Position numbers and translations under genes: made by a program. The notes beneath the pieces were generated by a model. The model did not search any database, was not told the DNA's origin, and was given only the letters and a program-made list of their open reading frames with translations. Of a stretch of 64,000 nt of DNA, positions 1 through 64,000 are shown piece after piece (the first letter of the stretch is position 1; every line of letters starts with the position of its first letter). Source of the stretch: Zopfochytrium polystomum (lineage: Eukaryota; Chytridiomycota; Chytridiomycetes; Chytridiales; Chytridiaceae); contig JAIVFJ010000204.1 of assembly GCA_025765615.1 (NCBI GenBank), positions 52,887-116,886 on the forward strand, written 5' to 3'.

Positions 1-215
1 TTGGCACTGTGGTAGACGAGGCTCCACCCAAAAACGTTATAGCCATAATAGAAGCGGTCGCTGTCCTTGAACCTTCCCAAAACCTGCCGGCTTGTTCCGC
101 ATCAAGGCATCGGAGGCCTTCCCGTGAGGAAAGCTGTGCAGCGTCTGCAAGCCCGCGACATCGGTTTAGACGTGGCCCGTAGTGATCTCTCAGTCAATGT
201 CGAGCGTCCGAGTTC
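1..215 (-). pseudogene. Fragment of secreted solute-binding protein (copy C)
   Basis: The minus strand encodes the same peptide block as the larger relic at 1385-2536, including a DSDRFYYGYNVFGW-like stretch at about 1-65. Here the Trp codon after FG is intact, whereas the larger copy has a stop there. The match runs to about position 215 and then ends in unrelated sequence, with frame breaks and an in-frame stop inside it. The parent family is the type-2 periplasmic binding fold that fungi also carry as secreted proteins. The fragment leaves the window at its 3' side, so more of it may exist. Confidence 0.6.
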
Positions 216-950
216 CGCCGGGCTTCTTATTCCTATTTTCTTTCAGTTTTAGAAGGATGGCACGCGTCACGTGCACGACTTTTAGGCACGAGATAAGCTC
301 AGATGAATGGACATGCAGGCAGGCACGAGGAGCTCCGTCGAAGGCACAGTCGAGGGAGTAGTGCTTTGGGTTGTTGCCGCCGCCGTGATAAATTGCGAAG
401 GCTCGTGTGTTTTGCCTTTTCGGCGCTGCTGATTGGTCATGAGACTGCGATCAAAAAGAACTTACTTGTTTTGCATAATATTACCCATCGGGCATCATCC
501 ACAAAGTGGCAAGTGTCAACCGATGCTTTGCTTTGTGTGCCATGGAATCTCCGTGAGCGCCTCTAATTTTCCGACGTCTGGCAAACGCGCTTCCTCGAAC
601 AATCATAGCGATGCTGCCCCATGATGATTGCAAACCATCCGCGGAACCTCGTATATCGTAAACTGTACCCGAATGTACCATTATTTTTTTTATTTTTTTT
701 AATATTTTTTTTTGTTTTCAGCTAGTTTCTCAACGACCCAAGAGTAAGGCGTTCTGTTGCTAAGGGTTGGCAGATGATGATTAGAAATAAACTTATTGAG
801 GGGACTGTCAAATTGCGAAGACCTTCGGTGACCAGGAACAGTACTCCTCCATTTTCGCCTCGACGCCGGCGATTCGCGACGGCAACTCCCGCTGCGAGAC
901 GACTGCTTGCCAAAAAGAAAATCTCGACCATTTATCGACAAGCGCTGTCG
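216..950. other. Intergenic, no gene seen
   Basis: No open frame here has a recognisable motif or plausible splice partners. A T-rich run lies at about 684-718. Short frames on both strands look like chance. Confidence 0.5.
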
Positions 951-1115
951 TCAAGCCACTCCAATAAACTGAGTTAACAACGCATCCTCCAACGGGCTGA
1001 GTCCCCCGACCGCCTCTGTGGGGGCGTCCTGGCAGAGTTCGTTGTGAGGGAGCTGCAGAGGTAAGCGCAGTGAGGAGCGAGGACACAGAGCTTTTCGGTG
1101 AAGCAGTGGGAGTGG
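951..1115 (-). pseudogene. Internally deleted solute-binding copy (copy B)
   Basis: On the minus strand, signal-peptide-like sequence (SSLLTALTSAAPS) is followed by a stretch like ELYQDALIEGG and then directly by the C-terminal GLSPL segment seen at the end of the copy at 1385-2536. The N-terminus and C-terminus of the family are thus joined with the middle missing, and the frame shifts between them. This is best read as a deletion derivative of a tandem paralogue. Confidence 0.5.
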
Positions 1116-1384
1116 CCTTTTTCCGGTAGATGTGGGACTCTCCTGAAACGGCAAGCACTGAAAGGTTGGAGATTTTTGCCGCTGTTCCGGAATTTCCGCC
1201 AACACATGAAGCAGGAAGAGAAATCAATTCTTTCCCTTCGCCCCACTTCTACCATTTTGTTGTCCCAGTCAACATTTGAGAAGATATGGGTACCGAACAA
1301 CAACAGTCTTTCTATTCATGGACTGGCCCGGATCAAAACAGACCCGCCCCATCCTTCATTGAGGCACGTCACCCACAACCCAGT

Positions 1385-2536
1385 TTACAACCCATCCACC
1401 AACGGGCTGAGCCCCTGTGGCGTGCCAATCTTGGACTCGATAAAGAACCGGAACCGCTCCACCGCGGGGCGGTCCGCCATGTACTTTGCAAACGCGGTCA
1501 GGTCAAACTTCTCGTTCGCAGGCTTGTCGCCGTTCGCGGGCGACACGTCCTTCCTGACCGACGGCGAGTTAGCGGCCTGAAAGTCCTTGGACAGCAAAAA
1601 GTTGGCAAACAGCTTTGCGGTCTTTGGGTGCACGCCTTGGCGAGGATCGCGGCGGTCTGCGACCAGGTGGTTGCCGGGACGTCGGTGGGATTGACGACGA
1701 CCAGACCCGGGGGCCCGAAGGCAGCGGTGTAGGCGTGGTAGTAGGAGCCGTTGCCGTTCAAGCTTGCAGACATGAGGGCGATGGGGGTTGCGCCGCCGCG
1801 GACCCAGCGCGGGTTTTGCGCGATGAGCTTGTCGAAAAGTCATAGCCGTAGTGGTTCACTCTGGAGGGGTTGACGGGGAGGGGGGACGGAAGGCGGGTAG
1901 TGGGGACAAGGAGTCAGTTTGAGAACAGTGAAAGAGACAAGAACAGTGGCACTCACAAGTTAAACAAAGTTTGCTGGAACGAGTCATCGTCATTAGGGTA
2001 CGTCATGACCAGCTTGTCCTTCAGCTCGGGTCACAGTAGGTCAATGAACCCGGTGGGTGTAGGTGTCACGTGGGCGGTGTTGTACAGGAGGGCCTATCCA
2101 AACACGTTATAGCCATAGTAGTAGCCGTCGCTGTCCTTGATCTCGTCGAAAACCTGCCCAAAACCGGCCGGCTTGTACTGCATCAACGCGCCGGCGTCCT
2201 TCCAACGAGGAAAGTCGTGCAGCGTCTGCAGGGTGGCCCGAGGCGACCTCTCGGTCAACGTAACCGTCGTGGTACTTGGAAAGGTCAATGGTGACGTTGT
2301 ACTTGATGCCTGGGAAAGCCGACTCCCAGGCCTGCTTGATGCTGTCCTGCTTGTTGAGCTCGTCGCCGCCGGCACGGACGTTGAGGACTCCGCCCTCGAT
2401 GAGGGCGTCCTGGTACAGCTCGCTGAGGGACCTGGTCTCTTCAGGGCAAAGGCTCAGAGAGGGAGCTGCGGAAGCGAGCGCGGTGAAGGCCAAGAGGGAA
2501 GCGAGGACAGCGGAGCATTGTCGGTGAAGTTGTGAT
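1385..2536 (-). pseudogene. Secreted ABC-type solute-binding protein, decayed (copy A)
   Basis: Reading the minus strand from about 2536, a hydrophobic signal peptide (AVLASLLAFTALASAAP) leads into LSELYQDALIEGGVLNV, then an Fe3+-type binding-protein fold (AWESAFPGIKYNVTIDLSKY), a segment with LVMTYPNDDD, a probable intron at about 1865-1957, and a C-terminal part with RWVRGGATP and AKLFANFLLSKDFQ. The frame is broken near the start codon, near 2240 and near 1843, and two in-frame stops lie at about 2092 and 2032. Intact fungal relatives are secreted single-domain binding proteins of roughly 350-400 residues with unclear ligands. Two further relics of the same gene lie immediately downstream at 951-1115 and 1-215. 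Confidence 0.7.
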
Positions 2537-4175
2537 GGTGGCGGCTTTTCCTGCTTCCTCGGGGGGCCTTCCTCACTGTTTTTATGGGGTGTTTCGACGC
2601 TTTCCGCCAAGAAGCGGCAACGCGCGAGCACACTGAAAAGAAGGTTTGGCGTAGAGAGTATGTCGTCATTTTCTCCTTTGCCGATTTTGAGCGAACAATC
2701 TGCTCTGCGCCTAGCTGTCTGTCACTGCGGCCTGCTCGTCGTTCCTTTCTGTTCCTTTCTGTTCCTCGCCACTTTCCCTCTTTCTCCACCTCCTTTTGAC
2801 AACCTCCGACGAGCAACCGCCAACCGCTGGTCCTCGAAGGACACAGGCACTCGGAGGCTTGTGAATCTCTGAAGAGGAAAGAACGCTGCATAATTCTCAA
2901 CTCAATTGTGTGCGGCAGACGGCAAATAACATGTGCGCCGATCTGGCTCGTGGGCCCGAGAGGTTGAGCGCCCGCCGAGGTTGCCTTTTCTTTTTTTTTC
3001 CCCCGCTGCTGCTGCGCCGGATCTCACGCTCAGTTTGGCAAGTGCCTGAACCTGCCTGCTTTTCCTCCGGTTTCCTTGCATGCCCTTTTTTTTTTTTTTT
3101 TTTTCTTTCGGCGCGGTTCCCACCCACTGGCCCCATACTTGTCCACGCGCCCTTCTCCAGTGGAAGCTTGGATGGAATGGACTTCCGGAGCTCGATGGCA
3201 TTAGGGGGCGCCCAGTTGCTTATTTCTGATGACGAGGCTTTTCCAAAACATCATCTTTCTCGTTGGTCTTTGTACTCCACGTTGCTATCACGTTCCTTGA
3301 TTTCGTCATACTTCTAGTGTTCGCGGCTTTACTGTGATCCCTTGATTATTGTCAGTGTGTTTGCTGGTTCCTTCTACGAAACTTACGCTCTGCATTTGCA
3401 AACTCTAGCTGGACCTTCAAGCCAGTTAATTTTGCCTAGCGGAGCTGCGAAGCATTGTGCCCCTTGACTTTGCTTTATTCCTACTGTTCCTTTCCAACCT
3501 CCGCTCCTTCGTGGTGCCACTATACTGGGGCGAACGCGGCTCTGGCCCAAGAGAGCGTGGTCTTGCACCTACTCCGGTAAGCGCGTGATAGGCCCGCTGT
3601 CGAACAGCAGTTCGCTTTGCCCTGTCGACCTCGACAAGGACTCACCCTCGGGCCGGCCCAAGGCAGATTGCCCTCGTGCAGATGCTGCAACAAAAGGCTG
3701 CCCGCGAGGTCGCCCAAATGTTGTCTGTTACCTTCCCTCGTGCCCCCCTATTGGGCGCGATTCCACAGTAGTCGTTCCAAGGAAACTCCACGGACAGGTT
3801 CAGCATCAAGTCGGGAACCTCAACACTGGCTTGTTAGTTGACGTCGCTGGCCGCTCTCCGCGAACTACTGACCATGGCCTCGAGATTTGATTACTACTTG
3901 CTGAGGCATCCACAGCGGACGAAGAGAGGAAGAGGGGATCGAGGCTTGGTGCAGGGGCAACGGGTTTTTTGCGATGGGAAGTAAAAATCTCGGCAGCACC
4001 GCCAGAGAAACGCGCTTCGACTATCCAGAAGCAGCGTCCGGATAGAAATTTCGAGAAGGGTTAGGACGATTGAATATATTGCGCGCAATGGCTGAGTATA
4101 TTCCGCCCAGAATAATGTGTTTGTCCTCAAGGAGCATCAACACGAGAAGATAAAGCCCAAATCATCAGATCCCAT
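2537..4175. other. Intergenic, no supportable gene
   Basis: There are pyrimidine-rich stretches (2740-2810), a run of T at 3087-3105, and scattered short frames. A minus-strand stretch at about 3580-3830 has coding-like texture, but it is cut by stops and matches nothing I recognise. Confidence 0.5.
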
Positions 4176-5029
4176 TTACTCGTCGTCCTCCGCCTCCTCC
4201 GCAGCCTCCTTCTTGCCCTTCTTCGCCTTGGGCTTCTTCTCGGTTGCAGCAGCTTCCTTCGGCACGTCCTCCTCCTGAAAAGTCCAAGCGCTGTTAGGAA
4301 CGCCGTTCAATACAATCGCAAAGTTCCATCACCTTGGTGGCGCGAGTGTAGATCAGCTGCTTGCTGTGGGTGGAGATCGGGCGGATCAAGCCCTTGCCCG
4401 CAAGATCGCGGATGGCAACGCGGGCGAGAGATCCATTGATGCGGAGACGGTCGACAAGGATGGACGGGGTGATGAGCTTGAAGGTGGGGACCTCCTTGAA
4501 CAGACGCTCAAAGGTAGTCTTGTCGAAGATGACGGCGTTGTTGGCCTTGTCCTTTGTCTTTCCCTTGGACCACTTCTACTCGATGATGAAGGTTGGGGGG
4601 TGGTTGGCATCATGTGGGACGAGAGGGAAACGAAGAACGAGCAGATCGAATTTACCTTCTTCTTGGCCTTGCCTCCTCCTCCGCCCGACGATGGCTTCGC
4701 CTTTCCTGATGATTTGTCTGCTTTAGGAGGCTAGCGTCGAAAAGATCGCCAGCGTTCGTTCGCATCGATCGCCAGTTTTGGTGCAGGTGAAGGTATGGGT
4801 CAGATGGAGGTGAACTCGGTTAGATCGCTTCTCATCCGTAACTCGATCACTCCATCCCATCCCACCCCATCCCATCCTGTCCCATCGCGACCCAGTTCGG
4901 CATCCGATCAGTAAAGGTCGCGCAGCCTATCTGGTCGAGGATCGAGTGGACAATCCGGCCATTGCCCAACTGAGGTAGATCCGTGGACGGCGACGGGTAA
5001 CCGGATATTGGGACATCGTCACTCACCAT
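4176..5029 (-). CDS. rps25: 40S ribosomal protein eS25
   Basis: Component of the small ribosomal subunit head. Four exons were read from splice consensus: 5029-5027 (the ATG alone), 4730-4656, 4575-4333 and 4274-4176, giving 139 residues with all junctions in frame. The N-terminus is [13 protein letters not shown] followed by a Gly/Lys stretch. The family core is clear: [19 protein letters not shown], then [36 protein letters not shown] and [14 protein letters not shown]. The C-terminus is an acidic and Lys-rich tail longer than in yeast. The first intron (about 296 bp) starts directly after the start codon with GTGAGT, and contains a CATCC-rich low-complexity run at about 4849-4885. The gene is divergent from the MAK-type kinase. 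Confidence 0.95.
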
Positions 5030-5389
5030 TTCAAAATTTTCCTGAAGCCGATTGGTTCACACCTGGCAGTAGTTGAACCATTACACCTCCCTCACCTTAC
5101 GAAGTATCAAGACCAGCAACCAACCAACGAACCCGCCAAGATATAAAAAACATTTAAGCGGGCTTAAGACTCTTCCGCAAATTCGCACTCCAGTCAAATG
5201 ACTCTCAAAATATACTTCTTTGGGCATAGATTAGGGCTTCCCTGTTTGTTGAAGAGGACTGGTCGTTTCGTTCTCAAGTTTGTCAGAAATTCGAACCCCC
5301 CACGGCAAGCCTTCACTGCCAAGGGGTCGCTCGCTGCAGTCGACTCGGGTTCACGATCAATCCTGTAGTTTTGGCTGTACTTCGACCTT
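5030..5389. promoter_or_regulatory. Divergent intergenic region, rps25 / MAK-type kinase
   Basis: These 360 bp separate the start codons of two divergently transcribed genes, so both promoters should lie here. I see no unambiguous TATA element. No gene is visible inside it. Confidence 0.5.
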
Positions 5390-8204
5390 ATGATCCGATC
5401 CCCACTGGACAAGTTCCAGATCGTGAAGCAGCTCGGAGATGGCAGCTTCGGCGTTGTTCTCATGGCTAAGAACGCGACGAACGGGGAGATCGTGAGCGGC
5501 TGTGATCTGATCGCATCGATTCTTGCTGATCTTCTGTCCACCCATGCCATCAATCTGAAAGGTCGCGATAAAGAGAATGAAGAAGAAATACCGAACATGG
5601 GAGGAGTGCACGCAGTTACGTGAAGTCAAAGTGAGCGCCACGTCATTGATTTTGCTACGATCGTAAGATTAACTACCTCAATCAGTCTCTGGCAAAACTG
5701 AACAACCACATCAATATCGTCAAGCTGAAAGAGGTCATTCGGGATCCATCAGTTGATGAGTTGAGCTTCATCTTCGAATTCATGGACGGGAACCTTTATC
5801 AGAAAATGAAAGACCGCGGAGGCAATCTTTTCCCGGACGAGGAAGTGAAGAGATACTCGTAAGTGGTCATCATCGCTTTTGCGGAAAAGCGCTAAAAACC
5901 TGTCTCACTCTGAAGCTTTCAGATTCTGCTTGGATTGCAGCACATGCACAAGCATGGGTTTTTTCACAGGGATATGAAACCAGGTGAGGCTCAATCATGC
6001 CTCGTTCCGTTGCAACCGATTGGTATTAATTTGCAGTCCGACAGAAAACCTTCTTCTTAAAGGAGATCTGGTGAAAATTGGGGACTTCGGTCTTGCGAGA
6101 GAAATTCGAAGTTTACCACCATACACAGAATACGTGAGCACGCGGTGGTAAGTGCCTAGAGCATTCATTTAATCTGTTGTAGCGCATGGCTAACCCTTAT
6201 TCACTACTACAGGTATCGCGCTCCTGAAGTGATTCTTAGGTCAACGAGCTATTCATCGCCAATCGATATGTGGGCAGTCGGGGCAATTATCGCTGAGCTC
6301 TGCAGTCTTCGACCCTTGTTTCCAGGAACGTCCGAGGTGGATCAAGTCTTTAAAATTTGCTCCGTTGTTGGCAGTCCTACTCAACAAGAGTCGATGGAAT
6401 TATCTCTGGGCGGTCCAACGATATCCCCCACCGGCTCGCGAGCCTACTACCGCGCGGATATGCCGGTTGCTGCTCGAGATCGTATAGCTGGCGGCGGAGC
6501 TTGGCCCGACGGCGTGCGACTGGCGTCGCAGATGGGGTTCAAATACCCCACTATGAACCCTGCTCACCTCTGCGACGTGCTCCCGACAGCGTCAACCGAC
6601 GTCCTGCAGTTGATTGCCGATACGCTTCTGTACGAGCCTTCCCGTCGCCCAACAGCCTCAGAAGCCCTGCAGCATCCTTGGTTTTCAAATCTTTGGAGCT
6701 CTCCTCTTGCAAGAAACGCATCGTCGGCGCCCGATTTGATTAGTCCGCATCTCACAACGTCGAAAACAACCCCACCAGCTTTCAGCGAGAAGCCACAGCG
6801 AGCGGCGATGGACCAAATCGTTCCGGACGTCGCACAACTGCCGGAAGCACCGGACGGACGTCAGACCAATCCTCGAGTTGAGGGTGATGCAGAAGACGGT
6901 TTCGATATTTTCGGGATGTCAGACTCAGAGGAGGCCGGCTTGACTCCACATCATATTTCTCAGCAACCAACACGAGGAAAGCCTTTCTCGCGTGAACGGA
7001 CGTCGAGCCGTCGAGGAGTTGCAAGTCGAGAAGGTCTTCCCTCCAAGAGAATATCCGCTGACTTGAACCGACCACGGTATTCCAATATACCCCCCATCGG
7101 TTCTACGGGACGAGACAGAACTCCTGAGGTTTCGCCATTGCGGCGGAGCGGTCGATCGGGAGAAGCTCAGCGGATCGTGGACCCCACTTTGTCAATCGAA
7201 ACCCTCTTCCGAGAGATCGAAGAAGCCACGGAAGACGGCGCAAGGACTCCAACGCATTCAAAGCCACCGCTGATTGCGCAGGTTTCACCAGAGGTTGCAC
7301 CACACGGTAGGCAGCCCTTTGTGGCTGCTGAGACACTCAGCTCGTATGACCGATCGAGAAACCCACTGTCCGTCGAGCCGCCGCCTTACAATCATCAGAC
7401 GCATGTTCGGAATCGTACCAACGGCCTACTTCAGAGCACAGATGTGAGGAGAAGACAGCCAGAAGTCACTGCCCTAAAGCCTGCAGTGCAACTGCACAAA
7501 CCGCTGGACTTTCTCTCGGGGATTTTTTCCCATAGAGGAGCCGATGTCGCAGGTAACGGCGATGTTTCCAGACCACTCTTAACTGAACTTGAACTTCTCT
7601 CACAGTCGCTAAGCTGGCACACTCCTCGAGGAGCACTGATTCAACGACCGGATTTAGTCGCGAAATACCGAGCCCACCTCAAAACGAGTCGCCCACTCCC
7701 CGGTACCAACAGCCAGCTCCACTGCGATCCTTGGTTCGGCAGCAGCCCATCCAGTCACAGCCTTTCCTGCCGCAAGTTACGTCTCCCAAACCGCGTGCCA
7801 ATCACCCATCCTCCATGGCTGCTCTTCCAATTGGGAGTTATCGCAACATTCCAGCCGTCAGTCCGTACCGCCAACAGCAACAGCAACAACAGCTGCGACA
7901 GCGCGCAGACGTGCCGACACACCGCAGCAATATCTTCTCGTCATTTTCTTCTCGCCTGGTGCCAAGCAACATTGCCGTTCCCGGTGGCCGGCTGCGCAGC
8001 CAAACAACTGCCCCTGTGGATCCGCTCTTCTTTGGCATCCAGCAGTCGCCAACACATCAGCACCGTTCGCAGTCACCCGTGAAGGAGGGAAAAGGAGCGT
8101 ACAATCAGAGCAGGAATGGTAGTCGGAGCGCCTTGTTTCCGAGTGTTGGCGACAGGATGGCAGGGGTCGGTGGCGCGACGGTTGGGGGTGGCCGGTATGG
8201 TTAG
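5390..8204 (+). CDS. MAK/ICK/LF4-type serine-threonine protein kinase
   Basis: Seven exons: 5390-5491, 5562-5630, 5686-5858, 5916-5983, 6045-6147, 6213-7552 and 7606-8204, giving 817 residues in frame. The catalytic domain is N-terminal: glycine loop [17 protein letters not shown] lysine, catalytic HRDMKPEN, DFGLARE, the dual-phosphorylation TEY in [16 protein letters not shown], and PIDMWAVG. This is the RCK group of CMGC kinases, whose members control ciliary length and intraflagellar transport (Chlamydomonas LF4, animal MAK/ICK), or meiosis in yeasts (Ime2). An insertion of about 40 residues lies between VVGSPTQQ and WPDGV, where relatives run straight through. The long tail is Pro/Ser/Gln-rich and ends in a Q run. 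The last intron (7553-7605) is needed; without it the frame ends early at 8082. Confidence 0.93.
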
Positions 8205-8426
8205 TGGGGTCCGGAATCTTGCAGCTGTTAATGGGTCTGATATGCCCGGACGAATGTTCTGTTACTTACTCCTTCATGACCGAGAGAAAACTGGAATCCG
8301 ACTTTCCATATGTTATCGCTGTCACTATTACATTCATCAGTTTCGTTTGAACCATCCAACTTGAACCTCGCCTGTCCCTCCCTTGGCAGTTGGAGAAAAG
8401 GAGAAATCTGAACCCAACAACCAACC

Positions 8427-8561
8427 ATGGCGTCCGCGAATCCGCCCGCCTCGACGTCGAGCGCCGCCACCGCCCAGATCTCGTCGCTGCTGTCGGGCCT
8501 GTCGGCGTCGCTGAAGCCGCTCGGTGCACAGGCTGCAAAGGGCTTCTCGCAAGTCTCGCAG

Positions 8562-8606
<45 letters not shown>

Positions 8607-9830
8607 AGTGTGTGCGCCGTATGGCAGACGGAAGGCGTGGGTTTTGTGGAAGAGCTGCCGCAGAGTCCCGACAGAGTGTCGTTCGACGCGTGTGCAGTCC
8701 TCCGCCCTCATGGCTGGCTTATCATGATGGAGAAAAAGATCTGCTCGATCCTCAGCGTTGCTTGCCGCACATGCGCGATCGATCGTGTGCCATGGTCTTC
8801 TTCTTCCTGCCGCAGAGTGGATTCCAACCGTGTTCGCCACTTGCGATCGAGGGCATCCCTTAAATCACATGCCGTCTAACTTTCAATGCCTGCGATCTCG
8901 AACAGTATGCCAAGGAGAGGATGGGATCCGTCACTGACGTGACAGAGCTCCCTGCAAAGTACAAAGAGCTTGAGGAGGTCAGTGTTGATTGATTGGACTG
9001 TTTTGCCAGCAACCTTATGATGTTACCTTTTAGAAAGTGGACAAGATCAAAGCGCTCCACGAATCCTTCCTCCGGGTATCACGAAACTACACCCTACCGC
9101 ACTACGACTACGAGCCCCTTCTGTCTGAATCGGCCTACGACTTTGCGACCACCGTGTCTGACAGGGTTTCCACCCTGGTGTCGAGCGCGTCGGGTACTCC
9201 CGCAACGAGGGACGCTTCCCAGCCAAAAGATGAAATCCCGCGGAGTCTAGCACACGCTTTCGCGAAGGCTGCGACTGCAAACGCTGACGCCGTCGGCAGT
9301 GAGGAGCCGCTTGGTAAGTCTTAGCACAATCCTAGCGATCTTACGACCAGAATTTAACTACCACGGCCACAGGCGTTGCCTTGAAGAAGTTTGCCGCCAC
9401 CGAAGAGCGCGTCGGCGCCGCCCGCCTCCGCCTCGACGCCGAAGCGACCGCCAAGTTCCACCAACCCTTCTCGACCACCCTGAACCAGCTGATCCTGCAC
9501 GCCATGAAGGCGCGCCGCAACGTGCAGGCCGTGCGCCTGAACTACGACGCGGCACGCGCGAAGCTGAAGGCGGCGCGCCCCGAGCGCGAGGAGGCCGCCC
9601 GGCAGGAGATGGAGGCCACTGAGGACGAGTTTGTCGCGGTCGTCGACGACGCGATGGGCAAGATGACGGCCGTCGTCGAGAGCCCCGAGCCGCTCAAGAA
9701 CTTGGCGGACCTCGTTGCAGCCCAGCTCAAGTACTTTAAGGAGGCGCACGAGGCCCTGGCGGAGCTGAGCCCTGAGATTGACGAGCTGCAGGTTACCAAC
9801 GAGGCGCTGCTGCGCCACCCGTCTTCGTAA
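8427..9830 (+). CDS. BAR-domain protein, Gvp36-like
   Basis: Four exons: 8427-8561, 8906-8977, 9034-9313 and 9373-9830, giving 314 residues. After a Ser/Ala-rich N-terminus the protein reads YAKERMGSVTDVTELPAKY, then long charged helices with KVDKIKALHESFLRVSRNY and, in the last exon, HAMKARRNVQAVRLNYDAAR and NLADLVAAQLKYFKEAHEAL. These are typical of the BAR family around yeast Gvp36, membrane-curving proteins of Golgi and endocytic vesicles. Length is close to the family norm. The first intron begins with a long GT dinucleotide run. Confidence 0.88.
8566..8602 (+). repeat. (GT)n microsatellite at a 5' splice site
   Basis: A nearly pure GT run starts within a few bases of the donor of intron 1 of the BAR-domain gene. 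Confidence 0.9.
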
Positions 9831-10360
9831 ACTTGCGTTGCTTCATGTGCGGTTGGCTTGTTGTTTTTTCGTGGGTCCGATTCTTTGAGCGCTGTGATTT
9901 CCTTTATTGTGCGTTTCCATTTGTACTCCTGCCCTTCGATCTGCTTGTTTCGTGGTTAGCGTTTCCGCCCGCCTCCTTTTTGTTTGTTTGTCTTGCCCTC
10001 CCCCGTACTCGACGTTTCAAGCCTGAGCCTTCGTTCACTTCGGGCCTCGCAGCGAATAGACCACCCTCGTATTTTCTGTCATCTCCTGCATCCCTCTTGC
10101 CGTAGGCACGGGAGGACGCCAACAAATCCGGGACACCTTGAGCAGACTCATCAGGAACTCGCCAATCAAGCGCCGACCGTGACATCCGTTACGGTTTTCA
10201 AAATTTGAAGGGTGGGCTGCAAGCTTCGGATTCGAACAGGTTCTGTATTAATTAAAGTTGTGTTCCACGCTCCTCTTGCAGTCGAATCTACTCTAACCAC
10301 CCTCCACAGTCTTCCATTCTCGACTTCTATCCCTCTCTAGAAACCAAACATTTTTTCCAA
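9831..10360. other. Intergenic between convergent genes
   Basis: The 3' flanks of the BAR-domain gene and of the small secreted-protein gene meet here. The first part is T-rich. I see no gene. Confidence 0.5.
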
Positions 10361-11143
10361 TCACAGCAGCGCCACCGCGCCGACGGCCACCGCGACGATC
10401 GCGGCCGCCGACCCAGCAACCTTCTTGTCCGACGCGCCGGCGCTCTTCGTGCTGGTCGGGGCGGGGGCTGCGGCGGCCGAGCTTGGCGCGGCGGCGGCGG
10501 CGGACGAGGATACGGAAGACGACGACGAGGCGGCCTTCGCTGAGGACGCGGCGGCGACGGCGGAGGAGGTTGTGGCGGCGGAGCCGCCGGCGGCGGCGGC
10601 TTCGATCTGTTGTGCAAGTTGAAATTAGCGGGAACACTTAGGAGGGTAGGGAGGAAAGGTCGTTGTGCAACTGCACGGGTTGGGTACTCACACTGACGCA
10701 CTGTGCTGTCAGGCCCGTGAGCTAGAAGGTGTAATTTTTTCGTTGTAAGTAGAGTAGTCGATCAGCTTTAAGCTCGTCGAGCGATTCCCACCACGCAAAA
10801 AAAAAGAACCCACGCCCCACCCAACACTCACAGTTCCCAAATCCGCAATGCAGCCGCTCCCCATCAAGCAAGTCGTCGCGGCCGACAGCGTCGCGGGGTT
10901 GTCGAAGCTGAGGCAGAGCGTGTTGAGGGCCTGGAGGCTGAGGGTGCCGGAGACGCCGATGCAGGACTTTGTGCAGGACTGGAAGCCGCTGAGGATGCCG
11001 TTGACGGTGTTGACGAGGTCCGAGGTCGCGTCGGGGGCCGGCGCGGGGGCGGCGACGGGCGCGGGGAAGGGGCGCGGGATGGGGAGCGCGGTCGCGACGG
11101 TGGCGAGAGCAGGGAGTAGAGCGAGGAGGGTGGTGGCCTTCAT
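10361..11143 (-). CDS. Small secreted Cys-rich protein with GPI-anchor signal
   Basis: Three exons: 11143-10832, a 30-nt exon 10721-10692, and 10606-10361, giving 195 residues. A signal peptide (MKATTLLALLPALATVATAL) is followed by a Pro/Ala linker and a compact domain with six cysteines (CTKSC, LC, TTC, GC and QC, the last from the 30-nt exon). The rest is a Ser/Ala-rich stalk ending in a hydrophobic tail (SAAAIVAVAVGAVALL), as expected for a GPI-anchored cell-wall or surface protein. The spacing recalls fungal CFEM-like effectors, but two cysteines of the usual eight are missing, so I give no family name. The exon joins are well supported because only this reading keeps the stalk in frame. 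Confidence 0.8.
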
Positions 11144-11433
11144 TTTTGTGGGGTTGGTGTGTGGAGCGAAGTGGGTAGAGGCAGATGATCGAAGAGACGA
11201 AGTTTTTCTGAGAGTGCAACTTCAAGTTAGGATTTTGTTTTGACAACCTTGTTCACCTGTCAGGGTTGTCAAGAAATACGACTAGAATCGGAACAGAAAG
11301 GAACGGAATTCGCGTCTGGAACACCGCCGCGGGATGATATATTGAAGAAAACAGTCACGGCGTCACAGAGGCAGAAATTCTCGAACTACAAGGGCAGATC
11401 GTTCAAATCAAGAACTAAACAAGAAAGCCAGCA

Positions 11434-13828
11434 TCAAAACGGTGTAACTGCAACCCGTCCCGTTTGCGGTGTTGGATCTCCATTGTGGCTTGATCGGAAA
11501 CCGTCAGCAGCCTCCAAGAGCCCCCGCGCAAACTCGTCCGCCACCTTCATGTCCTCCGCTCCGGGTACCCACGCACGCTTCACACGGCCGCCGACCAGTA
11601 CTAGTTCCGCACCATCGCTCCTCGAATTGGCATCGCGCTTTTTCTGCGAGAGGGCCATGACCCCGAGCACACTTCGACGGACTTCTTCGAAACTGAGACG
11701 AATTCCAAGCCGCGCCGACAAATGCGCAACTCGCAACACTACCCCGGACGCCTGCTCAATGGCGGCACCTCGGAGAAGAGAGAGAACGGTGCGTTGGCGT
11801 TGGCGATCGAGAGATGTTGACGATAAGGACGCGGCCACAAGGTGATTGGTGACACTTTGGCTTTCTGGCGTGAGTTCCGTTGCAGCGGGTGCAAGGCCGA
11901 CTTCGAGCACCTTGACTCCGGATTCAATATCCCCAGTGGCAACGAAAGCCTTGACGAGTGCTCGGCTGACAGCGGGATGACACGCACCGCCGGATCGGTC
12001 AACCAATGCAGCTTGCACCCAGAGCAAGCCTTTCTTGTCCTTCGTCATCCCTAACGCACTGATTCCTCTGCAAAGCCGCTCCCTCGCTCGCTTCGACAGA
12101 CTGATCGCGTCTGTGGGTCCCATGTTCGCTTTCGCCACCCACTCTGCCACTGTCTGGCGTACTATTTCCCCGTCGCCTTCTTGGATACGACCGACCACGA
12201 CCCTCTCCACCACCGCTTCTCCAGACTCGCTTGCATTTATTCCGGACTGCAGTGCCTCTTGCAGCTGTGGGCCGACGAGGGAGCCCGGAGTTCTCCAGCT
12301 TCGGACACGCGCCACACAGTCCATTACAAATCCAAGCTGCTCCTTTGTAAGTGACTGCTGCGAGGTTTGGCTGATGTCGGACTCGTCATGAACAAAGTTC
12401 GCAGCGTTCTCAAGACGGACGGAATGAATGGCCGCCCTGACAACGGACGCCTGAACAGCATCCCGACACTTGAGCGATCCGGGTGCAACGCGCTCGATCC
12501 AGGCGACTGCATCCTCAACTCCTGATCGTCCACGGAGGGAGACCATGCCGTCAACAATGACTGCCACTGTTTCTGCATCCAGTCGCGCCGCGGCTATGTT
12601 CGAATTTTTCGCGTTTCCCGTCTCGAACAGCGGAAGGATGGCGTCGACCCGGTTTCGGATCGACGGATCCTCATGAGCAAAGCATAGTCGAAGAACGTGG
12701 TTGAGAAGGTGCGTCGGAATCGGGGATGCCAGGAGCGTGTTGTTGAATGGGGTTGAGGATTTGGTCTTGTACACTGCTTCCAGAGCGCTGACGGCAAACT
12801 CCGTTTCGTCGTTCGTGCACTGAAGGATAATTCGACCGAGGAGGGTAGATGTTGCGGGAAGTCCTGCAGCTCGAGCTTGTCTGAATACTAAAAGAATAGG
12901 GAGGGTCAGCGGAGCAATCCCCCTTAGCATATAGTAGGCTTGGTCACAAACCTTCCACAGCTTGCCGAGCATTTCCGGCGTCGCACAACCCCCGAATCCA
13001 CGCAGCCCAGATTCCACCGCCGTTTGGCAGCGTCGTCTTAATTCCGTAGGAGCTCCGCACCTTGTCCTGGTACTCCTCGAAGAGTCGAGGTATCAGATCG
13101 TCTGGGACGCCCGAGCGAGCGGCGTCCGCAGTAACCGCGCAAAAAGCACTCTCCACAGAACGAGGATGGAAGTGCGCGTGAAACGCTGTATTCTTGGGAA
13201 AGTAGCTGAAAATATGGCGGGCGGCAAGTGTCCATCGATCGGAACTTTGGAATGAGAGGATCGTGTTTACCTCCCCGATCAACTGTAATCGACGGGTTAG
13301 TCAATAAAGGCCCCAATCCAACTCTCATTTTTAAAGGTGCCAAACCTCAGAAGCCGGGCGATGCTCCAAAGTCTTGGTCTCAGAAGCGATAGGCTTGTCC
13401 GGTGTGGCCTCGATCGCGTTCAGAAGCCGTTGCCAACCATCGATCTGACGGCCCGGCCTGACTCCTTGATCCGTCCACCGACTCGCCAGTCCAGTGCTGC
13501 ATGATCTGCTCGTCCGAATCTTGTGGCTGCGCGGGGAGACGGGCTTTTCAGGCGGGAAGACAGATCGCGGGATGGTCGCCACAGCGGGCGCCGTCCGCAG
13601 CGACGATGGATCCTTGGGCGGGTGGAGGAATGCGGGGCGAGGCGGCCGCGACGGGTCCAAGGACGAGAGACGCGCGAACAGGGCGGCGGCCGCGCTCACG
13701 TGCAGTTCGCGGCGGCCGTGAGTTACGCTCCGATGCGGGCGCTGCTGGTGCTGCGGGTGTTGTGGCTGGCACGATCGCCCGCTGGTGGGGTTAGCGGCCC
13801 TTGGTACGCTGCCGGAGGACAAACGCAT
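11434..13828 (-). CDS. Mitochondrial helical-repeat (PPR-like) protein
   Basis: Three exons: 13828-13346, 13282-12952 and 12887-11434, giving 755 residues. The N-terminus is rich in Arg/Ser/Ala with few acids and reads like a mitochondrial presequence. The body is made of paired helices with PPR-like texture, such as GIWAAWIRGLCDAGNARQAV followed by VFRQARAAGLPATSTLLGRI. Proteins of this kind bind organelle RNA and act in mitochondrial transcript processing or translation, but no single orthologue can be named. The intron between exons 1 and 2 shows a clear CTAAC branch site and CAG-type end. The gene is head-to-head with mrp10, whose start codon is 55 bp away. Confidence 0.7.
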
Positions 13829-13883
13829 AGGATCAATCTCGGCGTGGTTTTTTGAGCGGGAAGAAAGAAAACAACCCAACCCA
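13829..13883. promoter_or_regulatory. 55-bp bidirectional promoter region
   Basis: Only these bases separate the start codons of the PPR-like gene (minus) and mrp10 (plus). Both products are predicted to be mitochondrial, so shared control is plausible. One or both transcripts may start inside the neighbouring coding sequence. Confidence 0.55.
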
Positions 13884-14332
13884 ATGCGCACCATTGACAA
13901 GGTCCAGCGGCCGTTGACGATGAGGCCGCCTAACATCGTGCGGGCGACACGCTGTGCGCCAGAGATATCGGCCCTGTTCAATTGCTGGCGCGCCATCGAC
14001 GTCGACGCCGCCGCCTGCGCCGCATCGGCCGCAGCCCTGCGATCGTGCATGCGTGCAGCCACTTCGGCCGCCGGCGGCCCGGGCAGCGCGGCGGGGAAGG
14101 CCAAGAAGGTGCGGGTGGCCAACCCATGTGATCGAACACGACTGACTGATCGCACTTCTCCCCCGTTCCGCTCGTTGTCCTCTCAACCACGCTACGTTCT
14201 TTCTCCCTGACTATGCTCCATCAGCGTGCCGCCGCTCCTCCTCCGGGCGCTCCCGCCGCCCTGTCAAAGTCAACGTCGGTCGATCGGATCAACAGGCTTC
14301 TGGCAAATCTGGCCCGCGGCAAGCAACCATGA
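13884..14332 (+). CDS. mrp10: Mitochondrial small-subunit ribosomal protein mS37 (Mrp10)
   Basis: Two exons, 13884-14108 and 14225-14332, give 110 residues. The protein has the twin CX9C arrangement of the family (CAPEISALFNC and CAASAAALRSC), preceded by a basic stretch (MRPPNIVRATR) and followed by an Ala/Pro linker and a C-terminal VDRINRLLANLARGKQP. Twin-CX9C proteins are imported through the Mia40 pathway, and Mrp10 then becomes part of the mitochondrial ribosome. Without the intron the reading frame runs into unrelated sequence, so the splice is well supported. An in-frame Met 12 codons downstream is a possible alternative start. Confidence 0.85.
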
Positions 14333-14879
14333 TCCGAGAACAGGAAAAGTGCAGTATTGAAAGGAACGATCCAAATGCGGATACTTGGCGGTTTGGGAGC
14401 TTCCACAGGAGGACACATAAACTAAACAAATGAACAATATATCTATTATTGCGGCTCTTTCCCGCAATAGCTTTTTTTAAAAGAAATTGACTATTTGGCA
14501 CCAAAACATTTAGCTCCAAGCCGGTTTTCCGTACGGCTGGAGCTCCTCGAAATATTGCAACGTCGACATGAAACCGCGCACGTCTGCAGGAGGGTACTGG
14601 CAGTTCGCTTGAAAAAAGGAGTCCAGAGAAGCCTTTCCAGAACAAAATGAAAGCTGCTCCTCTCCTCAGTTAGATGGAAACCAAGTGCAGGCAAACACAG
14701 TTAGTCCTGCAATTCCGTCGTAAACTTGTCTGCAAAAGAATAAGGAAAATTTACGGCAAAAGTTGGGCAAACCTACCAAGGTGCGAGGCGTCTGCACGCT
14801 TGTCCCTAGCGCGTCGTCTCCTACTGATCACTTTGTGACCTCGCCACGATCTACCTTTTAGTTTTACGAAACTTGCTCC
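14333..14879. other. Intergenic with an unresolved coding-like stretch
   Basis: Most of this is AT-rich and featureless. On the minus strand 14638-14514 follows an acceptor-like site and reads as about 40 residues (FFQANCQYPPADVRGFM) to a stop, which may be a terminal exon of an unidentified gene or chance. Confidence 0.3.
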
Positions 14880-16430
14880 ATGGATTCTCAGCTCATATCC
14901 TTTGCCGCCGGCTACATGATCTCAGGTGGCACAACGATAGTTTTGGTTGGTACACCTGGTCATCGTGCATCAAGTGCAGCTCGCCTCCGTTGCAGGTTGT
15001 GCTTCCTTGCTGTACTGAGCCCCTCCCACCCTTCGTTCTTCCCGCACCCTCGTACCGGAAAAAAAGGTGACTGCGTATTGGGACTCGATCGCCAAGATAA
15101 ACAACCAAGTCCTCTTATGGTCGATGATCGTGGCCGTGATCCTTCACGCAGAAAACAGCTTTTTGGACGGATTCTTGTTCCTTAAGCTCTCGAGAGACTT
15201 TGATTTTGATGCCTTTTATAGAATACAGTGCTCTGTCGGATGTGAGTCGCGTGCCGCCCGCTAATCCTAGTGGACTGAACTCAAACATCATAATAACGAG
15301 CACAACTCGACGTTTCTCAAAAACAAAAAGATGTCAATATCTTCACGGTGAAACCCGTTCAAACCTTTTTCTGAATCGCTCAACGAAGTCTGCAGATGGT
15401 CCTTTTGACCTTCCACGCGACTTATCGCGCCCTCCTCATTTGCTGCCCGAGGTCTGTATTATTATACGCGATCTCAGGACTGGTTTTCGCAGGTAGCACA
15501 GTCCTTCACATGTAAGCGTCGAGCCTCTTATTTCTGAAGCAAACTTTTTCTAAAAACCAAAACGTTCGAAATCTTGTTCTATTTTCGTCTTTTGCAGCTT
15601 AGGTAAAACGAATACTCCCATTTTGTGCTCTGCGTGTCCTTTAATCTGGAGTCGTGTGGTTAGGGATTACTTTCTACTGGCAGAATTGGCAGGTAAAGTG
15701 CACGAAAAAAGAAAATTGATATCGCAGACGAACCCACTGACGCCGATCCAAAAAAAAAAAATAAAATAAAATAAAATAAATAAAACCAGATCTACCACGG
15801 CACCTCCTCAACGCCCGAAAATACGAACATCGGCTATGTGGTTGCAGTGTTTCACGCCGTTATCATGGTCGTCTTCTTCAGTCTTTCCCAGATCAAAATT
15901 ATTCTCTCCATGACTGTCGTGCACAAAACCAACGTTTCGATTGCGATTGTCGCAAAGGTGGTGATTCGGTGCATCTTGTACGCGTTGCTCTCTGTTGCAT
16001 ACGTCCTGCTTCAATGTATGTAATTCATTCTCTGCTTGCGACTCGTTCGGCTGAAATGGTGGGGTTACATCTCGAAAGGCACTTTCATCAATTGGTCACA
16101 GTACGGTAAATGTATGCTTCGTTTTCCAATCACGGCTAACTCTCATTCATATCTGCACAATCCGATTTAACCACGCCAATTTTATTTTGCTGAAACAAAG
16201 CACCGTGAGTCGCGTATTGCGTTGCCCTTTTGGTCTCCTTTCCAAAACACTCGACCCTTATACAAATATCCATTGCTTCCAATAGCTATGGTGGCAATGT
16301 TTCTCTTAATCTCATCATCGTAATGCTCCTATCCGACGCGGGCATGGTTCGAGACATTGTGGACCACTTCAATAAGAGCAGCCAAATGAGCAGCCTGTCT
16401 ACAAGGAAATCGATCACGCCGTCGGCTTAA
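14880..16430 (+). CDS. Small seven-helix membrane protein with microexons (copy 1)
   Basis: No family recognised. Ten exons fit together in frame: 14880-14945, 15067-15241, 15331-15347 (17 nt), 15396-15511, 15598-15602 (5 nt), 15664-15692 (29 nt), 15790-16015, 16079-16105 (27 nt), 16201-16204 (4 nt) and 16286-16430, giving 269 residues. Hydrophobic segments suggest seven helices, for example FAAGYMISGGTTIVLV, NNQVLLWSMIVAVILH, YVVAVFHAVIMVVFFSL and NVSLNLIIVMLLSDAG. Shared motifs with the copy at 22320-23776 are YWDSIAKINN, YRALLI.CPRS, QNW, IVAKVVIRC and VRDIVDHFN. Exons 5 to 9 have exactly the same lengths in that copy, which is the main support for the tiny exons. The size and helix count resemble a compact 7TM receptor, but that is inference. 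The start codon is less certain than the rest. Confidence 0.72.
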
Positions 16431-16649
16431 AACGACGCAAGACCTTAAAACGTTGACAGACTCTTCCCTTGATCTTGCTTTTTCTTTTGTTCTTCTGTTC
16501 GAGAAAATAGACCAACCGTTCTGGCTGGAACTGAAATAATAAAGTGCTGTACCAGATATTGAAGCGAGTGCACCTTTGTGAAATGTGACTTTAAGTCGAT
16601 CAATCCGAAATTTGATTTCCGCATGGGGGCTACTCGGCTGTAATGTACT

Positions 16650-17440
16650 GAACCCCAGATCTCAACCGCACCTCTATAACCAAACGCGTCGTAGACCAGC
16701 GCGTCCCCCTTTGCCATGGACGCACGCATAACGGACTCGCACGTGAACCCGCGCTTCTCGAGGACGTGGCGGCTGGCGACTTTGGGAGTCATCACGGCGG
16801 AGACTAGATGGACGGCGACAGGCTCTTCGCGGGCGATAAACGAGCCAGTGCGCACACTCTGTCGCGTAGCCGCGGCCCCACGAGTCCTCTGCCAGCTAGT
16901 AGCCGAGCGCGATGGTGCGGTGGCCGAGGTCACCGTCGAAGCTGAAGGAGTGAGTTGGAAGGGAGGGGGGGTATGGACGAACCAAAATGAAGCAGTAAGC
17001 GAGTGCTTCGAGGGTCGCGAGGTGTGATGGATTGGATGAGGCATATGAGGTAGACCGGCACTAACCTGTTGCTGAGGGTGCCGCTTACTCGACCGTCAAT
17101 CTCAATGCAGAGACTCTTCAAGCCTACGCGATTCCCCGGCGGGCACGCCGCGATCCGCTCCGCGGCGGCTTCGCGGGTCTTGTCTTTAATCCACGACGCC
17201 GCATCGTTGAACCTGGTCGGTGGGGTTTTCCCAGCGGAGCACAAAATCTTCAGCTACAATCGATTGGCGCGTTATCGAGAGTGGGCGACTTACATTGATG
17301 GGGCGTCGTCAAACATGTATCGCGACACGTTCGGGCCGGCTGTGGCCTTTGCAGCTGGTCGATGTCCGCGCTGACCGCGGTGTCAAAGAACCGGATCGTG
17401 CAGCGGTTCAATTGGACCGCGAACTGATCGAGGGCTTCCA
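16650..17440 (-). pseudogene. GNAT-family N-acetyltransferase, broken
   Basis: Minus-strand pieces in order match a RimJ/RimL-type GNAT protein: RCTIRFFDTAVSADIDQL, then NVSRYMFDDAPSM before an intron donor, a middle exon ending SLCIEIDGRVSGTL, then HRTIALGY, a TAG stop, LAEDSWGRGYATE, and finally ASRHVLEKRGFTCE with the acetyl-CoA-site helix. At least two frame changes (near 17340 and 16850) and the stop at about 16900 interrupt it. Intact members acetylate protein N-termini or small molecules. Sequencing error could explain one break but hardly all of them. Confidence 0.65.
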
Positions 17441-17977
17441 TCCACGGCATCATTGGGAGTATTTGAGTACTGTAGGTCAGAGAAGTGCGCTCATCTCGAT
17501 TTCAAAGGGGGAATGGGAGCCTTTGTACTGGATGCCCCACAGCGTGCTTCACGGTGCAAACATCCGCCCAAGTCCAGCAGTAACAACCAGCATTGACAAC
17601 CAGCAAAAGGAAACAGAAACTCGGTCTCCTAAAAACATTCAGACAAATTCGTCTCGAAATCGCAGAGGTGGGCTTGGCCAACCTCAACAATGATTTGCAG
17701 CAATACCATACCACACAGAATTTGTGTGATATTGTCCGCACTTGAAGGAGTAGCTCCGTTCAGATATGATTTTGTGATTTCGATGGCAGCTGTTCCACGA
17801 AGCAGTGCAGCCATAACGATAGATGGCTTTTGATCGCTAAAACGTTTCGACCATATGCGAAAACGCGCCAAGACACGTAGAAGTTGTCAAAATCACGAAC
17901 AAAGGAGTCTTCTATCAACTTTACGCTCAATAAGATTCTTCGAAACACGCGGCGTATCTTCGTCAGGCAACCTCAAC
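17441..17977. other. Intergenic, no gene seen
   Basis: AT-rich sequence lies between the acetyltransferase relic and the lone 7TM exon. No convincing frame on either strand. Confidence 0.45.
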
Positions 17978-18048
17978 CACCGTCCACTTGTTTATGGATC
18001 ATCTTCGCGGCGGGCCCCATGATCGCATTCGGCACAACGATCGTTTTA
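17978..18048 (+). pseudogene. Lone first exon of the seven-helix family (copy 2)
   Basis: The stretch encodes FAAGPMIAFGTTIVL and ends at a donor (GTACTT) in the same phase as exon 1 of copy 1 (FAAGYMISGGTTIVL). No second exon follows in the next few hundred bases. The copy at 22320 lacks a recognisable first exon, so this may be its displaced exon 1 or a separate relic. Confidence 0.55.
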
Positions 18049-18499
18049 GTACTTGTTTAAATTCGATTTCCCGTCTCGTTTTCTTTCAACTCTCCAGTGT
18101 TTTTGTTGTCGATCTCGAGGATCTCCACAATCTTCGTTCTTGTCCTTGGTGCGCGTGGATTGTGTGCTGATCGTTGGATCAGTACGATCTAGTATCATGC
18201 AAACAACTCGGCCTGTCGTCCCTCTGTTGTCGCACTTTCTGCTAACATCGTTTTCTGGGAAGCCAGCTTCCTATGTCTATAGCGACCTCGTCACCACCGC
18301 CAATGCGATTTACACTGAGTCAGGCGAAAAGGCCTAATCTGAATCCAACAAAAAGAATTAGATGAAGACAGCGGTGATTCCAGCTTTGCTTTCCTAGGCT
18401 TCGCTGGTGAGGACAATGCGATTAGAACAACCTTCAATGGGCCACATGGTGCGCGGTGGGAGCAGTACCCAGCATTCCCTCTCTCCCGTCATGTCAATG
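18049..18499. other. No supportable gene
   Basis: A short plus-strand frame (ending at 18337) has no recognisable motif. The rest is unremarkable. Confidence 0.4.
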
Positions 18500-18760
18500 G
18501 GTTCAGGGAAATGTTGAACCAGGGCAGCTCACAGCTGCCCCAGGTCAGATGACTTTTGCCTCTGTGTGCAACACCCTTTGTCTGCTGTGCAGAGACCTCT
18601 GTCCAGGCCTCTGGACAGACCTTGGTTGATTTGAAATGTTCATGAAGATTTCAAATCATTTTTCCTATGTGGGGAGACCAGTTGCTGCACAGGGCTGCAG
18701 AGGGCTGCACACAGAGCTTCCTTGATTTGAAATGCTCTGAATATTTCAAATCACCCTCCC
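18500..18760. repeat. Cluster of short hairpins
   Basis: Several close palindromes are packed here: GGGCAGCT/AGCTGCCC at about 18520-18541, a TCCAGGCCTCTGGA-type dyad at about 18602-18615, and two copies of GATTTGAAAT...ATTTCAAATC at 18628-18657 and 18724-18752. The last two are about 96 bp apart. Such structure suits a noncoding mobile element rather than a gene. Confidence 0.6.
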
Positions 18761-18805
18761 TCTGTGGGAAGGGATTTACAACACCTCCCCAGGGTGTTAG
18801 GCGGA

Positions 18806-19023
18806 CGTTGATCACAGGGCACATAAGAGACTGGCTCAGTGAGGAGCATACAACCCAGCTGTTTGTTTCCACCATGCAAGTCTTATGACAGATGGCAACA
18901 CAATGCCGCGCCAAGAAAATTTCAATGTTTGAAGCACCCCTACAACTGTTTTGCTGGTGAAACAAACACCTGGGTTGTATGCTTCCCACTGAGCCAGTCT
19001 CTTATGTGAGCTGTGATCAACGG
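18806..19023. mobile_element. Foldback (MITE-like) element
   Basis: Two arms of about 68 bp are imperfect inverted copies: 18806-18873 and, reversed, 18955-19023. Both contain CATAAGAGACTGGCTCAGTG and the GCATACAACCCAG block. The spacer of about 80 bp is unrelated. No transposase is encoded nearby. Together with the hairpin cluster just upstream this looks like a non-autonomous foldback element, but its outer ends are not resolved. Confidence 0.55.
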
Positions 19024-19227
19024 AAAACAACACTGCGTGTCTGGACATATCTTTTTCGCGGGGTTGTATTTGAATGAGAAGAAACAACGGCAGCCATTCA
19101 TCCAACATTCAGTTCGTGGCAAACAAGAGTTCCGTTGAGCAAACTTTTCGCCTTTATTCATTCGCCACCCTCACCACTTGCAAAGCTAAATGAAAGGAAG
19201 CACTGAGAACGATCTGACCTGGGGTGA

Positions 19228-19915
19228 GGACGACGACAACTCCTGAACAAGCTGGCTTCACCGCTGAAAGCCAATAAGAAGCCGCTTAACGGCTCAACAG
19301 TAAAAGAAGCGGACTGGGAAACTTTCGGGAAGTTCACCGTGAAGAAGATCAACGAGAAACTTTCAGGTATGTTCCTTTATGATTGCTGTTACGCGTGCGC
19401 ATTCTCACTGCACCAAATAACGTAAAACCGCCCAAATAAAGGATTGTGCGGCAGATATGATTAGAGGAGTTCCCAGCTCTTCAAAGAGGAAGGCCCCTCT
19501 GGACGAGCAAGACGACTTGGCGCTTTTGGAAGCGACGAACACCTTTACCCCGTTGCATTCTACAGCCAAGAAAGCTGCGTCAGCCTCGCTGTCCCCTCTG
19601 CCAAAACAATTTGCAAGCAGACTACCTCACGACGATGCAACCCCAGGCCTAGCGTACGTCCTCAACATCTGCAGCGAGGACCAGAAAGCCTACGAACGCA
19701 AAAAGTACCTTATCATCATTCACGTTCTTACGGGGTTCTCCACGACTGTCGCAGTCACAGACGACGACAAAGGAATTTTCGTGCACATGAATCGACAAAA
19801 GAAGAGCACTGGATGGTTTTATTTGGGCCAACGCCTCGGAGTCGACAGGCTACGTCGCTGGAATGGTGCCTGGACCACTGATTGGGGAATCGCTTTCGGA
19901 CAAGCCTTTGTTTGA
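19228..19915 (+). CDS. Hypothetical protein, 5' end uncertain
   Basis: Not recognised. An open stretch ending 19366 (KEADWETFGKFTVKKINEKL) joins across a GTATGT...CAG intron (19367-19454) to a final exon at 19455-19915 in the matching phase. The final exon reads MIRGVPSSSKRKAP, then a Ser/Ala linker, then a compact region with AYVLNICSEDQKAYERKKY, TGFSTTVAVTDDDKG and GWFYLGQRLGVDRLRRWNG. No signal peptide or membrane helix is visible. No start codon was found in frame upstream of exon 1, so an earlier exon is likely, or the gene may be a fragment. Confidence 0.4.
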
Positions 19916-20032
19916 TCGAGACGACGTCGTGCTCTCCGTGATTTTTACTCTCGAGAAGAGCAAGTCCAGCAAACACTAACCTTTTTTGTCGATCTCCCAG
20001 CGAAAGTCGAAGTTCGCATTCAGGTCCCAACC

Positions 20033-20055
20033 TTTTTTTTTTTTTTTTTTTTTTG
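20033..20055 (+). repeat. Poly-T tract
   Basis: A run of more than 20 T bases about 80 bp upstream of the start codon of the ankyrin-like gene. Confidence 0.9.
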
Positions 20056-20136
20056 TTCTTTTTTGTCTTTGGTCTTCTTCCACGAAGAACAAAGCCAGCT
20101 TCTCGTCCGCCTTTTGACGACCACCCGATCTCACGC

Positions 20137-22185
20137 ATGGCAGCGGACCACGAAGACCCACCCCACGGCGACCCGCACGAGGGCGACGCCGACGACGACG
20201 ACGACGACAACGACGACGACGACAACGACGACGACGACAACGACGACGACGACTACGACGACGACGACGGCGAGACTTTCTGGGACCGTTGTTGGGACGC
20301 TCCTCCCGCCAACGAAGGCAGGGACCTCGGCCTCGACGACGCGGAAGTCGAGCATCCTGACAACCCCGCAAGCATCGCCCACTCCGCCGCCGCCGCGGCA
20401 AGCCGTCCAGCCGCGACCGTGGCGCGCGCCGCCACAGCGCCCATGCAGCTGCCCGCGCGCGCCAGCGCCTTCCCGCTGGTCGGCATCGTGTGCAAGTACC
20501 TGCACAGGCCCGAACGGTACCAGCTCGCGACGGTCGCGCGGCTGGCGCAGCACCAGGCGCTCGCGCTGTATGCGATCCCTTCCGCGTCCATGGACCGCGC
20601 AAGCGCCCGCGGCCTCGTCGACCTCCTTCAGTTCCGCCTGCGCAACGCCACGCTGCGCGTCGGCTGCCTCGACCGGCACGAGGCGCTCGCGTGGACGCTA
20701 CACGCCCGCAACGTCCCGACTGCCTCGACCGCCTCCGCGTCGCCGCTCGTCATCGAGTGGTGGGAGCTCGACGGGTACACGCCCGCCGCCATCGCCGGCG
20801 CTTCCAAAAACGGCCACCTGCACGTCCTCCAGTGGTGGCAGTCCAGCGGCCTGCACCTCAAGTTTGACACGCCCAAGATCTTGGAGTTTACAGTTCTCCC
20901 CGCCGTCGTCTGGGCTCGGATTGCCGGGCACGACAAGGTCGTGAGCTGGTGGGAGACCTGCCCCGACCCAGTCGCGCAGAAGCTGGTGGAACGGGCGAAA
21001 TATCCCGAGTATTATGAAATACGCGCCTTGCCCGGGGCGCTGTCTAGTTGGTGCGCCTCGGGCAGCACCGCCGAATTGGACTGGTGCAAACGAAACAACG
21101 TGCGAATCCAAGGCACGTCCGCAACCGAAATCGCCAGAGCCGCCGCCGTCGGTGGTCACATCAACGTCCTCAACTGGTGCAAATCCAATGGAGTCAACCT
21201 CGACAGCCAGTTCACCGCTCTTTGCGCAATCAAGAAAGGGCAAGCCGCCGTGCTGCAGTGGCTCGTGGACAACGAAATATCTACTCCCTGGGACACGCTG
21301 GACGTGTGCGCCCTGGTCGAAAGCGAAGCCTCCTACAACCGCATCCTCCCATGGTGGACGCAGCGCTTTGGGCAGGCACCCGCCCTCACCAGGTCGGATC
21401 TCTCGAACGCGTGTTCCATCCCCATTATGGCGCTTCTCGAGCGGGCCGCGCTGGAATCCGTCGGCAAGCGCATGTACCTCAGCGTTGACGAAATGTCGCG
21501 AGCCGCGCGGAACGGGCACGTGCAAGTGTTCGAGTGGTACCTGAAGCAAGACGCGCCACCACCGGCGGCGGCGGAGGGGCTGGCTGTTGCGGAGGTTCCG
21601 TTCGAGGTGGTGGACGCGGCCAGCGCGGGAGGCCAGACGGCGCTGCTGCAGTGGTTCAAGGACCGCGGCGTCCTGACAGAGTACACGGCCGCCGGGCTGC
21701 AGGCGGCGTGCAAGAACGGCGACGTCGCCGTCCTTGAATGGTGGCTGAACAGCGGGCTCCCGCTCGACCCCAATGCGCCCGACGGGGAGGTCGACCTGGC
21801 GCTGCTGTGCGCCGGCAAGCGGCACGTGCTCGAGTGGCTGCACCGCCGTCGGCAGTCGCCGTCGTCGTCGTCGTCGTCGTCGCCTTCCGGCGCGCCGCCG
21901 CCGCCGCTGCGACTCGAGGTGGACTTTGGGGAGCTGCTGCAGACGAGCGGCGGGGGCGAGGAGGACGTTGTCGACGCGCTGCAGTGGTGGAACGAGAGCG
22001 GCGCGTTCATCAGGTGGTCGGAGCGGTTCGCCGAGTCGCCGCCGGGCAAGGTGTATTTGCTCGAGTGGTGGACAAAGGCGAGGCCGAAGCTGATATTCCC
22101 GTGGAGGAGCAAACGCGCGGGCGCCAGCGAAGCTGAACAGAGGTGGTGGCTGGAGCGCGTGAAGGGAGTGAAGAAAGGCGCGTGA
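20137..22185 (+). CDS. W-rich ankyrin-like repeat protein
   Basis: Single exon, 682 residues. The start at 20137 is chosen because the in-frame Met at 20053 lies inside a poly-T tract. An N-terminal acidic region with runs of Asp broken by Asn is encoded by GAC repeats (20190-20270). A short hydrophobic helix (FPLVGIVCKYL) follows, and then many degenerate ankyrin-like units of the form A.. NGH..VL.WW..SGL, for example ASKNGHLHVLQWWQSSGLHL and CKNGDVAVLEWWLNSGLPLD. The Trp-Trp pair at the end of the second helix replaces the usual ankyrin residues. I believe proteins of this type occur in large numbers in chytrids, but no function is known to me. Ankyrin stacks normally bind partner proteins. 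Confidence 0.75.
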   Translation: MAADHEDPPHGDPHEGDADDDDDDNDDDDNDDDDNDDDDYDDDDGETFWDRCWDAPPANEGRDLGLDDAEVEHPDNPASIAHSAAAAASRPAATVARAATAPMQLPARASAFPLVGIVCKYLHRPERYQLATVARLAQHQALALYAIPSASMDRASARGLVDLLQFRLRNATLRVGCLDRHEALAWTLHARNVPTASTASASPLVIEWWELDGYTPAAIAGASKNGHLHVLQWWQSSGLHLKFDTPKILEFTVLPAVVWARIAGHDKVVSWWETCPDPVAQKLVERAKYPEYYEIRALPGALSSWCASGSTAELDWCKRNNVRIQGTSATEIARAAAVGGHINVLNWCKSNGVNLDSQFTALCAIKKGQAAVLQWLVDNEISTPWDTLDVCALVESEASYNRILPWWTQRFGQAPALTRSDLSNACSIPIMALLERAALESVGKRMYLSVDEMSRAARNGHVQVFEWYLKQDAPPPAAAEGLAVAEVPFEVVDAASAGGQTALLQWFKDRGVLTEYTAAGLQAACKNGDVAVLEWWLNSGLPLDPNAPDGEVDLALLCAGKRHVLEWLHRRRQSPSSSSSSSPSGAPPPPLRLEVDFGELLQTSGGGEEDVVDALQWWNESGAFIRWSERFAESPPGKVYLLEWWTKARPKLIFPWRSKRAGASEAEQRWWLERVKGVKKGA

Positions 22186-22253
22186 GCCACTTGCGTTGAA
22201 ACTATGAAACTCCAACGATCCTGACTATTCCTATACATAAATATGTATACATT

Positions 22254-22267
22254 TTTAACCCTAACCC
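22254..22267 (+). repeat. Interstitial telomere-like repeat
   Basis: Two TAACCC units in tandem (TTAGGG on the minus strand) lie between the ankyrin-like gene and the next 7TM copy. Two units can arise by chance, so this is only a weak sign of an old break or terminal junction. Confidence 0.35.
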
Positions 22268-22319
22268 TTTTTTTGGGAGTTGGGGCGATTTTTCCTCCCA
22301 AAAATTTGAACCCAAGGCG

Positions 22320-23776
22320 ATATCGCCTACTGGGACTCGATCGCCAAGATCAACAATCCGCTCCTTCTGTGGTCCAGGATTCTTGCAATTCTTTGCAAAC
22401 GGTGGGATGCTTTTTTGGACGGCTAAGTGGGACTGATTGCCATTGAGGGCCGACATTCTATCGCTGCCGAACAGCTGTTTGTGGGAGTAGCTTTGTCACT
22501 CGCGGAATCAGCACAAGGGGAGGCCTTGCGTGTGCTACTTGTTCTCAAAGCGTCTCGCGACTTCAACATGGCCGAGTTTAACCGGATGAGGTTCTCCGCT
22601 CTCTGCAAGCCAAACACCAAAACAAGCTTTGCCTTCGTATCAGTAATTGTGCGTTCGTTCCCTTCCCAATCGCTTCAAATGAGAGACATCAACGCATTTA
22701 CAAGGTTGTATCTTCTCGTTGCCATACCCCACTGACCGTCGTCAACGATGAAAAAAAAAGATGGTTCTGTTTCTTCCATGCAGCATATCGCGCTCTCCTC
22801 ATTGTTTGTCCGCGATCCATTCTGTTGAACGTGATCTCGGCTGCTGCCTTTCTCGGCGCTGTCATTGTCCACATGTAAGCTTGGCGCATCTTCGAATTCT
22901 CAGCTGTTTACAAATTTCAACTCCTTTCTCGATACCAAAAGGCTCGGTTAGTCCCCTTCCCCTTCCCAGCGAAAATTATTGTTCCTTGACATAGGAGTAA
23001 CGTATATGCGGCAAAACTGGATGGTGCGGTGCTGCATTGAAGATTGACGAAGGGCATTCATTGGGCCGGCCCAAAACAAAAAGATGAACCACCACAGCTT
23101 CCCAACTGCCGAATTCACGGCCCTTACATACACGATCATTGTTTACGACGCTGCAATGCTGGTGCTTTTCTTTGGTCTCTCGCAATTCGCCGTCATTCGC
23201 TGCATGTCGTCGGTGTACAATGTTAGTGTGTCGTTTCCGATCGTCGCGAAGTTGGTTATTCGGTGCGTCATTTACACCGCACACACCATTGTTGTGGTCC
23301 TCTTTGCCAGTGAGTGCATTTCGCGGTTTTGAATATTTTCTTTTCTTTTTTTTCCCTTTCAATTCTGGGACAGCGATTAACTCGCCTTTTTTCCCCCAAA
23401 GGCACCGTCGTGAACTGGGCGAAATTCGGTGAGGCTATTCTTTAATGTGGGACGCACTTTATGCGATTGTAAACTCAATTCTTTGGTGGTTTCCACACCA
23501 TAAACTTGGCTTTTCCGAGCAGCTCCGTTAGTATATTCCCGCGTTTCCCTTATTTCCTTCACTGATTATCGTGCCCTGAACACAAGCAATTTTTTTCTCT
23601 CTGATTGCAGCTTTGGAAGCGGCATGGCTTTCAACATGTTCTTTCCCATGTTCCTGTCCAACGCCGGCATAGTTCGTGACATTGTGGATCACTTCAACAA
23701 CAGCAGGGGTCGGACAGGGAACGTCTCGACGGCTGTTAGCTCCCAAATGGCGACCAGGAAGTCTATTGCACCGTGA
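22320..23776 (+). pseudogene. Seven-helix membrane protein family, copy 3 (possibly broken)
   Basis: Exon-2 sequence (YWDSIAKINNPLLLWS) starts at about 22329. A TAA stop and about 105 extra bases then interrupt it before LKASRDFN at about 22545. From there everything fits copy 1: exons at about 22701-22719 (19 nt), 22761-22874, 22942-22946 (5 nt), 22995-23023 (29 nt), 23084-23309 (226 nt), 23402-23428 (27 nt), 23523-23526 (4 nt) and 23611-23776, all in frame to a stop. The product ends VRDIVDHFNNS and a Ser-rich tail. Exon 2 would need a GC donor. No first exon is found directly upstream. The extra block stays open after the TAA, so an unrecognised intron could still make the gene functional. 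Confidence 0.55.
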
Positions 23777-24394
23777 GAATCGCGGTGGGACCAGTTTCGG
23801 AGGAGAGCGCTTCCGAAGAGTCCCGTCGAGTTGGACTTCTTTTCTAATCATTTTCATCTTTTGCATGGCCTTCGATCGTTCTCCGACGTTTAAGCAGTTG
23901 TCCATATTTTCTTTTTCCTTTTGCGCTTTGTGTATTTCAGTTTGACACAGCGGACCATGGGAACGGAGCATACAGACGAAGAGAGAGTGACAGAATGGAA
24001 ATTGAAGAGCACGACAAATCCGAAAGGGCCTCCGCGTTTCCTGAACAGCCGTAGCCTCTTTCAAGTTCAACAACAAAAATAAAAAAAGGGGGGCCCGGGG
24101 AAGAGCTGAGATACAATGTAGGAGTATGTGTAAGTGGGAAAAAGAAACACTCGCATCGCTCTCGCTTCTCATCAAGAGAAATTCAAGTGGCGATAATGGA
24201 TGGAGGCCCCTGGGACAAAACCCAATACGGCAAACCTCCAAAAGAAAAAGGCATCCCCCACAGGCGAACGCCCTCGATAAAGAAGGCGGAATCCCTTTGG
24301 TGGAAGATCGGCTGGTGGCCCTAGATTCCACTAGCAGTGCTTTGTTCGTTGCCGCTATTCGCTTCGGAAAACCAGCACTCGCAAGACAACATAT
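23777..24394. other. Intergenic, no gene seen
   Basis: The 3' flanks of the 7TM copy and of the convergent protein kinase meet here. There are purine-rich stretches but no recognisable frame. Confidence 0.45.
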
Positions 24395-25789
24395 TCAGCC
24401 ACGCATCCACGGATGCTCCAGCACGCGGTCCAGCGTCCACCGCTGCTCGGGACGGACCATGGTCATGCCCTCCAAGATCTCGACGCACTCGGGCGGCACG
24501 CGCGGGTCGACGTCGTCGGCGATCGGGAGCGGGCCGGACGCCGGGAACCGCACCGACGACGACGAGGACGATCCGCGGGCGGCCGCGGCGGCCTCGAGGA
24601 TGGAGGGTGCGCGGCCGGGACCGTGGAGCAACGCGAAGAGCAAGACGCCGAGCGCAAACACGTCCGCGGCGAACCCGTCGGCGGCGGCGGGCGTTGAGGC
24701 ACCCTGGCGGCGTGAGTCCTGGAGTTCCGGTGGGGTCGAGTGCGCGGTGCCGTACGAAGTAAGGGTCGGGCGTTTGCCGTCGGCGCCGCGGACGGCGTGG
24801 CCAAAGTCGCAGACGCGGACGTCAAGCGCGTGGTGCCAATGCGGCTGCGGGCGGTCCGCGTGGTCCGGGTCGGCACAGGGGACCGTAACGGACTGCACCA
24901 GGACGTTCTCCTCCTTGATGTCGCCGTGGGCCGTGTTTGCGACCCTGTGGAGGTGGTGCACTGCGGCGACGGCCTTGCGGAAGACCTGGCGGACGTGGCG
25001 CGGGTCCGGGAGCGGGGCGGTTTCGGGGGCGGCGCCAGGGTGTCGGCGCAAGTGTGACTGTTCGTTGTGGTGGCGCTGGGCGATCGACCATGCCCAGACG
25101 TCGGCGGAGCCGGGCGAGACGCGGACGGTGTGGGTGGTGCTGCGGCGCGGGTTGAAAAAGACAAGGAGGTCCTCTGGTGCCGCGGGCGTGGCCGGGTCAA
25201 AGAGCACCGAGAGCCAGTCGCTGCCAAACAGCTCCGTGACCAGGTAAAAGTGGCGGTCGTCCTGCCAGGCGTCGAACGCGTGGAGGAGGCCCTGGTGGGC
25301 GTAGGCCTCGTCGGCGAGGAGCTTGATCAGCTGGATTTCGCGCGGCATCGGCTGGTTTTGCTCGCCGACGTGCTGGGCGGCCTTGTAGATGATCTTGATC
25401 GCGACGGGTTGCTGCTGCTGCTTCGAATCGTCGGCAAGGTGGCCAGCGACGACGACGCCGTTTGAGCCGTAGCCGAGGATGCGGTCGATGCGGAAGGCGT
25501 CGAGGTGCGCCGAGTGGCGGACGGCGTAGCGGACGGCCCTGCGGGCCTTCAAGGTGTTGGCGTCGGTGAAGGCCGCGTCCGACGCGCTGTCGGCGAGCTC
25601 GAGTAGACGCAGCGATTCGGCGGAGACGATCTTTGGGCGGGCAAAAGGGCGGCGATCGGGCGAGGCGGGCGGGGTGGAGAGGGCAGCGTTGGACGAGGCG
25701 TAGCCAGAGTCTGCACGGATCGACATCGAGTGGCCGTCGTGGTGGTGGTGGTGGTGGTGGTGGTCGTGCGGGTTGAGAAGGGCGAGCAT
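24395..25789 (-). CDS. Serine/threonine protein kinase, divergent
   Basis: Single exon, 464 residues, no introns. The N-terminus has a His run (encoded by GTG/CAC repeats at about 25738-25765) and a Ser/Pro linker. The kinase domain begins with YGSNGVVVAGH, then VAIKII, PREIQLIKLL, catalytic loop HGDIKEENVL, VCDFGHA, and YGTAHSTPPEL where APE is normal, followed by FAADVFALGVLLFALLHGPG. The Arg of HRD is Gly, yet the catalytic Asp, Lys and Asn are all present, so activity is expected. Arg-less kinases are usually not regulated by activation-loop phosphorylation. It resembles fungal kinases around the PAS-kinase and Ran1 groups, but I cannot place it more closely. The gene is very GC-rich, unlike its flanks. 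Confidence 0.8.
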   Translation of the reverse strand: MLALLNPHDHHHHHHHHDGHSMSIRADSGYASSNAALSTPPASPDRRPFARPKIVSAESLRLLELADSASDAAFTDANTLKARRAVRYAVRHSAHLDAFRIDRILGYGSNGVVVAGHLADDSKQQQQPVAIKIIYKAAQHVGEQNQPMPREIQLIKLLADEAYAHQGLLHAFDAWQDDRHFYLVTELFGSDWLSVLFDPATPAAPEDLLVFFNPRRSTTHTVRVSPGSADVWAWSIAQRHHNEQSHLRRHPGAAPETAPLPDPRHVRQVFRKAVAAVHHLHRVANTAHGDIKEENVLVQSVTVPCADPDHADRPQPHWHHALDVRVCDFGHAVRGADGKRPTLTSYGTAHSTPPELQDSRRQGASTPAAADGFAADVFALGVLLFALLHGPGRAPSILEAAAAARGSSSSSSVRFPASGPLPIADDVDPRVPPECVEILEGMTMVRPEQRWTLDRVLEHPWMRG

Positions 25790-26126
25790 TATGGCAGTTT
25801 GGATTGGTTTGGTTTGGAGCTGTTTTGTGAGTGCAGCAACGGGGCGATCCAGCCAAGTTACGTTTGGAGGAGAGGGGGTTGTGGGGGAAGGAAAGGTTGG
25901 GGAAGGGGACCACAGGGCTGTGGGGAGTATATGTACTTTGTCGTCGTGTTAATAATATGAATGTATTATATGTGTGTGCACACACACACTGCTGGAAACG
26001 GAGGCGGAGCGGGAAAATCGGACAACGAGGAGTCGGAGGCCGAACCCCTGCCTGATTCATAAGCGGAGAGTTGCGGGCGAGCTTGTCTGTCGCTCGCTCA
26101 GTCACACACACACCCACACACACACA

Positions 26127-26169
<43 letters not shown>

Positions 26170-26725
26170 CCTCTCTCGCTCTTACTTCGTTCAGAATCGT
26201 GGAAAATCCGAATTTCAAATATTTAATAATAATTGCGGTGGCCTTCCATTTTTTCATCGGAATGACGCTGCGATCACGATGGGAGGGAATCACCCATTTA
26301 TCTATCGGCCCCGCAGCCACACAGAGCCTTTGCTGCTTCTGCTGCTGGTGCTGCTGCTGCCGGAAAGGGACGGGACGGACTGGGCACTCCCATTGAATTC
26401 CACCCCCCTTTGCTTCTCTTACAACGTCCAGCCGCGCACCCACCCCATGCGCGGTGAGCGTCGGGCTGTCACTTCGGTTTCCACCACCCACCCCAGATTA
26501 CCATCTTTCCTCGAGGCCACGTATCGGAACTACTTGCTCGCTTGCCATGGGGGGGCTTGTGCCCAGACAGAATCGCCGCCCCCAAAAAACTTTCGCTTTT
26601 TCGGCATCGCCGTCGTACGTGGCCTCACCAGAGCCTTTTGAACCCGTCTGCGGCGTTTTGTTACCGCCCTCATACCGGGGGAAGTGGAGCGAGGGCTTTT
26701 TTGTTTGCACCGTGCGCGTTGTGAG

Positions 26726-26772
<47 letters not shown>

Positions 26773-26926
26773 GAGAGAGACAGACAGGCGGACTTCCGTC
26801 TGAGCGGATTCTCGGAAGTGAATGCAGAAACGCTTTCCTCGGGGGTGAATATTTGCACGGATTTGCCGAACCCGAACAGCGGCCTTAAGTTTTCTTTCTC
26901 TCCATCCTCCACTCTCCCCCAACCAA
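25790..26926. other. Divergent intergenic region with microsatellites
   Basis: This separates the kinase (minus) from the universal stress protein (plus). It contains (CA)n at about 26103-26127, (CT)n at about 26128-26176 and (GA)n at about 26731-26782. Both promoters should lie in it. No gene seen. Confidence 0.55.
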
Positions 26927-27749
26927 ATGGCGTCGTCGGCGCCCGCCCCCACCTCCGTCCACGAGGACGTCGTCCACCCGCACGAGACGCACGCAGCATC
27001 CGGCGCGCCCCCCGCCCGCGTCATTGCGATCGCCGTCGACGCCTCGGCGTACTCCGAGTACGCCTTCAACTGGACCATCCAGAACGTCGTGCGGCCTGAT
27101 ACGGACCAGATCGTGCTGCTCAACGTGCGCCCGCTCGTCTCGTTCCCAGTCGCGTTCGAGGCCATCAGCGCGGAGGCCCTGAAGCAGTTTGAGGATCTCG
27201 ATGCCGTGGTGAGTGCGCTTTGACTGAGGGATGGGCTTCAAGAACGACCATCTGATCGACGCCTGGCTCCTCCCAGAACCGGAAAGAGTCGCACGACCTC
27301 CTCCGCGCTTACGCCGCCAAGGTCCCCGCTCTCAAGTACGTACCTCTCATGAATCACTCCCCCTATCGCTTTCGCATCTTGCCTCTTGTTTCTGTCCTCA
27401 CAACAACTGATCGTCTGCACCGACCAACCAGGTACAACATCCGCGGCGTCGCGCTGCGCGGCGACCCGCGCGACGAGATCGCTTTCAAGGTCGAGGAGAT
27501 CCGCGCCGACATGCTCGTCGTCGGGTCTCGCGGCCTCGGCGCCGTCAAGAGGGCGTTCCTCGGATGTAAGCGTTTTGTGGCCCCTTGCCCCGTCCTACTA
27601 ATGGACCGCGCATCAACCTTGTTTCGCATTTGTTTTTTTTTCCTTTTCTCTCTCTTACTCACCCAGCCGTGAGCGACTACCTCGTCCGCCACCTCCACCT
27701 GCCCGTGATCGTTCCGCGAAAGTCCGAGGACGAGGAAATCAAGGGATGA
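26927..27749 (+). CDS. Universal stress protein (UspA family)
   Basis: Four exons: 26927-27208, 27277-27335, 27432-27565 and 27667-27749, giving 185 residues. The fold is recognisable from the first strand (RVIAIAVDASAYSEYAFNW), DQIVLLNVRP, and the nucleotide-binding end GSRGLGAVKRAFLGSVSDYL, which fits the G-x2-G-x9-G-[ST] ATP motif, followed by HLHLPVIVPR. Family members bind ATP and help cells survive starvation and oxidative or heat stress. The conserved motif crosses an exon junction, which supports the last splice. The N-terminal 30 residues are a disordered extension. Confidence 0.92.
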
Positions 27750-29098
27750 GAAAAAAAAAAAGAAGGGGGGAATGTCTTTATCCGGATTGTATTCGTTTAC
27801 AAGTCGAGTGGGCAAGAACCAGTCGAGCGTTTGCATAGAATACAAGAATGGGGGCTAGTGCCCTTCTTTGTCCATCAAAGTTGTTTGCTTGTAACTAACC
27901 GTCGTGGGAGGCGAAAATGTTGGTATAAATACTCTTCTTGAGCGAACAATGCTCTTGGGAGGGGATCGTGAGTTGGAGATGCATGGGGTGGGGAATATTT
28001 TTTTGAGTTGGACACAAACACACCACACACACGCACACACACACACACGCGCGAACACACACACATACACACACTATCTCTCTCAGTCCATCCCTCTTCC
28101 CTCCACGTCTCTCTCTCTCTTCCACCTCCTCCTCCACCTCGCCGCAACGCGCGAACCGCAAACTCGGTTTTTCCTTCAGCTCTGGCCAAAATGCTTACAA
28201 AAAGCTGGGTTTTTTTCCGACAGAATTTTGACGGTCCAAAAGCAGTGTGGCTCGATGTTGAACCATATTCATCTTTTTTTTTCCACATTTCTGTTTGCGC
28301 ATGAGAAAGCCGGGCATGGCGGGGCCGACGGGCCGGGCAAATTTTTCGTCTTCGCCTATCTTGTTGACCACACTCACACACACCCTCACACCATCAATGT
28401 CGCTTGTCGACATCGCGGCGCCATGACTGTCGTCACCCACCTTCAACTTCGTGTTCCACAACATGAAATGTCCAAGTTACACTCATATTCGATCGGACAT
28501 TATCGCTCCCAACGCGACGCCTCCGCCAGCCTGGACGAACGCCTTGTTCTCGATAGCGATTGATAGCGATTGTGGCCCTGTTCGGCGACAAAAATGAGGG
28601 CAAATTTCACTTTACAAATGTCAAAGATAGGGGGAAGATTCCGGCAGAGTACCTCGCCTTGTTTTTTTCTCGCCCACGAGACAGCATCCTAACGGGCGGG
28701 CTTGACACTTGGTCGCGCGTGAGACACAATGCAATCCGCCACACTGCCACACTGGTATCCACTCCCGCCCGCGGGGGAAGGCCTCAACTGCGCTGGGATG
28801 ACTCTCTCTCTCTCCGCTTGGAGAGTGGCTGGCTCTCTTTTTTTCTTGGCGCTCGCTGCGTTTCATGTGTTTGGTGGTCGGTCACGCTCCTCAATTTCTC
28901 CATGCACCAGCCACACAAGCCCAGTCCACATTTGGAAAGAAGGGGCGAGACACCGCCCGCCTTTGTCTGTTGTTGTTTTTTTTTTTTTTTTTTTTTTTTT
29001 TTTCATTTTTCTCGCTTTGTCTGTTATAAAGCGACCACTTCCTTCCACCAAAAATTCTCGCTCGCACACTCGCACACTCACGCTCAAACAAGCACCAC
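27750..29098. other. Intergenic with CA repeats and poly-T
   Basis: No supportable gene. A (CA)n-rich stretch lies at about 28013-28075, and a run of about 27 T at 28976-29003 is about 95 bp upstream of the next start codon. Confidence 0.5.
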
Positions 29099-29540
29099 AT
29101 GCCCGCGCAACCGCATCTCCGTCGTCGTGTCCGCCCCGCGCCGGCGGCCGTCCACCACGTCCTCGTCGCCATCCTCGCCGCCCTCATGGCCGCCGCCGCC
29201 TTCGCCGCCTCCTCCGCCCACGCCATCACCACCGGCAACGAAAAGTGCCAGCCCGCCATCGACGCTTTCAGGACCAAAGTGAACGGCGCGTGCGGCGCGC
29301 CGTCGTCGCCGGACCCTTCGCCAGAGGCGGTCAAGAAGGCCTGGGTCTGCCAGTGCTCCTCGCCCGACCTCATCCCGTGCAGCCAGGCCATCAACGACAA
29401 CTGCGTGCACACGGACGGCTTCCCGGTCACTGTGCTGGAGGCCATGGATCCTGTCATTCGTACCACGGAGCAGCTGAAGAGCCTGTGCGCGTAAGTAGCG
29501 GATGCTTCTTCGTTTGTCCTTCCATGCACACCGACACTCA

Positions 29541-29574
<34 letters not shown>

Positions 29575-29872
29575 ATTCATACTAAACAAACGATGCAAAA
29601 TTCACAACCAACAAAACAGCCGCTGGAATGTCACCATTACCGGCACTCTTTCTGCACCCACGGCGTCCATCACCGTCGTCACCCCAACTACTACGGCTTT
29701 TAGTTCAACGGGCTCCTCCTCTGGCACGTCCGCCGCCTCGACGTCCAACACCACCGTGGCAACCACCACTCCCTTGTTGACCTCTTCTGCTTCGTCCGTT
29801 GGGTACACGAGCCACGCCCTCGTTGCCGCTGTCCTTTTTGCTTTCGTTACTTTGTCATCGCTTTCGGTTTGA
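29099..29872 (+). CDS. GPI-anchored secreted Cys protein, paralogue A
   Basis: Two exons, 29099-29490 and 29620-29872, give 214 residues. A long Arg-containing N-terminus leads into a signal-type helix (AILAALMAAAAFAASSAHA), then a domain with NEKCQPAIDAF, GACG, VCQCSSPDLIPCSQAINDNC and IRTTEQLKSLCA. The second exon begins with the family motif NVTITGTL, runs through a Ser/Thr-rich stalk and ends in a hydrophobic tail (HALVAAVLFAFVTLSSLSV) as in GPI-anchored surface proteins. Eight cysteines lie in the first exon. The intron contains a (CA)n tract at about 29544-29573. No known family recognised. It is tandem with paralogue B. Confidence 0.82.
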
Positions 29873-30184
29873 AATAAAGAAATAGAAGCTGGCCGTCCAC
29901 GCACCATGCCATCAACAACACCGAATATTAATTTCCCGGCCACGATGCTGTTCGCCCTCGGGTGGACGTGATTGCGTTACGGTCCGGCTTCCAGTGACTT
30001 CCCCACAGCCTCAACCCCGTGCTTCCTCAGACCGCGGACCCACCAACGAACCAAAATGGAAAGAGAAAATGGGAAAGACAGAACGTGCGAGACACAGCCC
30101 AACCCCCCCGTGCAGCAGAACCAATAAATAAATAAAGGGCTCCCGCTCGTTCCTGTCAAAATCAACTGCTTCACACAAACCCTG

Positions 30185-30899
30185 ATGCCCTCGCAACCGC
30201 CTCATCACCGTCCTCGACGCCTCGCTGGACTCACCCCCACAGCCCTGGCCATCGCCATCCTGACCCTCGCTGCCGCGCTCATCCCGTCGCCCGCCCACTC
30301 CCAAAGCATCGGGAACACCCAGTGCGACCCCGCGATCCACGACTTTTTCGCCAAACTAGTCACCCCTTGCGGCGTCGGCCTCACGCCCAACCCGCGCCTG
30401 CGCACGCCTGACGAGCAAACAAAGGCGATGCTCTGCTCCTGCAACGCCCCGGATCTCATCCCGTGCAGCCAGGCAATCGACGACAATTGCGTGTACGCGC
30501 CGCCGCCCGGCCTCTCGCAACCGGGCGTGCTGTGGCCTTTAGTACGCACCACGGAACAGCTCAACAAGGAGTGCGCGTAAGCAAGGGCTGGCGTGAGAGA
30601 AGTGGAGTCTCCCGCAAGGACGTGGCTAACCCTCAATTTCTAACAGCCAGTACAACATCACTATCACCGGTACATTGCAGTATCCACCTACAGTGCCTAT
30701 CACAGTCGTGACTCACACACTTGCATCGTCCTCGACGTCGCCCTCTGCGACCCAGTCAGTGTCCTCTGCAGGCGTCGTGCCCACAACCACCAAGTCTGCT
30801 GCAGGAACCCTGCCCGGACGGCTGTCCGACATTCTAGCGGCCGCCTTTGTGGTCGCTGTTGCCGTGCTTTTATCTCTGGCTTCATTTCATTCTGTATGA
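30185..30899 (+). CDS. GPI-anchored secreted Cys protein, paralogue B
   Basis: Two exons, 30185-30576 and 30647-30899, give 214 residues. Exon lengths (392 and 253 nt) and protein length are identical to paralogue A, although the sequences have diverged widely. Shared blocks are CDPAIHDFF, CSCNAPDLIPCSQAIDDNC, VRTTEQLNKECA and NITITGTL. It has a signal peptide (ALAIAILTLAAALIPSPAHS), a Ser/Thr stalk and a hydrophobic C-terminus (LAAAFVVAVAVLLSLASF). It is probably a cell-surface protein. The short intergenic space (312 bp) and same orientation show a tandem duplication. Confidence 0.82.
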
Positions 30900-31005
30900 T
30901 GTTTACCTCCTTGAAGAAGTTGAATGGATAGATTTGTTGAACACTCCTTTGGCTGACTGAGGTGGCGCATATGAAGTTACAAACAAAAGCCTCCGTGAAG
31001 ACATA

Positions 31006-32821
31006 TCAAATCCCCAGGTCTCCTTCCCTCCTCCTCCCAGCCCTCCCGGTCACAGCCCCAGCATTCAACCTCGCAATCATCTCCCCCTCCGACATGAAGT
31101 CGCCTTCCTCCAGCTGCTTCGTCTTGACCGTCGCCCTAGACCTCCCCGCCCACTCCCGCTGCACCGCCGCCAGCATCCGCCGCGTCTCCTCCCGCTCCCG
31201 CCACTCGACGTACTCCTCGTCCGTCATGAGGAGCTCCTCCGCCGTCGGCAGCGCGTCGGCGCCGTCGTCACCAGAGACTGCGGACGTCGCGAGCGGCGAC
31301 TCATCAATCGAGTTCCAGAGGCCCTCGATGTCGTAGTGCGCACGGGCCGCGGCGGTGAAGGAGTGCACGACGAAGCGACCGAGGTCGAGAACCATCCAGT
31401 CGGTGGAGGACGCGCCCTCGATGGTGAGGCTGGAGCGAAGGGTAGGGTCGGTGGGGACGAACTTTTTGGCCTGCGGGCGCGGGAGAGGGGTGTGAGAATA
31501 AGACCAATGAGAGAGGCAGTTCATATTTTCGTACCTTCCGTCTGACCGCGTCCACCAGGCTGAAGAGCTGCTTCGTCGACCGCGCCGTCACCACAACGAT
31601 CGTGTCCGTCCAGTCGCTCTTGCGCCGCACGTTTAGCACCGCTACGTCCACCCCGCGCTCAGCCTCCAGCGCCGAAAGGATGTGCTCGAGCTTCAGCCGC
31701 CCGTCGGACTCTGCTGAGACGTCGTCCGCGCTCGCGTCCTTGTCGCCTCGGCTGCGGCTCTCGGCCACGCCTGCCGCCGCCATCCACCGTGGTACCGCCG
31801 CGGGTTCCGCAGCGGGCGCCGCCTCGGCAGTGTTGAAAGCAGCTCCGACGTACCAATCTGCGTCGCCGGCCGGGGAAAGGGTAGGTTCCTCGGCCGTCGG
31901 TGCGGTAATCTGGTTGCCGCGCACCACCTGGGCCATCTCGTACAGCTCTTGGATCCGCTCGCGTGCTTTCGCCTGCGCGTCGGCTCGGAGCTGGCGCCGA
32001 TTGTCCACGGGGGGTTGCGGTGCACCAGAATGGGCGGCTTCGTCGTCGACAGTGGCTGTCAGTTGGTCCACTGAATCATCTTCCGATGAGTGAGCCGAAG
32101 CGACCGGAGAAACGGTTGTAGTGTGGTTGAGAGCAGAAGACCGAACAGTTTCAGGTATCTGCGGATGCGGTCTTGAAGTGAGAAGCGAAGCGTTTGGATC
32201 CGCGTGTGCTCGTGCGACGGTGGCTCGGCTTTCGCGTGGAACCACAGGCGCTGCTTCTCGTGAATCGTACAACACGGGCGGTTTGGCCTCCGACTCCGTT
32301 GACCGATCCACCGAAGACGCATCTTCCCCTTCCAGAATCGCAGCATCTTCATGGCCTCTCCATCCCACTTGAGTGCTCGCCGAAGCCGCAGCCGCCGCCG
32401 ACAGCAATCTGGACGACGCCGACGCCGTCACCTGCGTCCGAAACACGGGGACCTTGACCCGCTGGCCCCGCGTCAGATCCGGGACGGCAGCGTCCTCGTA
32501 CTCGACATCGTCGCCCTCGGTGAGGCCTGAGTACCGGCCGACCCCGCCGGGGGAGAGGCGGCGGAGCGCAAGTTTCTCCGCGAGCGTCTGGTCCGGCGAG
32601 GACGAGGAGGGTTGGTCGATCTGAGTCGGCGGCCGCGCATCGTCGAGATAGATGGCTCCAGCGTCTGCGGATGCGGCCGCGCGACGAGATCTTCGTGCGA
32701 GTGAGGGTCTGCTAGCGTGGAGGAATCTGGCGTGTGAGCCGGGGGCGGCTGCGGCGAGGGCGCCTCGCCCACAGGGCTGGGGGCTCCGCAGGAGGAAGGT
32801 GAGTCTTCCTGCGGACAACAT
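31006..32821 (-). CDS. Mitochondrial RsfS/MALSU1-type ribosome silencing factor
   Basis: Two exons, 32821-31535 and 31470-31006, give 583 residues. The start MLSAGRLTFLLRSP begins a mitochondrial presequence; an upstream in-frame Met (33034) is less likely. A long low-complexity spacer follows. The RsfS (Oligomerisation) domain lies at about residues 375-500, spanning the splice: ERGVDVAVLNVRRKSDWTDT, VVVTARSTKQLFSLVDAVRR, then STDWMVLDLGRFVVHSFT and HYDIEGLW. RsfS proteins bind uL14 of the large subunit and hold back subunit joining; the mitochondrial forms (MALSU1, Atp25 N-terminus) support mitoribosome assembly. The protein is far longer than the bacterial one (about 105 residues) because of the linkers. 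Confidence 0.85.
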
Positions 32822-33210
32822 TGGATTGATTCTGACTTGGACGATCGCAAACTCCGACGTCGCACCTCGTGGAGCGACACACTTAAAATCCGCGTTCCGT
32901 CGCACGGTGGACCTCGAACCAAAGCGGCGCTTCCTTCCGGGCCGGAGCGTACAGTCGTCGAACGCGAAATGGAACGAACCAAAGGTTTGATTGCATGGAT
33001 GCTTTGGGCACTCTAACCACGACACACTCTCCAAGTTGCATCACGGCTTTTGCTTCGTCCAGAGGTGCGAGGCTCAGTGATTTAGTTAGGCGAAAACGGA
33101 GCCGGAATGAATCAATGGCAAGGGTATTGTTGATCGGTTGCTTTTACCTCCATTGAATCGGTATCAAATTAAGTAATACAAGAAGAAAGCAATATCTCCT
33201 ACTCCCCACA

Positions 33211-33292
33211 GACAACGTGGCCGAGTGGTTAAGGCGACAGACTTGAAATCTGTTATCCTCTGGATGCGTAGGTTCGAACCCTGCCGTTGTCG
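33211..33292 (+). tRNA. tRNA-Ser(TGA)
   Basis: Acceptor stem GACAACG/CGTTGTC with discriminator G, D-arm GTGGCCGAGTGGTTAAGGC, anticodon arm with ACTTGAAATC (anticodon TGA), a long variable arm as expected for serine, and T-arm GGTTCGAACC. No intron. The 3' CCA is not encoded. Confidence 0.95.
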
Positions 33293-33774
33293 ATACTAAT
33301 GAGTGAATGCGTGCCCTTTCCCACGACTTACCAGTGAAGGATAGTTCCTTCGTGAGTGCGACAACGTTGATCTTTCTCAGTGGATGCAACATTGGAATTC
33401 GGCTATGCGTTCCAAAATTCGCCACGCCAGGAAAATGGGGGCTCTGTTCCCAAAATTACTGGCATTTGGCCGCCACAAGCAGAGAGCTCTTCTCTGCTCT
33501 GCATGAAATTTTACTTTAACACAGATTGAAACCAGAAAAAAGTTACCACCGATCCTTGAGCGTAGATGAGCTTTCCGCGCGTCCCAGTGAGCGAGGAGAC
33601 AACTTAGAAAGCAAAGTGAACTTCAAATAAAGACATAGAAAAGTTGCGGAACTGAGGCTAATCACCCTCTGAAAACCAGAAGACAAAGAAGACAAGAGAA
33701 AAGGCCAGCCATGTCGCTGAAGAAAAATCAAAGGAAAGGAGCAGGATATCGTTGTAAAATGTTACTTTCCTTCG
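33293..33774. other. Intergenic, no gene seen
   Basis: AT-rich flank between the tRNA and the transporter relic. Confidence 0.5.
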
Positions 33775-35640
33775 TTAAAACCGTGAAGCAGCCTCCCATC
33801 CAAAGTTGATGCTGCTGCAGTACTCGTCTTGAGTGATATCGTACTCCTTTCCAAACAAGGCGCCGTAATTGGCGTTCCCAGCGCAGGTCTGGTAGTAGTC
33901 TGGCGCGCACCCGTCGGTGTCGGCGTACTGCACCTTGCCGTAGGGAAAGGCGATCTGATAGTGGCCGTTGACGGTGAAGGCCATGTAAGCACTGTGATGA
34001 CGACGGCCGTTCCCCAGTCGAACGCGGCCGATATGACATATGCGTACTTTTTTTTACCAAGCGTGGTTGTACTTCCTGACAAATTAGTTGACGATGACAC
34101 CGACCAAGAGCGGCGTGATGATGTCGGAGCGGTTCGAGCTGGCTTGGGGGGAACACTGCGATGATGGGGAAGTTGACGACCGTTCGGCAGGACCTTGTGC
34201 TGACGAAGGGGAAGATGGGCGCTAGGACGCCGACGAGGAAGCCCCACACGGTCGTGACGTACGGCGAGCCCCGGTCGAAGAAGCAGGCGAGGCCGATGGC
34301 ACCCCAGATTGCGCCGGCGTTCAGGAAGACGTTGAAGTTGGACGCCCACCTATCCCGCTGGTCGACCTGCAGCTTCCACGCCTTGCCGGAGGTCGGGTCG
34401 CCCGGGACGACGTAAATGTTCCTTTCGGTGCGACCAAAGGACTTGTAGATGACGAACGCGTACAAAGGCGTTGACGACGGACGCGATCAGGGTGCTGGTG
34501 AGCTGCACCACGAACATGGTGCGAGGGCGCATCTTGAGGTAGTGGCCGAGCTTGAGGTCGGCGACGAGCAGGAGGCCTTGAGACATGGACATGTAGGACA
34601 GCGTCTTGAATGCCACGGCCGAGGAGGATGAGCCCGTCAGGAATTCGGACATGACGTTCAGGCCGATCTGCTGCCCGGAGATCGCCTGGATGTTGCCGAT
34701 TGGGATGAAGGAAACGATAGCGAGGAGCAGACCGAGGATGACGCACCACCACGGAAGGTCGATTGGCATACAAGAATGAGTGGACGGCCAGGAGAATGAT
34801 ATACCACAGGTCAGGCACATCCGGGTGCACATCCATCATCCTGGCATGCACGTTCGACGTGTCGAGGTTGCGCATGGCCGTTCGGGAGCGGCGCCAATTC
34901 TCTTCACCGTACCACAGACCAACGTGAACAAGCGAAGATCCAAACACAATGAATGAGGCGAGGTACTCGAGAGCAAAGGAGGGCGCGATGCGCACGGGGT
35001 GCAACTTTTCGTAAAGGTCCTCCTTCAGCGTTTATGTATTCTCGTCGACAAGCGAGCGGGCGGGAACGTTGGTTCCGTCCTTGTCGAACGTGAGGCGTGT
35101 TTAAGGTGGGTCCAAGAGGCAAAGCCGGTGCCGTTCGGGCCTTTTCACGTTTCGCGTTATGGAGATGAAAGAGGTTAGAAAGTTAAATTCTTGAAAGCCA
35201 GGAGGGAGTGCAACGGCTGACAAGAATTTGATTCTTGCCGTCAAGAGGGTTGGTGCTGATTTCGTAAGTCTTTGCCGAACGCATTGTTGACCCAAACAAA
35301 TGGGACGACCACTGAAATGTGCAATGTGTTAACGACGGAATGGAAGGCTTATTGCTGAGAAATCGACATCGCTTACTGTAGAGCATGAACGGGAGACCAA
35401 ATAATTGGTTAAACAGCGCCCAGAGAGGTGTGGTGATCGGTGCTTGGGACCCCATCGTGGACCAGTCGAAAGTGAACGACAGGAAGCCAAGACTTTGCGA
35501 ATTGGAGCCGAGGCCGCGCATGACTTTGGCGGCACATGGGAGCCTCCGCAGAGTTGTTTCGGGAGCTTTGGCTCAAAGTAGCAGAGCAGAGACACAGCGA
35601 CAACGACCAGCATGAAGAAGAGCGGAAGCCACAGTCGTCG
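33775..35640 (-). pseudogene. OPT-family oligopeptide transporter, broken
   Basis: Minus-strand pieces in family order: FTFDWSTMGSQAPITTPLW at about 35430-35480, an intron near 35310-35370, LEYLASFIVFGSSLVHVGLW, IPIGNIQAISGQQIGLNVMS, AFKTLSYMSMSQGLLLVADL, WKLQVDQRDRWASNFNVFLN, AGAIWGAIG, and the C-terminal SAAFDWGTAVVITVLT ending EAASRF. These are hallmarks of the OPT family, proton-coupled importers of small peptides or metal chelates. Frame changes lie near 34770, 34470, 34200 and 34030, and a stop (TAA) lies at about 35030 in the DENT segment. The breaks are too many for a working gene unless the assembly is poor here. Confidence 0.8.
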
Positions 35641-36718
35641 ATCTTCCGTTGAGATTCAGGATTGACGACTGACCTGTCGCGTCCACACCGCTGTTCCCTT
35701 ATGTTCCGGCTTTCTCCGGCTTGGCAGTGTTGACTCTGATCCTCACATTTGGACAACAGACGCGGGAGGAAGACCGCAGAACGAGTTTTACGGCCGATCG
35801 GCAACGAGTTTGTCCGAATTGCCCTTTTGCCGCTACTCAGCGGCAGTCTTTGCGATGCGGCGGTGTGGGGGCGGTCGCTCCATACCGCGCGAAATGAGAG
35901 TGGTGCTCGAGCGATGGGCCGTTCCCGTGGTCTTACGACAACGCGGTTTGGGCCGCAGAGAGGAGCGTCTCTCTGACAGATTCGCGGAATCTGTTTTTGT
36001 TTGTCGCGGACACGTGTTTACTGTGTTACGTAGTCGAGTAGCGAGATAACCCTTGTTCAGCGCCCGCAAATCATAATAACGGGATCTTAGGTCCGTCCAG
36101 ACACATACGCTCTCCCTATCCGTCCACTTCATCGTCGACGGCGCCGCAGTCCAAGTGCTGGCGACAGACCTTTCGTCACCAGTAAAATTGAAAACCAGCG
36201 CAGCGATGGAAAGAGGAGCGACAGGTCTAAAGCCTCCAAGGGCGATATATGCGACGAGAGGGAGCGCATGTCGTACAGGCGGAGCCGGTTCAGGGGTCCG
36301 GTGGGAGCACTTATCACTGAGAGCACAAAGACCAGAGAGCGAGATCGTGAGGGAGAAGCGCATTCCAGCTTGTCCTTGCCTACGTTTCCGAAGATGGAGA
36401 GAACGATATACATGCGTCTGCTTCAGGGCTTTTGCAAAGGCGGCGCAGATGGTCTGCAGGAGTTTGTGGTCGCAGAGTTAAAGTGGATGGAAGCGAACAG
36501 GTTTACAGACACGCCGAGCAGAGAGTTGCTGGGATGGGTTTGCAAGGGGTGGGGAGTAGAGACCGATCTCCGTGGATCGGGTTGTCGTTGGCAAGTAATG
36601 AATGGCCCAGCTAAATGTTATGAAATACGTCCGTAGAACAGATTCAGTGCTTTGCGATGTACGAATCTTGCCAAAAATGTGTTTTAAATTTATACTCATA
36701 TTTTCTTTCCAAAGTCAG
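35641..36718. other. Intergenic, no supportable gene
   Basis: Several medium-length frames overlap on both strands (for example minus 36363-35833) but none shows a motif, and they shadow each other. The TA- and A-rich run just before 36719 is tRNA 5' flank. Confidence 0.4.
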
Positions 36719-36790
36719 TCCCAGATCGTCTAACGGTTAAGATTCCGCCCTTTCACGGCGGCGATCGGGGTTCGATTCCCCGTCTGGGAG
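36719..36790 (+). tRNA. tRNA-Glu(TTC)
   Basis: 72 nt with acceptor TCCCAGA/TCTGGGA and discriminator G. The anticodon stem CCGCC/GGCGG closes the loop CTTTCAC, giving anticodon TTC. T-arm GGTTCGATTCC. No intron. Confidence 0.95.
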
Positions 36791-36979
36791 ATAATTTGTA
36801 TTGGCTGAAGCGAGCATCTGAAAAAAGTAGTTTTTTTTTCTTAGTATTATTCGGGAGTTTTGCAACGCAAGGAAATTTACTTTTCCTTGTGAAAGATTTG
36901 ACGAAGAAGGATTCCCTGTTTGGATTTAGTTTTTGCCGCAGCCAATTTTCCTTGTGTTTTTCCTTGTGAGATTGATGAC

Positions 36980-37390
36980 ATGGACATTGCCGACCTCACT
37001 GACAACGAGGACGATCTCTTCAGCCTTGCCATCTTGCTACTTCAGTACGGCCAACAAAACACCTTGACAACATGCCAGGGCTTTCGCTGCAAGCAGTGTG
37101 GGCAACCTCCAGAGTTCTGGATCCACCACTTCTGCTTTACAAAAGACGAGATCGCCTGCCTATGTGATCGTCTTCGCATCCCCAACCCTTTCACAACTGT
37201 AACCTGTTACACCACATCCGCTCACGATGCTGCCTGCATCATGCTTTTCCGACTCGCATATCCATGCCAATTGCGAACGATGGAACAGTTTTTTGATCGC
37301 TCAATCTCAGCCCTCTCAAACATAGCCAACCTCACTGAACAAACTGTCTGCAAGAGTATCACGCTCTGTCAGTTCTTCTTCTGTGCCTGA
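36980..37390 (+). pseudogene. PIF/Harbinger transposase, 5' fragment
   Basis: The frame reads MDIADLTDNEDD and then the N-terminal Harbinger pattern FWIHHFCFTKDEIACLCDRL, RIPNPFTTVT, ACIMLFRLAYPCQLRTMEQ and FDRSISALSNIANLT. In intact HARBI1-like transposases this precedes the DDE catalytic core, which is completely missing. The fragment runs straight into an antisense accessory gene, so the centre of the element has been deleted. Confidence 0.7.
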
Positions 37391-37689
37391 TTGACGGAGG
37401 GCACTAGCGTCTTTGTCCTTGTGCCATTTTCGGAGCGCATCAAGCCTCTTGCTGCACTGGGGTCCGTCCCTAATGTCATCAAGGGTGAGACAGCAAGTGT
37501 TGTTGACATTGTTTGCAACAGTCACCCATGCTCCTGCTGTCTCGCCAAACTTACCTTTGAAGGGTTCGATGCTGATGACCTCCTTCATAAGAGCGATGTC
37601 CATTGCGATCGTAAAACGGATTGCAGGCTTTCGAACACGCTTTCCATACAGATTGCGAGCAGATGCAGCCACTTCTCCTGCTCCATCTA
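37316..37689 (-). pseudogene. MYB/SANT-like Harbinger accessory protein, 3' part
   Basis: The minus-strand frame contains RKPAIRFTIAMDIALMKEVI, PFKGKFGETAGAWVTVANNV and RDGPQCSKRLDALRKWHKDK, a trihelix or MYB/SANT-like DNA-binding domain of the type that partners Harbinger transposases. Its 5' end is cut by the right end of the chromovirus LTR at 37690. Its 3' end overlaps the transposase fragment. Confidence 0.65.
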
Positions 37690-38042
37690 TGTCAGGAACA
37701 TGGCAGGACAAGGCAAGGCAGACAAGGAACTGAGAGGAGTGGTGATTGTATTGGAAACAATAATTCACTTGAGGGATGGGACAGGTCCCCCATCCCCCTT
37801 TTATACCTTTTGAGAGTGTTCCTTGTCAAGACTCCAAGAAAGTTCCAGAAAGAGCAATTAGTAATACAATGATACCAATGATACCAATGACAACAAGACA
37901 AGTCAGGAAAGCAAAGAAGGTTCCAGAAGGTTCCACAAGGTTCCATGAAGGAATGTTCTAGAAGGTTCCAGAAGGTTCCAGAAGGTTCCATGAAGGAATG
38001 TTCTAGAAGGTTCCAGAGGTTTCCAGAGGGTGATTCATAACA
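37690..38042 (-). repeat. 3' LTR of the chromovirus
   Basis: 353 bp, ends TGTTATGAAT...TGACA in element orientation. It is 45 bp longer than the 5' LTR because the GAA/TTC block is expanded. Its U3 end matches the solo LTR at 43298-43605 better than it matches the 5' LTR. Confidence 0.9.
37951..37988 (-). promoter_or_regulatory. Heat-shock-element array in 3' LTR
   Basis: Eight alternating GAA and TTC triplets follow each other at exact 5-bp spacing (the nGAAnnTTCn pattern bound by HSF trimers). Further imperfect units lie on either side within 37915-38031. A TATAAAA box lies downstream in element orientation at 37805-37799. Confidence 0.7.
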
Positions 38043-41000
38043 TCATCTCCCCCTTTTAGGCCTCTTCTGCAACTTGGTGGGGTACCTGGTCTTGAACTCG
38101 AGCAGAAGGTCTTGGCAGTGAGTGAGGTTTGACTCAGGCTCCCAGGTGTTGTCAGCATCTGAGTAACCTTTCCACTTAACAAGGAACTTGAGTGTTCTTC
38201 CAAACCACTTGGCATCCAAGATTTGTTCAACCTCAAATTCCTCTTCACCTTCTACCTCAACTGGAGGAGGAGGAGGAACAACTCTGCCTGGAATGGAATT
38301 GGCCACAAACTTCTCTAAAAGGCTGACATGGAAAACTGGGTGGATCTTCATGGATGCAGGGAGATCCAGCTTGAAGGTGACTGGATTGATTTGCTCCAAG
38401 ATCTTGAAAGGTCCCAACTTGAGGTTGTCTAGCTTGGGACTTGGTCTTTTGGTCTGCAAGTTCTTCCTCAGAAGCCAAACTTGCTGACCCACAGCAAGGT
38501 CATGGTCCATTCTGTGAGTGTTGGCAAATCTTGAGGCATCTTCTTGGGCTTGCTTCAGGGTGGAGTCCAGGAAGGAGTTGATGATCTTGAGCTTATGTAA
38601 GTGTGAAGCCGCAGCAGGAGCTTGGACATTGGATAGGGTCTCTTGTCCCAGAAGATCTCCTCTTGGATTGAAGCCATAGGTTGCAAAGAAAGGAGATAGC
38701 TGGGTGCTTGAGTGGAGAGAATTGTTGAGAGCAAATTCTGCCAGTGGAAGGAGGGTGGGCCAATCATCCTGTTGATAGCTGACATAGCACCTCAAATACT
38801 GCTCCAGAGTCTGGTTTGTTCTTTCTGTTTGTCCATCAGTCTGAGGGTGATAAGCAGTTGACAGTTGAGACTTGATTCCAAGGGCTGCTGTGAGTGCTTT
38901 CCAAAATTGAGATCTGAACTGTGGTCCTCTGTCACTGACGATTGACTGAGGCAGCCCATGGAGCCTGAATATGTGCTGCAAAAACAGGTCTGCTGTTCCT
39001 TGTGCATCTATATTCTCAGTGCAGGGGATGAAATGGGCCAACTTTGTCCTTCTGCAGATGACAACAAGGATAGAGTCAAATCCATGGGATGGGGGCAGTT
39101 TCACAATGAAGTCCATGGATATTGATGACCAAGGGCTGATGGCAATTGGGAGGGGCTCCAGAAGTCCATAGGGCTTGTGTCTGCTGGATTTGTTTCTTTG
39201 ACAGGTTTCACAGCTGCTGACATAGTTCTTGATGTACTTCCTCATGCCTGGCCAGTAGAAGTCTCTGGAAACAAGCTCATATGTCTTGTGCTCTCCTGGG
39301 TGTCCAGCTGTTGCTGCATCATGCCTTGTCTTGAGTATCTCAAGTTTTTCCTCTTCTTGGCTGATTTGAATCTTGTGAGGCTTGGGGTCCTTGGAAATAG
39401 CATGGGCCCACACACTGTCAGGAAGCAATGAAAGGTGTGTCTTGGATGGTGGGGTGAAACCATCTCCCCCTTCAGGTGCAAGGTCTGTTCTTCTTGACAG
39501 GGCATCAGCCACAGTGTTAAGGTGGCCAGGAGAATAGCACAGCTTAAAGTCATACTCAGAGAGCAGTTCAGCCCACCTGGCATGCCTCTGCTTGAGCAAC
39601 CTCCTTGCCCTGAAGAAGGTGAGGTTCTTGTGATCAGAATAGACAGAGATGCCTTTAGAACCAGCCAAGTAGTGTCTCCAGAATTTGAATGCTTCCACAA
39701 TTGCAAGCAACTCCTTGTCATGGACTGTGTAGTTACACTCAGCACTGTTCAGCTTCCTGGAGTAATATGCCACTGGATGCAGAGGAGCAGAGGGTTCCTG
39801 AGAGCTTGGCTGGGACAGAACAGCGCCAAGGGCATAGTCTGAGGCATCAGTTTCCAAGGTGAAGGGAAGCAAGGGATCCACATGCTTAAGGAGTGGTGCA
39901 CTTGTGGTTGCTGTCTTAAGAGCTAGCCAGGCTTGCTCTGCTGCTGGGGTCCATTCAAACTTGGTGGTCTTCTTGGTGAGATCAGTGAGAGGCTTGGCTA
40001 TGGCAGAATAGTTGGCAATGAAGGTTCTGTAGAAGTTGCAAAATCCAAGGAAGCTTTGAACATCCTTGATGGAATTTGGAGCCTTCCATTCAAGAATAGT
40101 TTGGATCTTGTCTGGTGCCATGGAGATCCCTTTGTCAGACACAATGAACCCCAAAAACTCAATGGAGGTCTTGTGGAATTCACACTTCTCCAGCTTTGCA
40201 TAGAGGTGATGCTGTCTGAGTCTCTCCAAGACAGTCTTGACATGTCCCATATGGCTTGCAGTGTCAGATGAAAATACCAGGATATCATCCAGGTAGACAA
40301 TGACAAAAAGGTCCAGAATATCCCTGAAGATGTCATTCATCATGCCTTGGAAAATAGCTGGAGCATTGGTAAGTCCAAAGGGCATAACCAAGTACTCAAA
40401 GTGACCGTATTTGCATCTGAAGGCAGTCTTCCATTGATCCTGGGGCTTAATTCTGACCAAATTGTAGGCACCTCTGAGGTCAATCTTGGAAAATATCCTT
40501 GCATGGCTCAGTTTGTCCAGTAATTCAGAGATGAGAGGCAGTGGATAGCGGTTCTTGACTGTCATCTCATTGAGATCTCTGTAGTCCACACAGGGTCTCA
40601 GTCCCCCATCCTTCTTCTTGACAAAAAAAATGGGAGCTCCAGCTGGTGACTTGGAAGGTTGGATGAATCCCTTGTTCAGCATTTCTTCAATGTATTCTTG
40701 GAGGGCCTTGGCTTCTGGTGGAGAGAGGTGGTACAGTGGCTTGAAAGGTGGGCTGCAAGTTTCATCCTTGAGTGGGATTTCACAGTCATAAGGCCTCTGA
40801 GCTGGTAGCAGGTCTGCCTTGGTCTTGGAAAACACATCAGCATAAGGGAGATATTCTTTTGGTAGCTTGGATGCCAGCAAAAGGTCTGATGGGTCCAGGT
40901 TGTCGTGCTCCTCAGCAGTGGGGCTTGAATTCTTGACTGGGAACTGTGATTCTTGAATCTTTGACTGAGAGTTCTGTTCTTGGCAAAGACTGTGAGCTGT

Positions 41001-41762
41001 GGAACTTGAATCTTGAATGTGGACTGTGAACTGTGGTACTTGAATCTTTGACTGTGGGTTCTGTGAACAAGAGTCATGGCCATGACTGTGAGCTCTATGA
41101 GCTCTACTTGAATCTTGACTGTGAACTGTGAACTGTGGAACTGGAGTCTTGGCTGGCTGTGAATCTTGAATCAAGGGCTTGAGAGCATGAGACTTGGGGG
41201 CTTGACTTGAGTTTTGGGTGACTGTTCCAATTGGTGGAGGTTGGACTTGACCAGTGACCCAATCAATGGCAGGGTTCTGGGCTTGCAGCCATGGTAATCC
41301 CAGGATGACAGAGAATGTGGGTGAGCCAAGATCCAATACTTCCAGATTGACCATGGATGGTGGAAAGTCTTGGATGTGGAGGTTTAGCTTGGTTTCATGG
41401 CTGATTTCCTTGAACAGAGCATGATTGGCAAAGTGGACCTTGAGGGGTGTGGATTTCTTGATCGTAGGAATGGCACAAGACTTGGCAAGGGTGGCATCAA
41501 TGATGTTGCAGGATGATCCAGAGTCTATAAGGGCCTTGGTTGTGATGGTTGACTTGGGTGAGAGTTGAATCTTGACATCCATGGTGAGTTGGTGGGGCTT
41601 GGAATCTGAGGTGTTTGTGGTGCTGGTGGTGGTGATGAAACAGGGGCAGCTTGGAGGAGGGTCCAGGGAATTGCCCCTCAGTGAGCCTGGACCTGGGAGT
41701 TTGGGTGCTTCTTCCTTGGGCAGTCCTTGACAGCATGCTCCTTGGAGCCACAGTAAAAACAC
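38043..41762 (-). CDS. pol: Chromovirus Pol polyprotein
   Basis: Intact frame of 1,239 residues overlapping the end of gag by about 85 bp in the -1 frame, so it is probably made as Gag-Pol by frameshifting; the Met at 41762 need not be used. Domains in order: aspartic protease (ALIDSGSSCNIID), reverse transcriptase (VKKKDGGLRPCVDYRDLN, IDLRGAYNLVRI, active site IVYLDDILVF), RNase H (LETDASDYALGAVLSQ), integrase with zinc finger (HPGEHKTYEL, SCETCQRNKS), the DDE core (ISMDFIVKLP, IVSDRGPQFRSQFW) and a C-terminal chromodomain (FEVEQILDAKWFGR, FLVKWKGYSDADNTWEPESN). Chromodomains steer integration to marked chromatin. All catalytic residues looked for are present. Between protease and reverse transcriptase lies an internal Ser/Gln/His-rich repeat stretch. 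Confidence 0.95.
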   Translation of the reverse strand: MFLLWLQGACCQGLPKEEAPKLPGPGSLRGNSLDPPPSCPCFITTTSTTNTSDSKPHQLTMDVKIQLSPKSTITTKALIDSGSSCNIIDATLAKSCAIPTIKKSTPLKVHFANHALFKEISHETKLNLHIQDFPPSMVNLEVLDLGSPTFSVILGLPWLQAQNPAIDWVTGQVQPPPIGTVTQNSSQAPKSHALKPLIQDSQPAKTPVPQFTVHSQDSSRAHRAHSHGHDSCSQNPQSKIQVPQFTVHIQDSSSTAHSLCQEQNSQSKIQESQFPVKNSSPTAEEHDNLDPSDLLLASKLPKEYLPYADVFSKTKADLLPAQRPYDCEIPLKDETCSPPFKPLYHLSPPEAKALQEYIEEMLNKGFIQPSKSPAGAPIFFVKKKDGGLRPCVDYRDLNEMTVKNRYPLPLISELLDKLSHARIFSKIDLRGAYNLVRIKPQDQWKTAFRCKYGHFEYLVMPFGLTNAPAIFQGMMNDIFRDILDLFVIVYLDDILVFSSDTASHMGHVKTVLERLRQHHLYAKLEKCEFHKTSIEFLGFIVSDKGISMAPDKIQTILEWKAPNSIKDVQSFLGFCNFYRTFIANYSAIAKPLTDLTKKTTKFEWTPAAEQAWLALKTATTSAPLLKHVDPLLPFTLETDASDYALGAVLSQPSSQEPSAPLHPVAYYSRKLNSAECNYTVHDKELLAIVEAFKFWRHYLAGSKGISVYSDHKNLTFFRARRLLKQRHARWAELLSEYDFKLCYSPGHLNTVADALSRRTDLAPEGGDGFTPPSKTHLSLLPDSVWAHAISKDPKPHKIQISQEEEKLEILKTRHDAATAGHPGEHKTYELVSRDFYWPGMRKYIKNYVSSCETCQRNKSSRHKPYGLLEPLPIAISPWSSISMDFIVKLPPSHGFDSILVVICRRTKLAHFIPCTENIDAQGTADLFLQHIFRLHGLPQSIVSDRGPQFRSQFWKALTAALGIKSQLSTAYHPQTDGQTERTNQTLEQYLRCYVSYQQDDWPTLLPLAEFALNNSLHSSTQLSPFFATYGFNPRGDLLGQETLSNVQAPAAASHLHKLKIINSFLDSTLKQAQEDASRFANTHRMDHDLAVGQQVWLLRKNLQTKRPSPKLDNLKLGPFKILEQINPVTFKLDLPASMKIHPVFHVSLLEKFVANSIPGRVVPPPPPVEVEGEEEFEVEQILDAKWFGRTLKFLVKWKGYSDADNTWEPESNLTHCQDLLLEFKTRYPTKLQKRPKRGR

Positions 41763-42601
41763 AGTCCCTGCTGGGCCCTCCTTGTTTTCTCCTCTTGGCT
41801 CAGAGGACCCTTAGGAAGTGTCTCAACTGCATCCACTTGCATGGGTTCAGGAACTGTGAGAGCTTGAGGAACTGGGGTAGGTCTTGATGTAGTTCCTACT
41901 TGTCTTTGCTTCAGCCTCTTGGAGTAGAGTCTGTTGTCAATCTTGATGGCAAGGAGAATGTACTCTTCCAAGGTCTCAGGGATGTGCAGAGACTGGGAGA
42001 GCATGTCTTGGATAGACTCATGGAGACCATCATGGTACAGCTCCATCAGAGCTGCATCATTGTATCCAGAGTCTCTGGCTAGTTGCTTGAATTGGTTGGT
42101 GTAGGCCACACAAGATTGCTTTCCTTGCTTGATATGCTTGAGCTTGGATCTTGCTGTCCAAGATGCGTAGGGGTCACCAAAGGTAGCTTCCAGCCCCTCC
42201 CAGAGCTCTTGCAGGGTGGTGGGTGTGCTTGGGAGAGATCTGTACCATGATTGAGCTTGACCAGACAGGAGGGTGCTTGTGAAAAGAACCTTGACTTGCT
42301 CACTGGGAAATCTTGAAGGTTGGAGAAGGATGACATTCTCCACAGTGGCCATGAAGTTCCTAAGGTCTTTGGCCAGCCCAGTGAACTTGTCAGGGCTGGG
42401 AACCTTGGGCTCTCTTGCTTGGTTGGCTTGAGGCAGGGGAAGAGCTTGATGTTCTTGTTGGTGAAGTTGTTGTTGAAGCTGGTGCTGCTGGTGAAGGACT
42501 TGTTCTTGAAGTTGGTGTGTCTGTCTTGAGAGGGCTTGTAATTGGTCCATCAAGGCTTGGAAGGCAGTTGCATCAGGGAAGGTGTTGTTTGGGTCAGACA
42601 T
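41678..42601 (-). CDS. gag: Chromovirus Gag
   Basis: Intact 307-residue frame starting 41 bp after the 5' LTR. A Gln/His-rich N-terminal coiled stretch (VLHQQHQLQQQLHQQEHQ) precedes a typical capsid core (PDKFTGLAKDLRNFMATVEN, QAQSWYRSL, WEGLEATFGDP, YTNQFKQLARDSGYND) and a CCHC nucleocapsid knuckle (CFYCGSKEHAVKDC). It forms the virus-like particle and packages the RNA. Translation of the downstream pol needs a -1 shift in the overlap. Confidence 0.93.
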   Translation of the reverse strand: MSDPNNTFPDATAFQALMDQLQALSRQTHQLQEQVLHQQHQLQQQLHQQEHQALPLPQANQAREPKVPSPDKFTGLAKDLRNFMATVENVILLQPSRFPSEQVKVLFTSTLLSGQAQSWYRSLPSTPTTLQELWEGLEATFGDPYASWTARSKLKHIKQGKQSCVAYTNQFKQLARDSGYNDAALMELYHDGLHESIQDMLSQSLHIPETLEEYILLAIKIDNRLYSKRLKQRQVGTTSRPTPVPQALTVPEPMQVDAVETLPKGPLSQEEKTRRAQQGLCFYCGSKEHAVKDCPRKKHPNSQVQAH

Positions 42602-42628
42602 GATGGCAGAGAGTAGTGGGAGAGGGTG

Positions 42629-42639
42629 AAGTGAATTAT
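42629..42639 (-). promoter_or_regulatory. Predicted self-priming primer-binding site
   Basis: In the transcript this reads ATAATTCACTT. The same 11 bases in reverse complement (AAGTGAATTAT) occur inside the LTR at 42722-42712, about 30 bp downstream of the TATA box and therefore at the expected start of the mRNA. The pairing is perfect over 11 nt. This is the arrangement known for Tf1 of fission yeast, where the mRNA 5' end itself primes minus-strand synthesis. Confidence 0.75.
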
Positions 42640-42641
42640 GA

Positions 42642-42949
42642 TGTCAGGAACAGGGCAGGACAGGACAAGGCAGACAAGGAACTGAGAGGAGTGATGATTG
42701 TATTGGAAACAATAATTCACTTGAGGGATGGGACAGGTCCCCCATCCCCCTTTTATACCTTTTGAGAGTGTTCCTTGTCAAGACTCCAAGAAAGTTCCAG
42801 AAAGAGCAATTAGTAATACAATGATACCAATGATACCAATGACAACAAGACAAGTCAGGAAAGCAAAGAAGGTTCCAGAAGGTTCCACAAGGTTCCATGA
42901 AGGAATGTTCTAGAAGGTTCCAGAAGGTTCCAGAAGGTGATTCATAACA
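42642..42949 (-). repeat. 5' LTR of the chromovirus
   Basis: 308 bp, TGTTATGAAT...TGACA in element orientation. It contains an array of heat-shock-type elements, TATAAAA at 42757-42751, and the start-site sequence used for self-priming at 42722-42712. Confidence 0.9.
42903..42935 (-). promoter_or_regulatory. Heat-shock-element array in 5' LTR
   Basis: Seven GAA/TTC triplets alternate at exact 5-bp steps, about 145 bp upstream of the TATA box in transcript orientation. A perfect HSF site needs only three. Two more imperfect units lie at 42867-42895. Confidence 0.72.
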
Positions 42950-43297
42950 CAAATCTGGTCAGGAACTCGTGGAAATTCGATGAGTTGCTCAATCGAATCT
43001 CCCCCTTCTCTCAGTCCTGTTGCACACCAATACCAATGTAAACAGTCTACTCTGAGTGAGTGAGTAGAAGGAGTGAATGAAGTGGAGATGTGTGTTTGTG
43101 GGTGGTCCTTCTCCCCAACTTGGAGAGAAAGAGAAAAAAACTCTGTTATGAATTATTGATACATAATGATGATATGCACACTGTAATAGTTGCTAGACAA
43201 GCGTGACTGGCACAGGGTAAAAACCTCTCCTATATTATCTGCTTGAGCAGAGGAGGAGGAAAACTGTTGACACCAGATTTCCATTCCACTTAATACT
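42950..43297. other. Unresolved transposon-derived segment
   Basis: 348 bp between the 5' LTR and the solo LTR, with no coding sense. It holds a polypurine-like run (minus strand GAGAGAAGGGGGAGATTCG at about 42995-43013), and a TGTTATGAATTATTGATAC start-like sequence at 43145. Both resemble LTR-element borders, so this is probably the rest of another retroelement. Confidence 0.4.
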
Positions 43298-43605
43298 TGT
43301 CAGGAACAGGGCAGGACAGGACAAGGCAGACAAGGAACTGAGAGGAGTGATGATTGTATTGGAAACAATAATTCACTTGAGGGATCCCCCATCCCCCTTT
43401 TATACCTTTTGAGAGTCTTCCTTGTCAAGACTCAAAGAAAGTTCCAGAAAGAGCAATTAGTAATACAATGATACCAATGATACCAATGATACCAATGACA
43501 ACAAGACAAGTCAGGAAAGCAAAGAAGGTTCCAGAAGGTTCCACAAGGTTCCATGAAGGAATGTTCTAGAAGGTTCCAGAGGTTTCCAGAGGGTGATTCA
43601 TAACA
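43298..43605 (-). mobile_element. Solo LTR of the same chromovirus family
   Basis: 308 bp, highly similar to the two LTRs of the full element and in the same orientation, with no internal region attached. It carries four perfectly spaced GAA/TTC units (43559-43576) and the TATA box at 43404-43398. It interrupts Copia coding sequence. No 5-bp flank duplication is visible (ATACT on one side, ACGTC on the other). Confidence 0.88.
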
Positions 43606-43770
43606 ACGTCCCATTTTTGTCAAGTGTTTTCATCTGCTTATCCATAGCAGCTTTCCAACTCTTCCATTCAGGGTCACGTTTGACCTCTGCAACGTAAATG
43701 AAAGCAAAGTTTGCTCTCCCCCCAGTTGCTTTCTTTAATTCTTCTTGCATTTCAGGAAATCACGTTCTGC
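43606..43770 (-). pseudogene. Ty1/Copia polyprotein scrap
   Basis: The minus strand encodes AEVKRDPEWKSWKAAMDKQM followed by KTLDKNGT, the entry to the Copia reverse transcriptase (usually EAM..E...L..N.TW). It is cut exactly at the solo LTR, and upstream the frame is already shifted. The rest of the Copia reverse transcriptase is absent. Confidence 0.6.
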
Positions 43771-45844
43771 TTGTTCTTGCTGAGTACGCTCACAGTCTTG
43801 TTGCATCTGTGTGCGCTCGCTACAGTGCTCCCATGGTGAGCAAGGTGGTGATGGCTGACTACGTCTTGTGTCAGGTTGCGATCACACAGCTGTCAATCAC
43901 GACCGCGTCATCGTGATCAGATCGTCTGTGATTGTCACTCCAATTTCGCTGCAGTCGATCTCGTCATCTGCAACTTCACCAGATCCTGCCCTGGGGCCGG
44001 CTGTTCGCTCTCCCAATGGGAGTAGTGCTGATAACGTGTGAGTGCTGCTGCTAACTCCGTGAGAGCCCACAAGATTGTGTTGTGTGTTGTGCGGCTTGGT
44101 TTTTCTTTTATTGTTTTTTTTTCTGACAAGGCGTTCTTTCAGAAGGACAGATGTGCAAGCATGAACTCCCTCCAATCGCAGGCTGCTTGGTGGTGAGTAC
44201 CCCGAGCTGAGAGTTGAGTTTTGGGAAAGGGGTGGGGGGAGAGAAGTTGGTGAGGAGCTAGTTTTCTCTTCGTCACCAACCGGTCGCAACCCGATCTGTG
44301 AACAAAAAGCGCCCACAGTCCTCAACCATCTCTTTGCTGAAACACGAAGGCTCGAGCGCAACGCCAGCATGAATTTGGCGGCTCAGGGCGGCGGCTTCGC
44401 GTGGGCTGGGAACGACGTCGGCATGGCATTGTCAAACCGCGGCTCTGGCGTCACCAGCAGCGGCGGCGCCGGTGCCAGAGCCTCCGTTGTCCCGGCAATC
44501 ATTTGCAGGACACCGCCCCCCGTCGATTTGAAGTCGATCACGACGGCAGCAATGGGGATAACGGCGACGATGAGGGTGACGAGAGGACGAATACGAGGTC
44601 GAGGACGAGGACGGAAGCCCCGGCGACGCTGAAAACGCTATAAGCAGTAACGGACGTGAAGGAGCGGCCATGCTCTCGCTGAAAGCCTTGCTTCGTCTGC
44701 TTGGGTGACATTGGCGCATTCGAAGTACATAAGCTGGGTTGAGCCTGCCGGTTCAAGCCGCCACTAGAAGTGCAAGGCGCGAGATTTGAGTCTGCGATTG
44801 ACGGTGTGGTGCCAGGTGGCCTAGGCTAAGCTGCTGTTTGTCTCTGTTGGTCATGGTGGATGAAGGTGGGGACTGTGAGGTTCAGCGACTCGTAGGGGAG
44901 AGTGGCGCGAGGGCAATTGAGACTATGCGGCAATTGCATTGTTGTCGTGATGCAGTCAATGAGAATGGGCTTGGGGCGGCAGCCTGGAGAGGATACAAAA
45001 ATAAATATTACAAGAAGCTGGATATTGGCCTGGGACATCCGGACGCAATTGGGAAATACAATGGATGAGCAAACTAGTTTCACACATGTGGGGATGCATG
45101 TCTCAAGAGAACCTAAGAAATTGTTTTTCTTTCGAGCCGAGCTAATGACGCTGGAGTTTTTGTTTGTTCATGTTTTACGACATATTGCAAAAGAAATTCA
45201 CGGATGTCTTGTTGGATGTCAGCGAAGGTCGTGAAAACCAGCACGCTTGTTATTAGTACTTCCTTCCAAGGGGAATATTCTACAGAAATGCTCGATGACA
45301 TGTCCAGTGGATCGCGGAGGGGCGGGACAAGTCAATTTTTTTTCTTTCAATTGATTCTTGCATTTTCTCGCAAGGGCTTGTTCCAACAAACGGACATCCA
45401 CCAGTCCCTAAGACCGGCAACGACCCGCAAGCGGTTTGCCGGTTGCCGGTTGCCGGTTGCCGGTCGTTCCTGTTGGATTATGGCCCCCGCGCAATTATTC
45501 AGTATGAAAAAAGCAAGGAGAAAAAGTTGAGCAGACTTGACTTGGCACCCTGACTTCCGCCAGCATGTCGACTTCCTCCTCTCCCCCCCCGGTGGTGACC
45601 CGGATTTCAACAGTTTGCCCGTCCGTGGCTGGGCAGACAAAATCGAGGATCCCGCAACAACAGACGAAAGGAAAATAATGGCGACGCGTGCTGCGTGGCG
45701 GAAGACCCGCACACGGGGCGGTTGTTGCAATAGGCACGCCACCGGACACGGACGTTTCCGCGCCCCAATTGCCTTGTCCGCCAAAAAAGCAATCTCTGAA
45801 CATCCGCACGGGCCCGCCTGCGCCTGATCTTGATTAGAAATAAC

Positions 45845-45875
<31 letters not shown>

Positions 45876-45988
45876 TTTTGTTTCAACCTGTCCAGTCAGC
45901 GTGGGAAATACATAAATACTTCTGTTTTTCCCCTTGCAACAACGACCAACCTACCTTAACACCAACAACGAGAACAGAAATAACACCC
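43771..45988. other. Long non-genic region, probably degraded repeats
   Basis: No frame is convincing over 2.2 kb. Frames at about 44369-44632 (plus) and its antisense are low-complexity. A GGTTGCC tandem repeat lies at about 45441-45468, and a poly-T run at 45859-45879 is just upstream of the first aldo-keto reductase. Confidence 0.4.
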
Positions 45989-46294
45989 ATGGCCACCGCC
46001 GCCGAAGTCTCCCCCACCGCCACCAACGGCCTCAAGCTCGTCTTCGGCGCCGCAGGCGCCCTGTGGAGTCCCGAAAACGTGCCCGCCGTCGTCGACGCGC
46101 TCACCCGCGCGGGCATCCGCAACATTGACTCGGCCCGCGCCTACGGCGACAGCGAAAAGACCATTGGCGACCACGCCGTCGCCGCCACCTTCACCGTCGA
46201 CACCAAGCACCCGGGCGGCTTCTTGGGCGGCGCGTCCAAAGAGCAGGTACAGCAGGTCGCTGCTGTTAGCTTTGGCCTGCTCAAGACGGAACAG

Positions 46295-46341
<47 letters not shown>

Positions 46342-47118
46342 CGTGTGATGTGACAGGGTGCCGCACATCCCCTGCGATGCCACTAACTTCCTCCCCCACC
46401 TACTCTTTATCCATCGACAAAAACACAGGTTGACGTCTACTACATTCACGCACCCGACCGCAATACTCCCATCGCCGACACCCTCGCCGGCATCGACGCG
46501 CTCCACAAGCAAGGCCGCTTCCGCCGCTTCGGCCTCTCCAACTACCTCCCCGACGAAGTCGAGGAAGTCGTGCGCGTCGCCAAGGAGCACGGCTACGTCC
46601 TCCCGACCGTCTACCAAGGCAACTACTCGGCGATCACGCGCAAGCAAGAAACCCTCCTCCTCCCCGTCCTGCGCCGCCACGGTATAGCGTTCTACGCCTA
46701 CTCGCCGACCGCCGGCGGGTTCCTGACAAAGACCCGCGCCGCGATCGAGGGCGAGACGGCGGGCGGACGGTTCGACAAGAGCGCGGGAAGGATCGCGGAA
46801 ATGTACCGCGCGCTGTACTTGCGCCCCGCGTACCTCGAGGCGCTGGACAAGTGGCACGCCCTCAGCGCAGAGGCCGGCGTCGCGCCGGCGGACCTCGCGA
46901 ACAGGTGGATTGTGTATCACAGCGCGCTGCGCGCTGAGCTGGGCGACGCTGTGATTCTGGGCGCGAGGACGCTCGAGCAGTTGCAGGGGACGGTGGACGG
47001 GTTGAGGAAGGGCCCGCTGCCAGAGGCGGTGGCGGGGAAGATTGACGTTATTTGGGATGCGTTGAAGGACCAGGCTGTGCTCGACAATTTCAATGACACC
47101 ATCGGAGCGAAACAGTAA
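45989..47118 (+). CDS. Aldo-keto reductase, AKR7-like (copy A)
   Basis: Two exons, 45989-46294 and 46429-47118, give 331 residues. It is an NADPH-dependent reductase of aldehydes of the type that includes aflatoxin-aldehyde reductase. The (beta/alpha)8 landmarks are LKLVFGAAGALW, NIDSARAYGDSEKTIG (catalytic Asp and Tyr), DTKHPGG (Lys), VDVYYIHAPDR (His) and [12 protein letters not shown], then LPTVYQGNYSAITR, AFYAYSPTAGGFLTKTRAAI and the cofactor end GARTLEQLQGTVDGL. All four catalytic residues are present. The intron begins with a (GT)n tract and sits at the same codon as in copies B and C. First gene of a tandem array. Confidence 0.93.
46295..46336 (+). repeat. (GT)n microsatellite at a 5' splice site
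   Basis: A GT run of about 18 units begins directly at the donor of the intron in reductase copy A. Confidence 0.9.
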
Positions 47119-47415
47119 AGCATGGGATGATTGCGCAATATCTTTGAGAAAAATGAATACAAAAGCACAATCGAAAGCATTCCGGTTATCTGTGCAGGCA
47201 TATCGGCCTCCAATCTGTTGCTTGCCCGTCCGCGAAAAAATATTTACGAAAAGCAGGCTTCAGTGTGTTCGTAATACTTGGACCATTAGAGCCGCCCAAC
47301 GGCGATAAATCCAAGAAATGGACACGTGGTCAACGAAACCAGGAGTGTTGAGCCACTGGTGCAAGAGGTTTCGTGCGAAAGAGAAAAGGATCAAGACGAC
47401 CATTACAACTCAGAT

Positions 47416-47486
47416 TGCAACAGCCGGGAATCGGACCCGGGTCTACCGCGTGGCAGGCGATAATTCTACCACTGAACCACTGTTGC
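47416..47486 (-). tRNA. tRNA-Gly(GCC)
   Basis: 71 nt on the minus strand. Acceptor GCAACAG/TGTTGC, D-arm GGTTCAGTGGTAGAATT, anticodon loop CTGCCAC (GCC), T-arm GGGTCCGATTCCC, discriminator A. No intron. It sits between reductase copies A and B. Confidence 0.93.
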
Positions 47487-47680
47487 TTGTGGATTACTTC
47501 TCTCAACATTTTTTTTTTATTTATTCTGATCGCCGACATCACTTCCGCCAGAGGTTGTGTTCAGACTTACCAGTGTGCGCAGAATCAGAAATGGGAGGCC
47601 AAACAGAGGTTGTGTATTTTGTTGTTCGGCAGCGGGCCGTGCATTTTTGCTTGAAGATCAAAAAGAAACCGCAGGGCAGC

Positions 47681-48838
47681 ATGACGACAACGACCACCAC
47701 AAGCTCGCCCACCACCAACGGTCTCAAGATCGTCTTTGGCGCAGCCGGCCAGCTGTGGAACAACCCGGACAATGTGCCCGCGGTCCTCAAGCTGCTCGCC
47801 GATGCCGGCATTCGCAACATCGACTCGGCCCGCAGGTACGGCCCAAGCGAGAAGATCATTGGCGACCACGCCGTCGCCGCAACCTTGACCGTCGACACCA
47901 AGCACCCCGGCGGCATGCAGGTGCCCGGTGGCGCGACGAAAGAGAGCATCCTCGAGGTCGCGGCCGTCAGCTTTGATTTGCTGAAGACAGAGCAGGTCTG
48001 TCCTTTCGTCGTCATGGAGGCATCTCTCGGCTGTTCCCCACTCGTCGTGGCTGGATGACCCGTCGGTGCTCATTTGCGACCCAGTTCCGTTTTGTTCATC
48101 CGATCCGATTTCTCAACGCACCCTCCCCCTTCTTCCCCTGCAACCCAACAGGTCGACATCTACTATCTCCACGCGCCCGACCGCAAGACCCCCATCGCCG
48201 ACACGCTCGCCGGCATCGACGAACTCCACAAGCAAGGCCGCTTCCGCCGCTTCGGCCTTTCCAACTACCTCCCCGACGAAGTCGAGGAGGTCGTCCGCGT
48301 CGCGAAGGAGCACGGCTACGTCCTCCCGACCGTCTACCAAGGCAACTACTCTGCGATCACGCGCCGGCCGGAGACCGAGCTGTTCCCCGTCCTGCGCCGC
48401 CACGGTATCGCGTTCTACGCCTACTCCCCGACGGCGGGCGGCTTCCTGACAAAGACCCGCGCGGCGATCGAAAGCGAGACGGCCGGTGGCCGCTTCGAGA
48501 AGGGCGCGGGCGTCGTCGCGGACATGTACAGGTCCATGTACATCCGTCCGGCCTACCTCGACGCTCTGGATAGCTGGCACGCAGTGAGCGCAGAGGCGGG
48601 CGTCGCGCCGGCGGACCTCGCGAACAGGTGGATCGTGTACCACAGCGCGCTGCGGGCTGAGCTGGGCGACGCTGTGATTCTGGGCGCGCGGACGCTGGGG
48701 CAGCTGCAAGGGACGATTGATGGGTTGAGGGCTGGCCCGCTGCCGGAGGCGGTGGCGCAGATAGTTGATGCGATCTGGGAGCAGTTGAAAGAGCATGCGG
48801 TGCTGGACAACTTTAACGACTTTATCGGCGCAAAGTGA
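47681..48838 (+). CDS. Aldo-keto reductase, AKR7-like (copy B)
   Basis: Two exons, 47681-47995 and 48152-48838, give 333 residues. It is closely similar to copy A through exon 2 ([56 protein letters not shown]). The active-site residues are kept (NIDSARRYGPSE, DTKHPGG, LHAPD). The N-terminal tail is a Thr run. The single intron is at the same codon as in the other copies but shares no length with them. A paralogue arisen by tandem duplication. Confidence 0.93.
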
Positions 48839-49681
48839 GCTGCTGCCGGACGCGAAAGGCAGAGCGTCGGCGCGTTATAGGGATTTGCAGTTGGCGAAAC
48901 TTCGGACCAGGGAACCCAGGCGCGTGGTGCTTTTCCTTTTGGCGAATTTAAGGTTCAACACTTGATGTATCAATTTGGAGATCGTGCTTTCGCAAGGTCA
49001 GGTCGAATATAAATAGCACAATGCACAAAGTTGAACTAAAAATGCCCTCCTTCCCGCTACCGAGTGGGTTGGCAGCTTGGACTCTGGGGCTGTTCCCAGA
49101 GGTCGAACGCAGCGAGGAACCGGTTGACGCTTGCAGGATTCCCATCATTGGCATCATTAAAGAATTTGGAGAGGCATTTGGGAAGATTCGCTTTGTTGCG
49201 CAGCCAGTTTAAACGAGTGTATGATTTACGGTCAAGCAGCCGGAACGAGTTTCTTATAAAAAAGGTGGTGATTGTCGATGTTGTTCCATCTGTCCTGTCC
49301 GAAAGTCTTTCTTTAAAATATATCCATCCAAACTAGCCCGCCCCCCCCGTCGGCATCGACGCGGCCCTACAAGCAAGGCTGCTTCCGCCGATTATACGTT
49401 TCAACGAGCGTACGAATTCCCCTCCAGGTGGAGGAGGAGTGCATATTTGGCAGGGAGCGTCAGCTTTGCCTGCGCTTTCGTCTTAGATAGCAAGCACGAG
49501 ACCACATATCGGTAAATATTTACTCCGGAACACCGAACATCCGACATCCGCCCGCAGTCGGTCCTCTGAGAATTTGTAACGGGTAAGTGTAAGAGATCGA
49601 GTGAGAGAGAAAGGAAGATCTTCCCACGCCTAATTTTTACGCCGACGCATCACCCAGCACTCAGCGCACACCCACCCACTC
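48839..49681. other. Intergenic with a tiny reductase relic
   Basis: No gene. At about 49353-49398 a short stretch (GGCATCGACGCGG...ACAAGCAAGG) resembles the [13 protein letters not shown] segment of exon 2 of the reductases and is surrounded by unrelated sequence. Confidence 0.5.
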
Positions 49682-50834
49682 ATGGCGTCTTCCTCCTCCT
49701 CGGCCTCCACATCCGACGCCGCCGCTGCCGCCTCCGGCGCCGAGGTCGCCTCCGCCACCACCAACGGCCTCAAGCTCGCGTTCGGCGCCGCGGGCGCCCT
49801 GTGGACCCCCGAAAACGTGACCGCCGTCCTCGACGTGCTCGCTCGCGCAGGCATCGGCAACCTCGACTCGGCGCGCGTCTACGGCGATAGCGAAAAGGTC
49901 ATTGGCGACCACGCCGTCGCTGACTCCTTCACCGTCGACACAAAGCACCCGGGCGGCGTGATCGCCGGTGGGGCGACGAAGGAAGGCGTTCTCGAGACTG
50001 CAGCTGTCAGCTTGGGCCTGTTGAAGACGCAGCAGGTCCATCGCGGCGCCTGGCTTGACCATTCGTTCACACTTCAACATTTTCACTCCGTCCCCGCGAT
50101 CTCTTAGTGTGCGAATCGCTAACACTATTCACTTGAAACAGGTTGACGTCTACTACATTCACGCACCCGACCGCAAGACCCCCATCGCCGACACTCTCGC
50201 CGGGATCGACGCTCTCTACAAGCAAGGCCGTTTCCGCCGCTTCGGCCTTTCAAACTTCTTTCCCTCCGAAGTCGAGGAAGTCGTCCGCGTTGCCAAAGAG
50301 CACGGATACGTCGTCCCGACCGTCTACCAAGGCAACTACTCGGCGGTCACGCGCCGGCAGGAGACCGAGCTGCTTCCCGTCCTGCGGCGCAACGGAATCG
50401 CGTTCTACGCCTACTCGCCGACCGCCGGCGGGTTCCTTACAAAGACCCGCGCGGCGATCGAAGGCGGGACGGCAGGCGGACGGTTCGACAAGGACGGCGG
50501 CCCGCTCGCGGACATGTACATGTCGATGTACGTCAAGCCGGCGTACCTCGACGCGCTGGACGGCTGGCGGGAGGTGAGCGACGAGGCCGCCATCGCGCCG
50601 GCAGAGCTCGCGAACAGGTGGATCGTGTATCACAGCGCGCTGCGGCCCGAGCTAGGCGATGCCGTGGTTCTTGGTGCGAGGACTCTAGAGCAGTTGCAGG
50701 GGACGATTGACGGGCTGAGGGCAGGCCCGCTGCCCGAGACGGTGGCGCAGAGGATTGACGCGATCTGGGAGAAGTTGAAGGATCACGCTATCCTGGACAA
50801 CTTTAACGACAGCGCAACGTTTCGCCAGAGGTAG
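49682..50834 (+). CDS. Aldo-keto reductase, AKR7-like (copy C)
   Basis: Two exons, 49682-50035 and 50142-50834, give 348 residues. The N-terminal Ser/Ala extension is about 13 residues longer than in copy A. Active-site residues are in place (NLDSARVYGDSEKVIG, DTKHPGG, VDVYYIHAPDR), as are the [20 protein letters not shown] helix and the cofactor motif GARTLEQLQGTIDGLRAG. The C-terminus (NDSATFRQR) differs from copies A and B. Same intron position as the others. Probably functional. Confidence 0.93.
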
Positions 50835-52629
<1,795 letters not shown>

Positions 52630-52730
52630 TTTCTCTGTCACGGAGCGTTCAATAACAGAAAGGTAGAGCTGAAAAATGAGAGTCCAGTAGTGAGCTTTCC
52701 CGTTCTTGTTTTGCGAGAGGCCGGCCCCTT

Positions 52731-54047
52731 TCACAAGCACTTGCGGTGCACAATCCGCGCCCCGTTCTCCTCGTACTCCTGCCTCGACACCCACATCTGC
52801 CGAAACGTCGACAGCGTCGCCAAAATCGCGCCCCCGATCCACACGCAAACCTTCCGCTCCGGCATCGCCAGCACCCTCACCTGTGCCGACGGCGGCGCCC
52901 GCCGCGCCAGCTCCAGCTGCATCCGCCCGGCCATCCCCGATAACATGGTCGTCCCGCCCGCAAGCACCACGCTATAGTACAGCTCCCTCCGCAGGTCAAT
53001 GTCGCACTTCATGATCGCGCTGTAGGTCGCCTCGGCGACGCCCGGGAAGTCCATGCCGACCAGGGACGGCTGGAACAGCACCTCGGGTGCGCGGAACCGC
53101 TCGCTGCCGAGCGTGATGACTTGCCCGTCCGGCAGCTCGTACGCCTTTTCGAGCGCGGGCGTGGTGCCGGCGGTCGCAAGTTCGCGGTCGTGGTCGAAGG
53201 AGACGTAGCAGAGCCTTTCCTTGATCTCGCGGACGATTTCGAGGTCAGCGTTGGTCGCAAAGGAGTAGCCGCGATCCCTCATGATGCGGTGGAGATGATG
53301 CGTGATGTCGCGGCCGGCGAGATTCATGCGGTGGACTGCGTGCGGCATCTGGCGTTTCGTTTAGGTTGATCTTTTGTCAAATGAGTGATGCGCATTCAAG
53401 CTATGCACCTGGAGTGGAGAACCATTCACGCACCGAATACCCTTCGTAGACTGGGACGACATGCGTGACGCCCTCCCCCGAGTCCAAAACGACACCAAAT
53501 CCCCGGGAAGCAGCATAGAGTGCGAGAACGGCTTGGATCGACACGTGAAAGGCTGGGACGTTGAACGTTTCAAACATGACCTGCATCATCTTTTCGCGGT
53601 TCGCTTTCGGGTTCAAAGGAGCTTCGGCTGAGTAGAACGGGGTGCTCCTCGGGAGCAACACGCAGCTCGTTGTGGAATGTATGGTGCCTGCGGCTGATGC
53701 AAGAAGCAAGAAGAAAAGGAAGCGATCCCGATCAGATCAAACACCCACGAGGCGCAAGAAGAAGCGAGTCTGTGCCGTGCCCCCAAACCAGATCCTCTCC
53801 ATGTCCTCCCAGTTGGTCACGACGCCGCGATCGATCGGATACCGCAGCGACAGAATGCCGCGCTTCGCCTGCGCCTCGTCGCCCACGTACGCGTCTTTCC
53901 CTGCCGCGCCGAGCATCGTCCCGGCGTAGCGCGGGCGGGCCGACGACCGCGGGAAACACGGCGCGCGGGCCCGTCGTCGCTGGCGAATCCGGCCTTGCAT
54001 ACGCTCGTGCCGTTGTCGATCACGATGGCTGCACCGTCCGGGTGCAT
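52731..54047 (-). pseudogene. Actin-like gene with frameshifts
   Basis: Actin motifs appear in order on the minus strand: [53 protein letters not shown], an intron, [66 protein letters not shown], a second intron, then [64 protein letters not shown] and [18 protein letters not shown] ending RKCL. Nucleotide- and cation-contact segments are kept. At least three frame changes (near 53965, 53935 and 53628) prevent a single protein. Divergence from conventional actin is marked, so this is a second actin or actin-related gene rather than the main one. Small assembly errors in GC-rich sequence are an alternative to decay. Confidence 0.78.
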
Positions 54048-54933
<886 letters not shown>

Positions 54934-55210
54934 TCACGCAGAGGCCTTCACCGTTGTGATTTCGGTGGTACCATATCCCACAGCGTGCCGGCCAAACAAG
55001 CTGACGTCCATGACCGAAAACCCTTCGTACGCGATTCCCGCTGCCGAGGTCGTGTTATATTGCTCCTGGTCTAGGCTGGTCGCCGCCACGTTGATGTAGT
55101 CGCCGTCGGGAAAAGTCAGGCGGTGCTTGGTGTGGTACCTGGATTGTTTCAAGATGTGGAGAGAGAGCGATTGAGTGGGGAGATGGTGGAACGCGTGGAG
55201 GGTCAGCGAT

Positions 55211-55250
<40 letters not shown>

Positions 55251-56311
55251 AAGCAGGTGTGAAGGGGGGTGTGACCGTCAGCAAAACATGTCCCTTACGT
55301 GATGTTGGTGTTCTTCGACGTGTACATCCCATCCGCAAGCGGTGTAAACTTGAAGGTCTTTGTAACATGAGTCCCATTATCAAACCGGAACGTCGCCAGC
55401 CTCCTCTTCGTCGTCGCCGTATCCACCGCCCAAATCGACGCCCTGATCGGCGTCCCGGGCAAAATCAGCGAAAACCACGTGTAGTTGCCCCCCGTCGACG
55501 ATCCACTCCCGGGCACCGAGAATTGCCGGTCGTACCATGTGAAGCTGCGCGCGGGGTCTACAGCAACGACCGCGCCGCCGGCCAGCGTAATGTTCCCAGA
55601 TGTTCGGCCCTTTGTGAGACCCCACTCGACGCAGGCGGCTCCCATCAGCTCGAACTGGCCCATGCCGCCGTTGAGCAGCACCGCCGAGGTCGCGTCGACG
55701 ACGAGGTCAAAGGTGTTGTTCGGCGCGCGGCTCCACGAGTGCAGCTGGGTCACGTTATCGGCGGACAAGGCGTCGATGCCGTTCAGCGACGCGCTGCGGC
55801 GGAGGAGGGGTGCGCTCGACGAAGAAGAGGTGGACCACGCGAACGGGCCGGTGGTGAACTCGCTGTAAACGTTCTGGGAAAAGGATTTGGTGTTGATATC
55901 GTAAACCGAGATGTGGGTTGTGGCGAGGTAGCTGGAGCCGGTGCCAATGTACATGACGTGGTTGATGAGAAGGTACTGGTGGTTGTTGCTGGCTGTCACG
56001 AACGAGCCTGTCCAGTAAGAACTGAGCTGGCCCACTGGCATCACGTCCTGGGATGTCGTGAGGTTACTTGCACCGAGAAGTGCCGGTACGGTTGACTTCA
56101 TAGATAAGAAATGAAGCGGGGGGGTGAGGGGGCGTGATTCTGATAAGCAAATGCCGAAAGGTTGGGGTGGTGCTAGTGGAAGGGAGGAAATCTCACCTCA
56201 AGCAGAATCGATCCCGAGTCTGGAGTAAAGTCGTAAGGGTTATTGTTGGCCTGCGCGCCGGGAAGCCAGGCTGGCAATTACTGCGTATAAAGCAAGGCGA
56301 AGGCTCATCAT
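54934..56311 (-). CDS. Kievitone-hydratase/AttH-like secreted protein
   Basis: Four exons are likely: about 56311-56197, 56095-55299, 55138-54934, with the first possibly split. The main exon contains QLSSYWTGSFVTASNNHQYL, HVMYIGTGSSYLATTHISVY and GMGQFELMGAACVEWGLTKG; the last has HRLTFPDGDYINVAATSL and AYEGFSVMDVSLFGRHAVGY. This is the two-domain lipocalin-like fold of AttH/CrtC proteins, to which fungal kievitone hydratase belongs; several act on lipophilic or isoprenoid substrates. The N-terminus has a signal-like MMSLRLALYAVIASLA, but the frame shifts by one base before AQANNNPYDFTPDSG, so either an extra splice, a sequence error or a break is present. Intron 2 carries a GT/CA microsatellite (55213-55247). 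Confidence 0.68.
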
Positions 56312-57055
56312 AATTGTTGACCTAATTTTTTGGGGCAGGAGGCAGTGGGGACTGGGGTTGGTTTGTGCAATGCTTTTGTGATGATCGAAGAAGTCACAGC
56401 GGTGCGACCCTTTTTATATCGATGACCGGAAGAAATCGAGAGGTCTCCAAAATGTTACCACCGTGTTTCCGAGCCAAATCGGCCCTGTCTTTCGGATGGA
56501 GAGATAAAAAAATTCCTTGGAAAAAGGAACGGGAAGGCGGAGTAGTCCGAAACCTTGGCGCAAAACATACCGCCCCCGCGCCCAGTTCATCCGGATTTGC
56601 GTTCATGTTCATCCTCCTCCGTCTGTGGGCTTGCCTGTCGAGGCTACCTTCACTCGCTGCATTTCGGATGTAGTTTCGACTGAGAGTGAATGAGTGAGCG
56701 AATGAAACAGGGACTGAGACGGGGGCGGAGACGGAGACGGAGAGGAAGCCGGCGGCGAGAGCAAGGACGATCAAGCAGGTCCCAAATCTCCGGGGGCAAC
56801 CGGCGGAGTACGATCGGGACTCGGCAAAAACTATTCAACAGGGGATTCAAGAAATGAAAAAAAAGAAAAAAAAAAGGGATCCAGCTGCCGAGGACGGAGG
56901 TCCGAGCGTGGCGGCCGTGATTGGGTTAAAGACAAACAATATGAATTTAGGGCTGCTCCCACAAGAAGGCAACAGCAAATCCTTCATGACAGGTCGCCAC
57001 GGATGTCACAAGAACTGATTATATAAGTATTTGCTTACGACTAACGATATGCATC
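56312..57055. other. Intergenic, no gene seen
   Basis: A minus-strand frame at 56394-56774 starts with a hydrophobic stretch but has no other support. An A-rich run lies at about 56856-56878. Confidence 0.4.
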
Positions 57056-57144
57056 CCGACCATAGCTCAGTTGGAAGAGCGCATGACTGTAAAGGTACTC
57101 AAACCGTTATCATGAGGTCCCCAGTTCGAACCTGGGTGGTCGGA
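57056..57144 (+). tRNA. tRNA-Tyr(GTA) with intron
   Basis: Acceptor CCGACCA/TGGTCGG with discriminator A. D-arm TAGCTCAGTTGG, anticodon stem CATGA/TCATG with GTA in the loop, interrupted by an intron of about 16 nt one base after the anticodon (canonical position), and T-arm CAGTTCGAACCTG. Confidence 0.93.
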
Positions 57145-57708
57145 TCACTTACCCAATCCAACTTTTCTCCGATAAATGTATATTACTGACGTTTTACTTT
57201 GCAATTTGTGTCGAGCTTCATTTTCCCAGGCCCTGGCAATGACTGGTGCTCTTTGTCACCTCAAAGCCAGAGTACGCGTGTCGATGGAACGACTGCAATG
57301 GAGCAAGCGCCGCTGAAGTTGCATGAGTTGAAAGCCAATTTGTATTTGGAGTTGTCACAACCGATTGGCTCCGTTAAAATTGGCGCATACGCGGAGTAAA
57401 GAAGGAAAATTGTTTGGATAGCAGAGTTGTACACTATTTGGTTGTTCCCGTCCCGCTTTTCCCAAATCTTTCCACCCGAATTGCTCGCGAGAGCATTCTT
57501 CGTTTTCGAAGCGGCTCCAGTCATAATGCCCGCCTTCGCACTGGCTGTTCTTGATTTCGCCTGAAGTCGTCGTTTATCGCGCCAACGAATGTAAGAGAAG
57601 CAAAAACAACTCAGCGTACAAACCCTTTGCTCAAGCGACATGCACCGACCGAAGAAAGAAAAAAAGAATAAAAATAAAAATAAAAATAAAAAAAATAAAA
57701 ACGAAGGT
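57145..57708. other. Mostly intergenic
   Basis: The first part holds nothing recognisable. On the minus strand about 57565-57420 follows an acceptor-like site and reads CEGGHYDWSRFENEECSREQ, which may be a terminal exon of the gene at 57709-58412. An A-rich run with TAAAAA repeats lies at 57657-57705. Confidence 0.35.
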
Positions 57709-58412
57709 GTCCCTACCTTCGTCCCAGCCTTCTTTTTGCACGCCCCGCCGCCGCCGCCGCCAGCAGCGCGCCTCCGCAGCCTGCCGATCTCGACGATGCA
57801 GTCCTTTGGAATCGCGCCCTCCATGAGCACTTCCTTGTCGTCTTTGGACCAGATGTGCGCTCGAGTGCGGACTTGCTTGTGCGTCGACTTTTGGACGTCG
57901 GAGCGGCCAGCCTCGTGGTCCCAGGGACCGCGGTGGGTGCGGTCCCAGTCCGAGCCCAGGTGCGTCACTCGGACGCTCAAGGTCGAAAGGTCCTTGATTT
58001 TGTCCTGGGGCAGCTTCGTGCGGTCGATCTGGGTTGGGGGGCGTTGTTGCAAGGAAATAAATGACATCAGCAGGGCAACCGTTTCGCCCGCACCTTTGCG
58101 ATTTTTCCGTTGCCGTGGTTGCCGCTTGCGAACCGCTTGGCACGGTCTTTGGTCGTGGAAACAAAGTCGCTTGGATGCGACACCTTGTTGCCGACATGGC
58201 ATGTGGGGCAGCTGGAGGGGTTGCTGCACAAGGAGTGAAGATGGTGGGGGAAACTATGGAGACTGCGGGCGAAGGGTCACAAGCCTCACATTTGTTATTC
58301 GGATCGCCCTGATTCAGGTACTGGGATGTGGGTCGGATTTCGCCGTGAGATTTCAAGCTGGAGACGTTGTTGTCGTTGAGCGCTCGATACAGGTACTTGC
58401 CGCGTCATCTAG
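57709..58412 (-). CDS. Uncharacterised protein, possibly ADP-ribosyltransferase-like fold
   Basis: At least two exons can be joined: one ending GNHGNGKIAK at a GTGCGG donor (about 58102), and one starting IDRTKLPQDKIKDLS after an acceptor (about 58030). Upstream, YLYRALNDNNVSSLK opens the gene and FVSTTKDRAKRF lies before the donor; downstream, KEVLMEGAIPKDCIVEIGRL is followed by a Gly/Lys tail. The order YR..., STT... and a late Glu before a strand resembles the R-S-E pattern of ADP-ribosyltransferase-like domains, and chytrid proteins with such YRALN openings seem familiar. The middle of the gene needs a frame change or a further intron that I could not fix. No substrate can be inferred, and the fold assignment is tentative. 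Confidence 0.4.
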
Positions 58413-59366
58413 TGAGGACAGAGGAAAGTAAGTGAGAGTTGGGAGTGGTAACTCTCACTCCAGCTGCCGAACTTCGCACAAACCTGCAGCGATAACGGAG
58501 GTGTTACAGAAGGCAAGGACGAAGAAGATGGCGGCCAGTACAGTCAGGAAAGAACAGGCGCCAGAGATTCTCTATTGGGCTCATGTTCGTGCTGGCCAGT
58601 CAAAAACTTTCAATCCATGTTTCTGAAGACATTCTCCCACTTTCACTGCTTTGTGAGCTGGTGCATTGCCTTGCTGATAGATGTCGTTGGCAGTCAGATC
58701 CTTTTGAGATTCCAATTTCCTATCCAGTTGGTCCAGAAAACCTTCAACTCCACTTTCAAAATGTCAATATACTTGGTAGAGTTAAATGAATATGATGCCG
58801 GGCAGAGCCCGCCCCAGGAGAGATTTAATGCCGTTTCTGAAATTCCGGCGCGCGCGTCGACTTGACTGCGAACTTTTGGGGCGGGCAGCGAAAGGCAGTA
58901 GCCAGGTTCCAAAAAAAGATCGTTCGTCAGAAACGGAGTGGAAGGAGGGTGGCTGGAGAGCAGGTGTTGCGGAAACTTCTCGCGAACGCCCAGAACTGGC
59001 GAGGGCGGCGTGGACAGTGAGACATGCGACCTTTCGATCTGGAGTCGCATGCTAACATTGAGCTAAGGAGCTCTTCGACAACCATCAAAGGGAAGGTGGG
59101 CGTTTCTCCTGCGCAATCGATGATCATTGGAATCCGCGTCCTGCGCCGCTCCCACACGAAACGCATCGGCAAACGACAGGCTGACCTGTTATACCCCCCG
59201 TTGACCATCTGTCTTTCGCAGTGCACTTTAGGCGATGACGCTAACCGCCGTTCTGCGGCACAATTAAAGGTTTTTAACCACTGAAAAGGAAAAAGAAAAC
59301 GGGGGATAAAGCAAGGAAACAAAAAACCGGAAAACGACGTGCCCAAACTGAACAGCCCCCCATCAA
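58413..59366. other. Intergenic, no gene seen
   Basis: Nothing on either strand is supported by motifs or splice pairs. Confidence 0.45.
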
Positions 59367-61084
59367 TCACAGCCTCGACTTCAAAGTTCCTCCTGCTCCG
59401 CCACCAACAGCGCCCTCCGCGGCTGCCCCGCGCGTCAGCACCTTCACCAGAGCCTCCAACCTCGGCTCCCTCTTCCCCGCCGCCAACCCCGCATCCGCCA
59501 CCCTCACTGTGCCCCTCGCGACCCCTTGCAGCCCAGCCTCCGGTGCCACAACCAACTCGCTGCCGCCCAGCTGCGCCGCCAGCTCGCGCCGCTCCTCCTC
59601 CGTCTTCGGCGCGTCAAAAAACACGACTGTGACGGTCACGTCGTCCCGGAAGCTGCGCGAGTGCGGCGGCGGGATCGCGAGGACCCGCGCCAGCCGCTCC
59701 TCGGGGCTCAGGTCGCGCGCCGTGGCGCTGACCACGCGGCCGCTGGTCGCGTCCAGGATCGGTTGCCCGCCGAGCGCGTTGCGGACGAGGCTGGTCGCCG
59801 CGCAGGCGTCGGAGAGATTCCAGTCGCTTGCGGGCGGTGATGGTGATGGTGTTGGTGGTGGGGTGAGCAGCCCGCGGGCGGCCATGAATTTGTCGACGAC
59901 GTCGACGACGGACGAAGAGTCGAGTTCGTCAAAGAGGCCGTCCGTGGCGAGCACGAGGAAGCGGTCGCGGGAGGGGTCGATGCGGCGGTGAGTGATGACG
60001 GGGCGGGCGTTGACGTATGGTGGGGTTAGGAATGCTTTGGGCAAGTTTGGGTTCCGCATGATCGCTTTTTGCACGTGCGCGGGCCATTTGTACATGGTGT
60101 CCCCTGTGAAGAGAGTTTGGTGAGCCAAAAGCTTTCACGCCCTGACATTTTTCAAATCGACTGAACGAAACGTGACGAACCAAAAGCGCGGGTGGGCATC
60201 AGCCTCCCGAGGACACGTCCATTCATGATAACAGTAGACTCCTCCCCAGGATGATCCTCCTTCATTCTCTGCAACTCCTTTGGATTCCTTCCAGTCTGAT
60301 CTTCAGTCAACGCAATCGCCTCCACACCTCCGCCCGCCGATTTCCTTGTTCTGCCGACAACTGCCCTCGAATCGCCGACGCAGGCGACGTGAAGATCGTG
60401 TCCCTCCAAGTACGCAACGAGCGCGCACGATCCCGCCAGCGCCGCGCGAATGTGCGGAACGAGGTTCGTCGACTGCGCCGTCGACCCGTCCGCGGCACCC
60501 CAGATAGACATGTCCAGAGCAAGGTTGGTGATGTCGTCGTCGAGCCGCGTGAAGGCGGACTGGATGGCCGAGTGGACTGCCGTTACACGGGCTTGGTGGG
60601 CGTCGGACGATTCCAGTGGTTGGTCGGTTGTCGATGGTGGTGGTGGAAGGGAATCGAGCTCGAGCGTGATGTAAGAGGGAAGGAGAGTTGAGACTACTTC
60701 GGCGCACTCGGAGCCTCCGTGGCCGTCAAAGACGCTAAGTTGGCATGAAGGCAGTTTCTCGTCAGCACGAAAACAAGAATTCGGGCTGCACTCCTCGAAT
60801 CAACGAACCCGAACAAAAACCCGTGCTGGGTGAGCACTTCACAGTGACGATCTTCGATCGGATCGTTGCTGCTGAGCTCATTCGTGTCGTACCGAACCGC
60901 GAGACCTTCGAGAAGGACCTTTTCAACCCAGCTGCGGCGGATCGTGAGCGAGAACCATCCACAAGGACTGCTCCATGGCCGCGGCGTCCGCCCTCGGCAG
61001 CGTGACGGTTTGGTTCTCGCGGAGAAGCCTGTTGACGTCGATTGGGGACAAGCCCAGGTGGTGGCTTCGTCTGCCCGTCGACAT
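59367..61084 (-). CDS. PP2C-type phosphatase, pyruvate-dehydrogenase-phosphatase-like
   Basis: Exons that fit: ...-60809, 60734-60181 and 60103-59367. Motifs in order: LSPIDVNRLLREN (the PDP/Ptc5 N-terminal signature), RYDTNELSSNDPIEDRHCE, GVFDGHGGSECAEV (metal-binding Asp, formed across the splice), HVACVGDSRAVVG, ALTEDQTGRNPKELQRMKED, GRLMPTRAFGDTMYKWP (across the second splice), FLVLATDGLFDEL and SFRDDVTVTVVFF. These are the Mg/Mn-dependent Ser/Thr phosphatase motifs, and the N-terminal block points to the mitochondrial family that activates pyruvate dehydrogenase. The join between the LLREN segment and the RYDTNEL exon is off by one frame around 60940, so an intron or error there is unresolved. 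The N-terminus upstream of 61084 is not fixed. Confidence 0.78.
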
Positions 61085-61837
61085 GGGGGCGGCGGCGGTC
61101 GGAGCGAGGGAGACGGAGCGGTCGGCGAGGACTTGGGTTCGGTCGTCGGGGTCTGCGGAGCGGAGGAGCGGAGAAAAAGATCGAGGTGCGCGAGCGCCCC
61201 GCGGCTGGCCCTGCTTGCGATAGCCCGGCGGGGAGCGACCAAGGCAGCCCGCGGCGGCGGAAGTGTGGGCTGCTGGGATTGCTGGGCTGGGTGACGCAGC
61301 CCAGAAGGAGGCGCGGGGCGGGTGGGGCGGAGGAGGCGGCGGCGGCGGCGATAAGGGCAAGAGAACAACGTCCCGACGCAGCGCCGGACACAGCCATTTG
61401 TTGTTTGTTGGGAGGTGCGGGCCTGTCACTCTCACTGAACCACTCACTCACACTCACTCTCACACTCACACTCATACTCACACACACACACACACACATA
61501 CACACACAAACACAAACACACGGCCGCACGCACTCGCTACACGAGCACACTGCAAAAGCGCGGGTCTGTGCCCAAAGCGTGGTCCCGCGTCCGGCCTCGT
61601 CTCAGCCAGGCCCAGGCTGGTTGCTTGTGGCTTTGTCAATTAGGCCGGGCCGGCGCGGTCGTTCACAAAGCAACAGAGAGAAAACGAGAAAGAAGCGGCT
61701 AAGACAGAAGCGCCCGACAAGATGAGCGCGGGAGGATGATAAAACGGATGGAAGGAGGGAGGGGAGGGAATCGAGAAAAAAAAAAAGAAAAAAAAAAAAA
61801 AGAAGAAAAAAAAAATTCGTCACGAGCTTTCTGCTTC
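61085..61837. other. 5' region with CA/CACTCT repeats and A-rich runs
   Basis: It probably includes the presequence and promoter of the phosphatase gene. A (CA)n-rich stretch lies at about 61436-61521 and poly-A-type runs at 61777-61815. Confidence 0.45.
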
Positions 61838-62313
61838 TCAGCGCATCCACCCGAGATGGCCGCCCGATCCGCAGACAGACGGGAAGAACTTCGTGGTCCA
61901 CGACGGCCGCTGAGAAACAGCAGCAGTCGACCCTGCCGCGTCTCGACGACGGACTGGGAGCCCAGCGGCCGGAACAGCTTGATGTCGCCCCCGCTTCCCT
62001 TCGCGTGGTGGTCCGTCAGGTACAATACAGCCGTCACGCGCCGCTGCTCCTGGTCGTTTGGATCGTCCGTCGGAAGGCGTCGCGGTGGCGCTGATCGGGG
62101 GCGAGGAAGAAAAAGTTGAGTCGATCGCGTCGTGTGAGGGGGGAGACCGGGCAGGGAACCCCTGCCGTTATCCCCCCCTGTTGGTGATAAAAACCTCACC
62201 TCGTAACGACCCCCCGTCGCCTTGTAAACGCCAGCTGCAGCTCCGTCTCGCCCCGCGAGACTTATAACTGGGGAAAGATCTTCTTGCAACTCCTTCATCC
62301 GGAACAAAATCGC
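61838..62313 (-). pseudogene. 2-oxoglutarate/Fe(II) oxygenase (prolyl-hydroxylase type), broken
   Basis: The minus strand reads YKATGGRYE before an intron donor. After an acceptor (near 62091) it reads HRDAF, which supplies the His-x-Asp iron ligands, then a frame change and DQEQRRVTAVLYLTDHHAKG, GGDIKLFRPLGS, RQGRLLLFLSG, another frame change, VDHEVLPV (the distal His ligand), and after a third change WMR and a stop. This is the C-terminal catalytic core of P4H/EGLN-type oxygenases. The N-terminal half expected in the family is missing, since the neighbouring transporter ends only 33 bp upstream of the first Met. Confidence 0.65.
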
Positions 62314-62345
62314 CGCCTTTCTCCCTCCATCCTCACTGGTTTGGT

Positions 62346-64000
62346 TCACACAAACCCGTTCCGCACCGCAACCTCCTCCGGCGTGAGTCCTTTGGTCTCG
62401 GGAACGTACCGGTAAGTGAAGAGTGCAAAGCCGACGAGCAGCGCGCTAAAAACGAAGAAGATGTCGTAGCCGACTTTCAAGATTGCCGGAGTGGGGAGGA
62501 AGCGTGGGGAATGGACGTGAGCGTGAGAAAAAGGGAAAATCACTCTTCCCTCTCTCCTGGGAGAAGAAAAAAAAATACGCGTGTAAGACTCACGGGCTCC
62601 AATCGCCTTTGGCAGCACAAACGCCAGCGCAAAGCTCGCGCTCCAATTCACGCTCGTGCACACGGACGCGGCCGGCCCGACCGCGTAGCCCGGGACCAGC
62701 TCCGGCAGGATCAGCCACGGGATGCTGCCGAGGCCGACGCCGAAAAAGCCGACGAAGGCCATCAGGCCGACGACGACGGCTTCGGTCGGGGACGACGGGG
62801 CGCGGACGGCGCCGGCGACAAGAGCGGCGGAGAGCGACATGCCGAGGGTCGCGGTGAGGAGGAGAGTGCGGCGGCCGGCGCGCTCGATAAGGGACGAGGA
62901 GAGGAGGGTTGTGAGGAGGTTGGTGACGGAGACGAGGAGGGTCAGGCGGATGGCGGTGGTGGGGTCGTAGGATTGTTGGAAGATCGTGGCTTTGGCAGAG
63001 GATTGGAACGGCGTGTTTGTTTGTCAGCACAAACCGTGCTAGAGAGAGCAACCAAAAACTTTTCTTACTCGAGTAGTAAATCGCTGCGTTGATACCGCTG
63101 AACTGCTGTGCAACTTGAAGGCCAAATGCAGCGAGGAGCGGCCGCCGCAGCGCGCGGACCGAAAACAGGTTCGCCACCGTCACCTTGGGCTGCGGCGACG
63201 CGGCCGGCAGGAGAAGGCTAGTCGATGACGTCGCACCGTCAGTTGTGGTCGGCGGAGCTGACGCCGGCGGCGGAGAAGATGTCGTCCAGCTCGCGGTCGA
63301 TAGGGTTGCTGGAGGTGCCCTCGTCACCTTGGCCGTCGCTGGCAAGGTTGCCGCGGTCACCGCCACGGAGAAACGCGAGGGACTTGCGGGCGTCGTGGAG
63401 AAGGCCGTGCGACGCGAGCCAGCTGACAGAAGTTGTTTTGTGAGAACAAATATATGTGTTGGATCGGCTGACAGGAATGCCCTCACTCACTCAAACTCAC
63501 AAACACACACCATCATCCACGCGTAATCTTTCGTCCCTCCTTTCTCTCCTTCAAGATTCTCTCCATCTCCACAGACTTCCTCTCCTTCAGCCGACAAACC
63601 CCAAAAACTGCAACACACATACCTGGGCGTCTCGACGCATCCAAACAGCAGCACGACCTGCACGGCGGCGGGCAGGCCCGCCAGCGCCATCAGCGTCCTC
63701 CAGCCCTCCCTCGTGGCCAGCGGCAGGCCCACGACCTGCGCGACGAGAATGCCAATGACAATCATGAGCTGGTTCAGCGATCCGATGGATCCGCGCAGCG
63801 CGACGGGTGCGATCTCGGCCAGGTACAGCGGCAGCACGACGGTGCCCGGCCGGCGGCGATGCCGGCGATGAGGCGCGCGGCGTAGAGCTGCGACGCGGTG
63901 GTGGCGAGGGCGAGGAGGAGGGCCGCGAGGAGGAAGGGAACGTTGATGAGCAGCAGGAGGCGGCGGCGGCCGTAGGTTGTGGCTAGGGTGCCTGCGGGGA
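62346..64000 (-). pseudogene. MFS sugar transporter, frameshifted, runs off the window
   Basis: The minus strand carries, from right to left, TYGRRRLLLLINVPFLLAAL, LYAARLIAGIAAGR, LPLYLAEIAPVALRGSIGSL, NQLMIVIGILVAQVVGLPL, an intron, WLASHGLLHDARKSLAFLRG, LLAAFGLQVAQQFSGINAAI, an intron, FVGFFGVGLGSIPWLILPEL, an intron and YVPETKGLTPEEV. The motifs LYLAEIAP, QQFSGINA and PETKG identify the SLC2/sugar-porter branch of the major facilitator superfamily. Frame changes occur at about 63845 and 63225, each of one base. They could be true lesions or assembly errors, so the gene may be functional. The N-terminus lies beyond position 64000. Confidence 0.8.

Follow-up and report, generated by a model that had tools for sequence, protein, structure and literature searches.

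The stretch of DNA analysed here, referred to as the window, comprises 64,000 nt of the chytrid Zopfochytrium polystomum (C204:52887-116886). It contains two members of a gene family with very short exons, designated copy 1 and copy 2. Copy 1 (14880-16430) is divided into ten exons of 66, 175, 17, 116, 5, 29, 226, 27, 4 and 145 nt, as follows:

14880..14945, + strand: exon 1 (66 nt), with the start codon, the N-terminus and TM1; paralog first exons measure 63-72 nt
15067..15241, + strand: exon 2 (175 nt), encoding TM2 and the start of TM3
15331..15347, + strand: exon 3, the 17-nt micro-exon (ATGTCAATATCTTCACG), equal in size in the public models P0001-P0004, P0008 and P0012
15396..15511, + strand: exon 4 (116 nt), encoding the end of TM3, with an H..YR motif, and most of TM4
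15598..15602, + strand: exon 5, the 5-nt micro-exon (CTTAG), encoding part of residues 125-127 in TM4
15664..15692, + strand: exon 6 (29 nt), encoding the end of TM4
15790..16015, + strand: exon 7 (226 nt), encoding TM5 and TM6; its product was the query of the genome search
16079..16105, + strand: exon 8 (27 nt), encoding the TM6-TM7 loop
16201..16204, + strand: exon 9, the 4-nt micro-exon (CACC), encoding part of residues 221-222 (Ala-Pro), directly before TM7
16286..16430, + strand: exon 10 (145 nt including the stop), encoding TM7 and the C-terminal tail

The spliced sequence of 810 nt is open throughout and comprises 269 codons plus the terminal stop. All of the introns are of the GT-AG type, and the first donor, GTTGGT, is weak. 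Skipping of the 5-, 4-, 17- or 29-nt exon results in loss of the frame. Under the definition of a micro-exon gene as one that has internal coding exons no longer than 27 nt with canonical sites, copy 1 is such a gene through its GT-AG-bounded exons of 17, 5, 27 and 4 nt. The ten in-frame exons had been proposed in a first-pass annotation of this DNA, including those at 15598-15602 and 16201-16204, and both their positions and splice sites were confirmed along with the 269-residue open frame. The gene is intact, and seven membrane helices are predicted for its product of 269 residues.

Copy 2 lies downstream and contains the corresponding exons in an altered state:

17994..18048, + strand: remnant of exon 1, with an 8-nt deletion
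18250..22285, no strand: segment of ~4.0 kb within intron 1, missing from related segments of three contigs (C517, C29 and C148)
22317..22604, + strand: exon 2, with small indels and a repeat insertion; the donor is GC, versus GT in a relative
22424..22533, no strand: dispersed repeat of ~110 bp inside exon 2, with GCTA at each end
22686..22704, + strand: 19-nt exon, the 17-nt exon plus a 2-nt insertion
22761..22874, + strand: 114-nt exon, the 116-nt exon less a 2-nt deletion
22942..22946, + strand: 5-nt exon (GCTCG)
22995..23023, + strand: 29-nt exon
23084..23309, + strand: 226-nt exon
23402..23428, + strand: 27-nt exon
23523..23526, + strand: 4-nt exon (CTCC)
23611..23776, + strand: last exon with the stop, encoding TM7 and the tail

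The exons of 5, 29, 226, 27 and 4 nt are present in copy 2 as originally described. The equality of 19+114 and 17+116, both 133 nt, had also been put forward as agreement between the copies. Alignment to C148b resolves the two exons of copy 2 into an insertion of two bases and a deletion of two bases, and its nearest relatives (C29b, C148b and C517b) have 17+116. The sum is correct, but as two offsetting indels in a decayed copy it is a record of indels and not evidence of an alternative, moved boundary. Judged by its sequence, copy 2 is a decayed gene and not a second working one.

Several other features of the region were recorded. Ankyrin repeats (Ank_4, E 3.5e-11) are encoded by a long open frame (20053-22185) in the segment within intron 1 of copy 2. 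The repeat inside exon 2 has at least 40 matches in the genome including itself, with 40 of 76 candidates scored, and the others are 79-91% identical to it. This repeat may be a small mobile element; an Rfam scan around it returned no match. Pieces of the window between 10617 and 27061 recur on C517, C29 and C148 at 88-96% identity, from which it follows that segmental duplicates or alleles exist in the assembly. The window also contains tRNA genes for Ser (33211-33292), Glu (36719-36790), Gly (47416-47486) and Leu (57056-57144).

The broken state of copy 2, a frame problem in the last exon of C78, the loss of an acceptor in C204up and several partial models could together indicate that the family is decaying, repeat-like sequence and not a set of working genes. 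This is highly improbable, as copy 1 is intact and its four differences from C517a all fall at third codon positions, while dN/dS is far below 1 for the pairs C59/C200 and W1/C193. Selection is less clear in the close pairs W1/C29a (dN/dS ~0.45) and C193/C155a (0.51). In C78 the 4-nt exon reads CCCC with correct splice letters and the start of the last exon is displaced by a single base; the cause in this region (C78:46500-54000) is either gene decay or an error in the sequence.

The Z. polystomum genome (order Chytridiales; 80 Mb, 761 contigs) was searched for further members. The product of the 226-nt exon as query gave 30 matches. In the union of this search at E 0.001 with three distant-member searches at 0.01, some repeat or weak rows being left out, related sequence occurs at 117 places spread over 63 contigs; the count takes in near-identical pairs (such as C204/C517, C16/C226, C47/C200, C4/C203 and C331/C414), which are perhaps alleles or recent duplicates, and the number is one of places and not of distinct genes. 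Some members are in tandem, such as the four inside 9 kb on C234. The family envisaged from two copies looks compact and receptor-like, with seven helices, as first suggested, but its size far exceeds two.

A purpose-written splice-aware aligner was used to model 45 regions, two in the window and 43 elsewhere. The full run of 175-17-116-5-29-226-27-4 was recovered in 12 of 29 close-family regions and in part in most others, with little of it in six (C29c, C16, C226, C9, C170 and C173). Exons of 5 nt and of 4 nt were each present in 21/29 and those of 17 nt in 23/29, in a tally that counts any internal exon of the given size and includes some spurious ones (e.g. the 17-nt exon of C155b). C87, which is 30% identical to copy 1, retains 175-17-113-5-29-226. 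A second profile, built from the public proteins P0008, P0009 and P0010 and tried on 21 regions, gave both 17-119-5 and 27-4 in six of them (C247a, which is the P0008 gene, C247b, C90, C9, C134 and C109). A seventh region, C15c, yielded exons of 5 and 4 nt from a model of lower quality; the remaining regions did not give both. No clean intron-loss copy, with the 5- or 4-nt piece fused to a neighbouring exon, was seen among the 45 regions. The long open frames of C331 (313 aa) and C154 (295 aa), considered as candidates for fused exons, appear to be intron read-through. Homologues with the matching exon pattern, a check named for related genomes in the first-pass annotation, were looked for within this genome and were found there among diverged paralogs.

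Protein searches identified twelve public hypothetical proteins of the family, all from Z. polystomum. Copy 1 has no match among public proteins in these searches (best 53% identical), and the claim that the family was previously unannotated holds, within these searches, for this gene but not for the family, to which the twelve proteins belong. Only Zopfochytrium proteins were returned by searches of limited sensitivity (5-residue words and a length range); one of the homologue searches scored the best 7993 candidates and missed the true member P0002.

Eight of the public proteins could be mapped to DNA, and four of these contain a 4- or 5-nt exon. P0008, at 19% identity to P0002, has exons of 14, 46, 175, 17, 119, 5, 35, 205, 27, 4 and 169 nt. 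P0002 contains the 17-, 5- and 29-nt exons and lacks the 4-nt exon, in place of which a donor 4 nt downstream is used. P0001 has the 17-, 27- and 4-nt exons with the 5-nt exon replaced, and the model of P0006 includes the 5-nt exon but stops short of the 4-nt one. P0003, P0004 and P0005 are without either ultra-short exon and use other junctions, while P0012 ends ahead of both. The general statement that gene finders miss such exons is often but not always true, given that P0001, P0002, P0006 and P0008 contain one or both. That several public models break exactly at the micro-exons illustrates why families of this kind can be overlooked. The models that include micro-exons corroborate the exon structure and are no proof of transcripts.

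The models with other junctions bring up a different reading, in which the AG-N-GT matches taken for 4- and 5-nt exons are due to chance and the true introns span both of them and use shifted donors or acceptors. P0003, P0004 and P0005 contain neither tiny exon, and P0001 and P0002 each replace one. Against this, the independent annotation has the 5-nt exon in P0002, P0006 and P0008 and the 4-nt exon in P0001 and P0008. There is also no GT at the +4 donor position of P0002 in copy 1, copy 2, C29b, C41b or C332.

The aligner may be biased toward the exons it was shown, and for this reason a blind test was carried out in which the edges of the flanking exons were set by profiles built on nothing but the large exons. 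Regions were kept if these edges fell on GT and AG; those that failed, 27 of the 45 for the 5-nt exon and 23 for the 4-nt exon, were left out of the counts. Of 18 regions kept for the 5-nt exon, 17 contain it in the form AG-N5-GT; for the 4-nt exon the number is 20 of 22. Both lie in the same place and phase from region to region, whereas the shifted junctions of the chance reading vary from model to model. Representatives below 65% in gap identity contain the 5-nt exon in 8/9 cases and the 4-nt exon in 10/11. None of 2000 dinucleotide shuffles reached the former (mean 1.1, maximum 5), and none of 2000 the latter (mean 1.5, maximum 7). The agreement between copies, first noted for a single pair, is therefore beyond chance, as the shuffles never reach the observed counts. 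The edge profile was derived from nine members that are also in the test. An earlier tally of 12/12 and 8/8 was discarded, as it was confined to copies whose micro-exons the aligner had itself placed beforehand.

Other lengths were compared in the same gaps. In the 5-nt gap, any other length up to 30 nt occurs in at most 3/9 representatives. In the 4-nt gap, chance lengths are more frequent, with 11 nt in 6/11 and 8, 13 and 23 nt in 5/11. The sole testable region without a 5-nt exon is C204up, from which the AG seen in its near-twin C331 is missing. The difference in this acceptor between C204:4800-7500 and C331:49200-52000 offers a natural test case for skipping. The 4-nt exon is missing from two testable regions, C16 and C226, which are nearly identical to each other. 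Five of the regions failing the edge test (C62, C155b, C29d, C41b and C173) have a 5-nt exon that is visible by eye and uncounted.

The codons formed around the 4-nt exon follow a narrow pattern. In 18 of the 20 tabulated rows the exon reads CACC, CTCC, CGCC, TTCC or TCCC, with a G closing the preceding 27-nt exon and C, A or G after. The two rows that do not fit are C517b, where the aligner chose another donor, and C170, where CCAT is doubtful. In the close family the resulting codons are GCN or GTN followed by CCN, giving Ala (Val in C41a and C41b) and Pro. Barring the exchange of Ala and Val, only third positions vary, and they do so on either side of the two introns. Random matches are an unlikely source of exons that keep such codon rules. 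In the distant subfamily the exon reads CATG (in the P0008 gene), CTTG, GACT, GAGT, GAAT or GATG, and Ala-Pro is not conserved. With close-family changes mostly at wobble positions, chance AG-N-GT matches are a very improbable account of the 4- and 5-nt exons. As far as comparison of sequences can establish, these exons, along with those of 17, 27 and 29-35 nt, are almost certainly coding and fixed in position and phase in strongly diverged members.

If the family proteins are made, the 5- and 4-nt pieces must be joined by the splicing machinery. Exons of this size strain models of splicing that require recognition of both exon ends. Introns of the family have a median length of 72.5 nt (120 introns in 13 models), from which recognition of the short introns by intron definition is inferred. 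The two introns flanking a tiny exon would then be removed successively, and a 4- or 5-nt exon would never need to be bound from both sides simultaneously. The branch-point motif CTRAY occurs in 30 of the 120 introns and is not clearly enriched; shuffled sequences gave 22.9 on average and 34 at most. Ultra-short exons have been described elsewhere, and for the one-nucleotide exon of Arabidopsis APC11 a combination of intron definition with stepwise (recursive) splicing has been proposed (PMC4674806). Another exon of one nucleotide is described for CYP621A of Fusarium (PMC12940212).

It is also conceivable that the micro-exons are regulated. Without its 5-nt exon, the reading frame of copy 1 ends at residue 228, and without its 4-nt exon at residue 233; either frameshift could act as a switch on receptor production. 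A precedent is the micro-exon of Xlr2 in Trichoderma, which is reported to be regulated (PMC11121469). Such regulation is improbable here, since the splice sites of the micro-exons look ordinary by eye and the short introns by themselves would explain constitutive splicing. The family provides many natural replicates in one fungus, where diverged introns surround corresponding tiny exons and the sequence requirements for splicing them could be deduced by comparison.

AlphaFold models were obtained for two paralogs, copy 1 itself not being folded. Both display seven helices in a GPCR/rhodopsin-like fold, in accordance with the compact seven-helix product proposed at the outset. Comparison by VIA-align, a tool whose own warning is that helical bundles score high, placed GPCR and microbial rhodopsin matches within 1 Z of each other for both models, with adiponectin receptors also near the GPCR scores for the first. 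These matches do not tell GPCRs and microbial rhodopsins apart. On the strength of these models the family proteins very probably adopt a seven-helix GPCR/rhodopsin-like fold. The charges of loops 1, 3 and 5 and of the tail fit an outer N-terminus and inner C-terminus, and those of loops 4 and 6 are mixed. The product of copy 1 may have GPCR topology, with the N-terminus out and the tail in.

Sequence searches yielded little beyond the family. None of the ten family proteins scanned had a Pfam match over the curated cut-off, including matches to the GPCR families, which comprise among others 7tm_1, 7tm_2, 7tm_3, STE2, STE3 and Dicty_CAR. P0010 scored 13.5 bits to THH1/TOM1/TOM3 (PF06454), for which the cut-off is 25, and the other scanned proteins gave no score. 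A genome search for THH1/TOM1/TOM3 found no match, in a run in which the controls were equally silent. No PDB sequence matched below 1e-3. The results point to a seven-helix family in this chytrid for which Pfam has no model.

A seven-helix protein may perform another function, as microbial-type rhodopsins, PAQR-type hydrolases and transporters do, and the proximity of microbial rhodopsins to GPCRs in both VIA-align comparisons, and of adiponectin receptors in the first, would suit such an assignment. Retinal proteins of the microbial type 1 rhodopsin class need a lysine in TM7, and the hallmark of the PAQR or adiponectin receptors is a set of conserved zinc-binding histidines. The lysine is absent from the first 20 TM7 residues in all 13 aligned sequences. 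The expansion, tandem arrays and divergence of the family would also suit receptors better, and these other functions are considered rather unlikely.

Large and partly tandem seven-helix families resemble the chemoreceptor families known elsewhere. The genome contains G-alpha matches over the cut-off in 12 clusters on 10 contigs, of which those on C62 and C332 are perhaps duplicates. Taken with the large, partly tandem family, the G-alpha genes allow a receptor role to be inferred. That the proteins are G-protein-coupled chemoreceptors is slightly favoured over the other possibilities. They could be surface receptors, perhaps of the zoospore, that signal via the G-alpha proteins of the genome. 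Chytrids swim and sense their surroundings, and use of the receptors by the swimming zoospore is a tentative suggestion. The account as a whole, comprising an intact receptor-like gene, a large family, micro-exons, sequential removal of introns and chemoreception, is probable. A bolder version is speculative and improbable. It holds that the family is a Zopfochytrium-specific class of GPCR-like chemoreceptors at more than 100 places, descended from an ancestor with the 17-, 5-, 27- and 4-nt exons, that hundreds of ultra-short exons need to be spliced correctly, and that the frame-breaking 5- and 4-nt exons perhaps serve as a checkpoint of stage, for example in the zoospore.

No paper on the family was found in the open-licence PMC literature at the level of titles and the beginnings of abstracts. 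The class D GPCR Ste2 (PDB 7ad3 and 7qbc) and the class T receptor TAS2R14 (PDB 8rql), which are among the nearest known systems, show 7-9% identity over aligned residues, with no sequence-level match or common Pfam domain. A survey of fungal GPCRs recognizes 17 classes of seven-helix receptors with lineage-specific expansions, from HMM-based searches and GPCR-related Pfam domains (PMC12842992). The present family resembles those classes in its predicted seven helices and its expansion, and differs in having no Pfam match over the cut-off among the proteins scanned.

The conserved micro-exons of plants are reportedly tiny and often misannotated, as are those described here; they differ in being supported by RNA-seq and in belonging to another kingdom and to other genes (PMC8831610). 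The exons of CYP621A and APC11 are likewise ultra-short, are needed to keep the frame and have been overlooked or wrongly assigned by annotation (PMC12940212, PMC4674806). They have experimental or transcript support, whereas the exons of the family rest on comparison. CYP621A and APC11 belong to other types of gene and have one ultra-short exon each. Unlike them, the family has exons of 5 and 4 nt, with others of 17, 27 and 29 nt, in one gene and across a large receptor-like family. Ultra-short exons themselves were already known; the novelty is that two of them are fixed throughout a large receptor-like family.
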